Source of the DNA: Amycolatopsis bartoniae
GTDB taxonomy: Bacteria > Actinomycetota > Actinomycetes > Mycobacteriales > Pseudonocardiaceae
Direction of reading: 5' to 3'
Length of the DNA: 64,000 bases
Assembly: GCF_014191255.1 (NCBI RefSeq)
Contig: NZ_JACHWH010000012.1
Span: 1-64,000 of the forward strand
Made by a program: the position numbers and the translations under genes. Of this stretch, positions 1 through 64,000 are shown one piece after another; position 1 is the stretch's first letter, and each line of letters begins with the position of its first letter. The notes under the pieces were generated by a model that saw only the letters and a list, made by a program, of their open reading frames with translations, ran no database searches and was not told the origin of the DNA.

Positions 1-49
1 TCATCGGCACCGCCGTGCCCGGCACCGGGCTCCCCACGACCGTGGTCAC
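1..49 (-). CDS. crr: Glucose-family PTS enzyme IIA, N-terminal fragment
   Basis: The minus strand opens with GTG at 49 and reads MTTVVGSPVPGTAVPM before the window ends. The start overlaps the EIIB stop by four bases (GTGA), which suggests translational coupling. The short N-terminus resembles glucose-type EIIA, the soluble protein that takes phosphate from HPr and passes it to EIIB. Only 16 residues are visible and the active-site histidine lies outside the window. The call therefore rests on this resemblance and on the position behind EIIB in a PTS locus. Confidence 0.6.
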   Translation of the reverse strand, partial: MTTVVGSPVPGTAVPM

Positions 50-282
50 AGCAGGTCCTGGATGTCCCCGGCGATCGTGTCGGCCTCCGGGCCCACCACG
101 ACCTGCACGACCGACCCCATCTTCATGACCCCGTGGGCACCGGCCTTCTTCAGCGCCGCCTCGTCCACCACGGAGCCGTCCTCCAGCTCGCACCGCAGGC
201 GCGTGATGCAGCCTTCGATGTCGATGATGTTCCCGGCGCCACCGAGCGCCGCGAGGATCTTTTCCGGCCTGTCGTCGGCCAT
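46..282 (-). CDS. nagF: PTS glucose/N-acetylglucosamine-type enzyme IIB
   Basis: A 78-residue free-standing EIIB domain. It carries the phosphate-accepting cysteine at residue 25 in IEGCITRLR, the hallmark of the glucose/GlcNAc EIIB family, and has the normal length for a separate IIB protein as in Streptomyces NagF. It passes phosphate from EIIA to sugar bound by EIIC at the inner membrane face. I chose ATG 282 because GAAGGAGG lies just upstream; a longer reading to 354 lacks a ribosome site. It is divergent from the GntR regulator and shares its intergenic region, which holds a dre-like operator. The symbol follows Streptomyces usage; substrate specificity is inferred from the DasR-like control. 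Confidence 0.85.
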   Translation of the reverse strand: MADDRPEKILAALGGAGNIIDIEGCITRLRCELEDGSVVDEAALKKAGAHGVMKMGSVVQVVVGPEADTIAGDIQDLL

Positions 283-327
283 CGCGGCCTCCTTCTCTCT
301 TCGTCGAACACGTTCCCGTAACGGTGG

Positions 328-357
328 TTGACACCCCAACGGTAGGCGGAGCATTCT
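328..357 (+). promoter_or_regulatory. Possible promoter of the GntR-EIIC pair
   Basis: TTGACA at 328-333 is followed after 18 bases by CATTCT at 352-357. The predicted transcript would start near 364, just before the dre-like palindrome, leaving a leader of about 54 bases before GTG 418. The -10 is imperfect, so this is tentative. Confidence 0.35.
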
Positions 358-369
358 GCCCCATCAAGA

Positions 370-385
370 AATGGTCTAGACCGGA
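370..385. promoter_or_regulatory. DasR-type operator (dre-like)
   Basis: The perfect palindrome GGTCTAGACC lies at 373-382 inside AATGGTCTAGACCGGA. It agrees with the core of the Streptomyces DasR-responsive element (ACTGGTCTAGACCACT) at 12 of 16 positions. It sits between the divergent EIIB and GntR genes, where a repressor could control both. The same core recurs upstream of HPr at 37080-37089. Confidence 0.75.
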
Positions 386-417
386 ACGTACCACTTTCGG
401 AGCCGGGAGCGAGCCCG

Positions 418-1218
418 GTGACGAAGCCGGAACACAGGGAGGTGGCGACCGTGGGCACGCTCGAAGTCGCCGCCGACCGGGTGGTGGACGGCCCCACGCC
501 GAAACACGCCCAGCTGCGGGAGATCCTGCGCCGCGCGATCGAGCAGGAGCTGCCGCCCGGCTCCCCCATCCCGTCCGAGCGGGAGCTCGCCGAGCGCTAC
601 GGCGTCTCGCGGCTCACCGTGCGGTCGGCGATCGGGAAGCTGGTCGAGGAGGGCCTGCTCACCCGCGCGCGGGGCAAGGGCACCTTCACCGCGGCGCGGC
701 GGATGGAGCTGCAGCTGTACCTCATGTCGTTCACCGTGGACATGCGGCGGCGCGGGCTCGTACCCACCACCGACGTGCTCGACCGGGCGGTCGACGTGCC
801 GCCGGTGCCCACCGCGAACGCACTCGGCCTCGGCGCGGGCCGGGCGGCCTACCGGCTGTCCCGGCTGCGGCGGGCCGACGGCGTGCCGCTCGCGCTCGAA
901 CGCGGCTGGTACCACCCCGGACCGGTGCCCGGGCTGCTCGACCTGGACCTTTCCCAGTCCCTGTACGAGCTGCTCGCCCGGCACTACGACCTCCGCTTCG
1001 ACCAGGCGAGGCAGACCGTCTGGTCCGAAGCGGCGGACCGGGAAACCGCGAAGTTGCTGGGCATCCGCACCGGCGACCCGCTTCTGGTGTTCCGCCGGAT
1101 CTCCACCACCAAGGGAGAGCCGGTCGAGGACATCACCTCCTGGTACCGGGGCGACCGGTACCAGGTGACCATGGATCTGGACCCGACACTCCCCGCCGAA
1201 CACGGAGGTATGCCGTGA
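418..1218 (+). CDS. GntR/HutC-family repressor, DasR-like
   Basis: A 266-residue regulator. An N-terminal winged helix-turn-helix (about residues 28-95, with PSERELAERYGVSRLTVRSA) is followed by a UTRA ligand-binding domain (about 105-250). The linker region LYLMSFTVDMRRRGLVP resembles DasR, which senses glucosamine/GlcNAc phosphates and represses GlcNAc PTS genes. A dre-like palindrome sits about 35 bases before the start, so autoregulation is likely. The stop overlaps the EIIC start (GTGA at 1215-1218), so regulator and permease are co-translated. GTG 418 is the upstream start; GTG 442 is an alternative. The true ligand and the extent of the regulon are inferred. Confidence 0.85.
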   Translation: MTKPEHREVATVGTLEVAADRVVDGPTPKHAQLREILRRAIEQELPPGSPIPSERELAERYGVSRLTVRSAIGKLVEEGLLTRARGKGTFTAARRMELQLYLMSFTVDMRRRGLVPTTDVLDRAVDVPPVPTANALGLGAGRAAYRLSRLRRADGVPLALERGWYHPGPVPGLLDLDLSQSLYELLARHYDLRFDQARQTVWSEAADRETAKLLGIRTGDPLLVFRRISTTKGEPVEDITSWYRGDRYQVTMDLDPTLPAEHGGMP

Positions 1219-2441
1219 GTACCACCACCGCCGAAGGAACGACCAGAGGGAAGGGCAGGGGTGTCGCCGGGCTGCAGCGCTTCGGCCGCAGCCTGATGCT
1301 GCCCATCGCCACGCTGCCGGCCGCCGGCCTGCTGAGCCGGCTCGGGCAGGACGACCTGCTCGGCCGCTGGGACGCGACCAAGAAGGTCGCGGCCGTCCTC
1401 GCCGCCGCGGGCGGGGGGCTCTTCGACTGGCTCCCGCTGCTGTTCGCGGTGGGCATCGCGGTCGGCTTCGCCCGCCGGGGCGACGGGTCGACCGGCGTCG
1501 CCGCCGTCGTCGGTTTCGTCGTGTTCAACAAGGTCGTCCAGGTGTTCGCGCCGATCAGCGACCTGGAGGGCTTCAAGGAAGGCTGGTACCTGCAGCCGAT
1601 CAAGTGGCCCTACAGCGTGCTGGGCGGCGTGATCGTCGGCCTCGTGACGGCGGTGCTGTGGCAGCGGTTCCACCGCATCAAGCTCCCCCCGTACCTGGCG
1701 TTCTTCGGCGGCCGCCGGTTCGTGCCGATCATCAACGCGCTCGCCCTGCTGGTCCTCGGTGTCATCTTCGGCCTGATCTTCCCCGCCGTCGACAGCGTCA
1801 TCCAGCACGCGGGCAACGCGGTGACCGGCGCGCCGATCGTCGGTGGCGGTGTCTACGGCCTGCTCAACCGCCTGCTCCTGCCGATCGGCCTGCACCAGCT
1901 GATCAACGTGCCGGTGTGGTTCATCTTCAAGGGCGGCGACATCACCAACTTCTTCAACGGTGACCCGAACGCGGGCGCGTTCACCACGGGCTTCTTCCCG
2001 ATCTTCATGTTCGCCCTGCCCGCGGCGGCGCTCGCGATCTGGCACACCGCCCGGCCGGAGCAGAAGAAGGTGGTCGGCGGCATCATGATCGCCGCCGCGC
2101 TGACCTCGTTCCTCACCGGTGTCACGGAGCCGATCGAGTTCGCGTTCATGTTCGTGGCGTGGCCGCTGTACCTGATCCACGCGGTGCTCACCGGGCTGTC
2201 GCTGGCGATCTGCAACGCGCTCGGCATCCACCTGAGCTTCTCGTTCTCCGCGGGAGCGATCGACTACCTGCTGAACTTCAGCGCTCCGGCGGCCGCGAAG
2301 GCGTGGTTGCTGATCCCGATCGGGCTGGTCTACGCGGTGATCTACTACTTCGTGTTCCGCTGGGTCATCACGAAGTGGAACCTGCGCACCCCCGGCCGCG
2401 AGGAGGAGGGCGCGGAGGTCGTCGACACCACCAAGGTCTGA
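1215..2441 (+). CDS. nagE2: PTS glucose/N-acetylglucosamine-type enzyme IIC permease
   Basis: A 408-residue membrane permease of the PtsG/NagE family: many hydrophobic segments, FFGGRRFVPI near the middle and GVTEPIEF near residue 300, both signatures of the EIIC sugar-binding core. It lacks fused IIA and IIB domains; these are separate genes, as in Streptomyces NagE2/NagF. It imports and phosphorylates a hexose or amino sugar with phosphate from EIIB. The GTG start overlaps the regulator stop by four bases. GlcNAc is favoured over glucose because of the DasR-like regulator and dre sites, but sequence alone does not settle this. Confidence 0.85.
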   Translation: MSTTTAEGTTRGKGRGVAGLQRFGRSLMLPIATLPAAGLLSRLGQDDLLGRWDATKKVAAVLAAAGGGLFDWLPLLFAVGIAVGFARRGDGSTGVAAVVGFVVFNKVVQVFAPISDLEGFKEGWYLQPIKWPYSVLGGVIVGLVTAVLWQRFHRIKLPPYLAFFGGRRFVPIINALALLVLGVIFGLIFPAVDSVIQHAGNAVTGAPIVGGGVYGLLNRLLLPIGLHQLINVPVWFIFKGGDITNFFNGDPNAGAFTTGFFPIFMFALPAAALAIWHTARPEQKKVVGGIMIAAALTSFLTGVTEPIEFAFMFVAWPLYLIHAVLTGLSLAICNALGIHLSFSFSAGAIDYLLNFSAPAAAKAWLLIPIGLVYAVIYYFVFRWVITKWNLRTPGREEEGAEVVDTTKV

Positions 2442-2501
2442 CGCTCACCCCGGCGGCCCGGTGCGGATTCCCGCGCCGGGCCGTCGTCGTAGGGTGACGG
2501 G

Positions 2502-3317
2502 GTGGAAAGCCTGCGCGGGATCGAGGACTGGCCGGTGGACAACGCCGCCGCGGCGGTGGTGGCCGCCGACGGCACGCTGCTGGGAAGCCACGGCGACGAC
2601 GGAAGGCAGTACCGGCTCGCGTCGGTCACCAAGCTGCTGACCGCCTACACCGCGCACATCGCGATCGAAGAGGGCGTCGTCGAGCTGGACACGCCCGCAG
2701 GGCCGCCCGGCTCGACAATCCGGCACCTGCTCGCGCACACCTCGGGGCTGGCGTTCAACGAGCACCGCGCGATGGCGGAACCGGGCACGCGGCGGCTGTA
2801 CTCCAACGCCGGGTTCGAGGAGCTGGCGGACGCGCTCGCCGAGCACTCCGGAATCCCGTTCGCCGAGTACCAGTCCGAGGCGCTGTTCGTGCCGCTGGCC
2901 ATGGGCGCCACGAAGCTCGACGGTTCCCCCGCCGCCGGTGCCGTCTCGTGCCTGCGCGACCTCGTCGCGTTCGCCGCCGAACTGCAGGCGCCCACGCTGC
3001 TCGACCCGGTGACGCTCGGCGCGGCCACCGAGGTCGCCTTCCCGGGGCTCAACGGCGTGCTGCCCGGGTTCGGGCACCAGAAACCGAACGACTGGGGGCT
3101 GGGCTTCGAACTGCGTGATTCCAAAACCCCGCATTGGACGGGTTCGGCGTCCTCTCCGCGCACGTTCGGCCATTTCGGCCAGTCGGGCACCTTCCTCTGG
3201 GTGGATCCGGTCGCCCGGGTGGCGTGCGTCGCGCTCACCGACCGTGCTTTCGGGCCGTGGGCGGCGCAGGTCTGGCCGCCGTTCACCGATCGGGTGCTCG
3301 CGGAACTAACGGCGTGA
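2502..3317 (+). CDS. Serine hydrolase, class C beta-lactamase/DD-peptidase fold
   Basis: A 271-residue protein with the serine-hydrolase motifs in order: SVTK (SxxK nucleophile, about residue 46), YSN (in RLYSNAGF) and HFG near the C-terminus in place of the KTG box. It is short for this family and has no signal peptide, so it is probably cytoplasmic. The substrate is unknown; family members include esterases, D-aminopeptidases and beta-lactamases. GTG 2502 lies six bases after TAGGGT (2490-2495), the arrangement of a leaderless actinobacterial promoter. A GC hairpin (2455-2482) separates it from the PTS gene. Confidence 0.8.
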   Translation: MESLRGIEDWPVDNAAAAVVAADGTLLGSHGDDGRQYRLASVTKLLTAYTAHIAIEEGVVELDTPAGPPGSTIRHLLAHTSGLAFNEHRAMAEPGTRRLYSNAGFEELADALAEHSGIPFAEYQSEALFVPLAMGATKLDGSPAAGAVSCLRDLVAFAAELQAPTLLDPVTLGAATEVAFPGLNGVLPGFGHQKPNDWGLGFELRDSKTPHWTGSASSPRTFGHFGQSGTFLWVDPVARVACVALTDRAFGPWAAQVWPPFTDRVLAELTA

Positions 3318-3384
3318 CCCGTTCGGGGCCGCTTTCCTTTTTCGCGACTTTAGTCGGATCCGCACGGGTTACCAGGGCGGATAG

Positions 3385-5179
<1,795 letters not shown>

Positions 5180-5202
5180 CCGCTCGACGGTACCCGCACG
5201 GT

Positions 5203-6054
5203 TCAGGCGATGGGCAGCGGCAGCACGCTGCCGGTCGCCTCGCGCAGGGCGGCCCGCATCTCGGCGCGGGGAGCCGGGTGGCCGGTGAAGTGCTCGACCT
5301 GCCCGAAAGCCTGGTGCAGCAACATGTCCAGCCCGGTGGCGATCCGCCCGCCGCGGGCGGCCGCCGCTTCGGCCAGCGGCGTCGGCCACGGGTGGTAGAT
5401 CACGTCGAGCAGGCACGGCGCGGCCGCGAGCTCCGCCGCCACGTCCACCACCGCCGCCGGGGGCACGGTGTTCACCAGCACGGACACGTCCGCGACGAGC
5501 TTGCCGAAGTCCACTTCGGACCAAGTGAGCACCTCGGCCCCGACACCGGCGCGCTCCGCCGCGGCCACCGCTTCCCCCGCCCGCGCGGGGTCGCGCACCA
5601 CGAGCCGCACGCGGGTCACGCCCAGCTCGGCGAACGCCACCACGGCCGCGGCCGCTGTGCCGCCCGCGCCGAGGACCACTCCCGTCGAGCCCGCCCCGGC
5701 GGCGAAACCGCCCGCCCCGCACAACGCGCCCACCACGCCGTCGACGTCCGTGCAGTCGGCGAACCAGCCCGAATCCCGTGGCACCAGGGTGTTCGCCGCT
5801 CCCGCCGCGACCGCGCGCGGGCTCGCCCGCGCCGCGAACTCCAGTGCGGCCCGCTTGCCCGGCATCGTCACCGACAGCCCGGCCCACTCCGGCCCGAGCC
5901 CGGACACGAACCCCGGCAGCCCCGCGGCGTCCACCTCGATCCGCTCGTAGCTCCAGCCGGGCAGGCCGAGCGCGCGGTAGGCGGCCTCGTGCAGGACGGG
6001 CGAGAGCGAGTGCGCGACCGGTTTGCCCAGCACGGCTGCTCTAGTACGCGCCAC
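5203..6054 (-). CDS. aroE: Shikimate dehydrogenase
   Basis: A 283-residue enzyme reducing 3-dehydroshikimate to shikimate with NADPH in the aromatic amino acid pathway. Visible signatures are the substrate-binding SLSP (residues 16-19), the catalytic lysine in TMPGK and GAANTL in the N-terminal domain, and the glycine-rich GAGGTAAA of the cofactor domain. The GTG start overlaps the end of mltG by 14 bases. The order alaS-ruvX-mltG-aroE is conserved in mycobacteria and other actinobacteria, which supports the assignment. Confidence 0.95.
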   Translation of the reverse strand: MARTRAAVLGKPVAHSLSPVLHEAAYRALGLPGWSYERIEVDAAGLPGFVSGLGPEWAGLSVTMPGKRAALEFAARASPRAVAAGAANTLVPRDSGWFADCTDVDGVVGALCGAGGFAAGAGSTGVVLGAGGTAAAAVVAFAELGVTRVRLVVRDPARAGEAVAAAERAGVGAEVLTWSEVDFGKLVADVSVLVNTVPPAAVVDVAAELAAAPCLLDVIYHPWPTPLAEAAAARGGRIATGLDMLLHQAFGQVEHFTGHPAPRAEMRAALREATGSVLPLPIA

Positions 6055-7666
6055 GCTGCCTCGCGAGGTCCTTGTTCTGGTTGTGCTCGGCCAGCGTGGA
6101 AGCGAAGCAGGACAGCCCGTTCTTCTCGCACTTGACGAAGAACAGCCAGTTGCCCTCCGTGGGCTTCAGCGCGGCCGCGATCGCGTCGGAGCTCGGCGAG
6201 CCGATCGGCGTCGGTGGCAGGCCCGTCACGAAGTAGGTGTTGTAGACGCCGGGACGCTGGCGGTCGGCGTCGGTGGTGGTCACGACCGGCTTGTCGAGCA
6301 GGTAGTTCACCGTCGAGTCCAGCTGCAGCCGCTGGTTCTGCGCGAGCCGGTTGTAGATGACGCGGGAGATCTTCCCGAAATCCTGGCTCACGCCCTCGCG
6401 CTCCACGAGCGAGGCGATGGTCAGGATCTGGTACGGGTTCTCCCCCTGCACCGACGAGGACGCCGCCAGCCCCGCGGACTGGATCTTCGTCGCCGAGCTC
6501 TTGAGCACGAACCCGAGCAGGTCCTGCGCGTTCCAGCCGGGCTTCACGTCGTACACGCCGGGCGCGACCAGACCCTCGATGCGCCGCGCGTCGGTGCCCT
6601 TGGCCGCGACGGAGGCCGCCCAGTCGGGCACGCCCATCGCGGCGAGGTCGGCCGTCGCCGCGGTCTTGCGCAGCTCGTCGGGCGACACGCACGTGCTCTG
6701 CCCGTTCAGGTCCGCGCACGACGCCTTCGACAGCAGGCTGAACACGCCCGGCGTCACCGAGCCGTCGGGCTGGGTGACGTCGTCGAGCTGCGTGCCCGCG
6801 CGCACCTGCAGCACGCCCACGCGGGCCTGCGCGGACGTCAGCTTCGCGACCGCCGCCGCGCCGGACATCTTCGTCTTCATGACGTAGTAGCCCGGCTGCA
6901 GGCTCAGCACCTTCGAGTTGTCCTCGCTGGCCTTGACGAACGCCTTCGCGCTCGCGACCACGCCGGCCTTCGTCAGCTCGCTGCCGATGGCGTTCGTCGA
7001 GTCGCCCTGGCCGATCTCGACGAGGACGTCGGAGTCGCCGGAACCGTCGTAGTCGTCGTAGCCGAAGACCTGGTCGATGCCGTACCAGGCGCCGCCGCCG
7101 ATGAGCGCGATCACCGCGAGGGCGGCCACCCAGCGGAACAGCTTGCGCCCCCGCTTGGTACGCCGCGGCGGCTCGCCGGCGTCCTCCGGCGGTTCGAGGT
7201 ACTCCGGCTCCGCCCGGTCGTCCTCGGCGTAGTCGTCCTCGTAGCCCTCTTCGTCCTCGTAGTCCTCGGCGTAGTCCTCTTCGTCCTCGTAGAAGTCGTA
7301 GTCCTCGACGGGGATGACGTCGGTGGGGCTGTCGTCCGGCGGGATCTGCCTCGGCCGGGGCGGCAGCCGGCGCGGCGGCTCGGGGCGGTCGTCGAACAGG
7401 TCGAGGCCGGAGTCGTACCCCCGCGGGCGGCCGACCGGCGGGCGCCGCACCGGCGGCGGCTCGGGCGGCATCGGCCGTTCCTGCGGCCGCAGGCGCTCCG
7501 GCGGCATCGACCGCTCGCGCGGGAGCGAGCGCTCCTGGGGCACCGGCCGCTCCTGCGGCACGGGACGGGCGTGGCGCGGTGGCTGGTTGCGTTGCGGCGG
7601 GGGCGGCGGCGGGCCGGGGCGGCGCCTGCGGCCCCCGGGCGGGAGCGGCGGAAGCTCGTGGCTCAC
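6041..7666 (-). CDS. mltG: Endolytic peptidoglycan transglycosylase MltG
   Basis: A 541-residue membrane-anchored murein lyase that cuts nascent glycan strands. About 150 residues of cytoplasmic tail come first: a proline/arginine-rich part, then a strongly acidic Glu/Asp/Tyr part. A single membrane helix follows (about residues 160-180), then a LysM-like region and the YceG catalytic domain. The catalytic glutamate lies in [12 protein letters not shown], and the family motifs [11 protein letters not shown] and [11 protein letters not shown] follow. The long charged tail is typical of actinobacterial MltG and makes it larger than the E. coli protein. The GTG start overlaps the ruvX stop by four bases. 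Confidence 0.94.
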
Positions 7667-8154
7667 GATCGCCCCTCCCGAGCAAGGTAGGCAGCCCGGC
7701 CGTCCAGCCAGCCCTGCAGGATTTCCACCGCGGCGGCCTGGTCCACCACCGCGCGCTGCTTGCGTCCCTTCACGCCGCGCTGCGACAGCATGCGGGCAGC
7801 GCTGACCGTGGTCAAGCGTTCGTCGGCCAACCGTACCGGGACCGGAGTGATCATCGCGGCGAGCTTTCCGGCGTAGGCAACGGCGGTCTGCGCGGCCGGG
7901 CCGTGCCGGTCCGCGAGCGTCCTGGGCAGCCCCACGATCACCTCCACCACCTCGTGCTCGGTGACGAACCGGGCGAGCTGGTGCACGTCGCTGTCGCTGT
8001 GCTCATCACGGGCCAGGGTAACGAGCGGGGACGCGAGCACGGGGGCGGGATCGCTGAGCGCGACCCCCACCCGGACCGAGCCGACGTCCACCGCGAGGCG
8101 GCGGCCGGCCCCGGGATCGGACTCCCCGGGCCGGTCCGCGGCGGGGGCCGTCAC
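7663..8154 (-). CDS. ruvX: RuvX/YqgF family Holliday-junction resolvase-like nuclease
   Basis: A 163-residue RNase H-fold protein with the family motifs [24 protein letters not shown] and DERLTT, which supply the acidic active-site residues. YqgF proteins act in pre-16S rRNA 5' maturation in E. coli, and a resolvase role has been reported for mycobacterial RuvX. The GTG start overlaps the alaS stop, and its stop overlaps the mltG start (both GTGA), so alaS-ruvX-mltG-aroE is one translationally coupled chain. Confidence 0.92.
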
Positions 8155-10811
8155 CCGGCGGCGACCGCGGCCCGCAGCGCGGCGATCGCCTGCCCGATCC
8201 CGGCGGGGTCGGTGCCGCCGCCCTGGGCCATGTCCGGCTTGCCGCCGCCGCGGCCGCCGATCGCGGCCGCGAACGAGGGCACCAGCTTGCCCGCCGCGAA
8301 GCCCTTGTCGCGGGCCTCGGCGGTGGTGGCCACCACGAAGCTCAGCTTCTCGCCCTGCGGCGCGAACAACGCGACGATGCCCGGACGTGAACCCAGCCGG
8401 GCGCGCACCTCGCCCGCCAGCGACCGCAGCGCGCCCGCGTCGATGTCGCCGTCGAGCCGCTCCGCGACCAGGGCCACACCGTTGACGTCCTGTGCCTTGT
8501 CCGCGAGCGAGCCCGCCGAGCCGAGCACCTGCTGGGTGCGCAGCTGCTGGATCTCCTTCTCGGCGTTGCGCAGCCGGGTCAGCACGTCGTCGATCCGGGA
8601 CGGCAGCTGGTCGCTGGGCACCTTGAAGGTGCTCGCCAGCTGCGAGACCAGCAGCTGCTCCTTGCGCACGTGCTTGAGCGCGTCGGTGCCCACCAGCGCC
8701 TCGACGCGGTGCACGCCCGAGCCGATGGACGAGTCGCCGACGAGCTTGACCAGGCCCAGCTCGCCGATGCGGCCCACGTGCGTGCCACCGCACAGCTCAC
8801 GCGAGTAGTCGCCCATGTCGACCACGCGCACGTCGTTGCCGTACTTCTCGCCGAACAGCGCGACCGCGCCCAGTTCGAGCGCCTTGTCCTTGGTGGTGAC
8901 GTAGGTCTGCACCTCGACGTCGTTCTGGAGGTAGTCGTTGACCTCCTCCTCGACCTCGGTGAGCACGTCGGCGGACACCGGCCCCGGCGTGGTGAAGTCG
9001 AACCGCATGCGGCCCGGCGAGTTCAGCGAGCCCGCCTGCGCCGCGCGCCTGCCGTAGGCGCCGCGCACGGCCGCGTGCACGAGGTGCGTGGCCGAGTGCG
9101 AGCGCGCGATGGAGCCTCGGCGGGTCTCGTCGACCGAGCCGGTGACCTCGGTGTCCAGCCCGATCTCGCCCTCGGTGACCTCGACCCGGTGCACCCACAG
9201 GCCCGGCACGATCTTCTGCACGTCGAGGACCTTCGCCTCGCCGCCGTTCCCGACGAGCACACCGGTGTCGGCGACCTGGCCGCCGCTCTCGGCGTAGAAC
9301 GGGGTGCGGTCCAGCACCAGCTCGGCCTTGTCACCGGCGCGGACGCTGCGCACGCCCTGCCCGTCCTTGAGCAGGCCGATGACCTTCGCACTCGCCTGCA
9401 GGTCGGTGTAGCCGAGGAAGTCCGTCTCGCCGTGGCGCTCCAGCAGCTCCCGGTACACCGACAGGTCGCCGTGGCCCTTCTTGCGGGCCGCCGCGTCCGC
9501 CTTGGCGCGCTGGCGCTGCTCCTCCATCAGCGTGCGGAAACCGTCCTCGTCGACCTCCAGGCCCTGCTCGGAGGCCATCTCCAGGGTCAGGTCGATCGGG
9601 AAGCCGTAGGTGTCGTGCAGCTGGAAGGCGCGGTCGCCGGCCAGGACGTTGCCGCCCGCCTTCTTCGTCTCCTCCGCCGCCAGGTCGAAGATCCGCGACC
9701 CGCTGGTGAGGGTCTGCAGGAACGTCTCCTCCTCGACCCGCACGACCTCTCTGATCCGGTCGAAGTCCCGCGCGATCTCCGGGTACGACGGCGCCATCGC
9801 GTCGCGCACCACCGCGGCGAACTCCGGCAGCACCGGCTCGTGCACGCCGAGCAGCCGGACCGACCGCACGATGCGGCGCAGCAGGCGGCGCAGCACGTAG
9901 CCGCGCGCCTCGTTGCCCGGGGTGACGCCGTCGCCGATCAGCATCACGCCGGAACGGGCGTGGTCGGCGATGACGCGGAAGCGCACGTCGTCGATGTGGT
10001 TCGCGCCGTAGCGGCGGCCGGAGAACTCCTCGGCCTTGGCGATGACCGGGCGCACCAGGTCGGTCTCGTAGACGTTCTCGACGCCCTGCAGCAGGTACGC
10101 GACCCGCTCGATGCCCATGCCGGTGTCGATGTTCTTCTTCGGCAGCTCGCCGACGACCTGCCCGCCCTTCTTGGGGCTCACGTCGCCGCGCACGTCCTGC
10201 ATGAAGACGAGGTTCCAGATCTCCAGGTACCGGTCCTCGTCCATCGCCGGGCCGCCCTCGCGGCCGTGCTCGGGACCCCGGTCGTAGTAGATCTCGGAGC
10301 AGGGACCGCCCGGGCCGGGCACGCCCATGTCCCAGTAGTTGTCCTCGGCGCCGCGGACCTGGATGCGGGACTCGGGGATGTCGGTGGCCTTGCGCCACAG
10401 CGCGGTGGTCTCCGCGTCGTGCTCGTAGACCGTGGCCCACAGCCGGGACGGGTCGAGTCCGAGGCCGCCTTCGGCCTGCGGCTTCGTGATGAACTCCCAC
10501 GCCAGGGAGATGGCGCCTTCCTTGAAGTAGTCGCCGAAGGAGAAGTTCCCGGCCATCTGGAAGAACGTGTTGTGCCGGGTGGTCTTGCCGACCTCGTCGA
10601 TGTCGCCGGTGCGCACGCACTTCTGAATGCTGGTGGCGCGCGGGAACGGCGGCGGGACCTCACCGAGGAAGTACGGCTTGAACTGCACCATGCCCGCGTT
10701 GACGAACAGCAGCGTCGGGTCGTCGAGGATGAGGGACGCGCTGGGCACCCTGCTGTGGCCGTTGCGCTCGAAGTGCTCGAGGAACCGCTTGCTGATCTCG
10801 TGTGTTTCCAC
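8151..10811 (-). CDS. alaS: Alanine--tRNA ligase
   Basis: An 886-residue class II synthetase of full bacterial length. The catalytic domain begins with the diagnostic [20 protein letters not shown] region. The editing domain holds [12 protein letters not shown] and the zinc-binding [13 protein letters not shown]. The C-terminal domain ends with [15 protein letters not shown]. It charges tRNA-Ala and clears mischarged Ser/Gly. GTG 10811 is preceded by AAGGA at suitable spacing. I saw no T-box or other leader structure in the roughly 90 bases before it. Confidence 0.97.
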
Positions 10812-10901
10812 TGGTTTTTTCCTTGAGGCCGGGGCGGCAGGCGCTGGTGCGCCGCGCCGGGAGGTTCGGGGTGCGGCGACGGCGGAGAGCGCGCGGGAAG
10901 G

Positions 10902-11204
10902 TCAGCTCTCCGCCCGGCGCGCTCGCGCCGGGCGCGGGCGCACCGCGTGCCGCCCGTCGGACGGGCGCGCGGCCGGCACGCCCGACCGCTGCTCCACCAT
11001 GTCCCGCAACTCCTGCTCCCGCTCGGTCATCCCGGCGCGGATGTCGGCGCCGAACGACCCGATCGCGCCGGCCAGCTCCTGCACGGCGTCACCGAGGTTC
11101 GAGGCCAGCCCGGCGGGCGTGGCCTGGCGAACCGTCCGGCCCGCCTTGCGGGTGGCCGCGACACCGGCCGCGACACCCACCCCCAGCCAGAATAGCCGCT
11201 TCAT
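10902..11204 (-). CDS. DUF6167-like small membrane-associated protein
   Basis: A 100-residue protein that starts with one short hydrophobic segment (FWLGVGVAAGVAA) and ends in a charged Arg-rich tail. I recognise it as the small protein found between alaS and a DUF948 protein in actinobacteria, called DUF6167 in annotation. No catalytic motif is visible and the function is unknown. Its ATG overlaps the stop of the DUF948 gene (ATGA at 11201-11204). The pair could be an envelope-associated complex, but that is inference. Confidence 0.75.
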   Translation of the reverse strand: MKRLFWLGVGVAAGVAATRKAGRTVRQATPAGLASNLGDAVQELAGAIGSFGADIRAGMTEREQELRDMVEQRSGVPAARPSDGRHAVRPRPARARRAES

Positions 11205-11611
11205 GACCGGTTGCTCCCCTTGCGGCCGCGGCGCGAGTGGCGGCCCTCGGCGTCGCCCTTGGCCTTGCGGCGGGCACGAATGGCCTTGCTCACGCCGTAG
11301 GACAGCGCGGCGGTCTTGACCAGCGGGCCGCCCAGCGTCGCGGTGAAGACCGACGAGAGCGCCGAGACGTTGCCGCTGACCGCCTGCGCGTTCGAGGTGA
11401 TCCCGTCGACCCGCTCGAGCTGGGTGTTGACGTGGGTGATCGTCTCGTTGGCGCCCAGCAGGATCGGGTCGGAGTTCTCGTGCGCCTTGCGGATGGCGAC
11501 GGTGGCCTCGTCCAGCGTCCGGCCGAGCTTGAGCAGCGGGACCGCCAGCAGCAGCACCAACAGCACGAATGCACCAGCGGCGATCAGCGCGGCGATCTGC
11601 CCTGCCGACAC
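11201..11611 (-). CDS. DUF948 domain membrane protein
   Basis: A 136-residue protein with one strong N-terminal membrane helix (residues about 5-25, IAALIAAGAFVLLVLLLAV), a heptad-like helical stretch (about 30-90) and a basic tail. This matches DUF948 proteins, which resemble chemotaxis-type coiled coils. The function is unknown. GTG 11611 follows GAAGGAGG by a few bases; the TTG at 11629 would include the ribosome site in the coding sequence and is less likely. It is coupled to the next gene and conserved upstream of alaS. Confidence 0.82.
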   Translation of the reverse strand: MSAGQIAALIAAGAFVLLVLLLAVPLLKLGRTLDEATVAIRKAHENSDPILLGANETITHVNTQLERVDGITSNAQAVSGNVSALSSVFTATLGGPLVKTAALSYGVSKAIRARRKAKGDAEGRHSRRGRKGSNRS

Positions 11612-11677
11612 AGGCCCTCCTTCAAGCAACGGCGTGAATGCCGGTCAGGCTACCGTGCGGCCCCCGCCCCGGCAGGG

Positions 11678-12526
11678 CTACCCCTGCCGCGTGCCGCGGT
11701 GCAGCACCGCCATGTCCTGTTCGCCGTGCCCGGCCTCGATCGCGGCCTCCAGGTGCGCGAGCGCCGCGCGCACGCTGCCGAGGTCGAGCGGGCCTGCGGC
11801 GTCGAGGACCAGCCGCGCGTCCTTGGCGGCGTGCTCGGCCGAGAAGGACAGGGGGAACTCGCCGGAGATCATCGCGCCGCCCTTCGCGTGCGCGTACGGC
11901 GAATCGAGCGCACCGCCGGAAATGGCGTCGAGGAACAGCTTCGGGTCCAGGCCCAGCTGTTGCGCGAGGGCCACGCTCTCGGCGGTCGCGTTGGTCAGCG
12001 CGAGCACCCACGCGTTGGCGACCAGCTTGAGCCTGCTGCCGTTGCCCGCCGGGCCGAGCCAGAGCGTACGGGCGCCGATCGCGTCGAACACCGGGGCGCA
12101 ACGCTCACGCTGTTCCTCAGGGCCGGAGGCGAGCACGACGAGTTTGCCCTGCTCGGCGGGCTGTTTGGTGCCCAGCACGGGCGCGTCGACGAAGGCGACA
12201 CCGGCCTTTTCGGCGAGCGCGGCGAGCTTTCCGGTCCACTCCACGCCGACGGTGCTGGCCTGGATCCACACCGGACTGCCGGTCAGCGCGCGCTCGGCGA
12301 CCTCGTGCACGGCGGGCCCGTCGGAGAGCATCGTGAGCACGAAGTCGGCGTCCGCCACGGCTTCCCGGGGCTCATCGACGACCTCGACGCCGCGCCCGGC
12401 GAGCAGCTCGGCCTTCTCCCGGCTGCGGTTCCACGCCCGCACGGTCAGGCCCGCGGCGGCGAGGTTCGCCGCCATCGGGCCGCCCATGATCCCGGTGCCG
12501 AGCACGGCGACAGTGGTCCCGGTCAT
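11678..12526 (-). CDS. 3-Hydroxyisobutyrate dehydrogenase-like NAD(P)-dependent oxidoreductase
   Basis: A 282-residue beta-hydroxyacid dehydrogenase. The Rossmann motif VLGTGIMGGPMA is at the N-terminus. The substrate/catalytic region GPAGNGSRLKLVANAWV supplies the conserved glycines, the catalytic lysine and the asparagine. The substrate could be 3-hydroxyisobutyrate, tartronate semialdehyde or a related acid. ATG 12526 is preceded by GAGGAGGA; a reading to 12574 adds a tail with no family similarity. It lies between the DUF948 gene and rarA and appears to be an insertion in the otherwise conserved synteny block. Confidence 0.86.
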   Translation of the reverse strand: MTGTTVAVLGTGIMGGPMAANLAAAGLTVRAWNRSREKAELLAGRGVEVVDEPREAVADADFVLTMLSDGPAVHEVAERALTGSPVWIQASTVGVEWTGKLAALAEKAGVAFVDAPVLGTKQPAEQGKLVVLASGPEEQRERCAPVFDAIGARTLWLGPAGNGSRLKLVANAWVLALTNATAESVALAQQLGLDPKLFLDAISGGALDSPYAHAKGGAMISGEFPLSFSAEHAAKDARLVLDAAGPLDLGSVRAALAHLEAAIEAGHGEQDMAVLHRGTRQG

Positions 12527-12590
12527 GCGCAGTCCTCCTCGCTCGTGGTTCGAGACCCGGCTTTCCCTCCGCACGCCACGCGCAAACGGC

Positions 12591-13955
12591 TCACTCGCCC
12601 CGCACCGTCCGGCGCAGCTTCGGCACCCGGTCGGCGAGCGTGCGCTCGGCGCCGCGCTGCGTCGGCTGGTAGTAGTCCCGGCCGACCAGCTCGTCCGGCG
12701 GGTACTGCTGCGGCAGCACCCCTTCCGGCACGTCGTGCGGGTACCGGTAGCCCTGGGCGTTGCCGAGCTTGGCCGCGCCCGCGTAGTGCCCGTCGCGCAG
12801 GTGCGGCGGGACGGTGCCGATCCGCCCGGCCCGCACGTCGGCCAGCGCGCTGTCGATGCCCGTCACCACGGCGTTCGACTTCGGCGCCGTGGCCAGGTGG
12901 ATCGTGGCCTGGGCGAGCGCGAGACGGCCTTCGGGCATGCCGATGAACTGCACGGCGTGCGCGGCGGCGACGGCGGCCTGCAGCGCCGTGGGGTCGGCCA
13001 GCCCGATGTCCTCGCTCGCGTGCACGACGAGCCTGCGGGCGAGGAACCGCGGGTCCTCCCCCGCCTCGATCATCCGCGCCAGGTAGTGCAGCGCGGCGTC
13101 CACATCGGACCCGCGGATGGACTTGATGAACGCGCTGATGACGTCGTAGTGCTGGTCGCCGTCGCGGTCGTAGCGCACCGCCGCCTTGTCCACAGTGGAC
13201 TCGACGGTGGCGAGGTCGATGGTGCGGTGCTCGGTGGCCGCCGCCGCGTCCGCGGCCGCCTCCAGCGCGGTCAGCGCCCGGCGGGCGTCCCCGGAGGCGA
13301 GGCGCACCAGGTGTTCCCGGGCCTCCTCGGTGAGCTCCAGCTCACCGCCGAGCCCGCGCTCGTCGGTCAGCGCCCGGGTGATCAGCTCGCGCACGTCGTC
13401 GTCGGTCAGCGGCCGCAGCTGCAGCACCAGCGAGCGCGACAGCAGCGGCGAGACGACCGAGAACGACGGGTTCTCCGTGGTGGCGGCCACCAGCAGCACC
13501 GTGCGGTCCTCGACCGCGCCCAGCAGCGCGTCCTGCTGGGTCTTGGAGAACCGGTGCACCTCGTCGATGAACAGCACGGTGTTCTCCGCGTTGTACAGCC
13601 GGCGGCGCCGGGCCTCTTCGATGACCCCGCGCACTTCCTTGACCCCGGCCGAAAGCGCCGACAGCGCCACGAACCGCCGGCCGGTGGCGGTGGAGACGAG
13701 GTTGGCCAGCGTGGTCTTGCCCGTGCCGGGCGGCCCGTAGAGCAGGACCGACGCCGGGGCCGCGCCTTCGACGAGCCGCCGCAGCGGCGCGCCCTCGCGC
13801 AGCAGGTGCTGCTGGCCCACCACCTCGTCCAGCGTCCGCGGCCGCATCCGCACCGCGAGCGGGCTGCCCGGCGGCGGCGCGGACGGCTCCCGTGGCGCCT
13901 CCACCGGGTCGGGGCGCTCGAGATCCGGGTTCACGGTGAAGAGTTCGTCCTGCAC
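12591..13955 (-). CDS. rarA: Replication-associated recombination protein A (MgsA) AAA+ ATPase
   Basis: A 454-residue clamp-loader-like ATPase acting at stalled replication forks. After a proline-rich N-terminus come [15 protein letters not shown], Walker [10 protein letters not shown] (about residue 75), Walker [10 protein letters not shown] and the sensor segment TTENPSF. The C-terminal half carries the RarA tetramerisation region ([23 protein letters not shown]). TAACGT sits six bases before GTG 13955, a leaderless promoter arrangement. The location upstream of alaS matches mycobacterial order. Confidence 0.95.
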
Positions 13956-13989
13956 CCTTCCACGTTAGTCGGCAGGTCCGACAAACCCT

Positions 13990-14859
13990 TCACGCCTGCG
14001 GGCTCACCGCGGGCAGCTCGGCGGGCTCCGGCACCTCGACGATCTGGCCGTCGCGCCAGGCGAGGTACGTCTCCTTCGCCGACGCGGCCAGAATGCCCGC
14101 CGCGTACGGCAGCAGGTCCCGGCCCCGCCGCCACAGCCACGGGAGGCCCTTCACCACGAGCCAGCCGACGTGGTCGACCGTCCGCGGCCGGATCCCGCCG
14201 GAGCACACCAGGCTCACCGGCTCGGCGACCGCGATGCCGGCCGCCGCGAGCAGCCCCGTCAGCCCGGCGGCGAGCATCCGGTGCCCCAGCTCCGAGGGGT
14301 GCAGCCGGTCCACGCTCCACGCCGACAGGTCGTAGGCGCCGGGCATGCTGCCCAGGTCCAGGCACGGCACGCCGTGGTGGCGCACCACGCCGTCGATCGC
14401 GGCGTTCAGCTCGTCGATGCGGGCCTTCAGCGCCCGGTACAGCGGCCCGGGCAGCCGGAACACCTTGCCGTGGTCGTGGAAGCGCACCGGCACCACCACC
14501 GTGCCCAGCGCGCGCAGGGTGGTGACGACGTGGTCGAGGTCGGCCGCCATGTCGACCGGGTCGAAGTCCGAGCGCAGGGTGTCGTTCATGCCGACGATCA
14601 CCAGCGCCACGTCGGGCCGGTGCGCGACGGCGGCGGGCAGCTGGTCGTAGCGCACGCAGCGCATCCGGGCACCGGTGACGGCCGCGTTCAGGTAGCCGTC
14701 CGCGGGCACGGCCAGCGCCTGTGCCACGAACGGGCCGACGCCGCGCCAGCCGCGGCCGGGCACGGGGTCGCCGAGGCCCACGGCGGTGGAGTCACCGAGC
14801 ACGGCCAGGCGCCGCACCCGTCGGGGAGTCAGTTCGGTCGGGAGGATCGGCTCGCTCAC
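13990..14859 (-). CDS. SGNH/GDSL-family hydrolase
   Basis: A 289-residue esterase/lipase-like protein with the blocks of the family: GDST near residue 23 (nucleophilic Ser), GMND (block III Asn) and DRLHPSELGH with the catalytic Asp-x-x-His. There is no signal peptide, so it is probably cytoplasmic. A C-terminal extension of about 80 residues (GLPWLWRRGRDLLP) may contact the membrane. Two in-frame GTG codons (14871 and 14859) are possible starts and neither has a good ribosome site. The substrate is unknown. Confidence 0.82.
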   Translation of the reverse strand: MSEPILPTELTPRRVRRLAVLGDSTAVGLGDPVPGRGWRGVGPFVAQALAVPADGYLNAAVTGARMRCVRYDQLPAAVAHRPDVALVIVGMNDTLRSDFDPVDMAADLDHVVTTLRALGTVVVPVRFHDHGKVFRLPGPLYRALKARIDELNAAIDGVVRHHGVPCLDLGSMPGAYDLSAWSVDRLHPSELGHRMLAAGLTGLLAAAGIAVAEPVSLVCSGGIRPRTVDHVGWLVVKGLPWLWRRGRDLLPYAAGILAASAKETYLAWRDGQIVEVPEPAELPAVSPQA

Positions 14860-14924
14860 GCCTGTAGACACTCGGGCACGCAGGCTCACCCGCGGTGAGC
14901 GCAGGGTAACGAGGCCGGGACCTT

Positions 14925-16085
14925 CTACCGAAATGCTGGGTACAGCGGCAGTTCCAGGCCGGGGCCATGGCGCGCGTCGAGCGCGGCGGCGACCGCGTGG
15001 GCGTGCGCGGCGATCTCGTCCACCCCCAGCCGCTCCGCCTCCGCGGCCAGGTTCCGCCACCACGTGACGAGCGCCGCCGCCCGGCCGCCGGGACCGGCGA
15101 GCACGGTCCACGTGCTCACCCAGACCAGCAGCACCTGGTGGTCGAGCAGGTGCGCGAACAGCACGTCGGGGTCGCCCAGCCCGGGCCACACCCCGGTCAC
15201 CTCGGACCGCCACGCGGCGACCATCGCCTCGCTCATGCCCGGCGGCAGCGCCATCGGCTCGGGGCACGTCGCGAACGGCACCCGCAGGTGCGCGGCGTCG
15301 ACGAGCGCGTTGCGCACCCGGCCGCGCTCGAAGTCCAGGAACCGCACGCCGCCGCTGGTGACGAGGTTGTTGTCGGGGCTGAGGTCGACCGGGCTGAACG
15401 CGCGGTAGGCCAGCGACCGGGCCCGCTCCCCCGCCGTTTCGGCGAACCGGCACACCACGTCCGGCGTGGTGACGCCCAGGTGCTCTTCCAGCAGCGCGGG
15501 CAGCTGCGCGCACGCCGTGAGCGGGGTGCTGTCCTCGTGCTTGACCGGGCCGCCGAGGCGGCGCAGCAGCGCGTCGAAGTCGGCCTCGCGGCCCGCGGTG
15601 GTGGCGTGCATCCGGCCCAGCGAGCGCGCCCACGACAGCAGCGCCCGCTCGGCGGCGCGGGCGTCGCGGCCGAGCAGCTTGTCCCGCAGTGTCGGCGCGT
15701 GGCCGAGGTCGTCGATCACCAGGACGCGGCGGGCGCCGTCGTGCGCCAGCAGCTCCGGGCACATCCGCTCCTCGGCGGGCAGCGCGGTGAACAGCTGGTA
15801 GCTGACCGCCTCCTGCGCGAACGGATCGGGCGCACCCTGCGGCGCGGGCTGCGGGTAGTGCTTGATGACCAGGGTGCGGGGCAGGCCGAACGGCGAAGAC
15901 GCGATCTTCGCCCGGACCACCGTGGCCGGGCCGCTGCCCGGGAGCTCCTCCGGGCCGACGAGCGCGATCGCGCTGCCGAAGCGGTGTTCGAGCACCGCCT
16001 CACCGGCCGCGACCGCCGCCGCGACAGCCGGGTCCACGGGGACCTCGGCGCCTGCTGAGCCTTCTTCGGAAGTGTCCACGGTCAT
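14925..16085 (-). CDS. Aminoglycoside-phosphotransferase-fold kinase
   Basis: A 386-residue protein of the APH/choline kinase fold. The ATP lysine lies in LVIKHYPQP, the catalytic-loop equivalent is FSPVDLSPDNN and the metal-binding segment is FLDFERGR. The loop has Pro-Val before the catalytic Asp where most members have His-Gly, so the HGD signature is altered while Asp and Asn remain. The substrate is unknown and nothing links it to drug resistance. ATG 16085 follows TAGGGT by eight bases, so the transcript is nearly leaderless. Confidence 0.8.
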   Translation of the reverse strand: MTVDTSEEGSAGAEVPVDPAVAAAVAAGEAVLEHRFGSAIALVGPEELPGSGPATVVRAKIASSPFGLPRTLVIKHYPQPAPQGAPDPFAQEAVSYQLFTALPAEERMCPELLAHDGARRVLVIDDLGHAPTLRDKLLGRDARAAERALLSWARSLGRMHATTAGREADFDALLRRLGGPVKHEDSTPLTACAQLPALLEEHLGVTTPDVVCRFAETAGERARSLAYRAFSPVDLSPDNNLVTSGGVRFLDFERGRVRNALVDAAHLRVPFATCPEPMALPPGMSEAMVAAWRSEVTGVWPGLGDPDVLFAHLLDHQVLLVWVSTWTVLAGPGGRAAALVTWWRNLAAEAERLGVDEIAAHAHAVAAALDARHGPGLELPLYPAFR

Positions 16086-16131
16086 CGTCTTCGACCCTAC
16101 TAGTGGCCGGGAGGCCAACTCCACCACCATT

Positions 16132-17073
16132 TCAACCAGCGGACCCCGGCCCGACCCGTCCCCGCGGCCCGCGGCGGCGCACGGCGAGGACCACCGACGC
16201 CGCGACGACGATGCCGGCCAGGTTCACCGCGAGCTGCGCCACGGAATGCCACGAGCGCGTCCAGTCGCCGGTGACGGCCGCGACGGCGGCGTATCCGGCC
16301 GCGGGGACCGTGGTGACCGAGATGAACACGCCCACCAGCGCGGCCGACTTCGCCGACGTCATCGCGAGCATCCCGGCGGCACCGGCGAGCAGCGCCACGA
16401 TCAGCGAGTACCACCCGACCTCGTACACGAAGTCGACCTGGGGCCGCGCCCCGCCCCGGAACTCGCCGACGTCGAGCAGCCCGACGGCCACGCTCAGCAG
16501 CGTCACCAGCGCCGTGACCACCATCGCCACCGGGAAGCCGACGCCCAGCGCGAACCCGGCCCGGCGCATCAGGTCGCCGCGGCGCAGCACGAAGCCGACC
16601 GCGAGCGCCGCCAGCGGCCCGAACTCCGGCCCCACCACCATCGCGCCGACGATCGTGACCGGGGAGTCGGTGATCACGCCGACCGACGCCAGCAGGCACG
16701 CGATCGTCAGGAAGGCCAGGAAGGTGACGTTGAGCTGCGACTCCTCCCCGGTGCGGCTGAGCAGCTCCTCCCAGACCACGGCGTTGGCGCCCTCGCCCGG
16801 TGCGGCCTCCTCGGCGCGTTCGGCCGCGTCGGACAGCGCCGTGTCCAGCGCTTCCAGCGTGATGGCGCCGTCGTGGTCGAGGCCGAGCCCGCAGAGCAGT
16901 TCGAGGACCTCGTCGGCCGCTTCCCGCGCTATGTCCGCTTCGACGAGGTCACCGGCCGGCTCGACGGCGGCGCCCCGGTGCACGACGAGGTGCGCCGTGC
17001 CCGGGTGCGACCGCAGCCGCGCCACCGCCTCGTCGGTGTCCTCCGCCGGGCTGATCACCCGCAGGTGCAGCAC
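16132..17073 (-). CDS. DUF389 family membrane protein
   Basis: A 313-residue protein. A soluble N-terminal half of about 115 residues is followed by six or so hydrophobic segments. The DUF389 signature is at the start of the membrane part (TDSPVTIVGAMVVGPEFGPLAALAVG). Transport has been suggested for this family but the function is not established. Its ATG abuts the aspS stop (17073/17074), which implies co-expression with aspS. Confidence 0.85.
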   Translation of the reverse strand: MLHLRVISPAEDTDEAVARLRSHPGTAHLVVHRGAAVEPAGDLVEADIAREAADEVLELLCGLGLDHDGAITLEALDTALSDAAERAEEAAPGEGANAVVWEELLSRTGEESQLNVTFLAFLTIACLLASVGVITDSPVTIVGAMVVGPEFGPLAALAVGFVLRRGDLMRRAGFALGVGFPVAMVVTALVTLLSVAVGLLDVGEFRGGARPQVDFVYEVGWYSLIVALLAGAAGMLAMTSAKSAALVGVFISVTTVPAAGYAAVAAVTGDWTRSWHSVAQLAVNLAGIVVAASVVLAVRRRGPRGRVGPGSAG

Positions 17074-18858
17074 CTAGCTCTCCCGGGCCTCCGGCTTGAC
17101 CTGCGGCTTCGCGTCGATGCCCGCCTCCTTGCGCTGCTGCGCCGTGATCGGCGCGGGCGCGCCGGTGAGCGGGTCGTAGCCGCCGCCGGTCTTCGGGAAG
17201 GCGATCACGTCACGCAGCGAGTCGGCCTTGGCCAGCAGCATCACGATGCGGTCCCAGCCGAACGCGATACCGCCGTGCGGCGGGGCGCCGAACTGGAAGG
17301 CGTCGAGCAGGAAGCCGAACTTCTCCTGCGCCTCCTCCTCCGACAGGCCCATCACCTCGAAGACGCGCTTCTGCACGTCGGCGCGGTGGATACGGATGGA
17401 GCCGCCGCCGATCTCGTTGCCGTTGCAGACGATGTCGTAGGCGTAGGCCAGCGCGTTGCCCGGGTCCTGCTCGAACTTGTCGATCCACTCCGGGTTGGGC
17501 GAGGTGAACGCGTGGTGCACGGCGGTCCACTTGCCCGAGCCGACGGCCACGTCGTCGCCGATCTCCTCGACCGGCGCGAACAGCGGCGCGTCCACGACCC
17601 ACACGAACGACCACTCGTCCTCGTCGATCAGGCCCAGCCGGTGCCCGATCTCCACCCGCGCGGCGCCGAGCAGCGCCCGGGCGCCGCTGGGCGTGCCGGC
17701 GCCGAAGAACACGCAGTCGCCGGGCTTCGCGCCGACCGCCTCCGCGAGGCCCGCGCGCTCGGACTCGGAGATGTTCTTCGCGACCGGGCCGGACAGGGTG
17801 CCGTCCTCGGCGATCAGCACGTACGCCAGGCCCCGCGCGCCGCGCTGCTTGGCCCACTCCTGCCACGCGTCGAGCTGGCGGCGCGGCTGGCTGCCGCCGC
17901 CGGGCATCACGACCGCGCCGACGTAGGGCGCCTGGAACACGCGGAACGGGGTGTCGGCGAAGTAGTCGGTGAGGTCGGTGAGCTCGAGGCCGAAGCGCAG
18001 GTCCGGCTTGTCGGTGCCGTACTTGGCCATCGCGTCGGCGTAGGTCATCCGGGTGATCGGGCGGGGCACCTCGTGCCCGATGAGCTTCCACAGCGCGGCG
18101 ACGATGTCCTCGCCGACCTTGATGACGTCGTCCTGCTCGACGAAGCTCATCTCGATGTCGAGCTGGGTGAACTCGGGCTGCCGGTCGGCGCGGAAGTCCT
18201 CGTCCCGGTAGCAGCGCGCGATCTGGTAGTACCGCTCCATACCGCCGACCATGAGCAGCTGCTTGAACAGCTGCGGCGACTGCGGCAGCGCGTACCACGA
18301 GCCCGGCTTGAGGCGGGCCGGGACGACGAAGTCACGCGCGCCCTCGGGCGTCGAGCGGGTCATGGTGGGGGTCTCGATCTCGACGAAGTCCTGCGCGTGC
18401 AGGGTTTCGCGCGCGACGCGGTTGGCCTCGCTGCGCAGCCGCATCGCGGCGGCCGGGCCGGAGCGGCGCAGGTCGAGGTAGCGGTACTTGAGCCGCACCT
18501 CCTCGCCGACGTCGACGCGGTCGTCGATGGGGAACGGCAGCACCGCCGCCTCGGACAGCACCTCCAGCCCGGTGGCGAGCACCTCGATCCCGCCGGTGGG
18601 GATGTCGGGGTTCTCGTTGCCCTCGGGGCGCTTCGACACCTCGCCGGTGACCCGGACGCAGAACTCCGAGCGCAGCTGGTGGGCGCGCTCGGCCATCTCG
18701 CCCTCGCGGAAGACGACCTGCGCGACCCCGCTGGCGTCCCGCAGATCGATGAAGATCACCCCGCCGTGATCGCGCCGCCGGGCGACCCACCCGGTGAGCG
18801 TGACGATCTGGCCGGCGTGCCCGGCACGCAGGGTGCCGGCGTCGTGGGTGCGAAGCAC
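17074..18858 (-). CDS. aspS: Aspartate--tRNA(Asp/Asn) ligase
   Basis: A 594-residue bacterial-type class II synthetase. It has the N-terminal anticodon-binding OB fold ([20 protein letters not shown]), the class II catalytic motifs ([30 protein letters not shown]; the C-terminal [13 protein letters not shown]) and the bacterial GAD insertion. Many actinobacteria lack AsnRS and use a non-discriminating AspRS with GatCAB; whether this one is non-discriminating cannot be told here. GTG 18858 follows AAGGAG. It lies upstream of the DUF389 gene on the same strand. Confidence 0.97.
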
Positions 18859-18954
18859 TGCGGTTGCTCTCCTTGGAAGGCACGGAACTAGCAGGGGATT
18901 TGCTGTCCGTCAAGGCTAACGAACGCACCCGCGGCGGCCGTCGGCAGGTTTCAC

Positions 18955-19977
18955 CTACAGCAGCTTCATCTGCTCCGGCACCGCGGCCACCTCCGGCTCC
19001 CGCGGCTCCGGCACCCGGTGCGAGGCCGCACCCCGATCCCGCGCGAAACCGTGCCGCCGCAGCAGCGGGCCCACCCGCGCGGCCAGCTGGCGCTGGTAAC
19101 GCCCGCCTGCGTAGCTGCCCCGGCCGTAGATCTCGCGGTAGCGCTCCACCAGGTGCGGGTGCTCCCGCGCGAGCCACTGCGCGTACCACTCGCGCGCGCC
19201 GGGGCGCAGGTGCAGCGCGAGCACCGTCGCACTCGTCGCGCCCGCGTCGGCCACCGCGGCGAGCAGCTCGTCCAGCTGCTCCACCGAGTCGGTCAGGCCG
19301 GGCAGCACCGGCGCCACCATGACGCCACACGGCAGCCCCGCGTCCCGCAGCCGCCGCACCAGTTCGAGCCGCGCCTGCGGGCTCGGGGTGCCCGGCTCGA
19401 CGCGGCGCTGCAGCTCCCGGTCCAGCAGCGCGATGGACACGCCGAGCCCGACCTCGACCTCCGCGGACACCGACCGCAGCAGCGGGATGTCGCGGCTGAG
19501 CGTGGTGCCCTTGGTGAGGATCGAGAACGGCGTGCCCGACCCCGCGAAGGCCCGGATGATGCCCGGCATCAGCTGGTACCGGCCCTCCGCCCGCTGGTAC
19601 GGGTCGGTGTTGGTGCCCATCGCTACGTGCTCGCGCCGCCACGACGGGCGCCGCAGCTGCGCGGCCAGCACCTCGGGCGCGTTGACCTTGACCACGACCT
19701 GCGTGTCGAAGTCCCGGCCCGCGTCGAACTCCAGGTACGTGTGCGTGCCGCGGGCGAAGCAGTAGGCGCACGCGTGGCTGCACCCGCGGTACGGGTTGAC
19801 GGTCCAGGAGAACGGCACGGCCGAGCGGCCTGGCACCCGGTTGAGCACCGAGCGCGCCCGCACCTCGTGGAACGTCACGCCGGCGAACTCCGGCGACCGG
19901 ACCGAGCGCACCAGCCCGTCGAGCCCCACCAGGGCCTGCTGCGGGTCGGTGCCCGCTCGTTGACTGTCCCACCTCAT
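18955..19977 (-). CDS. Rv2578c-family radical SAM protein, putative SOS-regulated DNA repair enzyme
   Basis: A 340-residue radical SAM protein. The [4Fe-4S]-binding motif CSHACAYC is near residue 65 in NPYRGCSHACAYCFAR, as in the SplB-like (spore photoproduct lyase) group. Further family motifs are MGTNTDPYQRAEGRYQLMP and LTKGTTLSRDIPLL. Annotated relatives include M. tuberculosis Rv2578c; the reaction is unproven. A consensus LexA box (TCGAAC-ATGC-GTTCGA) lies 10-25 bases before the ATG, which argues for DNA-damage induction. Mycobacterial Rv2578c is, as I recall, among LexA-controlled genes. The ATG at 19977 is the only well-placed start. Confidence 0.9.
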   Translation of the reverse strand: MRWDSQRAGTDPQQALVGLDGLVRSVRSPEFAGVTFHEVRARSVLNRVPGRSAVPFSWTVNPYRGCSHACAYCFARGTHTYLEFDAGRDFDTQVVVKVNAPEVLAAQLRRPSWRREHVAMGTNTDPYQRAEGRYQLMPGIIRAFAGSGTPFSILTKGTTLSRDIPLLRSVSAEVEVGLGVSIALLDRELQRRVEPGTPSPQARLELVRRLRDAGLPCGVMVAPVLPGLTDSVEQLDELLAAVADAGATSATVLALHLRPGAREWYAQWLAREHPHLVERYREIYGRGSYAGGRYQRQLAARVGPLLRRHGFARDRGAASHRVPEPREPEVAAVPEQMKLL

Positions 19978-19986
19978 GCCCGTCAG

Positions 19987-20002
19987 TCGAACATGCGTTC
20001 GA
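19987..20002. promoter_or_regulatory. LexA-binding SOS box
   Basis: TCGAACATGCGTTCGA matches the Gram-positive/actinobacterial SOS box TCGAAC-N4-GTTCGA at all specified bases, with palindromy extending one base further each side. On the minus strand TTGACA occupies 20014-20009, and the box would cover the -10 region of that promoter, so LexA would block transcription of the radical SAM gene at 19977. Confidence 0.88.
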
Positions 20003-20010
20003 CTACGCTG

Positions 20011-21075
20011 TCAAGGCACCAGCACGACGGCGGCGGGCCCGCTCGTCCTCGCGGCCAGCTCCAGCGCCGCGCCGGGATCGTCGAGACCGACCCGGTGGAT
20101 CTCCAGCGCCCCGAGGTCGATCAGTCCGCTCGCCACGAGGTGCCACACGGTCAGCACCGTGGCGGGCGAGGCCATCCACGAGCCGCGGACGGTGAGGCGG
20201 CGGCGCATCAGCTGCCCGTACGGCAACGGCAGGTCCTGGCGCACGCCGCCGATCAGCACGAGACTTCCGCCGTCGCGCACCGCTCCGAACCCCGCGAGCG
20301 TCGGCCCGGGGCCGGGGACCGGGCCGAGCGCGTCGAGCACGACATCGGCGGGCCCGCCCGCGGCGAGGATCGCCGCCGCGTCGCCGTTCCCGGTCAACCG
20401 CACGGGAAGCACGCGGTGGTCGAGGGCCTTCAGTCCGTCGAGGACAGTCGCATTGCGACCGACCGCGACCACGCGGGACGCGCCGCGGGCCAGCGCCACC
20501 AACACCGCGGCCGTGCCCAGCTGTCCCGTCGCGCCCAGCACCACCACCGAGTCCCCGGCCCGCTGTCCCGCGCGCTCCAGCCCCTCCGCCGCGATCGAGA
20601 GCCACGGCAGGAAGGCGAGCCGTTCCGGCGGATGCCCGTCGGCGCCCGGCAGGCGGATGAGAACCTCCTTGGGGCACAACGCTTGTTCGGCCGACATCCC
20701 GTCCCGCCAGACCGCCTGCATCGCGCGCGTCCGCTCCGTCGCGACCCCGCGCCCGCCGACCCCGGTCCAGCCGACGAGGATCTCCTCGGGCGCGTCCGCC
20801 GCTCCGGTGGACAGCAGCGCGGTCGCCACGACGAGGTCACCCGGCTCGACGTTGAACACGTCGTCCGCGACGGCGCGCACGCGCCCGATTCCCGCCGCAC
20901 CGAGCACGAGCGGCGTCGGGAGATCGCCCCGCGCCCCCTGCGTCAATGCGGCGGTGTACGCGGGGATGTGCACCGCCAGCACGTCGACGACCGCGCCCCC
21001 GCCCCGCACCCGGGGTTCCGGCACCTCGCCGAGCCGCAGTGGTTTTCCCGCCTCGTCCAAGATCCAAGCTCGCAT
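20011..21075 (-). CDS. Medium-chain dehydrogenase/reductase (alcohol dehydrogenase-like, zinc-free)
   Basis: A 354-residue MDR-superfamily oxidoreductase. It has a GroES-like N-terminal domain and a Rossmann domain with VVVLGATGQLGTAAVLVA. The catalytic zinc ligands of classical alcohol dehydrogenases are not evident, so it may act as a quinone-type reductase. ATG 21075 is the family-consistent start (MRAWILDEAGKPLRL); further upstream the frame runs antisense through the XRE gene. It is divergent from an XRE/MmyB-type regulator 67 bases away, the usual arrangement of such regulators with a target reductase. The substrate is unknown. Confidence 0.83.
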   Translation of the reverse strand: MRAWILDEAGKPLRLGEVPEPRVRGGGAVVDVLAVHIPAYTAALTQGARGDLPTPLVLGAAGIGRVRAVADDVFNVEPGDLVVATALLSTGAADAPEEILVGWTGVGGRGVATERTRAMQAVWRDGMSAEQALCPKEVLIRLPGADGHPPERLAFLPWLSIAAEGLERAGQRAGDSVVVLGATGQLGTAAVLVALARGASRVVAVGRNATVLDGLKALDHRVLPVRLTGNGDAAAILAAGGPADVVLDALGPVPGPGPTLAGFGAVRDGGSLVLIGGVRQDLPLPYGQLMRRRLTVRGSWMASPATVLTVWHLVASGLIDLGALEIHRVGLDDPGAALELAARTSGPAAVVLVP

Positions 21076-21142
21076 GTCCCCGAGTCTCGGCGGGACGGGA
21101 GGACCGAACCAGAATCGGCTTATGCTGGAACCGGAGGTACCA

Positions 21143-21901
21143 GTGTCCCAGCCCGACGCCCGGCGCGAACTGGGCGCGTTCCTGCGCAGCAGGCGCGCCC
21201 GCATCACCCCCGCCGACGCGGGCCTGCCGCGGACCGGACGGCGCCGCACCCCGGGCCTGCGGCGCGAGGAGCTGGCGCTGCTCGCCGGCATCAGCGCGAC
21301 CTGGTACACCTACCTCGAACAGGGGCGGGACGTGCGCCCGTCGGACCAGGTGCTGGGGGCGCTCGCGCGGGCGTTGCGGCTCAGCGATCCGGAACGCGAC
21401 CACCTGTTCCGGCTGGCGAACGGCGAGCGGACGCCCCAGGAACCTGCCCCCGGGCAGGCCGCGGCCGTGCCCCTGCTGCTGCAGCCGAACCCCGCATACC
21501 TCACCGGTCCCCGCTACGACGTGCTCGGCTGGAACCCCGCGGCGGCGGAGCTGTTCCCGGGCATCGACGCGGCGCCGAACCTCGCCCGCTGGGTGTTCAC
21601 CAGTCCCTTCGCCCGTGACGTGCTGACGGACTGGGAGCTCGTCGCGCGGGGGCTGCTCGCCCGCCTGCGGGCCGCGGCGGGCCGGCATCCCGGTGACCCC
21701 CTTTTCGCCGCGCTCGTCCGCGAGCTGCGGGCGGCCAGCCCGGAGGCGGACGCCTGGTGGCCGCGTTACGACATCCAGGCGGCGCAGGCCGGGACGAAGC
21801 GCGTGCGCCATCCGCGGCTGGGCCCGCTGACGCTGGCGCACTCCGCCTTCCACCCGGCGGGACAGCCCGAGCACACGCTGGTGGTCTACGCCCTGCCTTG
21901 A
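21143..21901 (+). CDS. XRE-family regulator with MmyB-like ligand-binding domain
   Basis: A 252-residue regulator. The N-terminal HTH (about residues 5-80) has the family pattern RTPGLRREELALLAGISATWYTYLEQGRD. A MmyB-type PAS-like domain (about 95-250) contains YDVLGWNPAAAELFPG. GTG 21143 follows GGAGG with good spacing; ATG 21122 upstream has no ribosome site. It is divergent from the dehydrogenase at 20011-21075, its likely target. Its stop overlaps the TTGACA promoter element of the next gene. Confidence 0.85.
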   Translation: MSQPDARRELGAFLRSRRARITPADAGLPRTGRRRTPGLRREELALLAGISATWYTYLEQGRDVRPSDQVLGALARALRLSDPERDHLFRLANGERTPQEPAPGQAAAVPLLLQPNPAYLTGPRYDVLGWNPAAAELFPGIDAAPNLARWVFTSPFARDVLTDWELVARGLLARLRAAAGRHPGDPLFAALVRELRAASPEADAWWPRYDIQAAQAGTKRVRHPRLGPLTLAHSAFHPAGQPEHTLVVYALP

Positions 21902-21927
21902 CATGCAACCTGGAGGTTGCCTATTCT
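21898..21927 (+). promoter_or_regulatory. Promoter with a palindromic operator in its spacer
   Basis: TTGACA at 21898-21903 and TATTCT at 21922-21927 are 18 bases apart. The spacer contains the perfect inverted repeat GCAACC-TGGA-GGTTGC at 21905-21920. Transcription would begin at or next to GTG 21935, giving a leaderless mRNA. The palindrome is a strong candidate for autorepression by the ArsR-type protein encoded immediately downstream. Confidence 0.75.
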
Positions 21928-21934
21928 CGGCCGC

Positions 21935-22771
21935 GTGCCCGAACTGGACGCGGTGTTCCGCGCACTGGCCGATCCGAGCCGCCGCCTGCTGCTCGACCGG
22001 CTGAACGAGCGCGGCGGGCAGAGCCTGAGCGAGCTGTGCTCGGGCCTCGACCTGACGCGGCAGGCGGTGACGAAACACCTGGCCGTGCTGGAGGCGGCCG
22101 GGCTGGTCACCACCGAGCGGCGGGGCAGGGAGAAGCTGCACCACCTCAACGCCGCGCCCATCGCGGAGCTGTCCGCGCGCTGGATCAGCTCCTACCACCG
22201 CGAGCGCGCCCACGCGCTCGCGGACCTGAAACGAGCTTTGGAGGACCAGCCGATGAACCGCACCGAATTCCGGTACGTGACCTACATCCGCACCACACCG
22301 GAGCAGCTCTGGCGTGCCCTGACCGAGCCGGAGTTCACCCGGCGGTACTGGGGTGCCGAGCTCAAGTCGGACTGGCAGCCGGGCTCGCCGCTGCTGTGGC
22401 GCGAGGGCGACGGCGAGTTCGAGGACCTCGACCAGGTGGTGCTGGAGGCCGACCCGCCGTGGCTGCTGTCCTACAGCTGGCACACCTACCAGCCGCAGCA
22501 CGCGGAGCTGTTCGGCTGGAGCGCGGAGAAGCTGGCCGAGCTGCGGCAGGAGAAGCGGTCGAAGGTGACGTTCCGGATCGAGCCCGCCGGGGAGACGGTG
22601 AAGCTCACCGTGCGCCATGACGGCTTCGACACGGAGACCGAGATGCTCAAGGCCCTCAGCGGGGGGTGGCCGGCGATCCTGTCGAACCTCAAGACGCTGC
22701 TGGAGACCGGCGAACCGCTGCCCGAAGCGAAGCCGGCGAAGGGGTCCGCCGAGGCCCTGGCGGAGCGTTAA
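21935..22771 (+). CDS. ArsR-family regulator fused to an SRPBCC (AHSA1-like) domain
   Basis: A 278-residue two-domain protein. Residues 1-100 form an ArsR winged helix (VFRALADPSRRLLLDRLNER; DLTRQAVTKHLAVLEAAGLV) without the CxC metal site. Residues about 110-265 form an AHSA1-type START fold (TTPEQLWRALTEPEFTRRYWG; WRAL/W-rich core), usually a small-ligand pocket. I chose GTG 21935, seven bases after a -10 element, implying leaderless translation; TTG 21917 lies inside the putative operator. An ArsR gene followed by an SRPBCC gene is common; here they are fused. The ends of this gene and the convergent aldolase gene overlap (TTAA, 22768-22771). Confidence 0.85.
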   Translation: MPELDAVFRALADPSRRLLLDRLNERGGQSLSELCSGLDLTRQAVTKHLAVLEAAGLVTTERRGREKLHHLNAAPIAELSARWISSYHRERAHALADLKRALEDQPMNRTEFRYVTYIRTTPEQLWRALTEPEFTRRYWGAELKSDWQPGSPLLWREGDGEFEDLDQVVLEADPPWLLSYSWHTYQPQHAELFGWSAEKLAELRQEKRSKVTFRIEPAGETVKLTVRHDGFDTETEMLKALSGGWPAILSNLKTLLETGEPLPEAKPAKGSAEALAER

Positions 22772-23820
22772 CCGGCGCGTTCGACCAGCTCCCGCAGCAG
22801 TGCGACCACCTCCCCGGGGCTGAACTCCAGCGCGTTCTCCCCCACCGTCACTTCGAAGCTGCACCGCGACGGGTCCGGCGACGACCGCACCCGCAGGAAA
22901 AGCTGCACCCCCTGTTCCTCGATCAGCTGCTCGCCCGCGCGCTCCGCGGCCGCGCGCGGCACAGGCAGGTGGACGTGGAACAGCGGGGTCTGCGGCGGAT
23001 CGGGGAAGACCCGGGCCACGCCGTCCGCGTTGATCGCCGCGGCCAGCGCCACCGCGTGGTCCCGGAACTCCGCCATCCGCGGCACGAGGGCGTCCAGTCC
23101 CGCGAGGGCCCCGAGCGCCAGTGGCCACGCGTCGGGGATCGCCCCGCCGAGGCGGCGGCGCCACACCCCCGCCTCGGCGACGAGGTCCGCGCCGCCCGCC
23201 AGCACCGCCCCGCGCGTGCCCTGGATCCCCTTGTACAGCGACACGTACACCGAGTCGAACAACCCCGCGATCTCGGCGAACGGGCGCCCGTAGTACGGCT
23301 GCGCCTCCCACAGCCGCGCCCCGTCGAGATGCGCCGCCGCCCCGCGGGACCGCGCGAGCGCGACCTGTTCGGTCAGGTCCGCCCACTCCGGCAGCACCCC
23401 GCCGAGGTCACGCTGCGGCAGCTCCCACACCATCGCCGCGAGCGGCTCCGCCACCGCGGCCAGGTCCGCCGTGCGCAGCAGCTCGTGGCGGTCCCCGATC
23501 GCGTGGAAGCGCAGCCCGTGCACGGCGTTGTAGCCCTGCAGCTCCCAGGAGTCCAGGTGCAGCTGCGGGTGCCCGCCGAACGCCCGCCGGCCGCGGCGCT
23601 CGGCGTGCACGTGCAGCACGGCCTGCTGCGCCATCGTGCCCGTGGGGAAGAACAGCGCCGCCTCCGTGCCCAGCAGCCCGGCGATCCGCTCCTCCAGGCG
23701 CGCCACCGGTTCCTCGGGCAGCGTGTCCTCGTCCACCTGCGCGAGCCACTCCCGCAGCAGGGCCGCCGGCCTGCGGCGGATCGGGGCGTGCAGGGCGAGC
23801 GAGCGCTGGATGCCGGTCAT
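22768..23820 (-). CDS. Threonine aldolase/beta-eliminating lyase family PLP enzyme
   Basis: A 350-residue fold-type I PLP enzyme. It begins with the aldolase-like N-terminus, has LLGTEAALFFPTGTMAQQAVL for the cofactor-phosphate region and HLDGARLWEAQPYYG with the Asp that contacts the pyridine ring, and carries the Schiff-base lysine in SLYKGIQGTRGAVL. Members cleave L-threonine or other beta-hydroxy amino acids to glycine plus an aldehyde. The exact substrate is not determined. ATG 23820 is chosen because upstream sequence lacks family similarity. It is divergent from an aldehyde dehydrogenase 125 bases away, which could consume an aldehyde product (inference). Confidence 0.85.
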   Translation of the reverse strand: MTGIQRSLALHAPIRRRPAALLREWLAQVDEDTLPEEPVARLEERIAGLLGTEAALFFPTGTMAQQAVLHVHAERRGRRAFGGHPQLHLDSWELQGYNAVHGLRFHAIGDRHELLRTADLAAVAEPLAAMVWELPQRDLGGVLPEWADLTEQVALARSRGAAAHLDGARLWEAQPYYGRPFAEIAGLFDSVYVSLYKGIQGTRGAVLAGGADLVAEAGVWRRRLGGAIPDAWPLALGALAGLDALVPRMAEFRDHAVALAAAINADGVARVFPDPPQTPLFHVHLPVPRAAAERAGEQLIEEQGVQLFLRVRSSPDPSRCSFEVTVGENALEFSPGEVVALLRELVERAG

Positions 23821-23945
23821 GCCCTGATCCTGCCAGTGACCTCCGACAGTTCCGGCTTTCCGGCCAGCGGAAGGTGCCCTGGGCAGCGGGCTCCGGGCTG
23901 GCGACACTGGCCGCGAAGCCCGAGCCGACGCAGGAGTGGAGCGCC

Positions 23946-25406
23946 GTGAGTTTTCTCGACGACGAGGAGTGGACCGGCCGGATCTGGACCGGCAGCTGGG
24001 AACGCGGGACGGGTGGGACCGCGCCGGTGGTCGAGCCCGCGACGGGCGGCGAGCTGGGCCGCGTCGGGCTCGCGTCGCCCGAGGACGTGGCCTCGGCGGC
24101 CGCCCGCGCCGCCGAGGCGCAGCGGGCATGGTCCGCGACGCCGTTCCAGGAGCGGGCCGCGATCCTGCGCCGTGCCGGGGACCTGTGGCAGGAGCACGCC
24201 GACGAGCTGCGCACGTGGCTCGTGCGCGAGGCCGGCAGCGTCCGGGGCAAGGCGGACTTCGAACTGCACGTCGCCGCGCAGGAGTGCTACGAGGCCGCCG
24301 CGCTGCCGTCGCACGCGACCGGTGAGCTGCTGCCGAGCGAGGCGCCGCGGCTGAGCATGGTCCGGCGGGTGCCCGCGGGCGTGGTCGGCGTGATCTCCCC
24401 CTTCAACGCCCCGCTGATCCTGTCCATCCGCTCGGTCGCGCCCGCGCTCGCGCTGGGCAACACCGTGCTGCTCAAGCCCGATCCCCGCACCGCCGTGTGC
24501 GGCGGGGTGGCGCTGGCCCGTGTCTTCGAGGAGGCCGGGCTGCCCGCCGGGGTGCTGCAGGTGCTGCCCGGCGGCGCGGACACCGGCGCCGCGCTCGTCA
24601 CCGACCCGCACGTGCGCGTCATCTCGTTCACCGGCTCGACGGCCGCGGGCCGGTCGGTGGGCGAGCTGGCCGGGCGCCACCTCAAGCGGGCGCACCTGGA
24701 GCTGGGCGGCAACTCGGCGCTGATCGTGCTGGAGGACGCGGACCTGGAGGAGGCGATGGGCGCCGCCGCGTGGGGTTCGTTCTTCCACCAGGGCCAGATC
24801 TGCATGACCACCGGACGGCACCTGGTGCACGCGTCGCTGTACGACGAGTACGTCGAGCGGCTCGCGGACAAGGCCGACGCGCTGGCCGTGGGCGATCCCG
24901 CCACCGAGGACGTCGCCCTCGGCCCGATCATCGACTCCGTGCAGCGGGACAAGATCCACACCCTGGTCACCGCCAGCGTCGACGCGGGCGCCAAGCTCAT
25001 GGCGGGCGGCACGTACCGGGACCTCTTCTACCGCGCGACGGTCCTGGCCGACGCCGGCCCGTCCGTGCCCGCGTACGACCAGGAGGTGTTCGGCCCGGTC
25101 GCGCCGGTGACGAAGTTCAGCACGCTCGACGAGGCGGTGCAGCTGGCCTCGGACAGCGAGTACGGCCTGTCGCTGGGCATCCTGACCGCCGATGTCCACA
25201 GTGGACTCCGGCTGGCCGACCGGATCCCGACCGGGATCGCGCACGTCAACGACCAGACCGTGAACGACGAGGCGCTCGCCCCGTTCGGCGGCGTCGCCGC
25301 GTCGGGCACCGGTTCGCGCTTCGGCGGCCCGGCGGCGAACATCGAGGCGTTCACCGAGACCCGCTGGGTCACCGCGCGCGGCGACGTGGCGAGCTACCCG
25401 TTCTGA
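23946..25406 (+). CDS. Aldehyde dehydrogenase (benzaldehyde/vanillin dehydrogenase-like)
   Basis: A 486-residue NAD(P)-dependent aldehyde dehydrogenase of normal length. It shows the oxyanion asparagine region (ISPFNAPLILS), the FTGSTAAGR cofactor motif, the general-base Glu in LELGGN and the nucleophilic Cys in GQICMTTGR (about residue 290). GQICM plus the conserved HVNDQTVNDE near the C-terminus is typical of benzaldehyde/salicylaldehyde/vanillin-type members, so an aromatic aldehyde is possible. GTG 23946 follows CAGGAG. Confidence 0.88.
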   Translation: MSFLDDEEWTGRIWTGSWERGTGGTAPVVEPATGGELGRVGLASPEDVASAAARAAEAQRAWSATPFQERAAILRRAGDLWQEHADELRTWLVREAGSVRGKADFELHVAAQECYEAAALPSHATGELLPSEAPRLSMVRRVPAGVVGVISPFNAPLILSIRSVAPALALGNTVLLKPDPRTAVCGGVALARVFEEAGLPAGVLQVLPGGADTGAALVTDPHVRVISFTGSTAAGRSVGELAGRHLKRAHLELGGNSALIVLEDADLEEAMGAAAWGSFFHQGQICMTTGRHLVHASLYDEYVERLADKADALAVGDPATEDVALGPIIDSVQRDKIHTLVTASVDAGAKLMAGGTYRDLFYRATVLADAGPSVPAYDQEVFGPVAPVTKFSTLDEAVQLASDSEYGLSLGILTADVHSGLRLADRIPTGIAHVNDQTVNDEALAPFGGVAASGTGSRFGGPAANIEAFTETRWVTARGDVASYPF

Positions 25407-25413
25407 GGCCCGC

Positions 25414-27267
25414 TCAGCCGACGACCCGGTCGACGAAGCACCAGCGCCAGTCCTCACCGGGCTCGTAGCTGCGGATCACCGGGTGCTCGGTGTCGTGGTA
25501 GTGCTTGCTCGCGTGCCGCCGCGGGGAGGAGTCGCAGCACCCGACGTGCCCGCACTCCAGGCACAGCCGCAGGTGCACCCACGTGGTGCCCTCGCGCAGG
25601 CAGTCCTCGCAGCCCTCGGCGTCGGAAGTGGCGTCGCCGGGGTGGGTCAGGTGGTCGCACGAACCGGCGGTGCTCGCCGGGGTGCGCAGCTCCAGGCCGT
25701 CGGCGCGGGCGGCGTCGTCTTGCGGTTCCAACATGGACTCCTCGATGTCCAGGGTGTCGAGCACGCGCCGCAACACCTCGTCGTCGACCGTGCCGCGGTC
25801 GCGGGCGGTGAGCAGCACCTCGCGCTCGGCCGTCAGCATCTCCGCCCGCAGCCGCCGGTAGGCCGCGCTCGGGGTCTCCCGGAGGTTACTGCCGTAGCCG
25901 AGCCGTTCCCAGGCCGAGTCCGAGCGGTAGGTCTGCTTGTCCTCCAGCCGGGCGATGACGTCGGCGGGGTCGTCGGGGGTGCGCACCTCCTGCAGGCGGG
26001 CGAGCCCGGCCTGCGTCATGTCGTGCAGCAGGGCCGCCTGCTGCAGCGCGTCCTCGCCCGGGTCCGGCGCGGGCAGGTCGAGGCGGCGCACCAGCCGCGG
26101 CAGCGTGGTGCCCTGCAGCATCAGCGTGCCCGCCACCACGACGAACGCGGCGAGCACGAGCACCCCGCGTTCCGGGGTGTCGGCGGGCAGCACGAACGCG
26201 GCGGCGAGCGTCACCACGCCCCGCATGCCCGCCCAGCCGATGGCCGCCGAGTAGGACCACGGCAGGTCCCACGCGGGCAGCAGGCGGCGCGCGAGCGCCG
26301 TGGCGAACACCCACACGATGCGGCTGAGGATCGTCACCAGCAGCACGCACGCGCAGACGCCGAGGATCGCCCAGGCCGAGAGCCTGCTGTCGGCGACCTC
26401 GCCGATGATCCGGCGCAGCTGCAGGCCGATGAGCAGGAAGACGACGTTCTCCAGCAGGAACTGGATGGTGCGCCAGTTGATCCGGCTCGCCAGCCGGGCC
26501 GGGCCGGGCAGCGTCCGCGGCATCTGCTGGCCCAGCACGAGCCCGGCGACCACGACCGCCAGCACGCCCGAGCCGTGCAGCGCCTCGGCGGCCAGGTAGG
26601 CCACGAACGGCACCACGAACGACCAGGCGGTGTCGAACACCGGGTCGAGCAGCCGGCGCCGCAGCTGCACCGCGAGCCAGCCGACCAGCAGGCCCACGAC
26701 GAGCCCGCCCACGGCCGCGAGCAGGAAGTCCAGCCCGACCTGCCACATCGCGACGGAACCGGCGATGGCCGCGATCGCCGTGCGCAGCGCCACCAGCGCG
26801 GCGGCGTCGTTGAGCAGGCTCTCCCCTTCGAGGATGCGCACCACCTGGCGCGGCATGCCCACCCGGCGCGCGACGGCGCTGGCGGCGACGGCGTCCGGCG
26901 GCGCCACGACCGCGCCGAGCGCGAGCCCGGCGGCGAGCGGCAGGCCCGGGATGACCAGCCACGTGGCCAGTCCCACGGCGAACGTGGTGAAGACGACGAG
27001 CCCCACCGACAGCAGGCCGATCGGCGTCCGGTTGGCCCGGATCTCGACCAGCGACGTGGTGAGCGCGGACGCGTACAGCAGTGGCGGGAGCAGCCCGACC
27101 AGCACGAGCTCGGGGTCGAGGTGGTAGTCGGGCATGCCCGGGACGAACGACGCGGCGACCCCGAAGACGATCAGGCACAGCGGCGGGGACCAGTCGAACC
27201 GGCGCGCGATCCCGGTGACGGTCAGTACCGCCACGACGAGGCCCACGATCTGGATGGCTAGGTGCAT
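25414..27267 (-). CDS. CPA1-family Na+/H+ antiporter with C-terminal UBP-type zinc finger
   Basis: A 617-residue membrane protein. About 400 residues form a dozen hydrophobic segments with the CPA1 ion-binding motif GESLLNDAAALV (Asn-Asp pair, about residue 155) and an earlier APPDAVAASAVARRVGMP. A cytoplasmic helical region (about 410-530) follows. The last 75 or so residues form a zf-UBP ubiquitin-hydrolase-type zinc finger with ordered Cys and His ligands (CDH, CEDC, CLECGHVGC, then HASKHYHDTEH). The chimera is known in actinobacterial antiporters, but the role of the finger is unclear. ATG 27267 is the family-like start; ATG 27309 would add 14 residues. Divergent from the M20 gene. Confidence 0.85.
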   Translation of the reverse strand: MHLAIQIVGLVVAVLTVTGIARRFDWSPPLCLIVFGVAASFVPGMPDYHLDPELVLVGLLPPLLYASALTTSLVEIRANRTPIGLLSVGLVVFTTFAVGLATWLVIPGLPLAAGLALGAVVAPPDAVAASAVARRVGMPRQVVRILEGESLLNDAAALVALRTAIAAIAGSVAMWQVGLDFLLAAVGGLVVGLLVGWLAVQLRRRLLDPVFDTAWSFVVPFVAYLAAEALHGSGVLAVVVAGLVLGQQMPRTLPGPARLASRINWRTIQFLLENVVFLLIGLQLRRIIGEVADSRLSAWAILGVCACVLLVTILSRIVWVFATALARRLLPAWDLPWSYSAAIGWAGMRGVVTLAAAFVLPADTPERGVLVLAAFVVVAGTLMLQGTTLPRLVRRLDLPAPDPGEDALQQAALLHDMTQAGLARLQEVRTPDDPADVIARLEDKQTYRSDSAWERLGYGSNLRETPSAAYRRLRAEMLTAEREVLLTARDRGTVDDEVLRRVLDTLDIEESMLEPQDDAARADGLELRTPASTAGSCDHLTHPGDATSDAEGCEDCLREGTTWVHLRLCLECGHVGCCDSSPRRHASKHYHDTEHPVIRSYEPGEDWRWCFVDRVVG

Positions 27268-27380
27268 TCGGCCCGTTCCGGGGTGTTCGGAGGAGGAAAA
27301 GGCCTCCATGACGAGGAGTACTGCCGGGGCGTGACTCCGGACAATGATGATATCCGCCCCGTTCCCGCCGAGGAGCCGCC

Positions 27381-28529
27381 GTGCTGTGCTCGTCCGTCCT
27401 GCCGTGGACCCGGCGCGCGCTGCCCGCGATGACGGCGGACCTGCGGCGGCTCGTGGAGCTGGAGACCCCGAGCGAGGACAAACCGCTGCTCGACACCGCG
27501 GCCACGGCGCTCACCCGCTGGGTCGCCGCCCGGCTCGGCCCGGGTGTGGCGGGCAGGCGGCACCACGGAGGCGACCACGGCGACGTGCTGGAGGTCACCT
27601 GTCCCGGTTCGGCGCCGGGGCACGTGCTGCTGTTGTGCCACTACGACACGGTGTGGCCGGCGGGCACGCTGGCGGGCTGGCCGTTCCGGGCGGAGCGGGG
27701 CCGGGCGAGCGGGCCGGGTACCTTCGACATGAAGCTCGGCGTCGTGCAGGCGGTGTGGGCGCTGCGGTGCGCGCACGAGCTGGGGCTGGCGGTGCCCACC
27801 GTGCGGCTGCTGCTGACCGGGGACGAGGAGATCGGCAGCCCGGTCGGCCGCGCGCACATCGAGCGGCTCAGCGCCGGGGCACTCGCGACGCTCGTGTTCG
27901 AGGCATCGCTGGACGGGGCTTTGAAGACGGGCCGCAAGGGCGTCGGGTTGTTCGACGTGACGGTGCTCGGGGTCGAGGCGCACGCCGGGCTCGAACCGGC
28001 GGCCGGGGTGAGCGCGATCCACCAGCTGGCGGAGCTGATCCCGGCGATCACCGCGCTCGGCGACGAGGACCGGGGCACCACGGTGAACGTCGGGCTGGTG
28101 CGCGGCGGCACCGCGCTGAACGTGGTCGCCGGTCAGGCCGGCTGCGGGATCGACGTCCGCGTCGCGCAGCCCGGCGAGACCGCCCGCCTCGACGCGGGGT
28201 TCGCCGCGCTGCGCACGTCCGACCCACGGGCCCGGCTGACCGTGCGCGGCGAGTGGAACCGGCCGCCGATGGTGCCGAACGAGGCCACCCGGCGGCTGTT
28301 CGCCCTGGCCGCCGGCGTCGGCGCGGAGCTGGGGCTGGCGCTGTCGGAGGTGTCGGTGGGCGGGGCGAGCGACGCGAACTTCGTGTCCGCGCTGGACCGC
28401 CCGGTGCTCGACGGCCTGGGCGCCCTCGGCGGCGGCGCCCACGCCCGGCACGAGCACGTGCTGCTCGACCAGGTCCCCGTACGGACGGCGCTGGTCACCG
28501 GGCTGCTCACCGCGCTCGCGCCGACGTAG
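27381..28529 (+). CDS. M20 family metallopeptidase (carboxypeptidase G2-like)
   Basis: A 382-residue dizinc peptidase. The ligands follow the M20A order: His in LLCHYDTVWP, bridging Asp in GTFDMKLGV, Glu-Glu in LTGDEEIGSP, later acidic ligand near FEASLDGAL, and the C-terminal His in GGAHARHEHV. The dimerisation domain lies at about 175-290. CPG2-like members cleave C-terminal glutamate or act as aminoacylases. There is no signal peptide. GTG 27381 is preceded by GAGGAG. The MarR gene follows 38 bases downstream and may regulate it (inference). Confidence 0.86.
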   Translation: MLCSSVLPWTRRALPAMTADLRRLVELETPSEDKPLLDTAATALTRWVAARLGPGVAGRRHHGGDHGDVLEVTCPGSAPGHVLLLCHYDTVWPAGTLAGWPFRAERGRASGPGTFDMKLGVVQAVWALRCAHELGLAVPTVRLLLTGDEEIGSPVGRAHIERLSAGALATLVFEASLDGALKTGRKGVGLFDVTVLGVEAHAGLEPAAGVSAIHQLAELIPAITALGDEDRGTTVNVGLVRGGTALNVVAGQAGCGIDVRVAQPGETARLDAGFAALRTSDPRARLTVRGEWNRPPMVPNEATRRLFALAAGVGAELGLALSEVSVGGASDANFVSALDRPVLDGLGALGGGAHARHEHVLLDQVPVRTALVTGLLTALAPT

Positions 28530-28567
28530 CCGGAAGCCCGCTGGACGGGGTGCCTACGCTGGGGCGC

Positions 28568-29107
28568 ATGTCCGCCGAACCGGCCGCGCCCGGAGAACTC
28601 GACTACCTCTCGTTCGTCGACTACGCCATCGCGCGGACCACGGCCGAACTGCCCGCCGTCGACCCCGTCGCGATGCGGCTCGGGCTGACCCTGCACCGGC
28701 TGACCAGCGCGCTCGTCTACGACTGGGAGTCGACCGTGCACCGGCCGCGCGGCTGGAGCTGGGGCGGGTTCCGCGTGCTGTTCGCGCTGTGGCTGGCCGG
28801 GCCGATGGAGGCCAAACGCGTCGCGCAGCTGTCCGGGATGAGCCGCGCCGCGGTGTCGGCGCTGGTGAACACCCTGGAACGGGACGGGCTGGTGTCCCGG
28901 ACGCCGGCCGAGCACGACCGCCGCGCCGTGCTGCTGTCGCTCACCGACTCCGGGCACGACGCGATCACCAGCGCCTACGTCGCCCACAACGAACGCGAAC
29001 AGGCCTGGGCGAACGCGCTCACCGAGTCCGAGCAGACCGTCCTCATCGGACTGCTGGAGAAGCTCACCACCAGCTCGGCCGCCACCGAGGCCAAGCGGCG
29101 CTTCTGA
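28568..29107 (+). CDS. MarR-family transcriptional regulator
   Basis: A 179-residue winged-helix regulator. The DNA-binding part includes AKRVAQLSGMSRAAVSALVNTLERDGLVSR and the wing TPAEHDRRAVLLSLTDSG, both MarR hallmarks. Its N-terminal extension before the first dimerisation helix is longer than usual (about 35 residues). TACGCT sits seven bases before ATG 28568, a leaderless promoter. The target is unknown; the upstream M20 peptidase and convergent glutathione peroxidase are neighbours. Confidence 0.87.
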   Translation: MSAEPAAPGELDYLSFVDYAIARTTAELPAVDPVAMRLGLTLHRLTSALVYDWESTVHRPRGWSWGGFRVLFALWLAGPMEAKRVAQLSGMSRAAVSALVNTLERDGLVSRTPAEHDRRAVLLSLTDSGHDAITSAYVAHNEREQAWANALTESEQTVLIGLLEKLTTSSAATEAKRRF

Positions 29108-29112
29108 AAGCC

Positions 29113-29601
29113 CTACCGCGCCAGCGCCGCCTCGATCGCGGACACGACCTCCGGCGACCCGGGCTCGGTGCGCGGGCGGAACCGGGCCAGCACCTCGCCG
29201 TCGCCGGTGACGAGGAACTTCTCGAAGTTCCACTGCACGTCGCCCGCCTCCCCCTCGGCGTCCGGCGTGCGCACCAGCTCCTCGTACAGCGGGTGCCGCC
29301 CCTCCCCGTTCACCTCGACCTTCTCGAACATCGGGAACGTGACGCCGTAGGTGGCCGAGCAGAACTGGGCGATCTCCTCCGCCGTACCCGGCTCCTGCCC
29401 GGCGAACTGGTTGCACGGGAAGCCCGCGACCGAAAACCCCTTGTCGCCGTAGCGTTCCTGCAGCCGCTCCAGCCCGGTGTACTGCGGGGTCAGACCGCAG
29501 CGCGAAGCCACGTTGACCACCAGCAGGACACGGCGGCCGAGGCCGCCGAGGGTCGCCGGTTCCCCGGACAGCGTGCGCAGTGGAAGATCACCGAGTGCCA
29601 T
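29113..29601 (-). CDS. Glutathione peroxidase family (thiol peroxidase)
   Basis: A 162-residue thioredoxin-fold peroxidase. The peroxidatic cysteine is in VNVASRCGLTPQYTGL, with partner motifs GFPCNQFAGQEP (Cys-type resolving position) and WNFEKFLV. Actinobacteria normally lack glutathione, so it probably uses thioredoxin or mycothiol-linked reductant; this is inference. The gene is convergent with the MarR gene, five bases apart. Confidence 0.92.
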   Translation of the reverse strand: MALGDLPLRTLSGEPATLGGLGRRVLLVVNVASRCGLTPQYTGLERLQERYGDKGFSVAGFPCNQFAGQEPGTAEEIAQFCSATYGVTFPMFEKVEVNGEGRHPLYEELVRTPDAEGEAGDVQWNFEKFLVTGDGEVLARFRPRTEPGSPEVVSAIEAALAR

Positions 29602-29646
29602 GCCGCCATCCTGCCTCAGCGGCGGCCGGCTCCGCCAACCTCCCGC

Positions 29647-29850
29647 TCAGTCCGCCGAGCGCGGCCCCGGCACCGTGGTCAGGCCCTCGGTGGGCTTGAG
29701 GCCCAGCGCGTCGAGCAGCAGGGCGCAGTCGTCGGCGTCCGCCGCGGCCGAGGCGATCGCCCGCACCGCGCGGCGCCGCTCGTCGCGCACCGCCGCGCTG
29801 TCCTCGAAGACGTCGTGCGGCGCGATCACCGTGAAGCCGTTGTCTCGCAT
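29647..29850 (-). CDS. Small conserved-looking protein of unknown function
   Basis: A 67-residue reading begins MRDNGFTVIAPHDVFEDSAAV and is rich in Ala/Asp/Arg with no membrane segment or cysteine cluster (one Cys only). ATG 29850 follows GGAGGGG at good spacing, which supports real translation; the longer reading to 29913 lacks a ribosome site. I do not recognise a domain. It lies upstream of the glutathione peroxidase gene on the same strand and divergent from the hydrolase-like gene at 29931. Confidence 0.6.
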   Translation of the reverse strand: MRDNGFTVIAPHDVFEDSAAVRDERRRAVRAIASAAADADDCALLLDALGLKPTEGLTTVPGPRSAD

Positions 29851-29930
29851 TCGTTCCCCTCCGCCTGGTCGCCGAGCCCGTGTAACACCCGGGCACCCGG
29901 GGTAGCCGGACACCGGAGAAAGGAGCGGTA

Positions 29931-30485
29931 ATGAGCTACTCCCCCGACCCGGTCCGCGCCGACGGCCCCGCCGTCGTCACCGAAGGTACCCTCGACGGGC
30001 CGATCGTGCTGGTGCTCGACCCGGCGGGCGAGGCCAAGCACGACGGCCTGCCCGCGACGTGGCGCGACCAGCTGGACAACTGGCGGGTGATCTGGTGCCG
30101 CGTGCCCGCCGAGGGTGGCCTGACCGAGGCCGGCGAGATCCTGACCGACCCGCCGGGCTCCGGCAAGGTGCACGTGGTGACGAGCGGTCCGTGCGCCGAC
30201 GAGGCACTGCGGCTGGCCGAGGCGCACCCGGATTCGGTGCGCTCGGTGCTGCTGGTCGACCCCGGCGCGTCCGGCTACGTCGAGTCCGGCCACGGTGACG
30301 CCGCCGACGAGCACTGGAGCCAGGAGACCGAGCAGCGGCGCTGGGCACTCACCCGGTCCGGGGTGGACGTGCGGATCGTCGCGCACAGCACGGGCGGTCC
30401 GCGGGACCGCATCCCCGCCCCGCTGCCGCTGGGCCACCCGGACGTGGTCGCCGGTATCCAGCAGTCCATCGCCGAACTCGGCTGA
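29931..30485 (+). CDS. Alpha/beta-hydrolase-like protein without an obvious catalytic triad
   Basis: A 184-residue protein that reads like a trimmed alpha/beta-hydrolase: strand-like IVLVLDPAG, VHVVTSGPCADEALRLAEAHPDSVRSVLLVDPG (the elbow position has SGPCA and not GxSxG) and a final basic-plus-helix segment. The nucleophile is missing or altered, so catalysis is doubtful. GAAAGGAG precedes ATG 29931. A small acidic protein gene follows, separated by 21 bases. Function unknown. Confidence 0.65.
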   Translation: MSYSPDPVRADGPAVVTEGTLDGPIVLVLDPAGEAKHDGLPATWRDQLDNWRVIWCRVPAEGGLTEAGEILTDPPGSGKVHVVTSGPCADEALRLAEAHPDSVRSVLLVDPGASGYVESGHGDAADEHWSQETEQRRWALTRSGVDVRIVAHSTGGPRDRIPAPLPLGHPDVVAGIQQSIAELG

Positions 30486-30506
30486 GAACGACCCCGAGGA
30501 GTGTCC

Positions 30507-30677
30507 GTGACCGATCCCGTCGATATCGAGCAACCCGTCGAAGACGTGCTGGAGCAGCGTCAGGACGTCACCGCGGTGGGCCCGGAGCCCGGCGTGCCCA
30601 CCGAGGCCGATCCCGCCGACGTGGCCGACCAGCAGCGACCCGTGCCGCTCGACGAGGAGGAGCGCGAGTACGGCTGA
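30507..30677 (+). CDS. Small acidic hypothetical protein
   Basis: A 56-residue protein, strongly acidic and proline-rich, without hydrophobic segments; it contains LEQRQDVTAVGPEPG and ends LDEEEREYG. Actinobacterial genomes often carry small acidic proteins with an LEQ-R/H-Q-type repeat like this. GAGGAG lies five bases before GTG 30507; GTG 30501 would overlap the ribosome site. It sits between the hydrolase-like gene and a strong terminator, so it is probably the last gene of that transcript. Function unknown. Confidence 0.6.
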   Translation: MTDPVDIEQPVEDVLEQRQDVTAVGPEPGVPTEADPADVADQQRPVPLDEEEREYG

Positions 30678-30693
30678 GCACGCGCGCGAAGGC

Positions 30694-30726
30694 GGCGCCG
30701 GTCCCCGTGGGGGCCGGCGCCGTTTT
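30694..30726 (+). terminator. Rho-independent terminator
   Basis: GGCGCCGG(T)CCCC pairs with GGGGCCGGCGCC across a GTG loop (30694-30722) and is followed by GTTTT. It closes the short transcript that ends with the small acidic protein gene. Confidence 0.8.
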
Positions 30727-30823
30727 CGTCCCTCGAAAGGACGCGTTGACACCCGTTCGAGGGAGGACGAGCATTTGTTGGGTTCTGTTGGCTTCACCGC
30801 CGAACCCAACACCGGGGTGTCTG

Positions 30824-33748
30824 ATGTCGTTCACTTCTCGTCTGCTCGCACTCCTGTCGGCCGGTCTGCTCGCGGCGGGAACGGTGTCCGCCCCGGCCGT
30901 GGCGGCGGTCCCGGCCGCGCCGCCACGCAGCAGCGACTTCGACTCCGGGTGGCAGTTCTCGCTCGTCAACACCACCGGCGCGGACGCTCCCGAGCCGGCG
31001 CCGGGCGACCGGTCGTGGCGGCCGGTGACGCTGCCGCACGACTGGAGCATCGGGCTGGACCCCGTGCAGAACGCGACAACCACCGCGGGCACCGGGTTCC
31101 TGCCCGGCGGCCTCGGCTGGTACCGCAAGACCTTCACCCTGCCGCGGTCGCTCGCGGGCAAACAGCTGTCGATCGAGTTCGACGGCGTGTACATGGACTC
31201 GACGGTGTACTTCAACGGCCAGGCGGTGGGCAGCCACGCCTACGGCTACACGGGCTTCGCCGTCGACCTCACCGCGCTCGCGCACACCGACGGCCACGCC
31301 CCGAACACGCTCGACGTGAAGGTGCGCAACCAGGTGCCGAGCAGCCGCTGGTACTCCGGCAGCGGGATCTACCGGGACGTGCACCTCGTCGTCACCGACC
31401 CGGCGCACATCACCCGCCACGGCACGTACGTCACCACCCCGGACCTGGCGAACACCGTCAAGGCCGGATACGGGACCGTGCACGTCGACACCACGACCAC
31501 CGGCGCCGCCGGGGCGACGCTCACCACGACGGTCCGCGACGCCCGCGGGCGCGCGATGGCCACGCGGAGCGTGCCGGTGAGCGGGGACACCACCGGCACC
31601 GACCTGCGCGTGGCGCACCCGGCGCTGTGGTCCACCGACTCGCCCGTGCGGTACACAGTGGACAGTCAGCTTTCGGTGCGTGGCAAGGTGGTCGACAGCG
31701 TCTCCACGCCGTTCGGCTTCCGCTGGACCACCTTCGACCCCCAGCACGGCTTCTTCCTCAACGGCAGGGCGATGAAGCTGCAGGGCGTCAACCTGCACCA
31801 CGACCTCGGCGCCCTCGGGTCCGCCACCGACTACGGCGCTGTCCTGCGGCAGCTGGAAATCATGAAGAGCATGGGCGTGAACGCCCTGCGCACCTCCCAC
31901 AACCCGCCCTCGCCGCAGGTGATCGAGGCGTGCGAGCAGCTCGGCATCGTGATGATGGTCGAGGCGTTCGACACGTGGCGCACGCCGAAGGTGCAGTACG
32001 ACTACGGCCGGTTCTTCGACGCCGACAGTGACGCCGACATCGCCGAGATGGTCAACTCGGCGAAGAACTCCCCCGCCGTCGTCCTGTGGTCCATCGGCAA
32101 CGAGATCCCGGACTCCACGTCGGTGTCCATCGGGGTGCCGATCGCGCGGCGGCTCATCGCGGACGTGCGGGCGCTCGACCCGACGCGGCCGATCGTGATG
32201 GGCTCGGACAAGTACCGCTCGGTGCCCGCCGATGGTTCGGCGCAGGACCAGATCCTGCGGATGCTCGACGGGATCGGCCTGAACTACAACACCGCCGCGT
32301 CGGTCGACGCGCTGCACGCGAAGTACCCGGACAAGTTCCTCTTCGAGTCCGAGTCCTCCTCGGAGACGTCCACGCGCGGCGTGTACGACAGCCCGGACCA
32401 GCTCAACAGCGGCGAGAACTACACGCCCGGCAAGCGCGGCGCGTCCTCCTACGACAACAACCTCGCGTCGTGGACCTACAGCGGCGAGTACGGGTTGAAG
32501 AAGGACCGCGACCGCGAGTACTTCGCGGGGCAGTTCCTGTGGTCGGGCATGGACTACCTCGGCGAGCCCACCCCGTACGACAACGTCTTCCCCGTGAAGT
32601 CCTCGTTCTTCGGTGCCGTCGACACGGCGGGTTTCGCCAAGGACCAGTACTGGTTGTTCCGCAGCCAGTGGACCACCGACCCGATGGTGCACCTGCTGCC
32701 GATGGACTGGACCGACCACAAGCCGGGCGAGCCGGTGACGGTCTGGGCCTACAGCAACGCCGACACCGTCGAGCTGTTCCTGAACGGGAAGTCGCTCGGC
32801 ACGCGGTCGTTCGACACGAAGACGACCACGTACGGCAAGCGGTACCTGGAGACCACGGAGGCGACCGGCGACGACAAGACCGTCACCAGCGGCCCGTATC
32901 CCGGCAGCTACACGAGCCCGAACGGCAGCGCGGGGCACCTGCACCTGACGTGGACGGTGCCGTTCGCGCCGGGCGAACTGGTGGCGGTCGCGAAACGCGG
33001 CGGCAAGGAGGTGTCGCGGGACGTGCTCACCACCGCGGGCAGGCCGGACCACGTGCGGCTGAGCACCCAGCGATACGGCTCGCTGTCGTTCGTCACCGCG
33101 GACGTGGTGGACGCGCGCGGGGTGCTGGTGCCCGACGCCGCGAACGAGCTGACCTTCCACGTATCGGGCGGCCAGTTGCTGGGGACGGACAACGGGCAGC
33201 AGGAAAGCGCGGAGAACTACCAGTCGCGGTCGCGGGCGGCGTTCCACGGCAAGGCGCTGGCCATCGTCCGGGGCGACGCGCGGGTGACCGTCACGTCGCC
33301 GGGGCTCGGCGCGCCGGATCCCGGGCCCGTCGGCGCCGACGCGAGCTTCTCCGGCGCGGCCGACACGGTGCCGGCCGCGATGCTCGACGGGGACCTGGCC
33401 ACCGGCTGGTCGAACTACTACCGCAAGGACCCGACGGCCCTGCTGCCCGCGGTCAGCCGCCCGCACGCGAGTGACTGGGTTTCGGTCGGGTGGTCCGCAC
33501 CACGGCCGGTGTCGAGCGCGGATCTCCTGTTCACCACGGGCGGTATGAACGGCCTCCCGTCGGCCATCGCAGTGTCCTATTGGGACGGTCGTCGCTACGT
33601 GCCGGTGCGGGACCTGCGGGTCACGTGGGCGACGGCGTCCAACTCGCCGACGCACGTCACCTTCGCGCCGGTGTCGACCACGCGGCTGAGGTTCGACCTG
33701 ACCAGCGGGGGGACTTTCCTGCGCATCGCGGAGCTGGAATCCTCGTGA
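30824..33748 (+). CDS. Secreted GH2-family glycoside hydrolase with C-terminal F5/8 type C-like domain
   Basis: A 974-residue secreted enzyme. A signal peptide (about 28 residues) is followed by the GH2 sugar-binding jelly roll (WQFSLVN, VTLPHDWSI), an Ig-like domain and the TIM barrel with GVNLHHDLGALG, LRTSHNPPSP and the acid/base Glu in SIGNEIPD (about residue 427). A nucleophile candidate lies in FLFESESS (about 508). Further beta domains follow, and the last 130 residues resemble an F5/8C (CBM32-like) carbohydrate-binding module. It probably acts as a beta-galactosidase or related exo-enzyme; specificity is open. ATG 30824 is the start that gives a signal peptide. Confidence 0.88.
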   Translation: MSFTSRLLALLSAGLLAAGTVSAPAVAAVPAAPPRSSDFDSGWQFSLVNTTGADAPEPAPGDRSWRPVTLPHDWSIGLDPVQNATTTAGTGFLPGGLGWYRKTFTLPRSLAGKQLSIEFDGVYMDSTVYFNGQAVGSHAYGYTGFAVDLTALAHTDGHAPNTLDVKVRNQVPSSRWYSGSGIYRDVHLVVTDPAHITRHGTYVTTPDLANTVKAGYGTVHVDTTTTGAAGATLTTTVRDARGRAMATRSVPVSGDTTGTDLRVAHPALWSTDSPVRYTVDSQLSVRGKVVDSVSTPFGFRWTTFDPQHGFFLNGRAMKLQGVNLHHDLGALGSATDYGAVLRQLEIMKSMGVNALRTSHNPPSPQVIEACEQLGIVMMVEAFDTWRTPKVQYDYGRFFDADSDADIAEMVNSAKNSPAVVLWSIGNEIPDSTSVSIGVPIARRLIADVRALDPTRPIVMGSDKYRSVPADGSAQDQILRMLDGIGLNYNTAASVDALHAKYPDKFLFESESSSETSTRGVYDSPDQLNSGENYTPGKRGASSYDNNLASWTYSGEYGLKKDRDREYFAGQFLWSGMDYLGEPTPYDNVFPVKSSFFGAVDTAGFAKDQYWLFRSQWTTDPMVHLLPMDWTDHKPGEPVTVWAYSNADTVELFLNGKSLGTRSFDTKTTTYGKRYLETTEATGDDKTVTSGPYPGSYTSPNGSAGHLHLTWTVPFAPGELVAVAKRGGKEVSRDVLTTAGRPDHVRLSTQRYGSLSFVTADVVDARGVLVPDAANELTFHVSGGQLLGTDNGQQESAENYQSRSRAAFHGKALAIVRGDARVTVTSPGLGAPDPGPVGADASFSGAADTVPAAMLDGDLATGWSNYYRKDPTALLPAVSRPHASDWVSVGWSAPRPVSSADLLFTTGGMNGLPSAIAVSYWDGRRYVPVRDLRVTWATASNSPTHVTFAPVSTTRLRFDLTSGGTFLRIAELESS

Positions 33749-33749
33749 C

Positions 33750-34046
33750 GTGAGCGCATACGTGATCTCCGAATCGGAAGTGCTGGACGAGGAAGCGGCG
33801 GTCCGCTACCGGGCCATCGCCGCGCAGGCGATCGAGCAGTACGGCGGCCGGTACGTCGTGCGGGGCGCCGTACCGGAAGCCGTCGAAGGCGAGTGGCCCG
33901 CCCGGCGGCGGCTCATCATCGTGGAGTTCCCGAGCCTGGAGCAGGCCCGCACCTGGTACGAGTCGCCGGAGTACGCCGAGGCGCGGAAGATCGCCGACAC
34001 GGCGATGGACCGCAGCCTGACCTTCGTCGAGGGGCTGCCGGGCTGA
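33750..34046 (+). CDS. DUF1330 family protein
   Basis: A 98-residue ferredoxin-like-fold protein. The family pattern is complete: an opening strand AYVISESEV, GGRYVVRGAVPEAVEGEWPARRRLIIVEFPS in the middle and ARTWYESPEYAEARKIAD near the C-terminus. These small dimeric proteins have no known enzymatic activity. The GTG start lies two bases after the GH2 stop, so it is probably co-translated, although nothing in the family links it to glycan breakdown. Confidence 0.88.
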   Translation: MSAYVISESEVLDEEAAVRYRAIAAQAIEQYGGRYVVRGAVPEAVEGEWPARRRLIIVEFPSLEQARTWYESPEYAEARKIADTAMDRSLTFVEGLPG

Positions 34047-34066
34047 TCCGTGTTAGCGTCGCCAGG

Positions 34067-35320
34067 GTGGACCTGATCACCCTGCGCCGTGACGTGCACG
34101 CCCATCCGGAACCCGCGTTCTGCGAGCTGCGGACCGCCGCGCTCGTGCTCTCCCGCCTGCGTGAGCTGCCGGTGCGGGTGCGCACGGGCGCGCTGCGGCT
34201 GGACGGGATCCCGGCGTATCCGGACCGCGCGACGCTCGACCGCTTCGCCGGGCTGGCCGTCGAGTCCGGCGCCGACGAGGCGGACGTGACCCGGCTGGCG
34301 GCCGAGGGCACGGCGATCGTGGCGGAGCTCGAAGGCGACCGGCCCGGGCCGACGTGGGCGCTGCGGTTCGACATGGACGCGCTGCCGGTCACCGAGGCGT
34401 CCGACGGCGGCCATTTCCCCGCGGCGCAAGGGTTCCGGTCCGCCTACGAGGGGTTCATGCACGCCTGCGGGCACGACGGGCACGTCGCGATCGGGCTCGC
34501 GCTCGCGGAGCGCCTGGCCGGCCGCGACTTCCCCGGCACGGTGCGGTTCCTGTTCCAGCCCGCGGAGGAGGGCGGCCGCGGGGCGCGGGCGATGCTCGGC
34601 GCGGACGTCGTGGCCGGGGTGGACCGGTTCGCCGCCGTGCACCTCGGGCTCGACCTGCCGGCGGGGGTGGTGGCCGCGGGCATCACCGGGATCTTCGCGA
34701 CGACCAAGCTGCGCGCCCGCTTCACCGGCACCGCGTCGCACGCCGCCGCGGCGCCGCAGGACGGGCGCAACGCGCTGCTCGCCGCCGCCACGGCGGTGCT
34801 CGGCGTTCACGGACTGCCCCGGTTCTCGACCGCCGACACCCGCGTCAACGTCGGCACGCTGCGTGCCGACGGGAACGTCAACATCGTGCCCGCGCTGGCC
34901 GAGCTGACGTGCGAGGCGCGGTCGAAGGACGGCGCGGTCAACGCGGACCTGACCGAGCGCGTCAAGCAGGTCCTGCGCGGGGCGGCGCTGTCTCAGGGCG
35001 TCGACGTGGACATCGAGGAGACGGGCGGCTCGACGTCGCTGGACTGCGACGGCGAACTGCTCGACGCGGTGCTCGCGGCGGCGGAGGCCACCGGGCACGA
35101 AGCGGTGCGGCTGCACGAGATGGGCGGCAGCGACGACGCGAGCCTGTTCGCCGAGGCCGTGCAGCGCTCGGGCGGGCTGGCGACGTACATCGTGGTCGGC
35201 GGCGGCAACCCGGCGCCACACCACAACCCGCGCTTCGACGTGGACGAGGTGGCCCTGCCCGTGGCGGTCGACGTGCTCGAAGCCCTCGTCAGGCGCGGGG
35301 CGGCAGCGCCGGGTCGGTGA
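34067..35320 (+). CDS. M20D-family amidohydrolase/aminoacylase
   Basis: A 417-residue metal-dependent amidohydrolase (IAA-amino acid hydrolase/AbgB/hippurate hydrolase type). It starts LRRDVHAHPEPAFCE and has RFDMDALPVTE, metal ligands in HACGHDGHVAIG, FQPAEEGGRG with the catalytic Glu pair, and the C-terminal HHNPRFDVDE. A dimerisation domain covers about 190-310. It removes an acyl or amino acid group from an amide. GTG 34067 lies seven bases after TAGCGT, so a leaderless promoter is likely despite the close upstream gene. Its 3' end overlaps the convergent kinase gene by 32 bases. Confidence 0.87.
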   Translation: MDLITLRRDVHAHPEPAFCELRTAALVLSRLRELPVRVRTGALRLDGIPAYPDRATLDRFAGLAVESGADEADVTRLAAEGTAIVAELEGDRPGPTWALRFDMDALPVTEASDGGHFPAAQGFRSAYEGFMHACGHDGHVAIGLALAERLAGRDFPGTVRFLFQPAEEGGRGARAMLGADVVAGVDRFAAVHLGLDLPAGVVAAGITGIFATTKLRARFTGTASHAAAAPQDGRNALLAAATAVLGVHGLPRFSTADTRVNVGTLRADGNVNIVPALAELTCEARSKDGAVNADLTERVKQVLRGAALSQGVDVDIEETGGSTSLDCDGELLDAVLAAAEATGHEAVRLHEMGGSDDASLFAEAVQRSGGLATYIVVGGGNPAPHHNPRFDVDEVALPVAVDVLEALVRRGAAAPGR

Positions 35321-36230
35321 CGATCGCGCCCGGGTGCGCGATCACCTTCGCCGCGACGACGTGCCCCGCCGCGGCGGCCTCCACGGCGTCGGCTCCGGAG
35401 AGCCGGGCGGCGAGGTAGCCGGCGTTGAAGGCGTCCCCGGCAGCTGTGGTGTCCTTTGTGGACTCGACGGTGACCGCGGGGACCAGGCGCGGCGCCGTCC
35501 CGTCCCACACCACGCAGCCGTTGCCGCCGTCCTTGACCACGACGTCCGGAATTCCCAGGCCCCGCAAGCGTTCGACCGAGGCCACCGGGGAGTCGTCGCC
35601 GAAGAGCGCGTGCTCGTCGGAGAACGTGGGCGTGGCGATGCTGGTCAGCTCCCAGGTCCGCCGCACCGCCTCCCGCGCCTCGTCGGCGGACGCCCAGCCG
35701 GCGGGGCGGTAGTTGCTGTCGAACACCACGTGCGCGCCCCGTTCGCGCGCCGCGGCCAGCCCGGCCCACAGCCGCTCCCGCGCCCGCGCGGTCAGCAGCT
35801 GCACCGTGATCGCCGACAGGTAGAGCACGTCGTACCCCGACAGGTCCGGGTCGTGGTCGCCGTCGAACAGGCGCCGCGCCGGGGACTCCGAGCGGTAGTA
35901 GGTGAAGCTGCGCTCCCCGTTCTCGTCCGTGCGCACGAGGTACAGCCCGGGCTGGGTGCCCGGCACGCGGTCGGTGAGCGCGGTGCCGATGCCCTCGGCC
36001 CGCATGGCGCCGAGGATGCCGGCGCTGTACTCGTCGTCACCGAGGCGGGTGAGGTAGTCCACCTCGACGGCCTCGGGCGGCGTCAGGCGCGCCAGGTACA
36101 CCGCGGTGTTGAAGGTGTCCCCCGCGTAGCCGAGCGACAGCGTCCGCCCGCCCGTGTGCGTGAGCTCGATCATGCACTCGCCGACGGCGAGCACTCGGGT
36201 CACCCTCGGCTGTTCCGGAAACCGCGACAC
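35289..36230 (-). CDS. PfkB-family sugar kinase, 2-keto-3-deoxygluconate kinase-like
   Basis: A 313-residue ribokinase-fold enzyme. The N-terminal substrate motif is YAGDTFNTAVYLARL; VVVKDGGNGCVVWDG precedes the C-terminal PfkB signature DTTAAGDAFNAGYLAARL with the catalytic Asp. AGDTFN-type N-termini and the SFTYYR segment are typical of KdgK, which phosphorylates 2-keto-3-deoxygluconate; other sugar acids are possible. GTG 36230 starts one base after the VOC gene's stop, so the two are co-translated; GTG 36203 is an alternative start. Confidence 0.82.
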   Translation of the reverse strand: MSRFPEQPRVTRVLAVGECMIELTHTGGRTLSLGYAGDTFNTAVYLARLTPPEAVEVDYLTRLGDDEYSAGILGAMRAEGIGTALTDRVPGTQPGLYLVRTDENGERSFTYYRSESPARRLFDGDHDPDLSGYDVLYLSAITVQLLTARARERLWAGLAAARERGAHVVFDSNYRPAGWASADEAREAVRRTWELTSIATPTFSDEHALFGDDSPVASVERLRGLGIPDVVVKDGGNGCVVWDGTAPRLVPAVTVESTKDTTAAGDAFNAGYLAARLSGADAVEAAAAGHVVAAKVIAHPGAIVTDPALPPRA

Positions 36231-36231
36231 C

Positions 36232-36705
36232 TCATAGGTATAGCGGTTTGGCCGGGGAGCCGAGCGCCTCGGGGGTCTCCCAGTCGATCCCGGGGACGTC
36301 GACGTACAGCTCGATCTCGTTGCCGTCCGGGTCCGCGATGTAGAGGCTGTGCGTGGCGGTGTGGTCGCTCATGCCCAGCACCGGCGTGCCGGTCTCCGCC
36401 AGCTTCGCCAGCGCCGCACGCAGCTCGTCGTCCGTGGTGCCGATCTTCAGGCCGAAGTGGTACAGCCCGACGCGGCGGCCCTCGGGCAGGGCGGCCGCGT
36501 CCTCGCCGACCTCGATGAGCAGCAACTCGTGGTGCGTGCGCCCGGACGGGGCGTTGAACGCGGCGAAGGGCTTGCGGTCGAGCTCACCGCCGTCGCCCGG
36601 CGCGGGCAGGATCTGCCGCCAGCCGAGCACGTCGCGGTAGAACCGGACCGAGCGCTCGATGTCCCGCACGTACAGCACGAGGTGCCCGAGCTCCTGAACC
36701 TGCAC
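36232..36705 (-). CDS. VOC-family (glyoxalase/dioxygenase fold) metalloprotein
   Basis: A 157-residue protein with paired beta-alpha-beta-beta-beta modules. Metal ligands are visible as His in ELGHLVLYV, His in LYHFGLKIG and Glu in GNEIELYVD. This is the pattern of glyoxalase/extradiol dioxygenase-like VOC proteins. The substrate is unknown; co-translation with a PfkB kinase suggests a sugar-acid or aldehyde catabolic step. GGAGGTG precedes GTG 36705, and an inverted repeat at 36716-36739 overlaps that leader. Confidence 0.85.
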   Translation of the reverse strand: MQVQELGHLVLYVRDIERSVRFYRDVLGWRQILPAPGDGGELDRKPFAAFNAPSGRTHHELLLIEVGEDAAALPEGRRVGLYHFGLKIGTTDDELRAALAKLAETGTPVLGMSDHTATHSLYIADPDGNEIELYVDVPGIDWETPEALGSPAKPLYL

Positions 36706-36715
36706 CGCACACCTC

Positions 36716-36739
36716 CGGTTGAATTTGAATCTTCAACCG
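36716..36739. promoter_or_regulatory. Inverted repeat upstream of the VOC-kinase pair
   Basis: CGGTTGAA at 36716-36723 and TTCAACCG at 36732-36739 form eight-base perfect arms with an eight-base A/T-rich centre. The repeat ends just before the GGAGGTG ribosome site of the VOC gene, a good location for a repressor site. The cognate regulator is not evident in the window. Confidence 0.6.
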
Positions 36740-36750
36740 AAGCATACCCG

Positions 36751-37020
36751 TCAGGCCGCGTCGTGGTCCGCTTCGATGACGGAAGCGAGCTCGCTCAGCG
36801 CGGACTCCGCCTCGGGCCCCTCCGCGCGCAGGACGACCTCGTCCCCGCCGCGCGCGCCCAGGCCCATCACCGACAGCAGGCTGCGGGCGTCGACCGGGTC
36901 GCCGTCACCGACTCCGATGGTCACGGGCACCGGCTGCGCGGCCGCGGCCTTGACGAACAGGGCGGCCGGGCGGGCGTGCAGGCCCACCGACGAACCGACG
37001 ATCACCCGGCGTTCCGGCAT
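36751..37020 (-). CDS. ptsH: Phosphocarrier protein HPr
   Basis: An 89-residue PTS phosphocarrier. The active-site histidine is His15 in VGLHARPAALFV, and the second signature is ARSLLSVMGLGARGGDEV around the regulatory-serine position. HPr accepts phosphate from enzyme I and passes it to EIIA. It is the general PTS component needed by the EIIA/EIIB/EIIC set at the left edge of this window. Its promoter region carries a dre-like palindrome matching the one at that locus. Enzyme I is not in the window. Confidence 0.96.
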   Translation of the reverse strand: MPERRVIVGSSVGLHARPAALFVKAAAAQPVPVTIGVGDGDPVDARSLLSVMGLGARGGDEVVLRAEGPEAESALSELASVIEADHDAA

Positions 37021-37079
37021 GACGACACTCCTCTGAAGACGTTCTGGTTTCCGCCGACGATAGCCGAGGGAGCCGTAAA

Positions 37080-37089
37080 GGTCTAGACC
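37080..37089. promoter_or_regulatory. DasR-type operator (dre-like) upstream of ptsH
   Basis: The perfect palindrome GGTCTAGACC, read on the minus strand within TGTGGTCTAGACCTTT, lies 60 bases before the ptsH start. It is the same core as at 373-382 and agrees with the Streptomyces dre consensus centre. It implies common control of HPr and the sugar-specific PTS genes by the GntR protein at 418-1218. Confidence 0.75.
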
Positions 37090-37128
37090 ACACTTTCCCG
37101 GCGGGCCGACCGGTACTACCGTCGGGGG

Positions 37129-37905
37129 ATGATCGGCATAGTGCACCCGGGCGCGATGGGCGCCGCCGTCGCGAAGCTGCTGGACTCCGCGGCGTGGGCG
37201 TCGGACGGGCGGAGCGAGGAGACCCGGCGCCGCGCGGAGGGGTTGGTGGACCTGGGCTCGGTCGAACGGCTGAAGGCGGAGTGCCCGGTGGTGCTGTCGG
37301 TGTGCCCGCCGCACGCGGCGGTGGAGACGGCGCGGCTGTTCCGGGACTACGAGGGGCTGTACGCGGACCTGAACGCGGTGAGCCCGGCGACGGCCGCGGA
37401 GATCGGCGGGCTGGTGCCGCGGTTCGTGGACGGCGGGATCGTGGGCCCTCCCCCGCGGCGGGCGGGGACGACGCGGCTGTACCTGTCGGGCGAGGAGGCG
37501 CCGGCGGTGGCGGCCTTGTTCGAGGGGTCGGTGCTCCAGCCGCGGCTGGTGGGCGACGCGTCGGCGGTGAAGATGCTGTACGCGAGCTGGACGAAGGGCA
37601 CGACGGCGCTGCTGCTGGCCATCCGGGCGGCGGCGCGGTCGCTCGGGGTGGAGGCGGACGTGCTCGCCGAGTGGCGGCTGAGCCAGCCGGACCTGCCGGA
37701 GCGCTCGGAGCGCGCGGCGCGGCTCGGGCTGGACCGCGGCTGGCGGTGGGCGTTCGAACTGGAGGAGACGGGCCGCACCCTGGCCGCCACGGGACTCCCG
37801 GAGGGTTTCGGAGCCGCGGCGGCGGAGGTGTACCGCCGCCTGCCCCGGAGCGCCGGAGAGGGCGACGGACTGGCGGAGGCGCTGGGGTTTCTGGTGGGGG
37901 GTTGA
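37129..37905 (+). CDS. NAD(P)-binding oxidoreductase with DUF1932 domain
   Basis: A 258-residue protein related to 6-phosphogluconate/3-hydroxyisobutyrate dehydrogenases. The Rossmann part begins MIGIVHPGAMGAAVAKLL; then come LSVCPPHAA, NAVSPATAAEI and the substrate-loop-like FVDGGIVGPPPR. The C-terminal half is the DUF1932 helical domain with the lysine segment SAVKMLYASWTKGTTALLLA. The substrate is not known. TACCGT lies six bases before ATG 37129, so the transcript is likely leaderless. Confidence 0.84.
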   Translation: MIGIVHPGAMGAAVAKLLDSAAWASDGRSEETRRRAEGLVDLGSVERLKAECPVVLSVCPPHAAVETARLFRDYEGLYADLNAVSPATAAEIGGLVPRFVDGGIVGPPPRRAGTTRLYLSGEEAPAVAALFEGSVLQPRLVGDASAVKMLYASWTKGTTALLLAIRAAARSLGVEADVLAEWRLSQPDLPERSERAARLGLDRGWRWAFELEETGRTLAATGLPEGFGAAAAEVYRRLPRSAGEGDGLAEALGFLVGG

Positions 37906-38509
37906 GGGTGAGGTGCTCGCGGGCAGGCGGAGGCTGCGCGCCGGACTCGCGGGGGATGGTGGGTGTGGGGGCGCCGGGGTTGCGGGTGCAGGCTGAGCCG
38001 CCGCGGTCAGCACCATCGCCCCCGCACTCACGCACGGCGGCGGCTACGGAAGCGCTCGTTCCGGGCGAGGGCTGACTCGCCGCGCTCACCGCCATCGCAC
38101 CCCGCACCCGCGGGGGGCGGTGGCTGCGAAGGCGCCGGGGTCGCGGGCGAAGACTGAGCGCCGCGCTCAGCAGCACTCGCGCACGGCGGCGGCTACGGAA
38201 GCGCTCGTTCCGGGCGAGGGCTGAGTCGCCGCGCTCACCGCCATCACCCCCGTACTCGCGCAGGGCTGTGGCTGCGACGGCGCCCAGGTTTCGGGCGAAG
38301 GTCGAGTCGCCGCGCTCACCGCCATCGCACCCTGCACCCGCCCGGGGTGGTGGCCGCGAAGGCGCCGGGGTCGCGGGTCGCGCCGGAGGCAGCCGCGGAA
38401 GCGCCGGGATTCGGGTCGAGCCGCCTTCACCGCCGTCGCCCCCGCACCCGCGCCGGGGTGGCCGCCCCGCGGAAGCGCCACCGTCCCCCGCGGGCGCCAG
38501 CCACCGCGC
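37906..38509. repeat. Gene-free degenerate tandem-repeat region
   Basis: About 600 bases with no convincing gene, filled by GC-rich units of roughly 65-85 bases that drift in sequence. A 44-base segment at 38032-38075 recurs exactly at 38181-38224. Another block (around TCGCCGCGCTCACCGCCAT) appears near 38077, 38226 and 38307. A third (AAGGCGCCGGGGTCGCGGG) appears near 38129 and 38359. The minus-strand frame through the repeats reads a repetitive Ala/Ser/Pro-rich peptide, which I take as non-coding. The block separates the convergent DUF1932 and PEP-mutase-like genes. Confidence 0.8.
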
Positions 38510-39283
38510 TCACCGTGGCCCGTCCTGACGCGCCGCTCTTGCGGCTACCTCCTCGTAGCTCACCGCGTCCGCGCCGGGGTGGTTGCCCGCCGCGATGGCG
38601 TGCGCCGTGGCCACTGCCGCGTCGAGGGCCGCCCGGAACAGCAGCGAGCCACAGCTCAGCCTGGCCACCCCCAGCTCCGCGAGGCGCTCGTAGCCCGGCC
38701 CCGCGGGCGAGTACAGCACGTTCACCGGCACCCCCACCGCGGCGACGAGCGAGGCGATCACCCGCTCGTCCGTCAGGCCCGGTACGAACACGCCGTCCGC
38801 ACCGGCGTCCACATAGGACTCGCAGCGGGAAAGCGCTTCCCGGTCCGCGTCCGCCGCTCCGAGCCAGTGCGTGTCGGTGCGGGCGTTGACGAACAGGCCA
38901 CTCGTCCGCGCCGCCGCGATCAGCTCCCGCTGCCGCCCCACGTCACCCAGGCCGTCCTCCAGGTTCACCCCCACCGCCCCCAGCCCCGCCAGCTCCGCGA
39001 CCAGCTCGGCCAGCTCCTCGGGCGGCAGCCCGAACCCCGCCTCGATGTCCACCGTCAGCAGGCACTCCAGCCCCGACAGCCGCCGCGCGAGGGTGAGTGT
39101 TTCGGCGCGCGTCGCGCCCGTGCCGTCGGGCAGCCCGGCCGCCGCGGCGACGCCCAGGCTCGTCGTGCCGACCGCCCGGAACCCCGCCGCGACGAGCGCC
39201 GCCGCCGAAGCGTGGTCCCACGCGTTCGGCAGCAGCAACGGCCGCGGACCCCGGTGCAGCGCGGCAAATTCTGCAGAACTCAT
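38510..39283 (-). CDS. Isocitrate lyase/PEP mutase superfamily protein
   Basis: A 257-residue TIM-barrel enzyme. Conserved parts are LLLPNAWDHASAAALVAAG, the metal-binding VDIEAGFG, the following GVNLEDG and the substrate-contacting VNARTD. It lacks the KKCGH catalytic loop of isocitrate lyase, so it is more likely a phosphonopyruvate hydrolase/oxaloacetate decarboxylase-like or carboxy-PEP mutase-like member. The reaction is open. ATG 39283 gives the family N-terminus. It follows the amidohydrolase gene on the same strand. Confidence 0.83.
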   Translation of the reverse strand: MSSAEFAALHRGPRPLLLPNAWDHASAAALVAAGFRAVGTTSLGVAAAAGLPDGTGATRAETLTLARRLSGLECLLTVDIEAGFGLPPEELAELVAELAGLGAVGVNLEDGLGDVGRQRELIAAARTSGLFVNARTDTHWLGAADADREALSRCESYVDAGADGVFVPGLTDERVIASLVAAVGVPVNVLYSPAGPGYERLAELGVARLSCGSLLFRAALDAAVATAHAIAAGNHPGADAVSYEEVAARAARQDGPR

Positions 39284-39333
39284 GCCCGTCACGCTAGGCG
39301 CGGGACGTGTCGGCGGCGGCCGACATCCGGCCG

Positions 39334-40200
39334 CTACGGCTTCAGCTTCAGCACCCGCACCGCGTTGTCCTTGAGGATCTTGGGGCGCACGTGCGGCTTC
39401 ATGTCGAGCTTCGCGAAGTCGGCCAGCCACCGGTCCGGGGTGATCAGCGGGTAGTCCGACCCGAACAGCACCTTGTCCTGCAGCAACGAGTTCGCGTAGC
39501 GCACCAGCTGCGGCGGGAAGTACTTCGGCGACCAGCCCGACAGGTCGATGTGGACGTTCGGCTTGTGCGTGGCGACCGCCAGCGCCTCGTCCTGCCACGG
39601 GAACGACGGGTGGGCCATGATGATCGTGAGGTCGGGGAACTTCACCGCCACCTCGTCGAGCAGGATCGGGTTGGACAGCGCCAGCCGGATGCCCCCGCCG
39701 CCCCGCATGTTCGCGCCGATCCCCGTCTGTCCGGTGTGGAACAACGCCGGAATCCCGTACTCCTGCGCCACTTCCAGCAGCGGGTCGGCGGTGCCGTCAT
39801 CCGGCGCGAAGCCCTGGATGCTCGGGTGGAACTTCAGCCCGCGCACGCCGTGGTCCTCCACCAGCCGCCGCAGCCGCCGGGCGCCGGCGCGGCCCTTGTG
39901 CGGGTCGACGCTGGCGAACGGGATCAGCACGTCGGAGTGCTTCGCCGCGCCCTCGGCGATCTCCTCGTTCGACAGCGCCGGATGCCCGGTGAAGTTCTCG
40001 ATGTCGACCGAGAACACGACCGCGCCCATGCGCCGCTGCCGGTAGTACTCCGCGATCTCGTCGAGCGTCGGCCGCTTCGCGTCGGCCCCGAAGTGCTCCG
40101 ACGCCGCCTCGGCGAACTCCCCGGGCAGCGACAGGTGCCCGTGCGCGTCGATCTCGACGTGGACGTGCACGTCGATCGCTTCGAGCTGTTCGATGTCCAC
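39334..40200 (-). CDS. Amidohydrolase-superfamily enzyme (4-hydroxyphenyl-beta-ketoacyl-CoA hydrolase-like)
   Basis: A 288-residue TIM-barrel hydrolase of the amidohydrolase_2 family. The first metal motif is IDVHVHVEID; then GLKFHPSIQGF, FHTGQTG, MAHPSFPWQDEAL and the final metal Asp in LFGSDYPLI. The overall pattern recalls CouO of the Rhodococcus p-coumarate pathway, which cleaves a beta-ketoacyl-CoA and is also controlled by a MarR protein. No CoA ligase lies nearby, so this is only a lead. GTG 40200 is likely leaderless (TTGACA and TACACC upstream); TTG 40221 is an alternative start. Confidence 0.8.
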   Translation of the reverse strand: MDIEQLEAIDVHVHVEIDAHGHLSLPGEFAEAASEHFGADAKRPTLDEIAEYYRQRRMGAVVFSVDIENFTGHPALSNEEIAEGAAKHSDVLIPFASVDPHKGRAGARRLRRLVEDHGVRGLKFHPSIQGFAPDDGTADPLLEVAQEYGIPALFHTGQTGIGANMRGGGGIRLALSNPILLDEVAVKFPDLTIIMAHPSFPWQDEALAVATHKPNVHIDLSGWSPKYFPPQLVRYANSLLQDKVLFGSDYPLITPDRWLADFAKLDMKPHVRPKILKDNAVRVLKLKP

Positions 40201-40207
40201 GGTAGTA

Positions 40208-40243
40208 GGTGTAGTCCTCAATCGTTGATAATGTCAATCGTTG
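40208..40243 (-). promoter_or_regulatory. Amidohydrolase promoter overlapped by paired operator-like repeats
   Basis: Read on the minus strand, TTGACA (40237-40232) and TACACC (40213-40208) are 18 bases apart, with GTG 40200 seven bases past the -10. The plus strand carries TCAATCGTTG twice, at 40219-40228 and 40234-40243, spaced 15 bases start to start (about one and a half helical turns), covering the -35 and spacer. This is a likely binding site of the divergent MarR protein. Confidence 0.65.
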
Positions 40244-40683
40244 TAGCTCTCACGGACCGAGGAGGAGCCATCGCCACGCTCGATTCCGACGCGGGGTTCC
40301 TGCTGGCGCGTGCCGGCGGGCGGGCGATCCGCGCGCTCAACCGGGCGCTGGAGCCGTTCGGCCTGCGCAGCAGGCACTACACGGTGCTGCTGGCGGCCGC
40401 CGAGCACGGCGGGCTGTCGCAGCGCGAGCTGGGCGACCTGCTGGGCGTCGACCCCAGCGCGGTCGTCGCGCTGGTGGACGACCTGCAGCGCGCGGGCCTC
40501 GTGCGCCGCGACCCGCACCCGGACGACCGCCGCACCCGGCTGGTGGTGCTCACCGAGGCCGGCACCGAGGTCTTCGGCCGCGCCGCCGAACTGGCCGCGA
40601 AGGTCGAGGACGAGACCCTCGGCCCGCTCGGCCCGGACGAGCGAGCCGCCCTCCTCGGCCTGCTGCGCCGCGTCGCCCGGTGA
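40231..40683 (+). CDS. MarR-family transcriptional regulator
   Basis: A winged-helix regulator of about 150 residues from ATG 40231. The DNA-binding part is LSQRELGDLLGVDPSAVVALVDDLQRAGLV and the wing is RDPHPDDRRTRLVVLTEAG, both classic MarR features. The first 13 residues are atypical and the ATG lies inside the operator-like repeats. A strong ribosome site (GAGGAGG, 40259-40265) stands just before an in-frame ATC at 40270 that starts IATLDSDAGF, so the real start is uncertain. It is divergent from the amidohydrolase gene, its probable target. Confidence 0.85.
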   Translation: MSIVVALTDRGGAIATLDSDAGFLLARAGGRAIRALNRALEPFGLRSRHYTVLLAAAEHGGLSQRELGDLLGVDPSAVVALVDDLQRAGLVRRDPHPDDRRTRLVVLTEAGTEVFGRAAELAAKVEDETLGPLGPDERAALLGLLRRVAR

Positions 40684-40890
40684 CGCCGGTGACCACCTCC
40701 CACACCGGCATCAGCGACGTGGGGCCGCCGGACAAGGCCCCGGCCTGACGCTGCGTGGGCGGTGCGACAGGGATCACGTCAACTTGATCAGTGACCCGGA
40801 TCGCCGGAACGAGGGAAAATCCGTTAGCATAGGTCAACTAATTTTCGCGCAATGCAGTCAACGGCGACATGACCTTCCCTGGTTGGAGTG

Positions 40891-43515
40891 ATGGAAGTGC
40901 AGTCTGCCCAGCAGACGGTGGACGCACCGGTGGAGAAGCACCGGCACAAGCACACGTGGACGGTCGACGAGCTCGGTCCGCGGTACAAGTGGATCGCACT
41001 GTCGAACACCACGCTCGGCATGCTCATGGCCACGATCAACTCCTCGATCGTGCTCATCGCGCTGCCGGACATCTTCCGCGGCATCCACATCAACCCGCTG
41101 GAGTCGAGCAACACCAGCTACCTGCTGTGGATGATGATGGGCTTCCTCGTCGTCACCGCCGTGCTGGTGGTGGGCTTCGGGCGCCTCGGCGACATGTTCG
41201 GCCGCGTCCGGATGTACAACCTGGGGTTCGCCGTGTTCGCGGTCTCCTCGGTGTTGCTGGCCGTGACATGGATGGACGGGGCCACGGCGGCCATCTGGCT
41301 CATCGGCTGGCGTGTCGTGCAGGGCATCGGCGGCGCGTTCCTGATGGCGAACTCCAGCGCGATCCTCACCGACGCCTTCCCCGCCAAGCAGCGCGGGCTC
41401 GCGCTGGGCATCAACGGTGTCGCGGCGATCGCGGGCTCGTTCCTCGGCCTCGTGATCGGCGGCCTGCTCGGGCCGGTGCAGTGGCACCTGGTCTTCCTCG
41501 TGTCCGTGCCGTTCGGCGTGTTCGGCACCATCTGGGCGTTCCTGAAGCTGCGCGACACCAGTGAGCGCCGCCCCGCGAAGATGGACTGGTGGGGCAACCT
41601 GACCTTCGCGGTCGGCCTCATCGCCGTGCTCGTCGGCATCACCTACGGCATCCAGCCCTACGGCAGCCACACCATGGGCTGGACGAGCCCGATGGTGCTG
41701 TCCTGCCTCATCGGCGGCGTGCTCGTGCTGATCATCTTCGCCGTCATCGAGACCAGGGTCGCCAACCCGCTGTTCAACCTGAGCCTGTTCAAGATCCGCG
41801 CGTTCAGCTTCGGCAACGCGGCGAACCTGGCGGCCTCGCTCGGCCGCGGTGGCCTGCAGTTCATGCTGATCATCTGGCTGCAGGGCATCTGGCTGCCCCA
41901 GCACGGCTACAGCTTCGAGCAGACCCCGCTGTGGGCCGGTATCTACATGCTGCCGATGACCGTCGGCTTCCTGGTGGCCGCGCCGGTCTCCGGCGTGATC
42001 ACCGACCGCATCGGCGGCAGGCTGCTGGCCACCGTCGGCATGGTCGCCACCGCGGTCAGCTTCCTGCTCCTGCTGATCCTGCCGGTGGACTTCAACTACT
42101 GGGCCTTCGCGGCGATCCTGCTGCTCAACGGCCTGGGCATGGGCCTGTTCTCCTCGCCGAACCGGGCCGACGTGATGAACAGCCTGCCACCCACCTCGCG
42201 CGGCGCGGGCGCCGGCATGACCGCCACCTTCCAGAACTCGGCGATGGTGCTCTCGATCGGCTTCTTCTTCAGCCTGATGATCGCGGGCCTGTCCGACTCC
42301 CTGCCCGGCACGCTGAACCAGGGCCTCACCGCGCACGGCGTGCCCGCCGACGCCGCCGCCGGGATCGCCGCGCTGCCGCCGGTCGGCGTGCTGTTCGCCG
42401 CGTTCCTCGGCTACAACCCGATCCAGCAGCTGCTGGGCCCGGTGCTCAACCAGCTGCCCGCCGACCAGGCGTCGTTCCTCACCGGCCGCAGCTTCTTCCC
42501 GAACCTGATCTCGGCGCCGTTCTCCGACGGGCTCACCGCCGCGTTCTGGTTCGCGATCATCGTGTGCCTCGTCGGCGCGGTCGCGTCGTGGTTCGTCGGC
42601 AAGCCGAAGCCCCTCGCGGCGACCGTGCCCCAAGAGTCGGTGGGCTCGGAGCTCGCGGCCGAGGGCGGCGAGCTGGTCAACATCCTCCCGGACGACACCC
42701 CCACGGCCGTGCTGCAGCGCCCGCGCCGCGCGGTGGGCAGGCCCGGGGAGATCAGCGGGACCCTGCGCACCAACAGCGGTGCCCCGATCGCCGGCGCGGT
42801 CATCACGGTGACCGGCGCGGACGGCATGCAGGTCGGCCGCGCGCGGGCCGGCCAGACGGGCGCCTACGCGCTCGACGGCGTGCGGCCGGGGACCTACACG
42901 CTGATCGTGACCGCCCCCGGCTTCCAGCCCGCCGCCGCCTCGGTGACGGTCAACGGGCTCGGCGCGGTGCACGACTTCGTGCTCCTCGGCGGCGGGGTCG
43001 TCGCCGGCACCGTGCACCGCTCCGGCGGCACGCCGGTGGAGGGCACCGCGGTGCTCGCCACCGACGGCACCGGGCAGGTCGTCGGCCAGGCCACCACGGC
43101 CCACGACGGCAAGTTCCTGCTCACCGGGCTGCCCGCGGGCGAGGTCACGATCACGGCGAACGTCGACGGGCACCGCCCGCACGCGGTCACCGTGCTCGCC
43201 GGCGCGGCCGAGCCCGCCGACGTGGAACTGCTCGTCGAGGCCGTGGGCGTGCTGCACGGCACGGTCACCGGACCCGACGGGCTCGGCCTGGCCAACGCGA
43301 CCGTGACGATCAGCGACAGCCAGGGGCGCACCGTGGCCACCACGCTCACCGACGACGAGGGGCACTACGAGCTGCACGACCTCGAACCGGGCGAGTACAC
43401 GGTCGTCACGAGCCTGTACGAGCCCGCGGTGCGGCAGGTGGACCTGAACACCGGCGAGACCACGACCGTGGACGTCGACCTCGCCTCCGGCGCCCGGGCG
43501 GACGCGGCGTCATGA
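40891..43515 (+). CDS. DHA2-family MFS transporter fused to carboxypeptidase-regulatory-like domains
   Basis: An 874-residue fusion. Residues about 35-570 form a 14-segment drug:H+ antiporter-2 transporter with motif A ([16 protein letters not shown]), [20 protein letters not shown] and motif C-like [13 protein letters not shown]. After a linker come three tandem beta-sandwich modules of about 85 residues each (about 612-870), each with the carboxypeptidase-regulatory-like pattern [11 protein letters not shown]...[15 protein letters not shown]. Such domains usually sit outside the cell. ATG 40891 or the adjacent GTG codons (40888, 40897) may be the start. The next gene overlaps by four bases and encodes three more modules. 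The substrate is unknown. Confidence 0.85.
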
Positions 43516-44294
43516 CCGAGTCCGGCATCCCGCAGCAGACCCGGTACGGCATCGAGGTTTCGGGGCGGGTCGCCGACGTGGACGGGGCGCCGGTGCCCGG
43601 CGCCGCCGTCACGCTCGTCGACGCCGCCGGGCGGCAGACCGGCCGCACCACCGCCGACGACGGCGGCCGGTTCCGCCTGGCCGCCCCGGGCATGGGCTCG
43701 TACGTACTCATCACGTCCGCGCCCGCGCATCAGCCCGAGGCCACCACCGTCACCGTCACCGGCTCCCCCGTGCGCCTGGAGATCGCGTTGCGCGGCTCGG
43801 GCGGGCTGCGCGGTGTGGTGCGGGCCGCGGTGACCGGCGTGCCGATCATGGGCGCGGCGGTCACGCTGACCGACTCGCGCGGCGACGTCGTGGACTCCCG
43901 GCTGTCCGGGCCGGGTGGCGACTACGCCTTCACCTCGCTCCCGCCGGGAACGTACGTGCTGGCCGTCAACGCGGCCGGCTACCGCCCCGCCGCGCTCGCC
44001 GTCACCACGGGCGAAACCGGGGCGGCGCAGCAGGACGTCGAACTGCCCGACGGCGCGGTCCTGCACGGCTCGGTGAGCCTGCCGGAAGGGCCGCGCCCGG
44101 CCGTGTCGGTCACGCTGCTCGACGAGGGCGGGCACGTGGTGCGCACGACGTACGCCGACGAGTCGGGGCGGTACGCCTTCCACGACCTCGACCCTGGTAC
44201 GTATACGGTGGTGGCCACCAGCTATTCGCCGTCGCGCACCGTGGTGCGCGTCGTCGACGGTGCACGGACGCAGCACGACGTGCAGCTGGTGTAA
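43512..44294 (+). CDS. Three-module carboxypeptidase-regulatory-like (beta-sandwich) protein
   Basis: A 260-residue protein made almost entirely of three modules of about 80 residues (about 10-90, 92-170, 175-260). Each repeats the pattern G-x-V-x-x-x-x-G-x-P-x-x-G-A-x-V-T-L followed by D-G-x-Y-x-F-x-x-L-x-P-G-T-Y. It has no signal peptide or membrane helix, so it is presumably cytosolic or uses an unusual route. The ATG overlaps the stop of the MFS fusion (ATGA), so it is made in step with the transporter. It may be a soluble partner of the transporter's C-terminal domains (inference). Confidence 0.82.
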
Positions 44295-44302
44295 GCGCTT
44301 AC
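44291..44302. promoter_or_regulatory. Perfect 12-base palindrome at the end of the MFS operon
   Basis: GTAAGCGCTTAC overlaps the TAA stop of the preceding gene. It is a perfect palindrome and could be an operator for the downstream conservon; there is no U tract, so it is not a terminator. Confidence 0.4.
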
Positions 44303-44328
44303 TCCGTGTGCCGTAAGTAGTTTCGGCG

Positions 44329-44343
44329 TCTACGCTGCGTAGA
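44329..44343. promoter_or_regulatory. TetR-type hyphenated palindrome upstream of the conservon
   Basis: TCTACGC-T-GCGTAGA has seven-base perfect arms around one central base, the usual geometry of a TetR-family operator. It lies about 130 bases before the first conservon gene and merges into TAGATATT, which could be a -10 element. No TetR gene is present in the window. Confidence 0.55.
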
Positions 44344-44470
44344 TATTCCGTCACGGACTGGACACGGCGGCCACTCTCTGATTGCATGATGCAGCCCGGA
44401 GGGGCGGGCGGGGGAAGCCCCGCGCCGGGTGTCAGAGACCCGTAATGCGACAAGAAAGCAGTGGGAGTAC

Positions 44471-45733
44471 ATGGCTACGCGGGCTCGGGAACTGCTCATC
44501 CGTTCACGAGCGCTCCTGGAGCGCTCCCGTGAGGCGGCGGCCCAGTTCCTCAACACCCCCCACCCACCACCACCCCGGCCGCCGCGCGTGCTCGAGGCAC
44601 CGGCCCCGGAGCGGCACGAGCCCGCCGCGGCGGGCGAGACGCTCGCCGCGATCTGCGCGAACGTCGCGCTGCGCGACCTCAACCTGGTCGACTCCCTGCT
44701 CTCGCAGCTGGAGGAGATGGAGGCCAGGGAGGAGGACACCGACCGGCTCGCCGAGCTCTACAGCCTCGACCACCTGGCCACCCGGCTGCGGCGCAACGCG
44801 GAGAACCTGCGTGTGCTCGCCGGCCGCGACGCCAGCGATTCGACGTCGGACACGTCGTCGCTCGTCGACGTGGTCCGCGCGGGCATGTCGTCGATCGACC
44901 ACTACTCCCGGGTCACCATCGGCCGGGTCGTGTCGCTCGGCGTCGTGGGCTTCGCGTCGGAGGACCTGAGCCGGCTGCTGGCCGAGCTGCTCGACAACGC
45001 CACCAAGTCCTCGCCGCCCAACGCGCCCGTGCGGGTCAGCGCGCACCTCACCGAGCAGGGCAGCGTGCTCATGCGCATCGAGGACGAGGGCATCGGCCTG
45101 CCGCCGGAGCGGCTGCACGAGCTCAACGAGCGGCTGTCGGACGCGCCGGTGCTCGACGACTCCGCGGTGCGCCACATGGGCCTCGCCGTCGTGCGGCGCC
45201 TGGCCGTGCGGCACGACCTGCGCGTGTGGCTGGACCGCCGCGTCCCGCACGGCACCACCGCCTCGGTGCTGCTGCCCGCCGCCGTCGTCAGCGAGCTGCC
45301 CGAGGCCAGCTGGTCCGGCGCGCAGACGGTGATCTTCCCGTCCACGGGCGGGAACGACGGGGCGAGCTCGTTCGTGCCCGAGGCGCCCGCCCGCCCGGCC
45401 ACGTCGGGCCTGCCGCGGCGCTCCGCGACCGTCACCGAGGAGCGGGCGCCGGTGCCCCCGTCGCCGCGGCCCCGTCCCCCGGCCGAGCCGACGATCGGCG
45501 GCACCACGGCCAGCGGCCTGCCGCGCCGGGTGTCGCAGAGCATCAAGGCACCCAACGGGCACCAGGCCGCCACCCCCGCCCCACCGCCGGCCGACCCCGA
45601 GGCCGAGCGCAAGGCCGGGCACGACAAGCTGCTCGCCGACCTCGGCGCCTTCTCCGACGGGGAGCGGGCCGCCAGGCAGGACCAGCGGCAGGACCAGCGC
45701 GACACGGACGCAGACGAGGACAAGCAGCAGTGA
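44471..45733 (+). CDS. Conservon sensor-kinase-like ATPase (CvnA-type)
   Basis: A 420-residue protein with a GHKL ATPase domain. The N box is LLAELLDNATKSSPP and the G1 box is IEDEGIGLPPERL, followed by MGLAVVRRLA. There is a conserved dimer-like helical part (SLDHLATRLRRNAENLRVLAG) but no clear phosphorylated H box. Unlike typical CvnA proteins it has no membrane segments or extracellular sensor at the N-terminus. A disordered Pro-rich tail (about 290-420) follows. It is the first gene of a Roadblock/DUF742/GTPase set. ATG 44471 follows GGGAG; a reading to 44429 is possible. Confidence 0.85.
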   Translation: MATRARELLIRSRALLERSREAAAQFLNTPHPPPPRPPRVLEAPAPERHEPAAAGETLAAICANVALRDLNLVDSLLSQLEEMEAREEDTDRLAELYSLDHLATRLRRNAENLRVLAGRDASDSTSDTSSLVDVVRAGMSSIDHYSRVTIGRVVSLGVVGFASEDLSRLLAELLDNATKSSPPNAPVRVSAHLTEQGSVLMRIEDEGIGLPPERLHELNERLSDAPVLDDSAVRHMGLAVVRRLAVRHDLRVWLDRRVPHGTTASVLLPAAVVSELPEASWSGAQTVIFPSTGGNDGASSFVPEAPARPATSGLPRRSATVTEERAPVPPSPRPRPPAEPTIGGTTASGLPRRVSQSIKAPNGHQAATPAPPPADPEAERKAGHDKLLADLGAFSDGERAARQDQRQDQRDTDADEDKQQ

Positions 45734-46173
45734 CCGACGGCAAACACCGGCAGCCCGACCAGGACTTCACCTGGCTGATCAACGACTTCGTCCGCAAGGT
45801 GCACGGCGTCAGCCACGCCCTGATCATGTCCTCCGACGGGTTCCCCCTCACCGCGTCGGACGCGATGACCACCACCGAGAGCGAGCAGCTCGCCGCCATC
45901 GCCAGCGGCCTGCTCAGCCTCGCGGGCAACAGCGCCAGCCTGTTCAACAAGGGCACCTGCGAGCAGATCATCATCCGGCTGTCCCAGGGCTACTTCCTGT
46001 TCATGGGCATCGACAGCGGGGCCGGGCTGGCCGTGCTGACCGGACCCGACTGCGACATGAAGGTCGTCGCGTACGAGATGACCCAGTTCGTGACCAGCGC
46101 GGGGCACGCGCTGACACCCGAGACGCGCGCCGACCTCAGGCGCGTGCTCACCGCACGCCGCCCGATCGGCTGA
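45730..46173 (+). CDS. Roadblock/LC7 domain protein (CvnB-type)
   Basis: A 147-residue Roadblock/LC7 protein, family of MglB, which acts as a GTPase-activating or scaffold partner of MglA-like GTPases. Visible parts are LINDFVRKVHGVSHALIMSSDGFPLTAS and the second half QIIIRLSQGYFLFMGIDSGAGLAVL. The GTG start overlaps the stop of the kinase-like gene (GTGA). In Streptomyces conservons the equivalent protein forms a membrane-associated complex with CvnA, CvnC and CvnD; the same is inferred here. Confidence 0.9.
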   Translation: MTDGKHRQPDQDFTWLINDFVRKVHGVSHALIMSSDGFPLTASDAMTTTESEQLAAIASGLLSLAGNSASLFNKGTCEQIIIRLSQGYFLFMGIDSGAGLAVLTGPDCDMKVVAYEMTQFVTSAGHALTPETRADLRRVLTARRPIG

Positions 46174-46194
46174 CCCGGCAAGGAAGTGATCACG

Positions 46195-46578
46195 ATGTCC
46201 CAAGATCCGGGGCGGGGACAGGCGACGGTGAAGAAGCCGCGCAGCAAGCGCATCCGCCCGTACACGCTCACCGGTGGCCGCACCAGAGGCCGCCACCAGC
46301 TGCTGGTGGAGACGCTGATCTCGGTGCCGCGCTACGATCCGGCGCTGGCCGACAAGCTGATGCCCGAGTCGAAGGCGCTCTACGAACGCGCCCGCTCGCA
46401 GGTCTCGATCGCCGAGCTGTCGTCGCTGCTGGGCATCCCGCTGGGTGTGGTGCGGGTGCTCGTCAGCGACCTGGCGGCACAGGGCGCGGTCTTCATCCAC
46501 CCCACCGCACACGCGTACCACCACGACCGGAACGTGCTCGAGAGGATCCTCAATGGACTCAAGCAGCTCCCCGTCTGA
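46195..46578 (+). CDS. DUF742 protein (CvnC-type)
   Basis: A 127-residue DUF742 protein, with the family opening SKRIRPYTLTGGRTRGRHQLLVETLISV and a winged-helix-like second half (VSIAELSSLLGIPLGVVRVLVSDLAAQGAVFIH). The helix-turn-helix-like part suggests nucleic acid or protein binding, but the role is unknown. ATG 46195 follows AAGGAA; GTG 46186 is an alternative. Its end overlaps the GTPase gene by 26 bases. Confidence 0.9.
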   Translation: MSQDPGRGQATVKKPRSKRIRPYTLTGGRTRGRHQLLVETLISVPRYDPALADKLMPESKALYERARSQVSIAELSSLLGIPLGVVRVLVSDLAAQGAVFIHPTAHAYHHDRNVLERILNGLKQLPV

Positions 46579-47167
46579 GCCCGGCGCGCTCACGATCTCC
46601 GCGAAGATCGTGGTGGCCGGTGGCTTCGGCGTCGGGAAGACGACCTTCGTCGGGTCGGTGTCCGAGGTCCCCCCGCTCAACACCGAGGCTTGGATGACCG
46701 AAGCGAGCGAGGGCGTCGACGACCTGCCCCCCGACGGCACCAAGACCACCACCACCGTCGCGATGGACTTCGGCCGGATCTCGCTGTACGACGACCTCGT
46801 GCTGTACCTGTTCGGCACGCCGGGGCAGGCGCGGTTCTGGTTCCTGTGGGACGACCTGTCCCGCGGGGCGCTCGGCGCCATCGTGCTCGTCGACACCCGG
46901 CGGCTCGACCAGTCCTTCGCCGCCATCAACTACTTCGAGAACGACTCGGAGCTGCCGTTCATCGTCGCGGTCAACCTGTTCGACGGCGAGCTCGGCCACG
47001 ACCTCGACGAGGTCCGCGAGGCGCTCGCGCTGCGCCCGGAGATCCCGCTGATCACGTGCGACGCGCGCAAGCCCGCGTCCACCGCGGCCGCGTTGCAGGA
47101 GCTCGTGTCGTACACGCTGTCGCTGGCAGAGGTCTCGGAGTCCGGGAGGGTGCGCGCCCATGCGTAA
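46553..47167 (+). CDS. MglA/Ras-like small GTPase (CvnD-type)
   Basis: A 204-residue small GTPase. The P-loop is GGFGVGKTTF (about residue 24-33), the switch II equivalent is LYLFGTPGQARFWFLWDDL and the base-recognition segment is VAVNLFD in place of canonical NKxD. This altered motif is normal for CvnD-type GTPases. ATG 46553 lies inside the DUF742 coding end, so translation is coupled. Its last eight bases overlap the first monooxygenase gene, which places the oxidase inside the same operon. Confidence 0.92.
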   Translation: MDSSSSPSEPGALTISAKIVVAGGFGVGKTTFVGSVSEVPPLNTEAWMTEASEGVDDLPPDGTKTTTTVAMDFGRISLYDDLVLYLFGTPGQARFWFLWDDLSRGALGAIVLVDTRRLDQSFAAINYFENDSELPFIVAVNLFDGELGHDLDEVREALALRPEIPLITCDARKPASTAAALQELVSYTLSLAEVSESGRVRAHA

Positions 47168-48398
47168 GGTCCTGATCGTCGGTGCGGGCCAGTCCGGCCT
47201 CCAGCTCGCGCTGACGTTGCGGGAGCACGACTACGACGTCACCGTCATGTCCGCCCGCACGCCGGAGGAGATCCGGCGCGGCAAGGTGATGTCCACGCAG
47301 GCGATGTTCCACACCGCCCTGCAGCACGAACGCGACCACGGGCTGAACCTGTGGGAGGAGCAGACCGTCAACATCGACGGGCTCGGCGTCACGCTCGGGG
47401 ACCCCGAGGGCAACCCGGCGCTGAACTGGTTCGGGCTGCTGGACCACTACGCGCAGTCGGTGGACCAGCGGGTGAAGATGGCGGGCTGGCTGGACCTGCT
47501 GGAGCAGCGCGGCGGCAAGGTCGTCATCCACGGCGTCACCACCGCCGACCTCGACCGGCTGCCCGAGCACTACGACCTGGTGATCGTGGCCGCGGGCAAG
47601 GGCGAGCTGGTGCAGCTGTTCGACCGCGACCCGTCGCGTTCGCCGTACACGAAGCCGCAGCGCGCGCTGTCGCTGGTGTACGCGCACGGCGTGGGCCGAA
47701 GGCCCGAGCACCCGGAGCACGCGGGCGTGCGGTTCAACATCGCGCCCGGGGTCGGTGAGCTGTTCATGATCCCGGCGTTCACGCTGAGCGGCAACTGCGA
47801 CATCCTGTTCTTCGAAGGGATTCCGGGCGGTCCGCTGGACTGCTTCGCCGACCAGCCCGAGCCCGGCGAGTTCTTCGACCGGCTCCTTTCGCTGATCCGC
47901 CAGTACTTCCCGTGGGAGTACGAGCGCTGCCGCGGGGCGGAGCTGACCGACTCGAAGGCGACGCTCGCCGGCGGGTACACCCCCGTGGTGCGCCATCCGG
48001 TGGGCGAGCTGCCGTCGGGCGCGGCCGTGCTCGGGATGGCCGACGTGGTAGTGGCCAACGACCCGATCACCGGGCAGGGCTCCAACAACGCGTCGAAGTG
48101 CGCGGCGTCCTATTTGGACAGCATTCTGTCCCACGGGGACAAGCCGTTCGACCGCGCGTGGATGCAGGCCACGTTCGACCGCTACTGGGACGATGCCCAG
48201 TGGGCCACGGTCTGGACCAACGCGATGCTCCAGCCGCCGCCCCCGCACGTGCAGCAGATCCTCGGTGCGGCGCAGGCGAACCCCGTGGTGGCACGGCGGT
48301 TCGTCAACGGCTTCTCCGACCCCAGCGACTACCGGCACTGGCTGCTGGACCCGGCGAAGACCGAGGAGTACCTGGCGAGCGTGAGCAGCTCTTCCTGA
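47160..48398 (+). CDS. StyA-type FAD-dependent monooxygenase, copy 1
   Basis: A 412-residue flavoprotein of the styrene/indole monooxygenase oxygenase family. The FAD-binding GxGxxG is VGAGQSGLQLAL (residues 7-18), the second dinucleotide region is VIVAAGKGELVQLFDRDPSRSP, and a third FAD motif is GMADVVVANDPITGQGSNNA. No FMN/FAD reductase (StyB) gene is adjacent, so reduced flavin must come from elsewhere. It starts inside the end of the GTPase gene. It is a close paralogue of the next gene. In Streptomyces, conservons are often followed by cytochrome P450 genes; here the oxidase position holds this enzyme. Confidence 0.86.
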   Translation: MRKVLIVGAGQSGLQLALTLREHDYDVTVMSARTPEEIRRGKVMSTQAMFHTALQHERDHGLNLWEEQTVNIDGLGVTLGDPEGNPALNWFGLLDHYAQSVDQRVKMAGWLDLLEQRGGKVVIHGVTTADLDRLPEHYDLVIVAAGKGELVQLFDRDPSRSPYTKPQRALSLVYAHGVGRRPEHPEHAGVRFNIAPGVGELFMIPAFTLSGNCDILFFEGIPGGPLDCFADQPEPGEFFDRLLSLIRQYFPWEYERCRGAELTDSKATLAGGYTPVVRHPVGELPSGAAVLGMADVVVANDPITGQGSNNASKCAASYLDSILSHGDKPFDRAWMQATFDRYWDDAQWATVWTNAMLQPPPPHVQQILGAAQANPVVARRFVNGFSDPSDYRHWLLDPAKTEEYLASVSSSS

Positions 48399-48450
48399 CG
48401 ACCGGCGGTAGCGATAAGATCACTGCCGATCTGCCGGAAAGGGCTTTCTG

Positions 48451-49683
48451 ATGCGTAGGATCCTGATCGTCGGTGCGGGCCAGTCCGGGCTCCAGCTGGC
48501 GCTCACGTTGCGGGACCACGACTACGACGTCACGCTGATGTCGGCGAAGACACCGGACGAGATCCGGGCCGGCTGGGTCACCTCGACCCAGTGCATGTTC
48601 GCCGACTCGCTGGCCATCGAGCGCAAGCACGGGCTGAACCTGTGGGACGACGTCGCGCCGTTCGCCGGCGGCCAGGGCTTCTCGATGGGCCAGCCGGACG
48701 GCACACGCGTGCTGAACTGGATGGGCAAGTGGGAGGCCGGGCCCGCGCAGTCGGTGGACCAGCGGGTGAAGATGTCCACCTGGCTGGAGCTGCTGGAGGA
48801 GCGCGGCGGCAACGTGATCACCCACGGGGTGACCACGGCGGACCTGAACTCGCTGGCGCGCATGTACGACCTGGTGATCGTGGCCGCGGGCAAGGGCGAG
48901 CTGGTGCAGCTGTTCGACCGCGACCCGTCGCGTTCGCCGTTCACCAAGCCGCAGCGGGCGCTGTCGGTGTCCTATGTGCACGGTGTCCGGTCGCGGCCGG
49001 AGACACCCGGCGCGGTGGACGTGTGGGTGAACGTGGTGCCGGGGATCGGCGAGCACATCAGCATCCCGGGCTACACCCTGTCCGGGCCGTGCCAGATCCT
49101 CTACATGTCCGGCATCCCGGGCGGGCCGTTCGACGCGTTCGCCGACCGGCCCTCGCCGGACGAGCTGCTGCGACGGCAGCTGGAGCTGTTCAAGCAGTAC
49201 ATGCCGTGGGAGTACGAGCGCTACCGCGACGCGGAGCTGACCGACCCGAAGGGGGTGCTCACCGGAGGCTACCCGCCGGTGGTGCGGCACCCGGTGGGCG
49301 AGCTGCCGTCGGGCGGGCTCGTGCTCGGCATGGCCGACGTGGTGGTGGCCAACGACCCGATCACCGGGCAGGGCGCCAACAACGCGGCCAAGTGCGCGGA
49401 GTCGTACCTGGGCAGCATCCTGGCGCACGGCGACAAGCCGTTCGACCGGGACTTCATGCAGGCCACGTTCGACAAGTACTGGGAGTACGCGCAGCACGTC
49501 ACGCGGCTGACCAACACCATGCTGCTGCCGCCGCCGGAGCACATCCAGAAGATCCTCGGCGCGGCGCAGGAGCACGAGCAGGTCGCGAACCGCTTCGCCA
49601 ACGGCTACAACAACCCGCCGGACATGGCGGACTGGTTCTTCGACGCGGACAAGGCGGAGGCGTACCTGGCGAGCGTGGCCTGA
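48451..49683 (+). CDS. StyA-type FAD-dependent monooxygenase, copy 2
   Basis: A 410-residue paralogue of the preceding gene. The two share VGAGQSGLQLALTLR, AAGKGELVQLFDRDPSRSP, GGY.PVVRHPVGELPSG and NDPITGQG, and by eye about two thirds of positions agree, so this is a tandem duplication. Differences cluster in the first third (STQCMFADSLAIERKHG against STQAMFHTALQHERDHG) and in the substrate-facing region, which suggests divergence of substrate. The 52-base gap has TAAGAT as a possible -10 and GGAAAGGG as the ribosome site, so it may have its own promoter. Reductase partner unknown. Confidence 0.86.
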   Translation: MRRILIVGAGQSGLQLALTLRDHDYDVTLMSAKTPDEIRAGWVTSTQCMFADSLAIERKHGLNLWDDVAPFAGGQGFSMGQPDGTRVLNWMGKWEAGPAQSVDQRVKMSTWLELLEERGGNVITHGVTTADLNSLARMYDLVIVAAGKGELVQLFDRDPSRSPFTKPQRALSVSYVHGVRSRPETPGAVDVWVNVVPGIGEHISIPGYTLSGPCQILYMSGIPGGPFDAFADRPSPDELLRRQLELFKQYMPWEYERYRDAELTDPKGVLTGGYPPVVRHPVGELPSGGLVLGMADVVVANDPITGQGANNAAKCAESYLGSILAHGDKPFDRDFMQATFDKYWEYAQHVTRLTNTMLLPPPEHIQKILGAAQEHEQVANRFANGYNNPPDMADWFFDADKAEAYLASVA

Positions 49684-49694
49684 TTCCGTCTCGG

Positions 49695-49850
49695 CGGTTG
49701 AAGCGGCGGAGCCGCTTGCTGTGGGCCCTCAACCGGCACCGCTGCGGGTTCTCAGCGGTCTTCTCGCGAGGACAGCGCCTCCGTGGTGACCTGGCGGTCA
49801 TGAGGAGGCGATCCCGGAGCGAGAAGGCCGCTGAGGTTCCGCCACCCGCA
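49695..49850. repeat. Hairpin-rich intergenic element, about 156 bases
   Basis: Two structured units follow the second monooxygenase gene. Unit 1: CGGTTG (49695-49700) pairs with CAACCG (49730-49735) and encloses AAGCGGC-GGA-GCCGCTT (49701-49717). Unit 2 is a long hairpin: TGCGGGT (49743-49749) with ACCCGCA (49844-49850); a 17-base arm at 49751-49767 with 49819-49835 (all pairs formed, one G-U); CGCCTCC (49776-49782) with GGAGGCG (49804-49810); and TGACC-TGGC-GGTCA at the tip (49787-49800). There is no U tract. I suspect a dispersed palindromic element of this genus. Confidence 0.75.
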
Positions 49851-49885
49851 CCGCTACGCAAGCCCTGACTGGTGCATCTTCATCT

Positions 49886-50215
49886 TCAGCGCGGCGCGTA
49901 CATGATGACGGCGACGCCGGCGAGGCAGAGCAGGGCGCCGAGGACGTCGAAGCGGTCCGGCCGGTAGCCGTCGGCGAGCACGCCCCAGGCGAGCGACCCA
50001 GCGACGAACACCCCGCCGTACGCGGCGAGGATCCGGCCGAAGTGCGCGTCGGGCTGCAGGGTCGCCACGAACCCGTACACGCCGAGCGCGAGCACCCCGG
50101 CGCCGATCCAGGCCCAGCCGCGGTGCTCGCGCACGCCCTGCCACACCAGCCACGCCCCGCCGATCTCGAACACCGCCGCGAGCACGAACAGCACCATCGA
50201 CCGAGCCACCGTCAC
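49886..50215 (-). CDS. YnfA/UPF0060 family small membrane protein
   Basis: A 109-residue protein with four hydrophobic segments of the small-transporter fold: [62 protein letters not shown] and [20 protein letters not shown]. The FEIGG and [10 protein letters not shown] signatures match YnfA, which is related to small multidrug-type transporters; the natural substrate is unknown. GTG 50215 is the likely start. It is divergent from the protease gene at 50299. Confidence 0.9.
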
Positions 50216-50298
50216 GCCCGGTATCTTCCCAGCACCTTCTCAGGGTTTTCACGGTCGCCCCGAAGGCGGTTCTCAGGCCCCGCGGGTTTCCTGGTGCC

Positions 50299-51477
50299 AT
50301 GAGCTACTACCCGCCGCCTCCGCCGCAGCGCACCGCGGGCCCGCTGCGCACGCTCGGCCTCGTGCTGGGCGCCCTCGCGCTGACCCTGCTCGTCGGCGCC
50401 GGGTTCTTCGTCGGCAGCCTGCACCACACGTCCTCGAACCGCTCGCTCGGCCTCGCCCCGGACAGCGGGACCAGCCAGAACACCGGCACCAGCGTGCAGT
50501 CCCTCGACGCCGGCGCGGTCGCCGAGAAGGTCGACCCTGGCCTGGTCGACGTCAACACCACGCTGGGCTACCAGAACGCGCAGGCCGCGGGCACCGGCAT
50601 GGTGCTCACGGCCGACGGGATCGTGCTCACCAACAACCACGTCGTGGAGGGCGCGACCAGCATCTCGGTCACCGACATCGGCAACGGGAAGACCTACCAG
50701 GCGACCGTGCTCGGCTACGACCGCACCGAGGACGTCGCGGTGCTGCAGCTGAAGGGCGCCTCCGGCCTCAAGACCATCACCGCCGCGGACTCGTCGAAGG
50801 TCGCCGTCGGGGACGCGGTCGTCGGGATCGGGAACGCGGGCGGCACCGGCGGCACGCCGAGCGTCGCGGCGGGCACCGTGACCGCACTGGACCAGTCCAT
50901 CACCGCGAGCGACGAGTCGAGCGGCAGCTCCGAACAGCTCGAAGGGCTGATCCAGGTCAACGCGAACATCCAGTCCGGTGACTCCGGTGGCGCGCTGGCG
51001 AACAGCAACGGCCAGGTGGTCGGCATGAACACCGCCGCCTCCACCGGCTACCAGTTCGGCGGCGGGCGCGCGGGCCACCGTGGCGAGCAAAGCCAGCAGC
51101 AGAGCCAGAGCGCCGGCGCCACGGGCTACGCGATCCCGATCAACCAGGCGCTGGGCATCGCCACGCAGATCGAGGCGGGCAACGCCTCGAACACCGTGCA
51201 CATCGGCAGCTCGGCCTTCCTCGGGGTGTCGGTCACCGACTCACAGGAGGGCGCCGTCGTCCAGCAGGTCGTGTCCGGCGCGCCCGCCGAAGAGGCCGGG
51301 CTGGCCGCGGGCGACGTCCTCACCGGGATCAACGGCAAGACCGTCGACTCGGCCACCACGCTGACCACGCTCATGGACGGCTTCCACCCCGGCGACAAGG
51401 TGACGCTCACGTGGACCGACCAGAGCGGCGCCGCGCAGAGCGGCACGGTGACGCTCGCCGACGGCCCGGTGGGCTGA
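50299..51477 (+). CDS. HtrA/DegP-like membrane-anchored serine protease with PDZ domain
   Basis: A 392-residue S1C protease. A short Pro-rich cytoplasmic tail precedes one membrane helix (about residues 18-40), with the rest outside. The triad is His in NNHVV (about 115), Asp in TEDVAVL (about 148) and Ser in IQSGDSGGALA (about 231). A Gly/Gln-rich insertion lies before the last protease strand. A C-terminal PDZ domain (about 300-385, FLGVSVTDSQEG; GLAAGDVLTGINGK) follows. It is a PepD/HtrA-type envelope quality-control protease. Confidence 0.93.
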   Translation: MSYYPPPPPQRTAGPLRTLGLVLGALALTLLVGAGFFVGSLHHTSSNRSLGLAPDSGTSQNTGTSVQSLDAGAVAEKVDPGLVDVNTTLGYQNAQAAGTGMVLTADGIVLTNNHVVEGATSISVTDIGNGKTYQATVLGYDRTEDVAVLQLKGASGLKTITAADSSKVAVGDAVVGIGNAGGTGGTPSVAAGTVTALDQSITASDESSGSSEQLEGLIQVNANIQSGDSGGALANSNGQVVGMNTAASTGYQFGGGRAGHRGEQSQQQSQSAGATGYAIPINQALGIATQIEAGNASNTVHIGSSAFLGVSVTDSQEGAVVQQVVSGAPAEEAGLAAGDVLTGINGKTVDSATTLTTLMDGFHPGDKVTLTWTDQSGAAQSGTVTLADGPVG

Positions 51478-51515
51478 GCGCGCATCGAAGCCCGGCCCGG
51501 GGGTATGCGGAAGCC

Positions 51516-52343
51516 ATGACGCACACCGCACCCCTCCCCCAGGACCAGGCGGGCCGGCCGCGGACGGCCATCGTCACCGGCTCGGACTCCGGCATCGGCC
51601 GCGCGATCGCCGCCGCCCTCGGGGGCGGCGGCGTCGACGTGGGCATCACCTACCACTCCGACGCCGACGGCGCCCGGGACACGGCCGAGGAGGTCCGGCG
51701 GCTCGGCGCCCGCGCCGAGGTCCGCCACCTCGACCTCACCGACCTGCCTGCCGCGGCCGCCGCGGTCGACGAGCTCGCCGACGCGCTCGGCGGGGTCGAC
51801 GTGCTGGTCAACTGCGCGGGCACCGGCACCCGCACGCCCGCGCTGGAGATGGACTTCGCCACGTGGCGCCAGGTGATCGACGTCGACCTGCACGGCGCTT
51901 TCCTGTGCGCGCAACGGGCCGCCCGCCGGATGATCGACGCCGGACGGGGCGGCCGGATCGTCAACATCACCAGCGTTCACGAGCACGCACCACGCGTCGG
52001 CGCCGCGCCCTACTGCGCGGCGAAGGCCGGGGTGGGCATGCTGACCAAGGTCCTCGCGCTCGAACTGGCCGAGCACGGCATCACGGTGAACTCCGTGGCG
52101 CCCGGCGAGATCTCCACGCCGATGACGGGACAGACCGACGCCGACCCGAGCGACCAGAAACGTCCGGGCGTGCCCCTGGGCCGCACGGGTGACGCGCGCG
52201 AAGTGGCCGCCGTGGTCGCGTTCCTCACCAGCCCGGCGGCGAGCTACGTCACCGGCGCGTCCTACGTCGTCGACGGCGGGATGCTGCTGATGGGACCGCA
52301 GGGCGCGAGCGGACTGCCGGACGACTCCTGGCGCGAGGGCTGA
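51516..52343 (+). CDS. Short-chain dehydrogenase/reductase
   Basis: A 275-residue SDR. Cofactor motif [12 protein letters not shown] (about residue 21), NCAGTG, catalytic Ser in VNITSVHEH, and YCAAKAG with Tyr and Lys. The fold ends with the [16 protein letters not shown] pattern common to glucose-1-dehydrogenase-like SDRs. The cofactor and substrate are unknown. It lies downstream of the protease and upstream of the beta-propeller gene with no clear functional tie. Confidence 0.88.
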
Positions 52344-52416
52344 CAGCGCAAGATTGGAGAAGACTCCCGCTCCCCCGCCGCCTAACGTGGACGCACCAGC
52401 GGCGGAAGGAACGGCC

Positions 52417-53532
52417 ATGACGGGTGTACGGGTGCTGGTCGGCACGCGCAAGGGTGCGTTCGTGCTGACCTCCGACGGCACGCGGCGGCAGTGGCAGGTC
52501 GAAGGCCCCCACTTCGCGGGCTGGGAGGTGTACCACTTCACCGGCTCTCCCGCCGATCCGCAGCGGTTGTTCGCCTCGCAGTCCACGAGCTGGTTCGGGC
52601 AGCTGATCCAGCGCTCGGACGACGGCGGGCGGACGTGGCGGCCGGTGGGCAACACGTTCACCTACGAGGGCACACCCGGCACCCACCAGTGGTACGACGG
52701 CACCCCGCACCCGTGGGAGTTCGCCCGCGTGTGGCACCTCGAACCCTCGCCCACCGATCCGGACCTGGTGTACGCCGGCGTGGAGGACGCCGCGCTGTTC
52801 CGGTCCGTCGACGGTGCGCAGTCCTGGCAGGAGCTGCCGGGGCTGCGCACCCACGGCTCGGGGCCCTCGTGGCAGCCGGGCGCGGGCGGGATGTGCCTGC
52901 ACACCATCAAGCTGGACCCGGCCAACCCGGAGCGGATCTACGCGGCGATCTCGGCGGCGGGCGCGTTCCGCAGCGACGACACCGGCAAGACGTGGCAGGC
53001 GATCAACCACGGGCTGCGCTCGGAGGGCATTCCGGACCCGGACGCCGAGGTGGGGCACTGCGTGCACCGGCTCGCCCAGCACCCGGCGCGGCCGGACACG
53101 CTGTACATGCAGAAGCACTGGGACGTGATGCGCACCGACGACGCCGGGGAGAACTGGCGCGAGATCAGCGGGGACCTGCCGACGGACTTCGGGTTCGCGA
53201 TCGACGTGCACGCGCACGACCCGGACACCGTGTACGTGGTGCCGATCAAGAGCGACTCCGAGCACTTCCCGCCGGACGGGCGGCTGCGCGTGTACCGCAG
53301 CCGCCGCGGCGGCGACGAGTGGGAGCCGCTCGCGAACGGGCTGCCACAGGAACACTGCTACGTCAACGTGCTGCGGGACGCGATGGCCGTGGACCGCCTC
53401 GACGACTGCGGGGTGTACTTCGGCACCACCGGCGGGCAGGTGTACGGCTCGGCCGACGGCGGGGACAGCTGGGCGCCGATCGTGCGGGACCTGCCCGCGG
53501 TCCTGTCGGTCGAAGTCCAGACGCTGCCGTGA
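52417..53532 (+). CDS. Cytoplasmic BNR-repeat beta-propeller (sialidase/Ycf48-like)
   Basis: A 371-residue protein with repeated BNR/Asp-box elements ([56 protein letters not shown]) that form a beta-propeller. It has no signal peptide, and the RIP arginine of catalytic sialidases is not seen, so it is more likely a binding or scaffold protein than a sialidase. GGAAGGAA precedes ATG 52417. The MoaD-like gene overlaps its stop (GTGA), a pairing I recall from other bacteria but whose role is not established. Confidence 0.8.
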
Positions 53533-53825
53533 TCCGCGTCCACCTGCCCGCGCACCTGCGCACGCTCGCGCGGATCGACGGCGAGGTGGGGCTGGAGCTG
53601 GCCGGTCCGGTGACGCAGCGGGCCGTGCTCGACGCGCTGGAGGCGCGGTACCCCGCGTTGCGCGGGACGATCCGCGACCAGCGCACGCACCGGCGCCGGG
53701 CCTTCGTGCGGTTCTTCGCGTGCGAGCAGGACCTGTCGCACGAGCCGCCGGACGCTCCCCTGCCCGAGCGCGTGGTCAGCGGGGATGAGCCCTTCCTCGT
53801 CGTGGGCGCCATGGCGGGCGGCTGA
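53529..53825 (+). CDS. MoaD/ThiS-family ubiquitin-like protein
   Basis: A 98-residue beta-grasp protein. It starts [42 protein letters not shown], a MoaD-type pattern, and ends in VVGAMAGG, with the C-terminal Gly-Gly that MoaD and ThiS use for adenylation and thiocarboxylate formation. It is coupled to the beta-propeller gene by a four-base overlap. No E1-like enzyme, MoaE or ThiG is nearby, so a molybdopterin role is doubtful. Sulfur transfer or protein conjugation with the propeller as partner is speculative. Confidence 0.84.
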
Positions 53826-53839
53826 AATAAACTGGGGTC

Positions 53840-54373
53840 GTGGCGAGACCCAGCAGCACAGTGGTGGTCGTGGCGGGCGAAGGCGCGGCGGAGATCCTGC
53901 CGCGGCTGGACGGGCTGGCGAACGTCCGCGCCGCGCCCGCCGGGAACGCCGAGGACGCGAGCCGCCTAGTGGCGCAGTCGCACGCCGCGTACGTGGTGCA
54001 CGACGCCGACCCGCTGGCGGACGTCGCGGCGGCGTGGGCGGGGTTCTTCGACCGGCAGGACCCGGCGGGCACGCTGGAGGTCGCGGTCGAGGCCGCGCTT
54101 GCCGGGCTGCGGTGGGGAACCGTGCAGCTACCGGACTACTACGTCGTGCTCGACCCGGAATCCCTTCCGGCGACGCGGAAACACTGGTGGCTCGGCGTGC
54201 TCGCGGGTGTCTCCCCGAGCCGCGTGATCCCGGCGCGGGCGAGCGCGGGCGCGGTGGCGGACGTGCTGTCGCGGCTGCCGTCGGGACGGTGGTGGCCGGA
54301 GCCGCCGGACGAGTGGCTGCGGGGACTGGGCCGGGCGGTGCCGGATCGTGTGGGCGTACCGGGCTCCGCCTGA
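53840..54373 (+). CDS. Hypothetical actinobacterial protein
   Basis: A 177-residue protein. It begins with a Rossmann-like STVVVVAGEGAAEILPRLDGLANVRAAPAGN and later has GFFDRQDPAGTLEVAVEAALAGL, with a Trp-rich C-terminus (GRWWPEPPDEWLRGLG). I do not recognise a domain and see no catalytic motif. TAAACT is six bases before GTG 53840, so it has a likely leaderless promoter of its own despite the closeness of the MoaD-like gene. Codon use is ordinary for the window. Confidence 0.7.
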   Translation: MARPSSTVVVVAGEGAAEILPRLDGLANVRAAPAGNAEDASRLVAQSHAAYVVHDADPLADVAAAWAGFFDRQDPAGTLEVAVEAALAGLRWGTVQLPDYYVVLDPESLPATRKHWWLGVLAGVSPSRVIPARASAGAVADVLSRLPSGRWWPEPPDEWLRGLGRAVPDRVGVPGSA

Positions 54374-54458
54374 GGTTTGTACGCGTTTTGTGCGGGCGGT
54401 CCCGACGATGAGGCCGCCCGGGGGAACCTCCCGGGCCTTTCCACGAAGGGATCCCGCT

Positions 54459-55943
54459 ATGAGACTCCGGACCGTGGCCGGCGCGTGCGTCGCGCTGCTG
54501 GCCCCGTTCGTCACCCTGGCCGCCCCGGCGGCGCCCGCGCAGGCGGCGGTGTCGAACACCGTGATCTTCCAGGAGAACACCGACGGGCACGACTGCTATC
54601 GCATCCCGTCCATCGTGAAGGCGAAGAACGGCGATCTCCTCGCGTTCGCCGAGGCCCGCAACGGCGGTGCGAGCTTCTGCAACGACCTGGGCGAGATCGA
54701 CCTGGTCATGAAGCGGTCCACCGACGGCGGCAAGACGTGGGGCGCGCAGCAGACGGTCATCAAGGCGAACGGCGACACCAAGGGCAACCCGGCCCCGATC
54801 GTGATCCCGTCGACGGGCCGGATCGTGCTGCTGTCGACGATGCAGTGCTACACGAACCCGTCGTGCGGCCGGATTCCGCGCGTGCAGTGGAGTGACGACA
54901 ACGGCGCGACGTGGAACGCGCCGAAGGTCCTGACCACCGAGCTGGGTTTCGCGTCGGCACCCGGCTGGCTGGCGACGGGCCCGGCGCACGGCCTGGTGCT
55001 CACCCGGGGGGAGCACGCAGGGCGGCTGGTCGCCGGGATGAGCTACAAGATCGGCTCGCAGAACTCGGGTTCGATCATCTACAGCGACGACCAGGGCGTG
55101 ACGTGGCACCGCGGGGCGACGGACTCCCCGGCCACCACGGCGCTGAACCCGCAGGAGATCAGCCTCGTCGAACTGGCCGACGGCCGCATCTACGCGGCGG
55201 CGCGCAATGACGCCAACGACGACAACAAGTGCCTCGACGACGGCACGAAGAACCGGGCGTACGCCATCAGTTCCGATGGTGGTGCCACGTTCTCGCAGAA
55301 GTTCACCTACGAGCCGGACCTGATCACGCCGGTCGTGCAGAGCTCGGTGGTGCGGATGAGCGCGACCGACCAGGGCGGGGCGTACGACCGGATCCTGTTC
55401 GCCGGTCCGTCCACTTGCGACCGTCGCAAGGAGCTGGTGGTGCACTCGTCGTTCGACGAAGGCGGGAACTGGACGAGCAAGGGCAGCAGCGTCCTGGTGT
55501 GGGACCAGGATGCGGCATACTCGGACATGGTGCAGCTGAGCCAAAGTTCGGTCGGCGTGATGTACGAGGCGGGCCCCGAGTACAACGCGAGCGCCTCCAT
55601 CCGGTATTCGGTGGTGACGGAAGCGATGCTGGGCGCCCCGGCCTGCGGGGCGGGTTACAGTGTGATCGACCAGCAGGCCCTGGGCACGGCGGGCACGGTT
55701 TACCTGTCCTACAACGCTTCGACGGGCAAGAACTGCGTGTCCACGATGAAGAAGACGAGTGTCGGTACGCCGAGCGCCACGTCAGCGTTCCTCCAGGTCG
55801 AGGACGGTACGCGCGTCACGGACTCGGGCAACTTCTCCTACTACGCGGGCCCGGTGACCGCCGGCGCGGCCGGCAAGTGCGTCCAATGGGGCGGCAGCGC
55901 AGGAACGAACAGCTACACCAGCCCAATGGAACACTGCGGCTAA
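54459..55943 (+). CDS. Secreted exo-alpha-sialidase (GH33)
   Basis: A 494-residue secreted sialidase. A signal peptide (about 30 residues, ending AQAA) precedes a six-bladed propeller. The RIP motif is in CYRIPSIVKA and four Asp boxes are visible (STDGGKTW, SDDNGATW, SDDQGVTW, SSDGGATF). Arg residues of the triad (RIP, RRKEL region) and an acidic/tyrosine pair are expected from family knowledge. It should release terminal sialic acids outside the cell. The last 90 residues may form a small extra beta domain. ATG 54459 follows GAAGGGA. A strong terminator follows. Confidence 0.9.
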   Translation: MRLRTVAGACVALLAPFVTLAAPAAPAQAAVSNTVIFQENTDGHDCYRIPSIVKAKNGDLLAFAEARNGGASFCNDLGEIDLVMKRSTDGGKTWGAQQTVIKANGDTKGNPAPIVIPSTGRIVLLSTMQCYTNPSCGRIPRVQWSDDNGATWNAPKVLTTELGFASAPGWLATGPAHGLVLTRGEHAGRLVAGMSYKIGSQNSGSIIYSDDQGVTWHRGATDSPATTALNPQEISLVELADGRIYAAARNDANDDNKCLDDGTKNRAYAISSDGGATFSQKFTYEPDLITPVVQSSVVRMSATDQGGAYDRILFAGPSTCDRRKELVVHSSFDEGGNWTSKGSSVLVWDQDAAYSDMVQLSQSSVGVMYEAGPEYNASASIRYSVVTEAMLGAPACGAGYSVIDQQALGTAGTVYLSYNASTGKNCVSTMKKTSVGTPSATSAFLQVEDGTRVTDSGNFSYYAGPVTAGAAGKCVQWGGSAGTNSYTSPMEHCG

Positions 55944-55955
55944 CACCACGCACAC

Positions 55956-55989
55956 AAAGCCCGCCACACAACGCCGTGTGGCGGGCTTT
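55956..55989. terminator. Rho-independent terminator (14-base stem)
   Basis: AAAGCCCGCCACAC pairs perfectly with GTGTGGCGGGCTTT across AACGCC. U runs occur on both strands, so it can terminate the sialidase transcript and, in the other direction, transcripts coming from the IS110 side. Confidence 0.93.
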
Positions 55990-56106
55990 CCCTTTCACCC
56001 CATCTGGCACCCGGCAACGCGATAACCCTGACCACTACCCAGACCTCCCCCGTCCCCGATCCCCAGCCGCCTTAGCAGTTGACTCGCCGTGATGCTCCTA
56101 TGGTTG

Positions 56107-57213
56107 TCAAGGGGTGTTTGTGCTGGTGGTGGGGTTGGTGAGGGTGTTGTAGATTTCGCGGGCGATGTAGCGTTTGAGGCAGCGGATGATGTCTTTGTTG
56201 GTGAGTCCTTGGTGGGTGCGGCGTTGTTGGTAGTCGCGGGTGCGGGGGTCCCAGCGCAGTCGGGATAGCGTGATGCGGTAGAGGGCGGCGTTGGCTTGGC
56301 GGTCGCCGCCGCGGTTGAGTCGGTGCCGGTGGGTGTGTCCGGAGGAGGCGGGGATCGGGGCTACTCCGCAGAGATGGGCGAACGCGGCTTCTGAGTGCAG
56401 GCGGTCGGGGTTATCCCCGGCGGTGACCAGCAACTGGCCCGCGCAGTCCGGGCCGACTCCCGGTAGCTGCAGCAAAGCGGGGTTGATCCGTTCCACCAGA
56501 GCGGTCGCGACCTGGTCCAGTGCGGTGATCTCACCGCAGAGATGGTGATGACGGCGAGCGAGGTGATACAACGCCAGCCGGGTCGCTGTGGCGGGGTCGC
56601 CGATGTGGGCGGGGTCGGTCAGCTGCGCTGGATCCTCTCCGGCGCAGACGGCGATCACGCGGGCGGGGGCCAGTCCCCGCAGCTGGCTGCGCAGTGGTTC
56701 TGGGGCGGTGACCAGCAGCGTGTGGATCTGGTTGAGCACGATCGCGCGAGCAGCCACCGCCGAGCGGCGCGCCACCCGCACCGCCCGCAACGCTTCGGTC
56801 GCGCCGGCCCGGTCCTTCGGTGTGCTGACCCGGGTACCGTCCTGCGACAGGACCGCACGGGCGGCGTTTTCGGCGTCGAACGGATCAGACTTCCCGCGGA
56901 CGCGCCGGGCACGCCGGTCCGGGCGGGCGACCTCCAGCACGGTGATTCCGTGACCGGCCAGAGAGCGGGCCAGGCCGGCGCCATAGGCACCGGTGCCTTC
57001 CACCCCCACCCGCGACAGCGGCCCGAATCCCCGCAACCACGCCAGCACCCGCGCATAACCGTCCTGCGTCGCGGGAAACTCCGCCGTGCCCAGCAACCGC
57101 CCCCGCGCATCCAGCACCGCCGCGGTGTGGGTATCACGATGGGTGTCCACCCCGCCCACCACACCGCCACCGCTGTCATCCATCGCCGACTGTGTCATCG
57201 TGGTCATGGCCAT
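56107..57213 (-). CDS. IS110-family DEDD transposase
   Basis: A 368-residue recombinase. The N-terminal RuvC-like DEDD domain has the acidic residues in GGVDTHRDTHTAAV, GVEGTGAYG and GKSDPFDAENAARA. The C-terminal Transposase_20 domain has LLQLPGVGPDCAGQLLVTAGD and GVAPIPASSGHTHRHRLNRGGDRQANAALYRI, which includes the conserved serine of IS110 recombinases. The stop codon lies within the GTCAAGGG junction. ATG 57213 (or 57207) is the family-like start. The protein looks intact, so the element may be active. Confidence 0.93.
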   Translation of the reverse strand: MAMTTMTQSAMDDSGGGVVGGVDTHRDTHTAAVLDARGRLLGTAEFPATQDGYARVLAWLRGFGPLSRVGVEGTGAYGAGLARSLAGHGITVLEVARPDRRARRVRGKSDPFDAENAARAVLSQDGTRVSTPKDRAGATEALRAVRVARRSAVAARAIVLNQIHTLLVTAPEPLRSQLRGLAPARVIAVCAGEDPAQLTDPAHIGDPATATRLALYHLARRHHHLCGEITALDQVATALVERINPALLQLPGVGPDCAGQLLVTAGDNPDRLHSEAAFAHLCGVAPIPASSGHTHRHRLNRGGDRQANAALYRITLSRLRWDPRTRDYQQRRTHQGLTNKDIIRCLKRYIAREIYNTLTNPTTSTNTP

Positions 57214-57442
57214 CCTGTTCTCCAGCAGGGCATGGGGCCACGCACACCGGCGGGGTGGTCGGACAGGACAATGACGGGTCGCCTGCGGCAACAGGCTCCT
57301 ATGAAGTCACACCACCCCGCACGGTGCACGCGCGTGAACACCCACCCAGGACGGGACAAATCCCAGCCAGGACACCACCATCAGTCAGTCAAGGGTCGGG
57401 TCACCACCCCAGACAGGCGATCACACACCCATCATCCTCACT
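57214..57442 (-). ncRNA. Predicted bridge RNA region of the IS110 element
   Basis: The 229 non-coding bases upstream of the transposase are where IS110-group elements encode the structured bridge RNA. Pairings seen: CGGGGTGGT (57251-57259) with ACCACCCCG (57311-57319), enclosing GCCTG-CGGCAA-CAGGC (57281-57296). The stretch at 57388-57398 (GTCAAGGGTCG) is identical over 11 bases to the right-hand insertion junction at 57443-57453, as a target guide would be. RNA ends cannot be set from sequence alone. Confidence 0.6.
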
Positions 57443-57491
57443 GTCAAGGGTCGCGCAGCGATCGCGAAGCGACGCCGAAGGCGCCCTTGAC
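57443..57491. repeat. 49-base cloverleaf-like palindromic element
   Basis: GTCAAGGG (57443-57450) pairs with CCCTTGAC (57484-57491). Between them are exactly three 11-base hairpins with no spare base: TCGC-GCA-GCGA (57451-57461), TCGC-GAA-GCGA (57462-57472) and CGCC-GAA-GGCG (57473-57483). All bases but the three triloops can pair, a closed four-way junction. It resembles REP-type elements, which IS110 relatives are known to target. It is probably repeated in the genome (inference). Confidence 0.85.
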
Positions 57492-57635
57492 GCGGTGGGG
57501 CAACTGTTGAACGCTCGGCGGGAGGGGTGGGGGTGGTCGGGTGAGGAGGGCGGCCACGCCCGGCCCACAACGGGCGACCCACCGTGGGACGAAAGACAAG
57601 AGATCAAAGAGCGGGCAGGCTCCAGGATGAGCCCG

Positions 57636-57672
57636 GAAAGCCCTCCTCCCGCTACCCGGAAGGAGGGCTTTC
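57636..57672 (-). terminator. Terminator of the secreted-protein gene
   Basis: GAAAGCCCTCCT (57636-57647) pairs perfectly with AGGAGGGCTTTC (57661-57672) across a 13-base loop, nine bases after the stop of the gene at 57681. On the minus strand the 3' arm ends in a short U run. Confidence 0.85.
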
Positions 57673-57680
57673 ACCAAACC

Positions 57681-58841
57681 TCAACAGTGCGGTGCCACCG
57701 GCTCATCCGACCCGGTGTACAGATAGCTGTCCGACACGTAGTGCCCTGGCCCGATCCGGTCCCAGATCACGCTCGTTCCGTACGTCCCGGTGACCGAGTC
57801 ACCCTCCACATAGCACTCGATGGTCACCTTGGCGTAGTTCGCCGCCAGGCCCTTGATGCTCGCGCTGGTGCTCGCCGACGACCGCACGTTCATCGGGTCG
57901 CCCGCGGTCTTCACCGTGCCCGTCGGACCGGAGCCGGTCCACAGGTAGGTCACGTTGACCCAGCCGTTGTCCGACAGTTGCAGCCCGTCCAGGAAGGTGC
58001 CGTCCCCCAGGTCGATGCCCGCCGGGTTCGCGACCTTGCGGCCGAACTCGTCCTTGCCGCCGTTGTAGCCGTCCTGGTAGGCGGCCTGCGCCTCCGGCTT
58101 GCCCTGCGGCAGGTCCGTCCACGACTGGCGGTTCGCGTTCCAGTAGTCGTCCTTGGTGTTCCACGGCCCGACGTCCCACACGGGCGTGTACTCGCACCGG
58201 CTGCCGTCGGTCTTGCACACCCGCACCGTGTAGTCGCCCGTTGCCTTCGGGGCCAGGCCGCGGCCCGAAGGCAACGCCACGAAGTGGTCCCGGCTGGCGA
58301 TCACGTGACCGTTCGCGGTGGTACCGCCGGTCAGGCCCTCACGGGTGGCGAAAACCTTGTACGTCAACGGGGTCGCGGCCGCGGCGGCCCTCAGCTGCGG
58401 GGCCTCGTCGGCGGTGAGTTCCACACCGGTGACCGCCGAGCCCGGGTCGGCCTCGACCCGCACCTGCACGGTCGACACGTCGGCGGGCAGCACGGCCGCG
58501 CCGCCGCTCGCGGGTGTCCATTCCGTCCAGTCCTGCCCGCCGAGCTTGCCGCGCACGTCCACCTCGAAGGCGCCGGTGCCCTGGGTTCCGGCGACGACGC
58601 GGTTCACCCGCCGGTCCAGTTTCCGCTCCGGCAACACCAGGTAGCCGGCCTCCGGACCGGACGCCCGCAGCGCACCCCCGGCGTAGGCGACCCCGGCGTC
58701 GTCACCGTCCACAGTCGACAGATCGGCCTGCCAGCTCGTCCCGCCGGACGGCGCGGCCTGCGCGGGCACGGCGGCGAACGCCGGCGGCAGGGCCAGCGCC
58801 GCCGCGACGGCCAGTGCGATTCTTCGGTTCTTCCCGGTCAC
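57681..58841 (-). CDS. Secreted protein with C-terminal SH3-like domain
   Basis: A 386-residue protein. A signal peptide (RRIALAVAAALALPPAFA, cleavage near AQA) precedes a beta-rich N-terminal region of about 150 residues and a central segment with Trp-rich PVWDVGPWNTKDDYWNANRQSW. The last 65 residues resemble a bacterial SH3 domain (NVRSSASTSASIKGLAANYAKVTIECYVEG), often cell-wall or ligand binding. No enzymatic motif was recognised. GTG 58841 follows AAGGGA; ATG 58868 would add nine residues. It is divergent from the epoxide hydrolase gene. Confidence 0.8.
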   Translation of the reverse strand: MTGKNRRIALAVAAALALPPAFAAVPAQAAPSGGTSWQADLSTVDGDDAGVAYAGGALRASGPEAGYLVLPERKLDRRVNRVVAGTQGTGAFEVDVRGKLGGQDWTEWTPASGGAAVLPADVSTVQVRVEADPGSAVTGVELTADEAPQLRAAAAATPLTYKVFATREGLTGGTTANGHVIASRDHFVALPSGRGLAPKATGDYTVRVCKTDGSRCEYTPVWDVGPWNTKDDYWNANRQSWTDLPQGKPEAQAAYQDGYNGGKDEFGRKVANPAGIDLGDGTFLDGLQLSDNGWVNVTYLWTGSGPTGTVKTAGDPMNVRSSASTSASIKGLAANYAKVTIECYVEGDSVTGTYGTSVIWDRIGPGHYVSDSYLYTGSDEPVAPHC

Positions 58842-58926
58842 GTCTGAGTTTCCCTTCGGCTGGGGCATCGGGTCGTTACCCGCCGAAGTCTCAGAAATCC
58901 CTGTACACGATTCATACAATCGGGTC

Positions 58927-60066
58927 GTGCCCGAGTTGTTCACACCGTTCCGCCTCGACGTGCCCGAAGCGCAGCTGGCGGACCTGCGCGAACGCCTGCG
59001 CCGCACCCGCTGGCCCGACCGCGAGCCCGTCGCGGACTGGTCGCAGGGCGTGCCGCTGGCGTACGTCCAGGACCTGTGCCGCTACTGGGCCGAGGAGTAC
59101 GACTGGCGCGTCACCGAGGCCCGCCTGAACGCGCTTCCCCAGTACCGCACGGAGATCGACGGGCTCGGCATCCACTTCGTGCACCTGCGCTCCCCACACC
59201 CGGACGCGCTGCCGCTCGTGCTCACCAACGGCTGGCCCGGCTCGCTCATCGAGTACCTCGACGTCCTCGAACCGCTCACGAACCCGCCCGATCCGGCCGA
59301 CGCGTTCCACCTCGTCCTGCCGACGCTGCCCGGCTACGGTTTCAGCGACAAGCCCGCCACCACCGGCTGGGGAGTGCAGCGCATCGCCCGCGCCTGGGCG
59401 GAGCTGATGGCCCGCCTCGGCTACGAGCGCTACGGCGCGCAGGGCAGCGACTGGGGCACGAGCGTCAGCACGGCCCTCGGCCAGCAGGACGCCGCGCACC
59501 TGGCCGGGATCCACGTGATGCCGCCGATCGCCGCCCCCGACCCGGCGACCTTCGACGACCTCACCGACGCCGAACGCGCCGGCCTCGACGCGCTCCAGCA
59601 CGCCGCGCGGTACGAGTCCGGTTACTCCGCCGAGCAGTCCACCAAGCCGCAGACCCTCGGCTACGGGCTCGTCGACTCCCCCGCCGCGTTGTGCGCGTGG
59701 ATCGTGGAGAAGTACCGCTCGTGGACCGAGCGGCCGGACGACGTGCTCACGCGCGACCGCCTGCTGGACAACGTGATGCTGTACTGGCTGCCCGGCACGG
59801 GCGCGTCCTCGGCGAGGTTGTACTGGGAGAGCTTCCGCCAGGTGTCGGACTGGTTCACCCGCGCGGCCGAGGACACGGTGCCGGTGCCGACCGGCTGCAC
59901 GGTCTTCCCGCGGGAGGTGCCGCGCCCGTCCCGCCGGTGGGCCGGCCGGCGCTATCCGGACATCCGCTGGTGGCACGAACCGGACCGCGGCGGGCACTTC
60001 GCCGCGCTGGAGGAACCGGAGCTGTTCGCCGGGGAGCTGCGCTCGTTCTTCCGCCTGGTGCGCTGA
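58927..60066 (+). CDS. Epoxide hydrolase (EHN family, alpha/beta hydrolase)
   Basis: A 379-residue enzyme with the N-terminal EHN domain (TPFRLDVPEAQLADLRERLRRTRWP) and an alpha/beta-hydrolase core. The oxyanion motif is TNGWPGS, the nucleophile Asp is in GAQGSDWGTS and the charge-relay His is in PDRGGHFAALEEP. It opens an epoxide to a diol. TACAAT ends six bases before GTG 58927, so the mRNA is probably leaderless. The StyA-like enzymes 10 kb away could make epoxides, but nothing ties the genes together by position. Confidence 0.9.
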   Translation: MPELFTPFRLDVPEAQLADLRERLRRTRWPDREPVADWSQGVPLAYVQDLCRYWAEEYDWRVTEARLNALPQYRTEIDGLGIHFVHLRSPHPDALPLVLTNGWPGSLIEYLDVLEPLTNPPDPADAFHLVLPTLPGYGFSDKPATTGWGVQRIARAWAELMARLGYERYGAQGSDWGTSVSTALGQQDAAHLAGIHVMPPIAAPDPATFDDLTDAERAGLDALQHAARYESGYSAEQSTKPQTLGYGLVDSPAALCAWIVEKYRSWTERPDDVLTRDRLLDNVMLYWLPGTGASSARLYWESFRQVSDWFTRAAEDTVPVPTGCTVFPREVPRPSRRWAGRRYPDIRWWHEPDRGGHFAALEEPELFAGELRSFFRLVR

Positions 60067-60079
60067 GCATCCAGCCGTC

Positions 60080-60328
60080 GTGGCGTGCATGGACGCGCGC
60101 CTCGACGTCTACGGCATGCTCACCTTCACCGACGACGGGTTCCGCCAGGCGATCCAGGACGAGACGGGGATCAAACCGGCGTGGGCGGCGGAGGCGTTCG
60201 ACGACCTGGAAACCGATGTGCGCCAGTCGGTAGCGCGCATCAAGGCCAGCCCGTTCATCCCCAGGAAGGACTCCGTCCGCGGCTTCGTCTTCGACGTCGC
60301 CACCGGCAAGCTCAACGAAGTCGCCTGA
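60080..60328 (+). pseudogene. Beta-carbonic anhydrase remnant with internal deletion
   Basis: The 82-codon frame reads (M)ACMDARLDVYGMLTFTDDGFRQ and ends RGFVFDVATGKLNEVA, which matches the start and end of mycobacterial-type beta-carbonic anhydrases (about 160 residues). The N-terminus before VACMDAR is missing. An in-frame deletion also joins LDVY directly to GMLTFTD, removing about 45-50 residues that normally hold the HxxC zinc ligands. The CxDxR motif remains, so zinc binding and catalysis should be lost. It begins 14 bases after the epoxide hydrolase stop. It could still be translated, but I call it a decayed gene. Confidence 0.78.
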
Positions 60329-60331
60329 ACC

Positions 60332-61507
60332 TCACCAGTCCGCCAGCACCGCCTCGAACGCCAGCTCGGCGGCGCCCAGCAGCTTGGCGTCGGAACCCAG
60401 CGCCGACGTGACCACCCGGGTGCCGCCGAGGGCGCGGCTCACCAGGCTGCGCTCGCGCACGATCTCCTCCACCCGCGTCACCACCGGAACGGGCAGGGCC
60501 GCGAACAGGTCACCGAGCACCACCAGCTGCGGGCACAGCAGGTTCACGACGTTCCCGAGGCCGAGCGCGAGCCACTCGACGAACCCGTCCAGCCGGTCCA
60601 GCGCCCCTTCGCCGCGCGCGTCCAGCGCCCGCAGCTCCGCGATGATGGCCCCGACGGGCGTGTCCTCCTCGATCCCCAGCGCCCGGCACAGCGCGCGCTC
60701 GCCGACCTCGGTCTCCCAGCAGCCGTGCGCCCCGCAGTAGCAGGGCAGGCCGCCGGGCTTCACGACCATGTGGCCGACCTCGCCGATATGGTGCCCTCCC
60801 GCGCCGCGCAACGACCGGCCGTTGGAGATCACCCCGCCGCCGACACCGACGTCCGCGCCGATGTACACCACGTCGTCGCCGCGCCGGGCGGCTCCGCGCA
60901 GGTACTCGGCCAGCGCGCCCAGCTCGGCGTCGTTGCCCATGTGCACGGGCAGCTTCAGCGCGTGCGACAGCCATGCCCCGAGCGGCACGTCGCTCCAGTG
61001 CAGGTTCGGCGCCTCGTGCACGAACCCGTCGGAGCGGCGCACCACGCCGGGCACGGACACGCCGACCGCGACCGGGCCGACCTCCTGCTCGGCGACCAGC
61101 GGGCCCACGTAGTCCATGATCTTCGTGAAGACCTCGCGGGGCTCGTTGCTGCCGCGCACGCGCCAGCTGTCGCGCCCGAGGATCTGCCCGCCGATGCCGA
61201 CGAGCGCCATCGCCGCGCGCTCGACGCGGATGTCGATCGCCAGCACCACCGCGGCCTGCGGCTGCGGCAGCACCAGCAGCGACGGACGGCCCGCCCCGCT
61301 GCGCTGGGCGGGCACCCGTTCCTCGACCACCCCGTCCTCGGCGAGGCCGTCCACCAATGCCTTGATGGTGCTGCGGTTGAGCCCCAGCGCCGTCGCGAGC
61401 GTGGCCCTGGTGGAAGGCCCGTCGACGTGGAGGCGGCGCAGCAGGGCCGCCCGGTTGTGGCGACGGACGTCGTCCGGGCGCGTCCCGGAGGTCGAAGTCG
61501 TCGTCAC
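60332..61507 (-). CDS. ROK-family transcriptional repressor (XylR/NagC-type)
   Basis: A 391-residue regulator. An N-terminal winged helix (about residues 12-75, ATALGLNRSTIKALVDGLAEDGVV) is followed by a ROK sugar-kinase-like domain with GADVGVGGGVISNG and the zinc motif GEVGHMVVKPGGLPCYCGAHGCWE. The ligand is probably a sugar. It lies directly downstream of an ABC sugar importer on the same strand and is the likely local repressor. GTG 61507 is the start; three bases separate its stop from the convergent anhydrase remnant. Confidence 0.9.
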   Translation of the reverse strand: MTTTSTSGTRPDDVRRHNRAALLRRLHVDGPSTRATLATALGLNRSTIKALVDGLAEDGVVEERVPAQRSGAGRPSLLVLPQPQAAVVLAIDIRVERAAMALVGIGGQILGRDSWRVRGSNEPREVFTKIMDYVGPLVAEQEVGPVAVGVSVPGVVRRSDGFVHEAPNLHWSDVPLGAWLSHALKLPVHMGNDAELGALAEYLRGAARRGDDVVYIGADVGVGGGVISNGRSLRGAGGHHIGEVGHMVVKPGGLPCYCGAHGCWETEVGERALCRALGIEEDTPVGAIIAELRALDARGEGALDRLDGFVEWLALGLGNVVNLLCPQLVVLGDLFAALPVPVVTRVEEIVRERSLVSRALGGTRVVTSALGSDAKLLGAAELAFEAVLADW

Positions 61508-61554
61508 CTAGGGCTTCCCTGCTGCTGTCGTCTCCTCTTCGGCCGCCACCGAAT

Positions 61555-62979
61555 CTAGCGTGCCGCCGCGGCGCGCCTGCGGGACAGCGCGTCCACGGCC
61601 GCCGCGACCAGCAGCACGAGTCCGGTGATGATGTTGACCGTGTCCGCCTGGTACCCGAGCAGGCCGAGTCCGTTCTGGACGGTGGCGAGCACGAGACCAC
61701 CGATGACGGCGTCGCGGATGCGGCCGCGGCCGCCGAACAGCGAGGTGCCACCGATGACCGCCGCGCCGACCGCGAACAGCAGCGTGTTGCCGTTACCGGC
61801 GTTGCCGTCCACCGAACCGACCTTGGAGCTGTAGACGATCGCACCGATCGCCGCCACCGACGAGCAGATCACGAACACGCTCATCCGGATCTTGTCGACC
61901 TTCACCCCGGCGCGGCGCGCGGCCTCCTTGTTGCCGCCGACCGCGTAGACGTGCCGCCCGTAGCGGGTGCGGTCGAGCACGAACGTGCCGGCGACCAGCA
62001 GCACCAGGATGATCGGCACCACCCACGGCACACCGGCGATCGTGGTCAGGTCCGGGTTCGGCGAGCGGTTCACCGTCAGCAGGTACGTCGCCACGGCGCC
62101 CAGCACCACGACCGCGCCGACCTTGATCGCGATCAGCGTGGTCGGCTGCGCGACCAGGCCGTTGCGCAGCCGCGAGAAGTGCCGGAACAGCACCACGATC
62201 GCGTAGCCGCCGCCCGCCACGACGAACAGCAGCCAGCTGGCCAGCGTGCCGAGGTTGCCGTTGGCCACGTCGTACAGCACCTTGCTGTCGCGGATGGTGA
62301 TCGTGCCGCCCTCGCCGACGAGCGCCAGCACGACGCCGTACCACGCGATGAACAACGCCAGCGTCACGACGAACGACGGGATGCCGATCTTGGACACGAG
62401 CGCGCCGGTGATGGAGCCGATCACGGTGCCGACCGTGATCGCCAGGACGATCTCGATCCACGGGTTGCTCGTGAACCCGACGAGCAGCACGATCAGCGCC
62501 ACCGCCGACAGCGCCGCGCCGATCCAGATCCGCATCCAGGCGCACAGCGCGATCGCGACCACGGCCCCGATGACGAAGCCGTAGAACATCGTCGGGCCCA
62601 TGGTGCCGAGCAGGTTGCCGTGTTGCGTCCAGTGCAGCGCGAGGATGGAGGCGCACACTCCGGACGCGGTACCCGCCGACAGGTCGATCTCGCCGAGCAG
62701 CAGCACCGGCACGATGCCCATCGCGATGATGGTCTGCCCGCCGCCCTGCGCGAACAGGTTGGCGATGTTGTTCAGGGTCAGGAAGGAGTCCGACAGGCTC
62801 GTGAACACCACGACGAGCACGAGCAGGCCCAGCAGCGCGGGCACCGCGCCGAGCTCGCCGCCGCGCAGCCGGCGGAAGTAGTCGCCGATCGCCTCGGACG
62901 TGGTGCGCGAGGTGGTGTCGATCCCGAAGTCGGCGATCGCCGCGTCGGGCTCGGAAGACTTGGTGGGTGTCTCGGTCAT
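61555..62979 (-). CDS. Sugar ABC transporter permease (XylH/FrcC-like)
   Basis: A 474-residue membrane protein of the ribose/xylose-type BPD_transp_2 family. It has an N-terminal cytoplasmic stretch (about 40 residues) and about a dozen hydrophobic segments. Family motifs are GGGQTIIAMGIVPVLLLGEIDLSAGT in the first half and GNKEAARRAGVKVDKIRMSVF in the second; the second is the ATPase-coupling region. It forms the channel for the sugar delivered by the binding protein. GAGGGAACGAA precedes ATG 62979. Xylose is a plausible substrate given the ROK regulator. Confidence 0.92.
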   Translation of the reverse strand: MTETPTKSSEPDAAIADFGIDTTSRTTSEAIGDYFRRLRGGELGAVPALLGLLVLVVVFTSLSDSFLTLNNIANLFAQGGGQTIIAMGIVPVLLLGEIDLSAGTASGVCASILALHWTQHGNLLGTMGPTMFYGFVIGAVVAIALCAWMRIWIGAALSAVALIVLLVGFTSNPWIEIVLAITVGTVIGSITGALVSKIGIPSFVVTLALFIAWYGVVLALVGEGGTITIRDSKVLYDVANGNLGTLASWLLFVVAGGGYAIVVLFRHFSRLRNGLVAQPTTLIAIKVGAVVVLGAVATYLLTVNRSPNPDLTTIAGVPWVVPIILVLLVAGTFVLDRTRYGRHVYAVGGNKEAARRAGVKVDKIRMSVFVICSSVAAIGAIVYSSKVGSVDGNAGNGNTLLFAVGAAVIGGTSLFGGRGRIRDAVIGGLVLATVQNGLGLLGYQADTVNIITGLVLLVAAAVDALSRRRAAAAR

Positions 62980-62991
62980 TTCGTTCCCTCG

Positions 62992-63765
62992 CTACACAGC
63001 CGCGACTTCGGGCCGGGCCAGGCCGAGCTCGCCCGACCGGCCGGCGGTGATCAGCTCGACCACCTGGTTGTTGGTGACGTCCTTGGTCGCCACGTCGGCG
63101 GCGAGCCGGCCGAGGTAGAGCACCGCGATGCGGTCGGCGACCTCGAACACGTCGTTCATGTTGTGGCTGATCAGGACCACGCCGAGGCCCTGCTCGGCCA
63201 GCCGCCGCACCAGGTCGAGCACCTGGCGCGTCTGGGCCACGCCCAGCGCGGCGGTGGGCTCGTCGAGCAGCACCACCTTGCTGTTCCACAGCACGGCCTT
63301 GGCGATGGCGACGGTCTGGCGCTGGCCACCGGACAGCGACGCGACCGGCGTGCGCACCGACTTCACCGTGCGGACCGACAGCGAGGCCAGGGTCTTGCGC
63401 GCGTCGAGCTCCATCGACGCCTCGTCGAGCAGTCCCCTGGCCGTGCGCTCGCGGCCGAGGAACATGTTCTGCACGATGTCCAGGTTGTCGGCGAGCGCGA
63501 GGTCCTGGTAGACGACCTCGATGCCCAGCGCGGCGGCCTCGCGCGGGTTGTGGATCTGCACGGACTCGCCGTTGAACAGCACTTCACCGCTGTCGATGCC
63601 GTGGATGCCCGCGATGCACTTGACGAGCGTCGACTTGCCGGCACCGTTGTCGCCGACGAGCGCGGTCACCTCCCCCGGGCGCACCGTCAGGTCCACGTCG
63701 TGCAGCACGTGGACCGGGCCGAAACTCTTGTTCACACCGCGCAGCGCGAGGATCGGCTCGTTCAC
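62992..63765 (-). CDS. Sugar ABC transporter ATPase, single-domain (FrcA-like)
   Basis: A 257-residue ATPase with Walker A GDNGAGKSTL, Q-loop VVYQDLALADN, signature LSGGQRQTVAIAKAV and Walker B VVLLDEPTAAL, plus the switch His in ISHNM. It has one nucleotide-binding domain, unlike the two-domain RbsA/XylG proteins, which fits the FrcA group. GTG 63765 follows GGAGG. It is 12 bases upstream of the permease gene. Confidence 0.93.
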   Translation of the reverse strand: MNEPILALRGVNKSFGPVHVLHDVDLTVRPGEVTALVGDNGAGKSTLVKCIAGIHGIDSGEVLFNGESVQIHNPREAAALGIEVVYQDLALADNLDIVQNMFLGRERTARGLLDEASMELDARKTLASLSVRTVKSVRTPVASLSGGQRQTVAIAKAVLWNSKVVLLDEPTAALGVAQTRQVLDLVRRLAEQGLGVVLISHNMNDVFEVADRIAVLYLGRLAADVATKDVTNNQVVELITAGRSGELGLARPEVAAV

Positions 63766-63794
63766 CGCGGTACCTCCACATCGTTGGGGGCAGC

Positions 63795-63832
63795 ACTGCG
63801 GGGAAGCACCGTTCCCGGCACTTCCCCGCAGT
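63795..63832 (-). promoter_or_regulatory. Intercistronic hairpin in the ABC importer operon
   Basis: ACTGCGGGGAAG (63795-63806) pairs perfectly with CTTCCCCGCAGT (63821-63832) across a 14-base loop. It lies between the binding-protein stop and the ATPase start and has no U tract. Such hairpins often protect the upstream mRNA so the binding protein is made in excess; that role is inferred here. Confidence 0.7.
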
Positions 63833-63845
63833 CGCTGCGAGGGTC

Positions 63846-64000
63846 AGGAAATACCCAGCTGGGTGCAGGCCGCGGCGACCTCGGCCGTGCAGACCTCACT
63901 GGCCTTCACGTAGCCCTGGTCGACCACGAGCTTGACGTTCTGCTTCGTGATCGTCTGCGGCTGGAGCAGCACCGACTTGACGGTACGGTTGTTCTTCGGG
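63846..64000 (-). CDS. Sugar ABC transporter substrate-binding protein, C-terminal fragment
   Basis: The last 51 codons of a minus-strand gene whose start lies beyond the window. The visible end includes PKNNRTVKSVLLQPQTITKQN and VVDQGYVKASEVC, and finishes CTQLGIS; VLLxPxxITKxN is common near the end of xylose/ribose-type periplasmic sugar-binding proteins. It is the first visible gene of the operon with the ATPase, permease and ROK regulator. Confidence 0.85.

What the first reader, a model, noticed from the sequence alone, without database searches (positions are those of the whole stretch)
57214..57453. IS110 5' segment carries an 11-base match to its own insertion site, as a bridge-RNA target guide would
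IS110-family recombinases are guided by a structured bridge RNA encoded in the element's non-coding end. Here the 229 bases upstream of an intact transposase contain a 9-base-pair stem (57251-57259 with 57311-57319) enclosing a smaller hairpin, and GTCAAGGGTCG at 57388-57398 is identical to the right junction at 57443-57453. The transcript from the transposase strand would be complementary to the target's plus strand. The element has intact DEDD motifs and the conserved serine, so it may be an active, programmable recombinase.
Basis: partly seen in the sequence, partly recalled or inferred. Interest (0 to 1): 0.72.

Follow-up and report, generated by a model that had tools for sequence, protein, structure and literature searches.

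The report
RNA-guided jumping gene targeting genomic repeats
This is an IS110-type jumping gene whose own non-coding end appears to encode a bridge RNA that steers it to a hairpin-like repeat scattered through its host genome; the mechanism is known, but this is a clean natural example in a group whose guides often seem to aim at harmless places.

Summary
In detail: 57388-57398 repeats 57443-57453 exactly and the 9-bp stem exists. The element is an IS110-group insertion sequence at 56092-57443 (one core included), its ends fixed by uninterrupted copies of the same repeat. The 11-mer is its left target guide: relatives at other targets carry those targets' bases at the same RNA position (7.97 of 9 bases match; 3.99 after shuffling; 0 of 10,000 shuffles as high; 29 guide pairs). 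A right target guide and two donor guides are also present and vary with target or ends. The target is a palindromic repeat whose 21-bp part occurs 27 times exactly in this genome; a distantly related IS110 uses another position of it. This is a new member of a known kind. Two side results may be new: guides aimed at stop codons, other transposases or palindromes, and donor and target cores that differ at the second base in 42 of 46 sites. Transcription and activity were not tested.

The parts
56092..57443 (-). IS110-group element, one copy of the 2-bp core included (1,352 bp)
   Evidence: Junctions compared with uninterrupted repeat copies and end motifs of multi-copy relatives
56107..57213 (-). 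Transposase (DEDD/serine recombinase); start codon inferred (ATG at 57213 or 57207)
   Evidence: ORF, Pfam, alignment to IS621 chain 8wt6_A
57224..57443 (-). Predicted bridge RNA region (left end)
   Evidence: Fold, conserved structure; covariance model match 130.2 bits, but the window copy is itself in the model
57333..57425 (-). Target-binding arm: stem 57400-57425 with 57333-57357
   Evidence: helix 1, 75.7% of cells paired
57388..57398 (-).
57362..57368 (-). Right target guide, RNA GGCUGGG; 4 of 7 bases match this copy's own site
57240..57331 (-).
57295..57303 (-). Left donor guide, RNA CAUAGGAGC, same sequence as the right end
57269..57274 (-). Right donor guide, RNA UCAUUG, complementary to the left terminus CAGTGA with one G-U pair
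57430..57443 (-). Left terminus with core (CA GTGAGGATGATG); core 57442-57443
56090..56102 (-). Right terminus with core (CATAGGAGCAT CA); core 56090-56091
57443..57453 (-). Left target in the flank (CGACCCTTGAC, ends with the core C)
56083..56091 (-). Right target in the flank (CA CGGCGAG, begins with the core)
56105..56110 (-). -35-like TTGACA in the right end (overlaps the stop codon); joins the -10 in the circle
57434..57439 (-). -10-like GAGGAT in the left end, 17 bp from TTGACA in the joined circle
56038..56091 (.). Host palindromic repeat, left part of the interrupted copy
57442..57510 (.). Host palindromic repeat, right part of the interrupted copy

Best explanation
This is an IS110-group insertion sequence that moves as a circle. 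In the circle its right end (TTGACA) and left end (GAGGAT) would form a promoter that makes a roughly 200-nt bridge RNA from the left end. One loop of that RNA pairs with the host repeat: the left target guide with the bottom strand, the right target guide with the top strand. The other loop pairs with the element's own joined ends. The DEDD/serine recombinase then exchanges strands next to the core C. Shown here from sequence: the ends, the guides, their joint variation with target and donor ends, the conserved fold and the catalytic residues. Inferred from IS621: circle, transcript, pairing inside the protein complex, and chemistry.
For: Left guide against target 7.97 of 9 bases versus 3.99 shuffled, right guide 4.89 of 7 versus 2.63, each 0 of 10,000 shuffles as high. 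4 of 5 later-tested loci match 8-9 of 9. Right-end variant agrees with the donor loop in 30 of 31 distinct left ends that have a right end. The left-terminus second base pairs with the donor loop in 32 of 32 (A-U 21, U-A 11). Conserved structure: 69.3% of cells paired versus 33.6-49.9% when slid. Catalytic residues align with IS621. Promoter-like circle junction. A distantly related IS110 in the same genome has a guide for its own position in the same repeat.
Against: No transcript or activity is shown. The right target guide of this copy matches only 4 of 7 bases at its site, and it is the only copy found in its genome, so it could be inactive. L016 does not fit (4 of 9). The guide-finding motifs were chosen after I had seen the matches.
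Confidence: 0.93

Rival explanations
1. The 11-base match is chance, or target DNA captured in the element at insertion, and the protein alone reads the site.
For: In the window alone there is one 11-base match, and the right guide fits weakly (4 of 7).
Against: The same RNA position carries each relative's own target in other elements, and offset controls fall to 1.1-4.5 of 9 matches (the 4.5 is at +4, where the following TGAC imitates the guide end). Several copies of one element at different sites share one guide, so the guide is not captured anew at each insertion.
Confidence: 0.02
2. The left end is mainly a structured leader that controls transposase expression, not a targeting RNA.
For: It lies directly upstream of the gene and is structured. 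The abstract of PMC8450116, seen in a search listing only, reports two small RNAs and the 5'-leader structure controlling the ISPpu9 transposase.
Against: A leader role alone does not explain loops that follow the flanking target and the element's own ends. Both roles could coexist.
Confidence: 0.03
3. It is a bridge-RNA element by descent, but this copy is a dead or weakened relic.
For: Single copy in its genome; right guide mismatched at its own site; the second base of its right donor pairing is a G-U pair.
Against: Open reading frame, catalytic residues, both ends and all four guide regions are intact. With core CC its right guide fits the repeat better, and 16 of the 25 near-perfect sites in the genome have CC (counted).
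Confidence: 0.25

Closest known systems
IS621 of E. coli (IS110 group) and its bridge RNA (PMC11208160, PMC11208158; passages read)
   Same: DEDD/serine recombinase; long structured left end and short right end; target loop first, donor loop second; 5' side of each loop pairs with the bottom strand and 3' side with the top strand; promoter formed at the joined ends; target in an extragenic palindromic repeat.
   Different: Core here is CA in the donor and usually shares only its C with the target (42 of 46 clade sites differ at the second base); IS621 uses CT. The host is an actinomycete with an unrelated repeat. Sequence similarity to IS621 is weak (E 4.9e-08).
seekRNA elements of the IS110 and IS1111 families, e.g. 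ISEc21 (PMC11187229; passages and section 13 read)
   Same: Upstream non-coding region in the IS110 type, RNA matching both strands of the target, natural re-aiming of guides between relatives.
   Different: No experimental RNA or transposition here. The passages and section 13 that I read do not mention stop codons or transposase motifs as targets.
REP-targeting IS110 elements ISPpu9, ISPpu10, ISPa11, ISRm19 (PMC1525189; passages read)
   Same: Insertion into abundant palindromic extragenic sequences, several IS110 elements per host.
   Different: That study covers other hosts and predates bridge RNAs. Here two distantly related IS110 lineages in one actinomycete genome use different positions of one repeat, each with its own guide.
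IS900 of Mycobacterium avium subsp. paratuberculosis (PMC8141618; passages read)
   Same: IS110 family in an actinobacterium; insertions mostly outside coding sequences.
   Different: Its start-codon preference is recalled, not seen in the passages; stop-codon sites are what several relatives of the window element use.

Membership tests
IS110 family | Pfam DEDD_Tnp_IS110 plus Transposase_20 (IS116/IS110/IS902) domains | tested here: met
   78.6 and 68.8 bits, above cut-offs 29 and 21.3
IS110 family | Catalytic D, E, D, D and serine as in IS621 (D11, E60, D102, D105, S241) | tested here: met
   Aligned to chain 8wt6_A; residue roles from passages of PMC11208158
IS110 group (not IS1111) | Long non-coding left end upstream of the gene, short right end | tested here: met
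   228 bp (57214-57441) versus 15 bp (56092-56106); definition from passages of PMC11208160
IS110 family | No target duplication beyond a short core | tested here: met
   TG is the only sequence shared by both junctions and the uninterrupted form
Bridge-RNA system | Structured RNA with a target loop followed by a donor loop | tested here: met
   By prediction and joint variation only
[quoted passage not shown]
   9 of 9 in the window (11 contiguous); 7.97 of 9 in the clade
[quoted passage not shown]
   Clade: 4.89 of 7 versus 2.63 shuffled, met. This copy: 4 of 7
Bridge-RNA system | Donor guides match the element's own ends | tested here: met
   CAUAGGAGC and UCAUUG in the window; clade agreement 30 of 31 and 32 of 32
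Bridge-RNA system | Promoter formed across the joined right and left ends | tested here: met
   By consensus match only: TTGACA-17-GAGGAT in the window; 25 of 30 distinct junctions with at least 4 of 6 at the -10
IS621-like core | CT core shared by donor and target | tested here: not met
   CA in the window; donor and target second base differ in 42 of 46 sites of the clade
Bridge-RNA system | Transcribed RNA bound by the recombinase; RNA-dependent recombination | not testable with these tools
   Needs RNA sequencing and biochemistry
Rfam RNA families | Match to a curated family at its gathering score | tested here: not met
   0 matches in the window, both strands

The most novel reading that the evidence does not exclude
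This IS110 clade has repeatedly re-aimed its bridge RNA at addresses that cost the host little: palindromic intergenic repeats, the TGA stop codon at gene ends, and codons of conserved motifs in rival transposases. It also recombines with a core of which donor and target need share only one base, the second base staying donor-like at the left junction and target-like at the right.
Probability: 0.5. Interest if true: 0.68.

Novelty: new member of a known kind. Interest (0 to 1): 0.52.

Why it matters
Bridge recombinases are programmable tools, and natural guide-target pairs show what the guides tolerate. This clade gives 29 distinct natural guide pairs with mapped ends, a looser core rule that can be tested, and a view of which addresses selection has favoured. 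The host genome itself is a natural experiment: two distantly related IS110 lineages use one repeat through different guides.

Tried and rejected
Rfam at gathering scores found nothing in the window. RNAalifold on the 32-sequence alignment missed the donor stem and instead paired the left terminus with the right donor guide; I therefore counted a structure taken from the window's own fold, which leans towards that sequence. The covariance model also gave three weak matches elsewhere in the window, at 18.7, 14.4 and 8.8 bits (E 0.0008, 0.011, 0.35); I took them for chance and did not study them. A crude ORF scan of whether the repeat lies between convergent genes was not decisive (10 convergent, 2 divergent, 14 tandem, 2 unassigned of 28), and I make no claim. 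A pattern count of the donor core base gave 31 of 34 in agreement; for the other three (L066, L099, L037) the printed tails show that the pattern had caught an earlier stretch, and on reading they agree.

Selection of loci. 49 loci were picked by hand from those with a transposase hit. Left out were second records of one copy and loci whose left end did not fit the end pattern C[AT]GTGA or looked uncertain (among them L010, L014, L015, L016, L019, L021, L022, L027, L068, L076, L111, L114, L118). The guide-finding patterns were written after I had seen the matches, so they are not blind; the shuffling test does not depend on that. Five further loci were tested afterwards: L114, L118, L068 and L146 fit, L016 does not; L114 and L118 share one guide. 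The right-guide test used 26 of 29 guide pairs, since three lack a right end; its outermost position shows no joint variation (0.25 versus 0.31). Because the end pattern demands A or T after the core C, it cannot find copies whose left base came from the target; the multi-copy sets found by protein all show A or T there where a left end exists (L111 has none).

Stop-codon class. 19 of 49 loci have a stop triplet before the core. Of the 17 with nTGAC and enough sequence, 12 look like gene ends and 5 do not (L066, L110, L011, L099, L018); L080 and L083 have TAAC and were not counted. Several of the 12 are copies of one element, so the binomial p-value overstates the evidence. The control is CTGAC sites in the fetched flanks, not in whole genomes.

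Transposase class. The ten peptides were chosen because a motif was suspected, so 8 hits of 10 is not a rate. L122 (left flank) and L094 had no Pfam hit. L114 and L118 looked like transposase targets by eye, and no family search was made for them. Names of IS families are recalled.

Novelty searches. (IS110 or bridge RNA with stop codon, transposase gene, target specificity, natural targets) listed nothing that I recognised on these target classes, going by titles and abstract openings; only open-licence PMC papers are held and only the top rows are listed.

Full report
What is there. The transposase gene lies on the minus strand (56107-57213, start inferred). It has both IS110 Pfam domains, and the five residues that matter in IS621 are identical in the alignment to chain 8wt6_A (residue roles from passages of PMC11208158). 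The genome (7.76 Mb, 23 contigs) gave one full-length match to the element and one protein match at E 1e-60 or better. Its family is probably Pseudonocardiaceae, because contig C1 of a same-family genome, G336, has exactly the length of a Pseudonocardia parietis contig.

Ends. The right flank GTCAAGGGTCGCGCAGCGATC occurs 27 times exactly in the genome, the window's own included, inside a longer imperfect palindrome. In the stretches printed, 21 of the 27 run on uninterrupted, five are interrupted by another IS110 and one by this element. The left junction CTCGCCG[TG]ATGCTCC and the right junction CATCCTCAC[TG]TCAAGGG share TG with the uninterrupted form CTCGCCGTGTCAAGGG. The element is therefore 56092-57443 with the core CA in transposase orientation. 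Multi-copy relatives in seven genomes (G336, G150, G104, G283, G213, G318, G016) show the same end motifs, C[AT]GTGA on the left and [CTA]ATAGG[AG]GCATC on the right; one G336 copy, L111, lacks the left end.

The 11-mer. In transposase orientation the target reads CGACCCTTGA-CA-CGGCGAG, and the RNA strand carries CGACCCUUGAC. I located guides by flanking motifs, written after seeing the first matches, and compared them with each element's own flanks. Over 29 distinct guide pairs from 49 loci the left guide matches 7.97 of 9 bases; shuffling targets among guides gives 3.99 (sd 0.29) and 0 of 10,000 shuffles reach the observed value. The right guide matches 4.89 of 7 against 2.63 (26 pairs, 0 of 10,000). 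All left-guide positions exceed the mismatched pairing except the core C, which is nearly constant (0.86 in both); on the right, the outermost position and the core show nothing. Of five loci tested afterwards four match 8-9 of 9, and L016 matches 4 of 9 with uncertain ends. The close relative in G011 keeps the window's left guide; its left and right ends lie on different contigs, and their flanks look like the same repeat family (three copies of the 22-mer with two mismatches in G011).

Right guide of this copy. GGCUGGG matches 4 of 7 bases at its own site. Allowing a G-U pair it fits CCCGGC, the repeat form with core CC. Of 25 sites in the genome within one mismatch of CGACCCTTGACMCGGCGAG, 16 have CC and 9 have CA (counted from the list). 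This copy may sit in a second-choice site, or its guide has drifted.

Donor guides. The second loop carries CAUAGGAGC, the sequence of the right end. Among 34 distinct left ends, 31 have a mapped right end, and in 30 of these the AGGAG or AGGGG form agrees between loop and end; L081 disagrees. The left terminus is complementary to the 3' side of this loop: its variable second base pairs as A-U in 21 and U-A in 11 of 32 sequences, none broken.

Fold. The window RNA folds into two long arms (z -2.93). On 32 aligned sequences this structure has 69.3% of cells paired against 33.6-49.9% when slid, and 154 cells changed on both sides against a shuffled mean of 73. A covariance model built from these sequences finds L114, L118, L068 and L016, which were not in it, at 84.5-127.5 bits, and the distantly related IS110 of the same genome at 32.5 bits; three weak matches elsewhere in the window (at most 18.7 bits) look like chance.

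Promoter. Joining right and left ends as in a circle gives TTGACA-17-GAGGAT. Of 30 distinct junctions 25 have TTGACN with at least 4 of 6 matches to a -10 consensus at spacing 17 or 18, and 29 have at least 3 at spacing 16-18; other spacings reach 0-7 junctions. IS621 also forms a promoter there (passages of PMC11208160). The -10 form TAGGAT used beside TATAAT is recalled.

Same repeat, two guides. Five of the 27 repeat copies carry another IS110, with 34% amino-acid identity to the window's transposase, inserted at GTCAAGGGCGC-CT-TCGGCGTC, another position of the repeat. Its left end contains TCAAGGGCGC, ten bases of its own left target. A sixth copy of it sits elsewhere, at a partly similar sequence (L109).

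Wider pattern, beyond the finding. Stop codons: in 12 of 17 sites whose left target ends in nTGA-C the TGA closes a coding-like frame of at least 100 codons; among control CTGAC sites in the fetched flanks it is 12 of 207 (copies of one element are not independent). Rival transposases: flank peptides, each side apart, hit rve, HTH_Tnp_4, DDE_Tnp_4, DDE_3, DDE_Tnp_1 or Transposase_mut in 8 of 10 chosen peptides, that is in 7 of 9 loci, with the insertion at NGKV|ER, YSG|KHK, DN|YG, CYD|NAMME, RYD|K and SYFPD|W. Palindromes: this element, the sibling, and by eye the targets of G213 and G318. Three paper searches listed nothing recognisable on these classes, in a library without subscription papers or preprints.

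Core. At 42 of 46 sites the base after the core C differs between the left junction and the right junction, unlike the CT shared by donor and target in IS621 (passages). The left base is constant among copies of one element and the right base follows the target. I read this as an effective core of one base, or as directional repair of the second base; neither is tested.

Verdict. The system is a new member of the IS110 bridge-RNA kind. What may be new is the choice of addresses in this clade and the looser core.

Noticed in passing
L104-L108 (own genome, contigs C1, C2, C8): A distantly related IS110 (34% identity) sits at another position of the same palindromic repeat and carries TCAAGGGCGC, matching its own left target; a further copy, L109, lies elsewhere.
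   Followed up: partly
Left junctions of L081, L112, L113, L115, L116, L117, L013, L121, L017, L096, L091, L020: Relatives inserted directly after the TGA stop codon of a coding-like frame, with guides that include CTGAC in most of them: 12 of 17 sites versus 12 of 207 control sites.
   Followed up: partly
Flanks of L071, L073, L037, L089, L077, L136, L119: Relatives inserted within conserved motif codons of other transposases (Pfam hits in flanks); L097, L098 and L122 look alike by their peptides, L122's left flank without a Pfam hit.
   Followed up: partly
46 insertion sites of the clade: The base after the core C differs between left and right junction in 42 of 46 sites.
   Followed up: partly
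56105-56113: The right end itself contains CCCTTGACA, close to the element's own left target ACCCTTGAC, so the guide could weakly match its own end (read; no test made).
   Followed up: no
54348-55943 (+): The gene before the interrupted repeat looks like a secreted sialidase, by eye from the translation; no family search was made.
   Followed up: no
47209-47289 and 42239-42329 (+): Weak matches to the bridge-RNA model (18.7 and 14.4 bits), much shorter than the model; probably chance.
   Followed up: no
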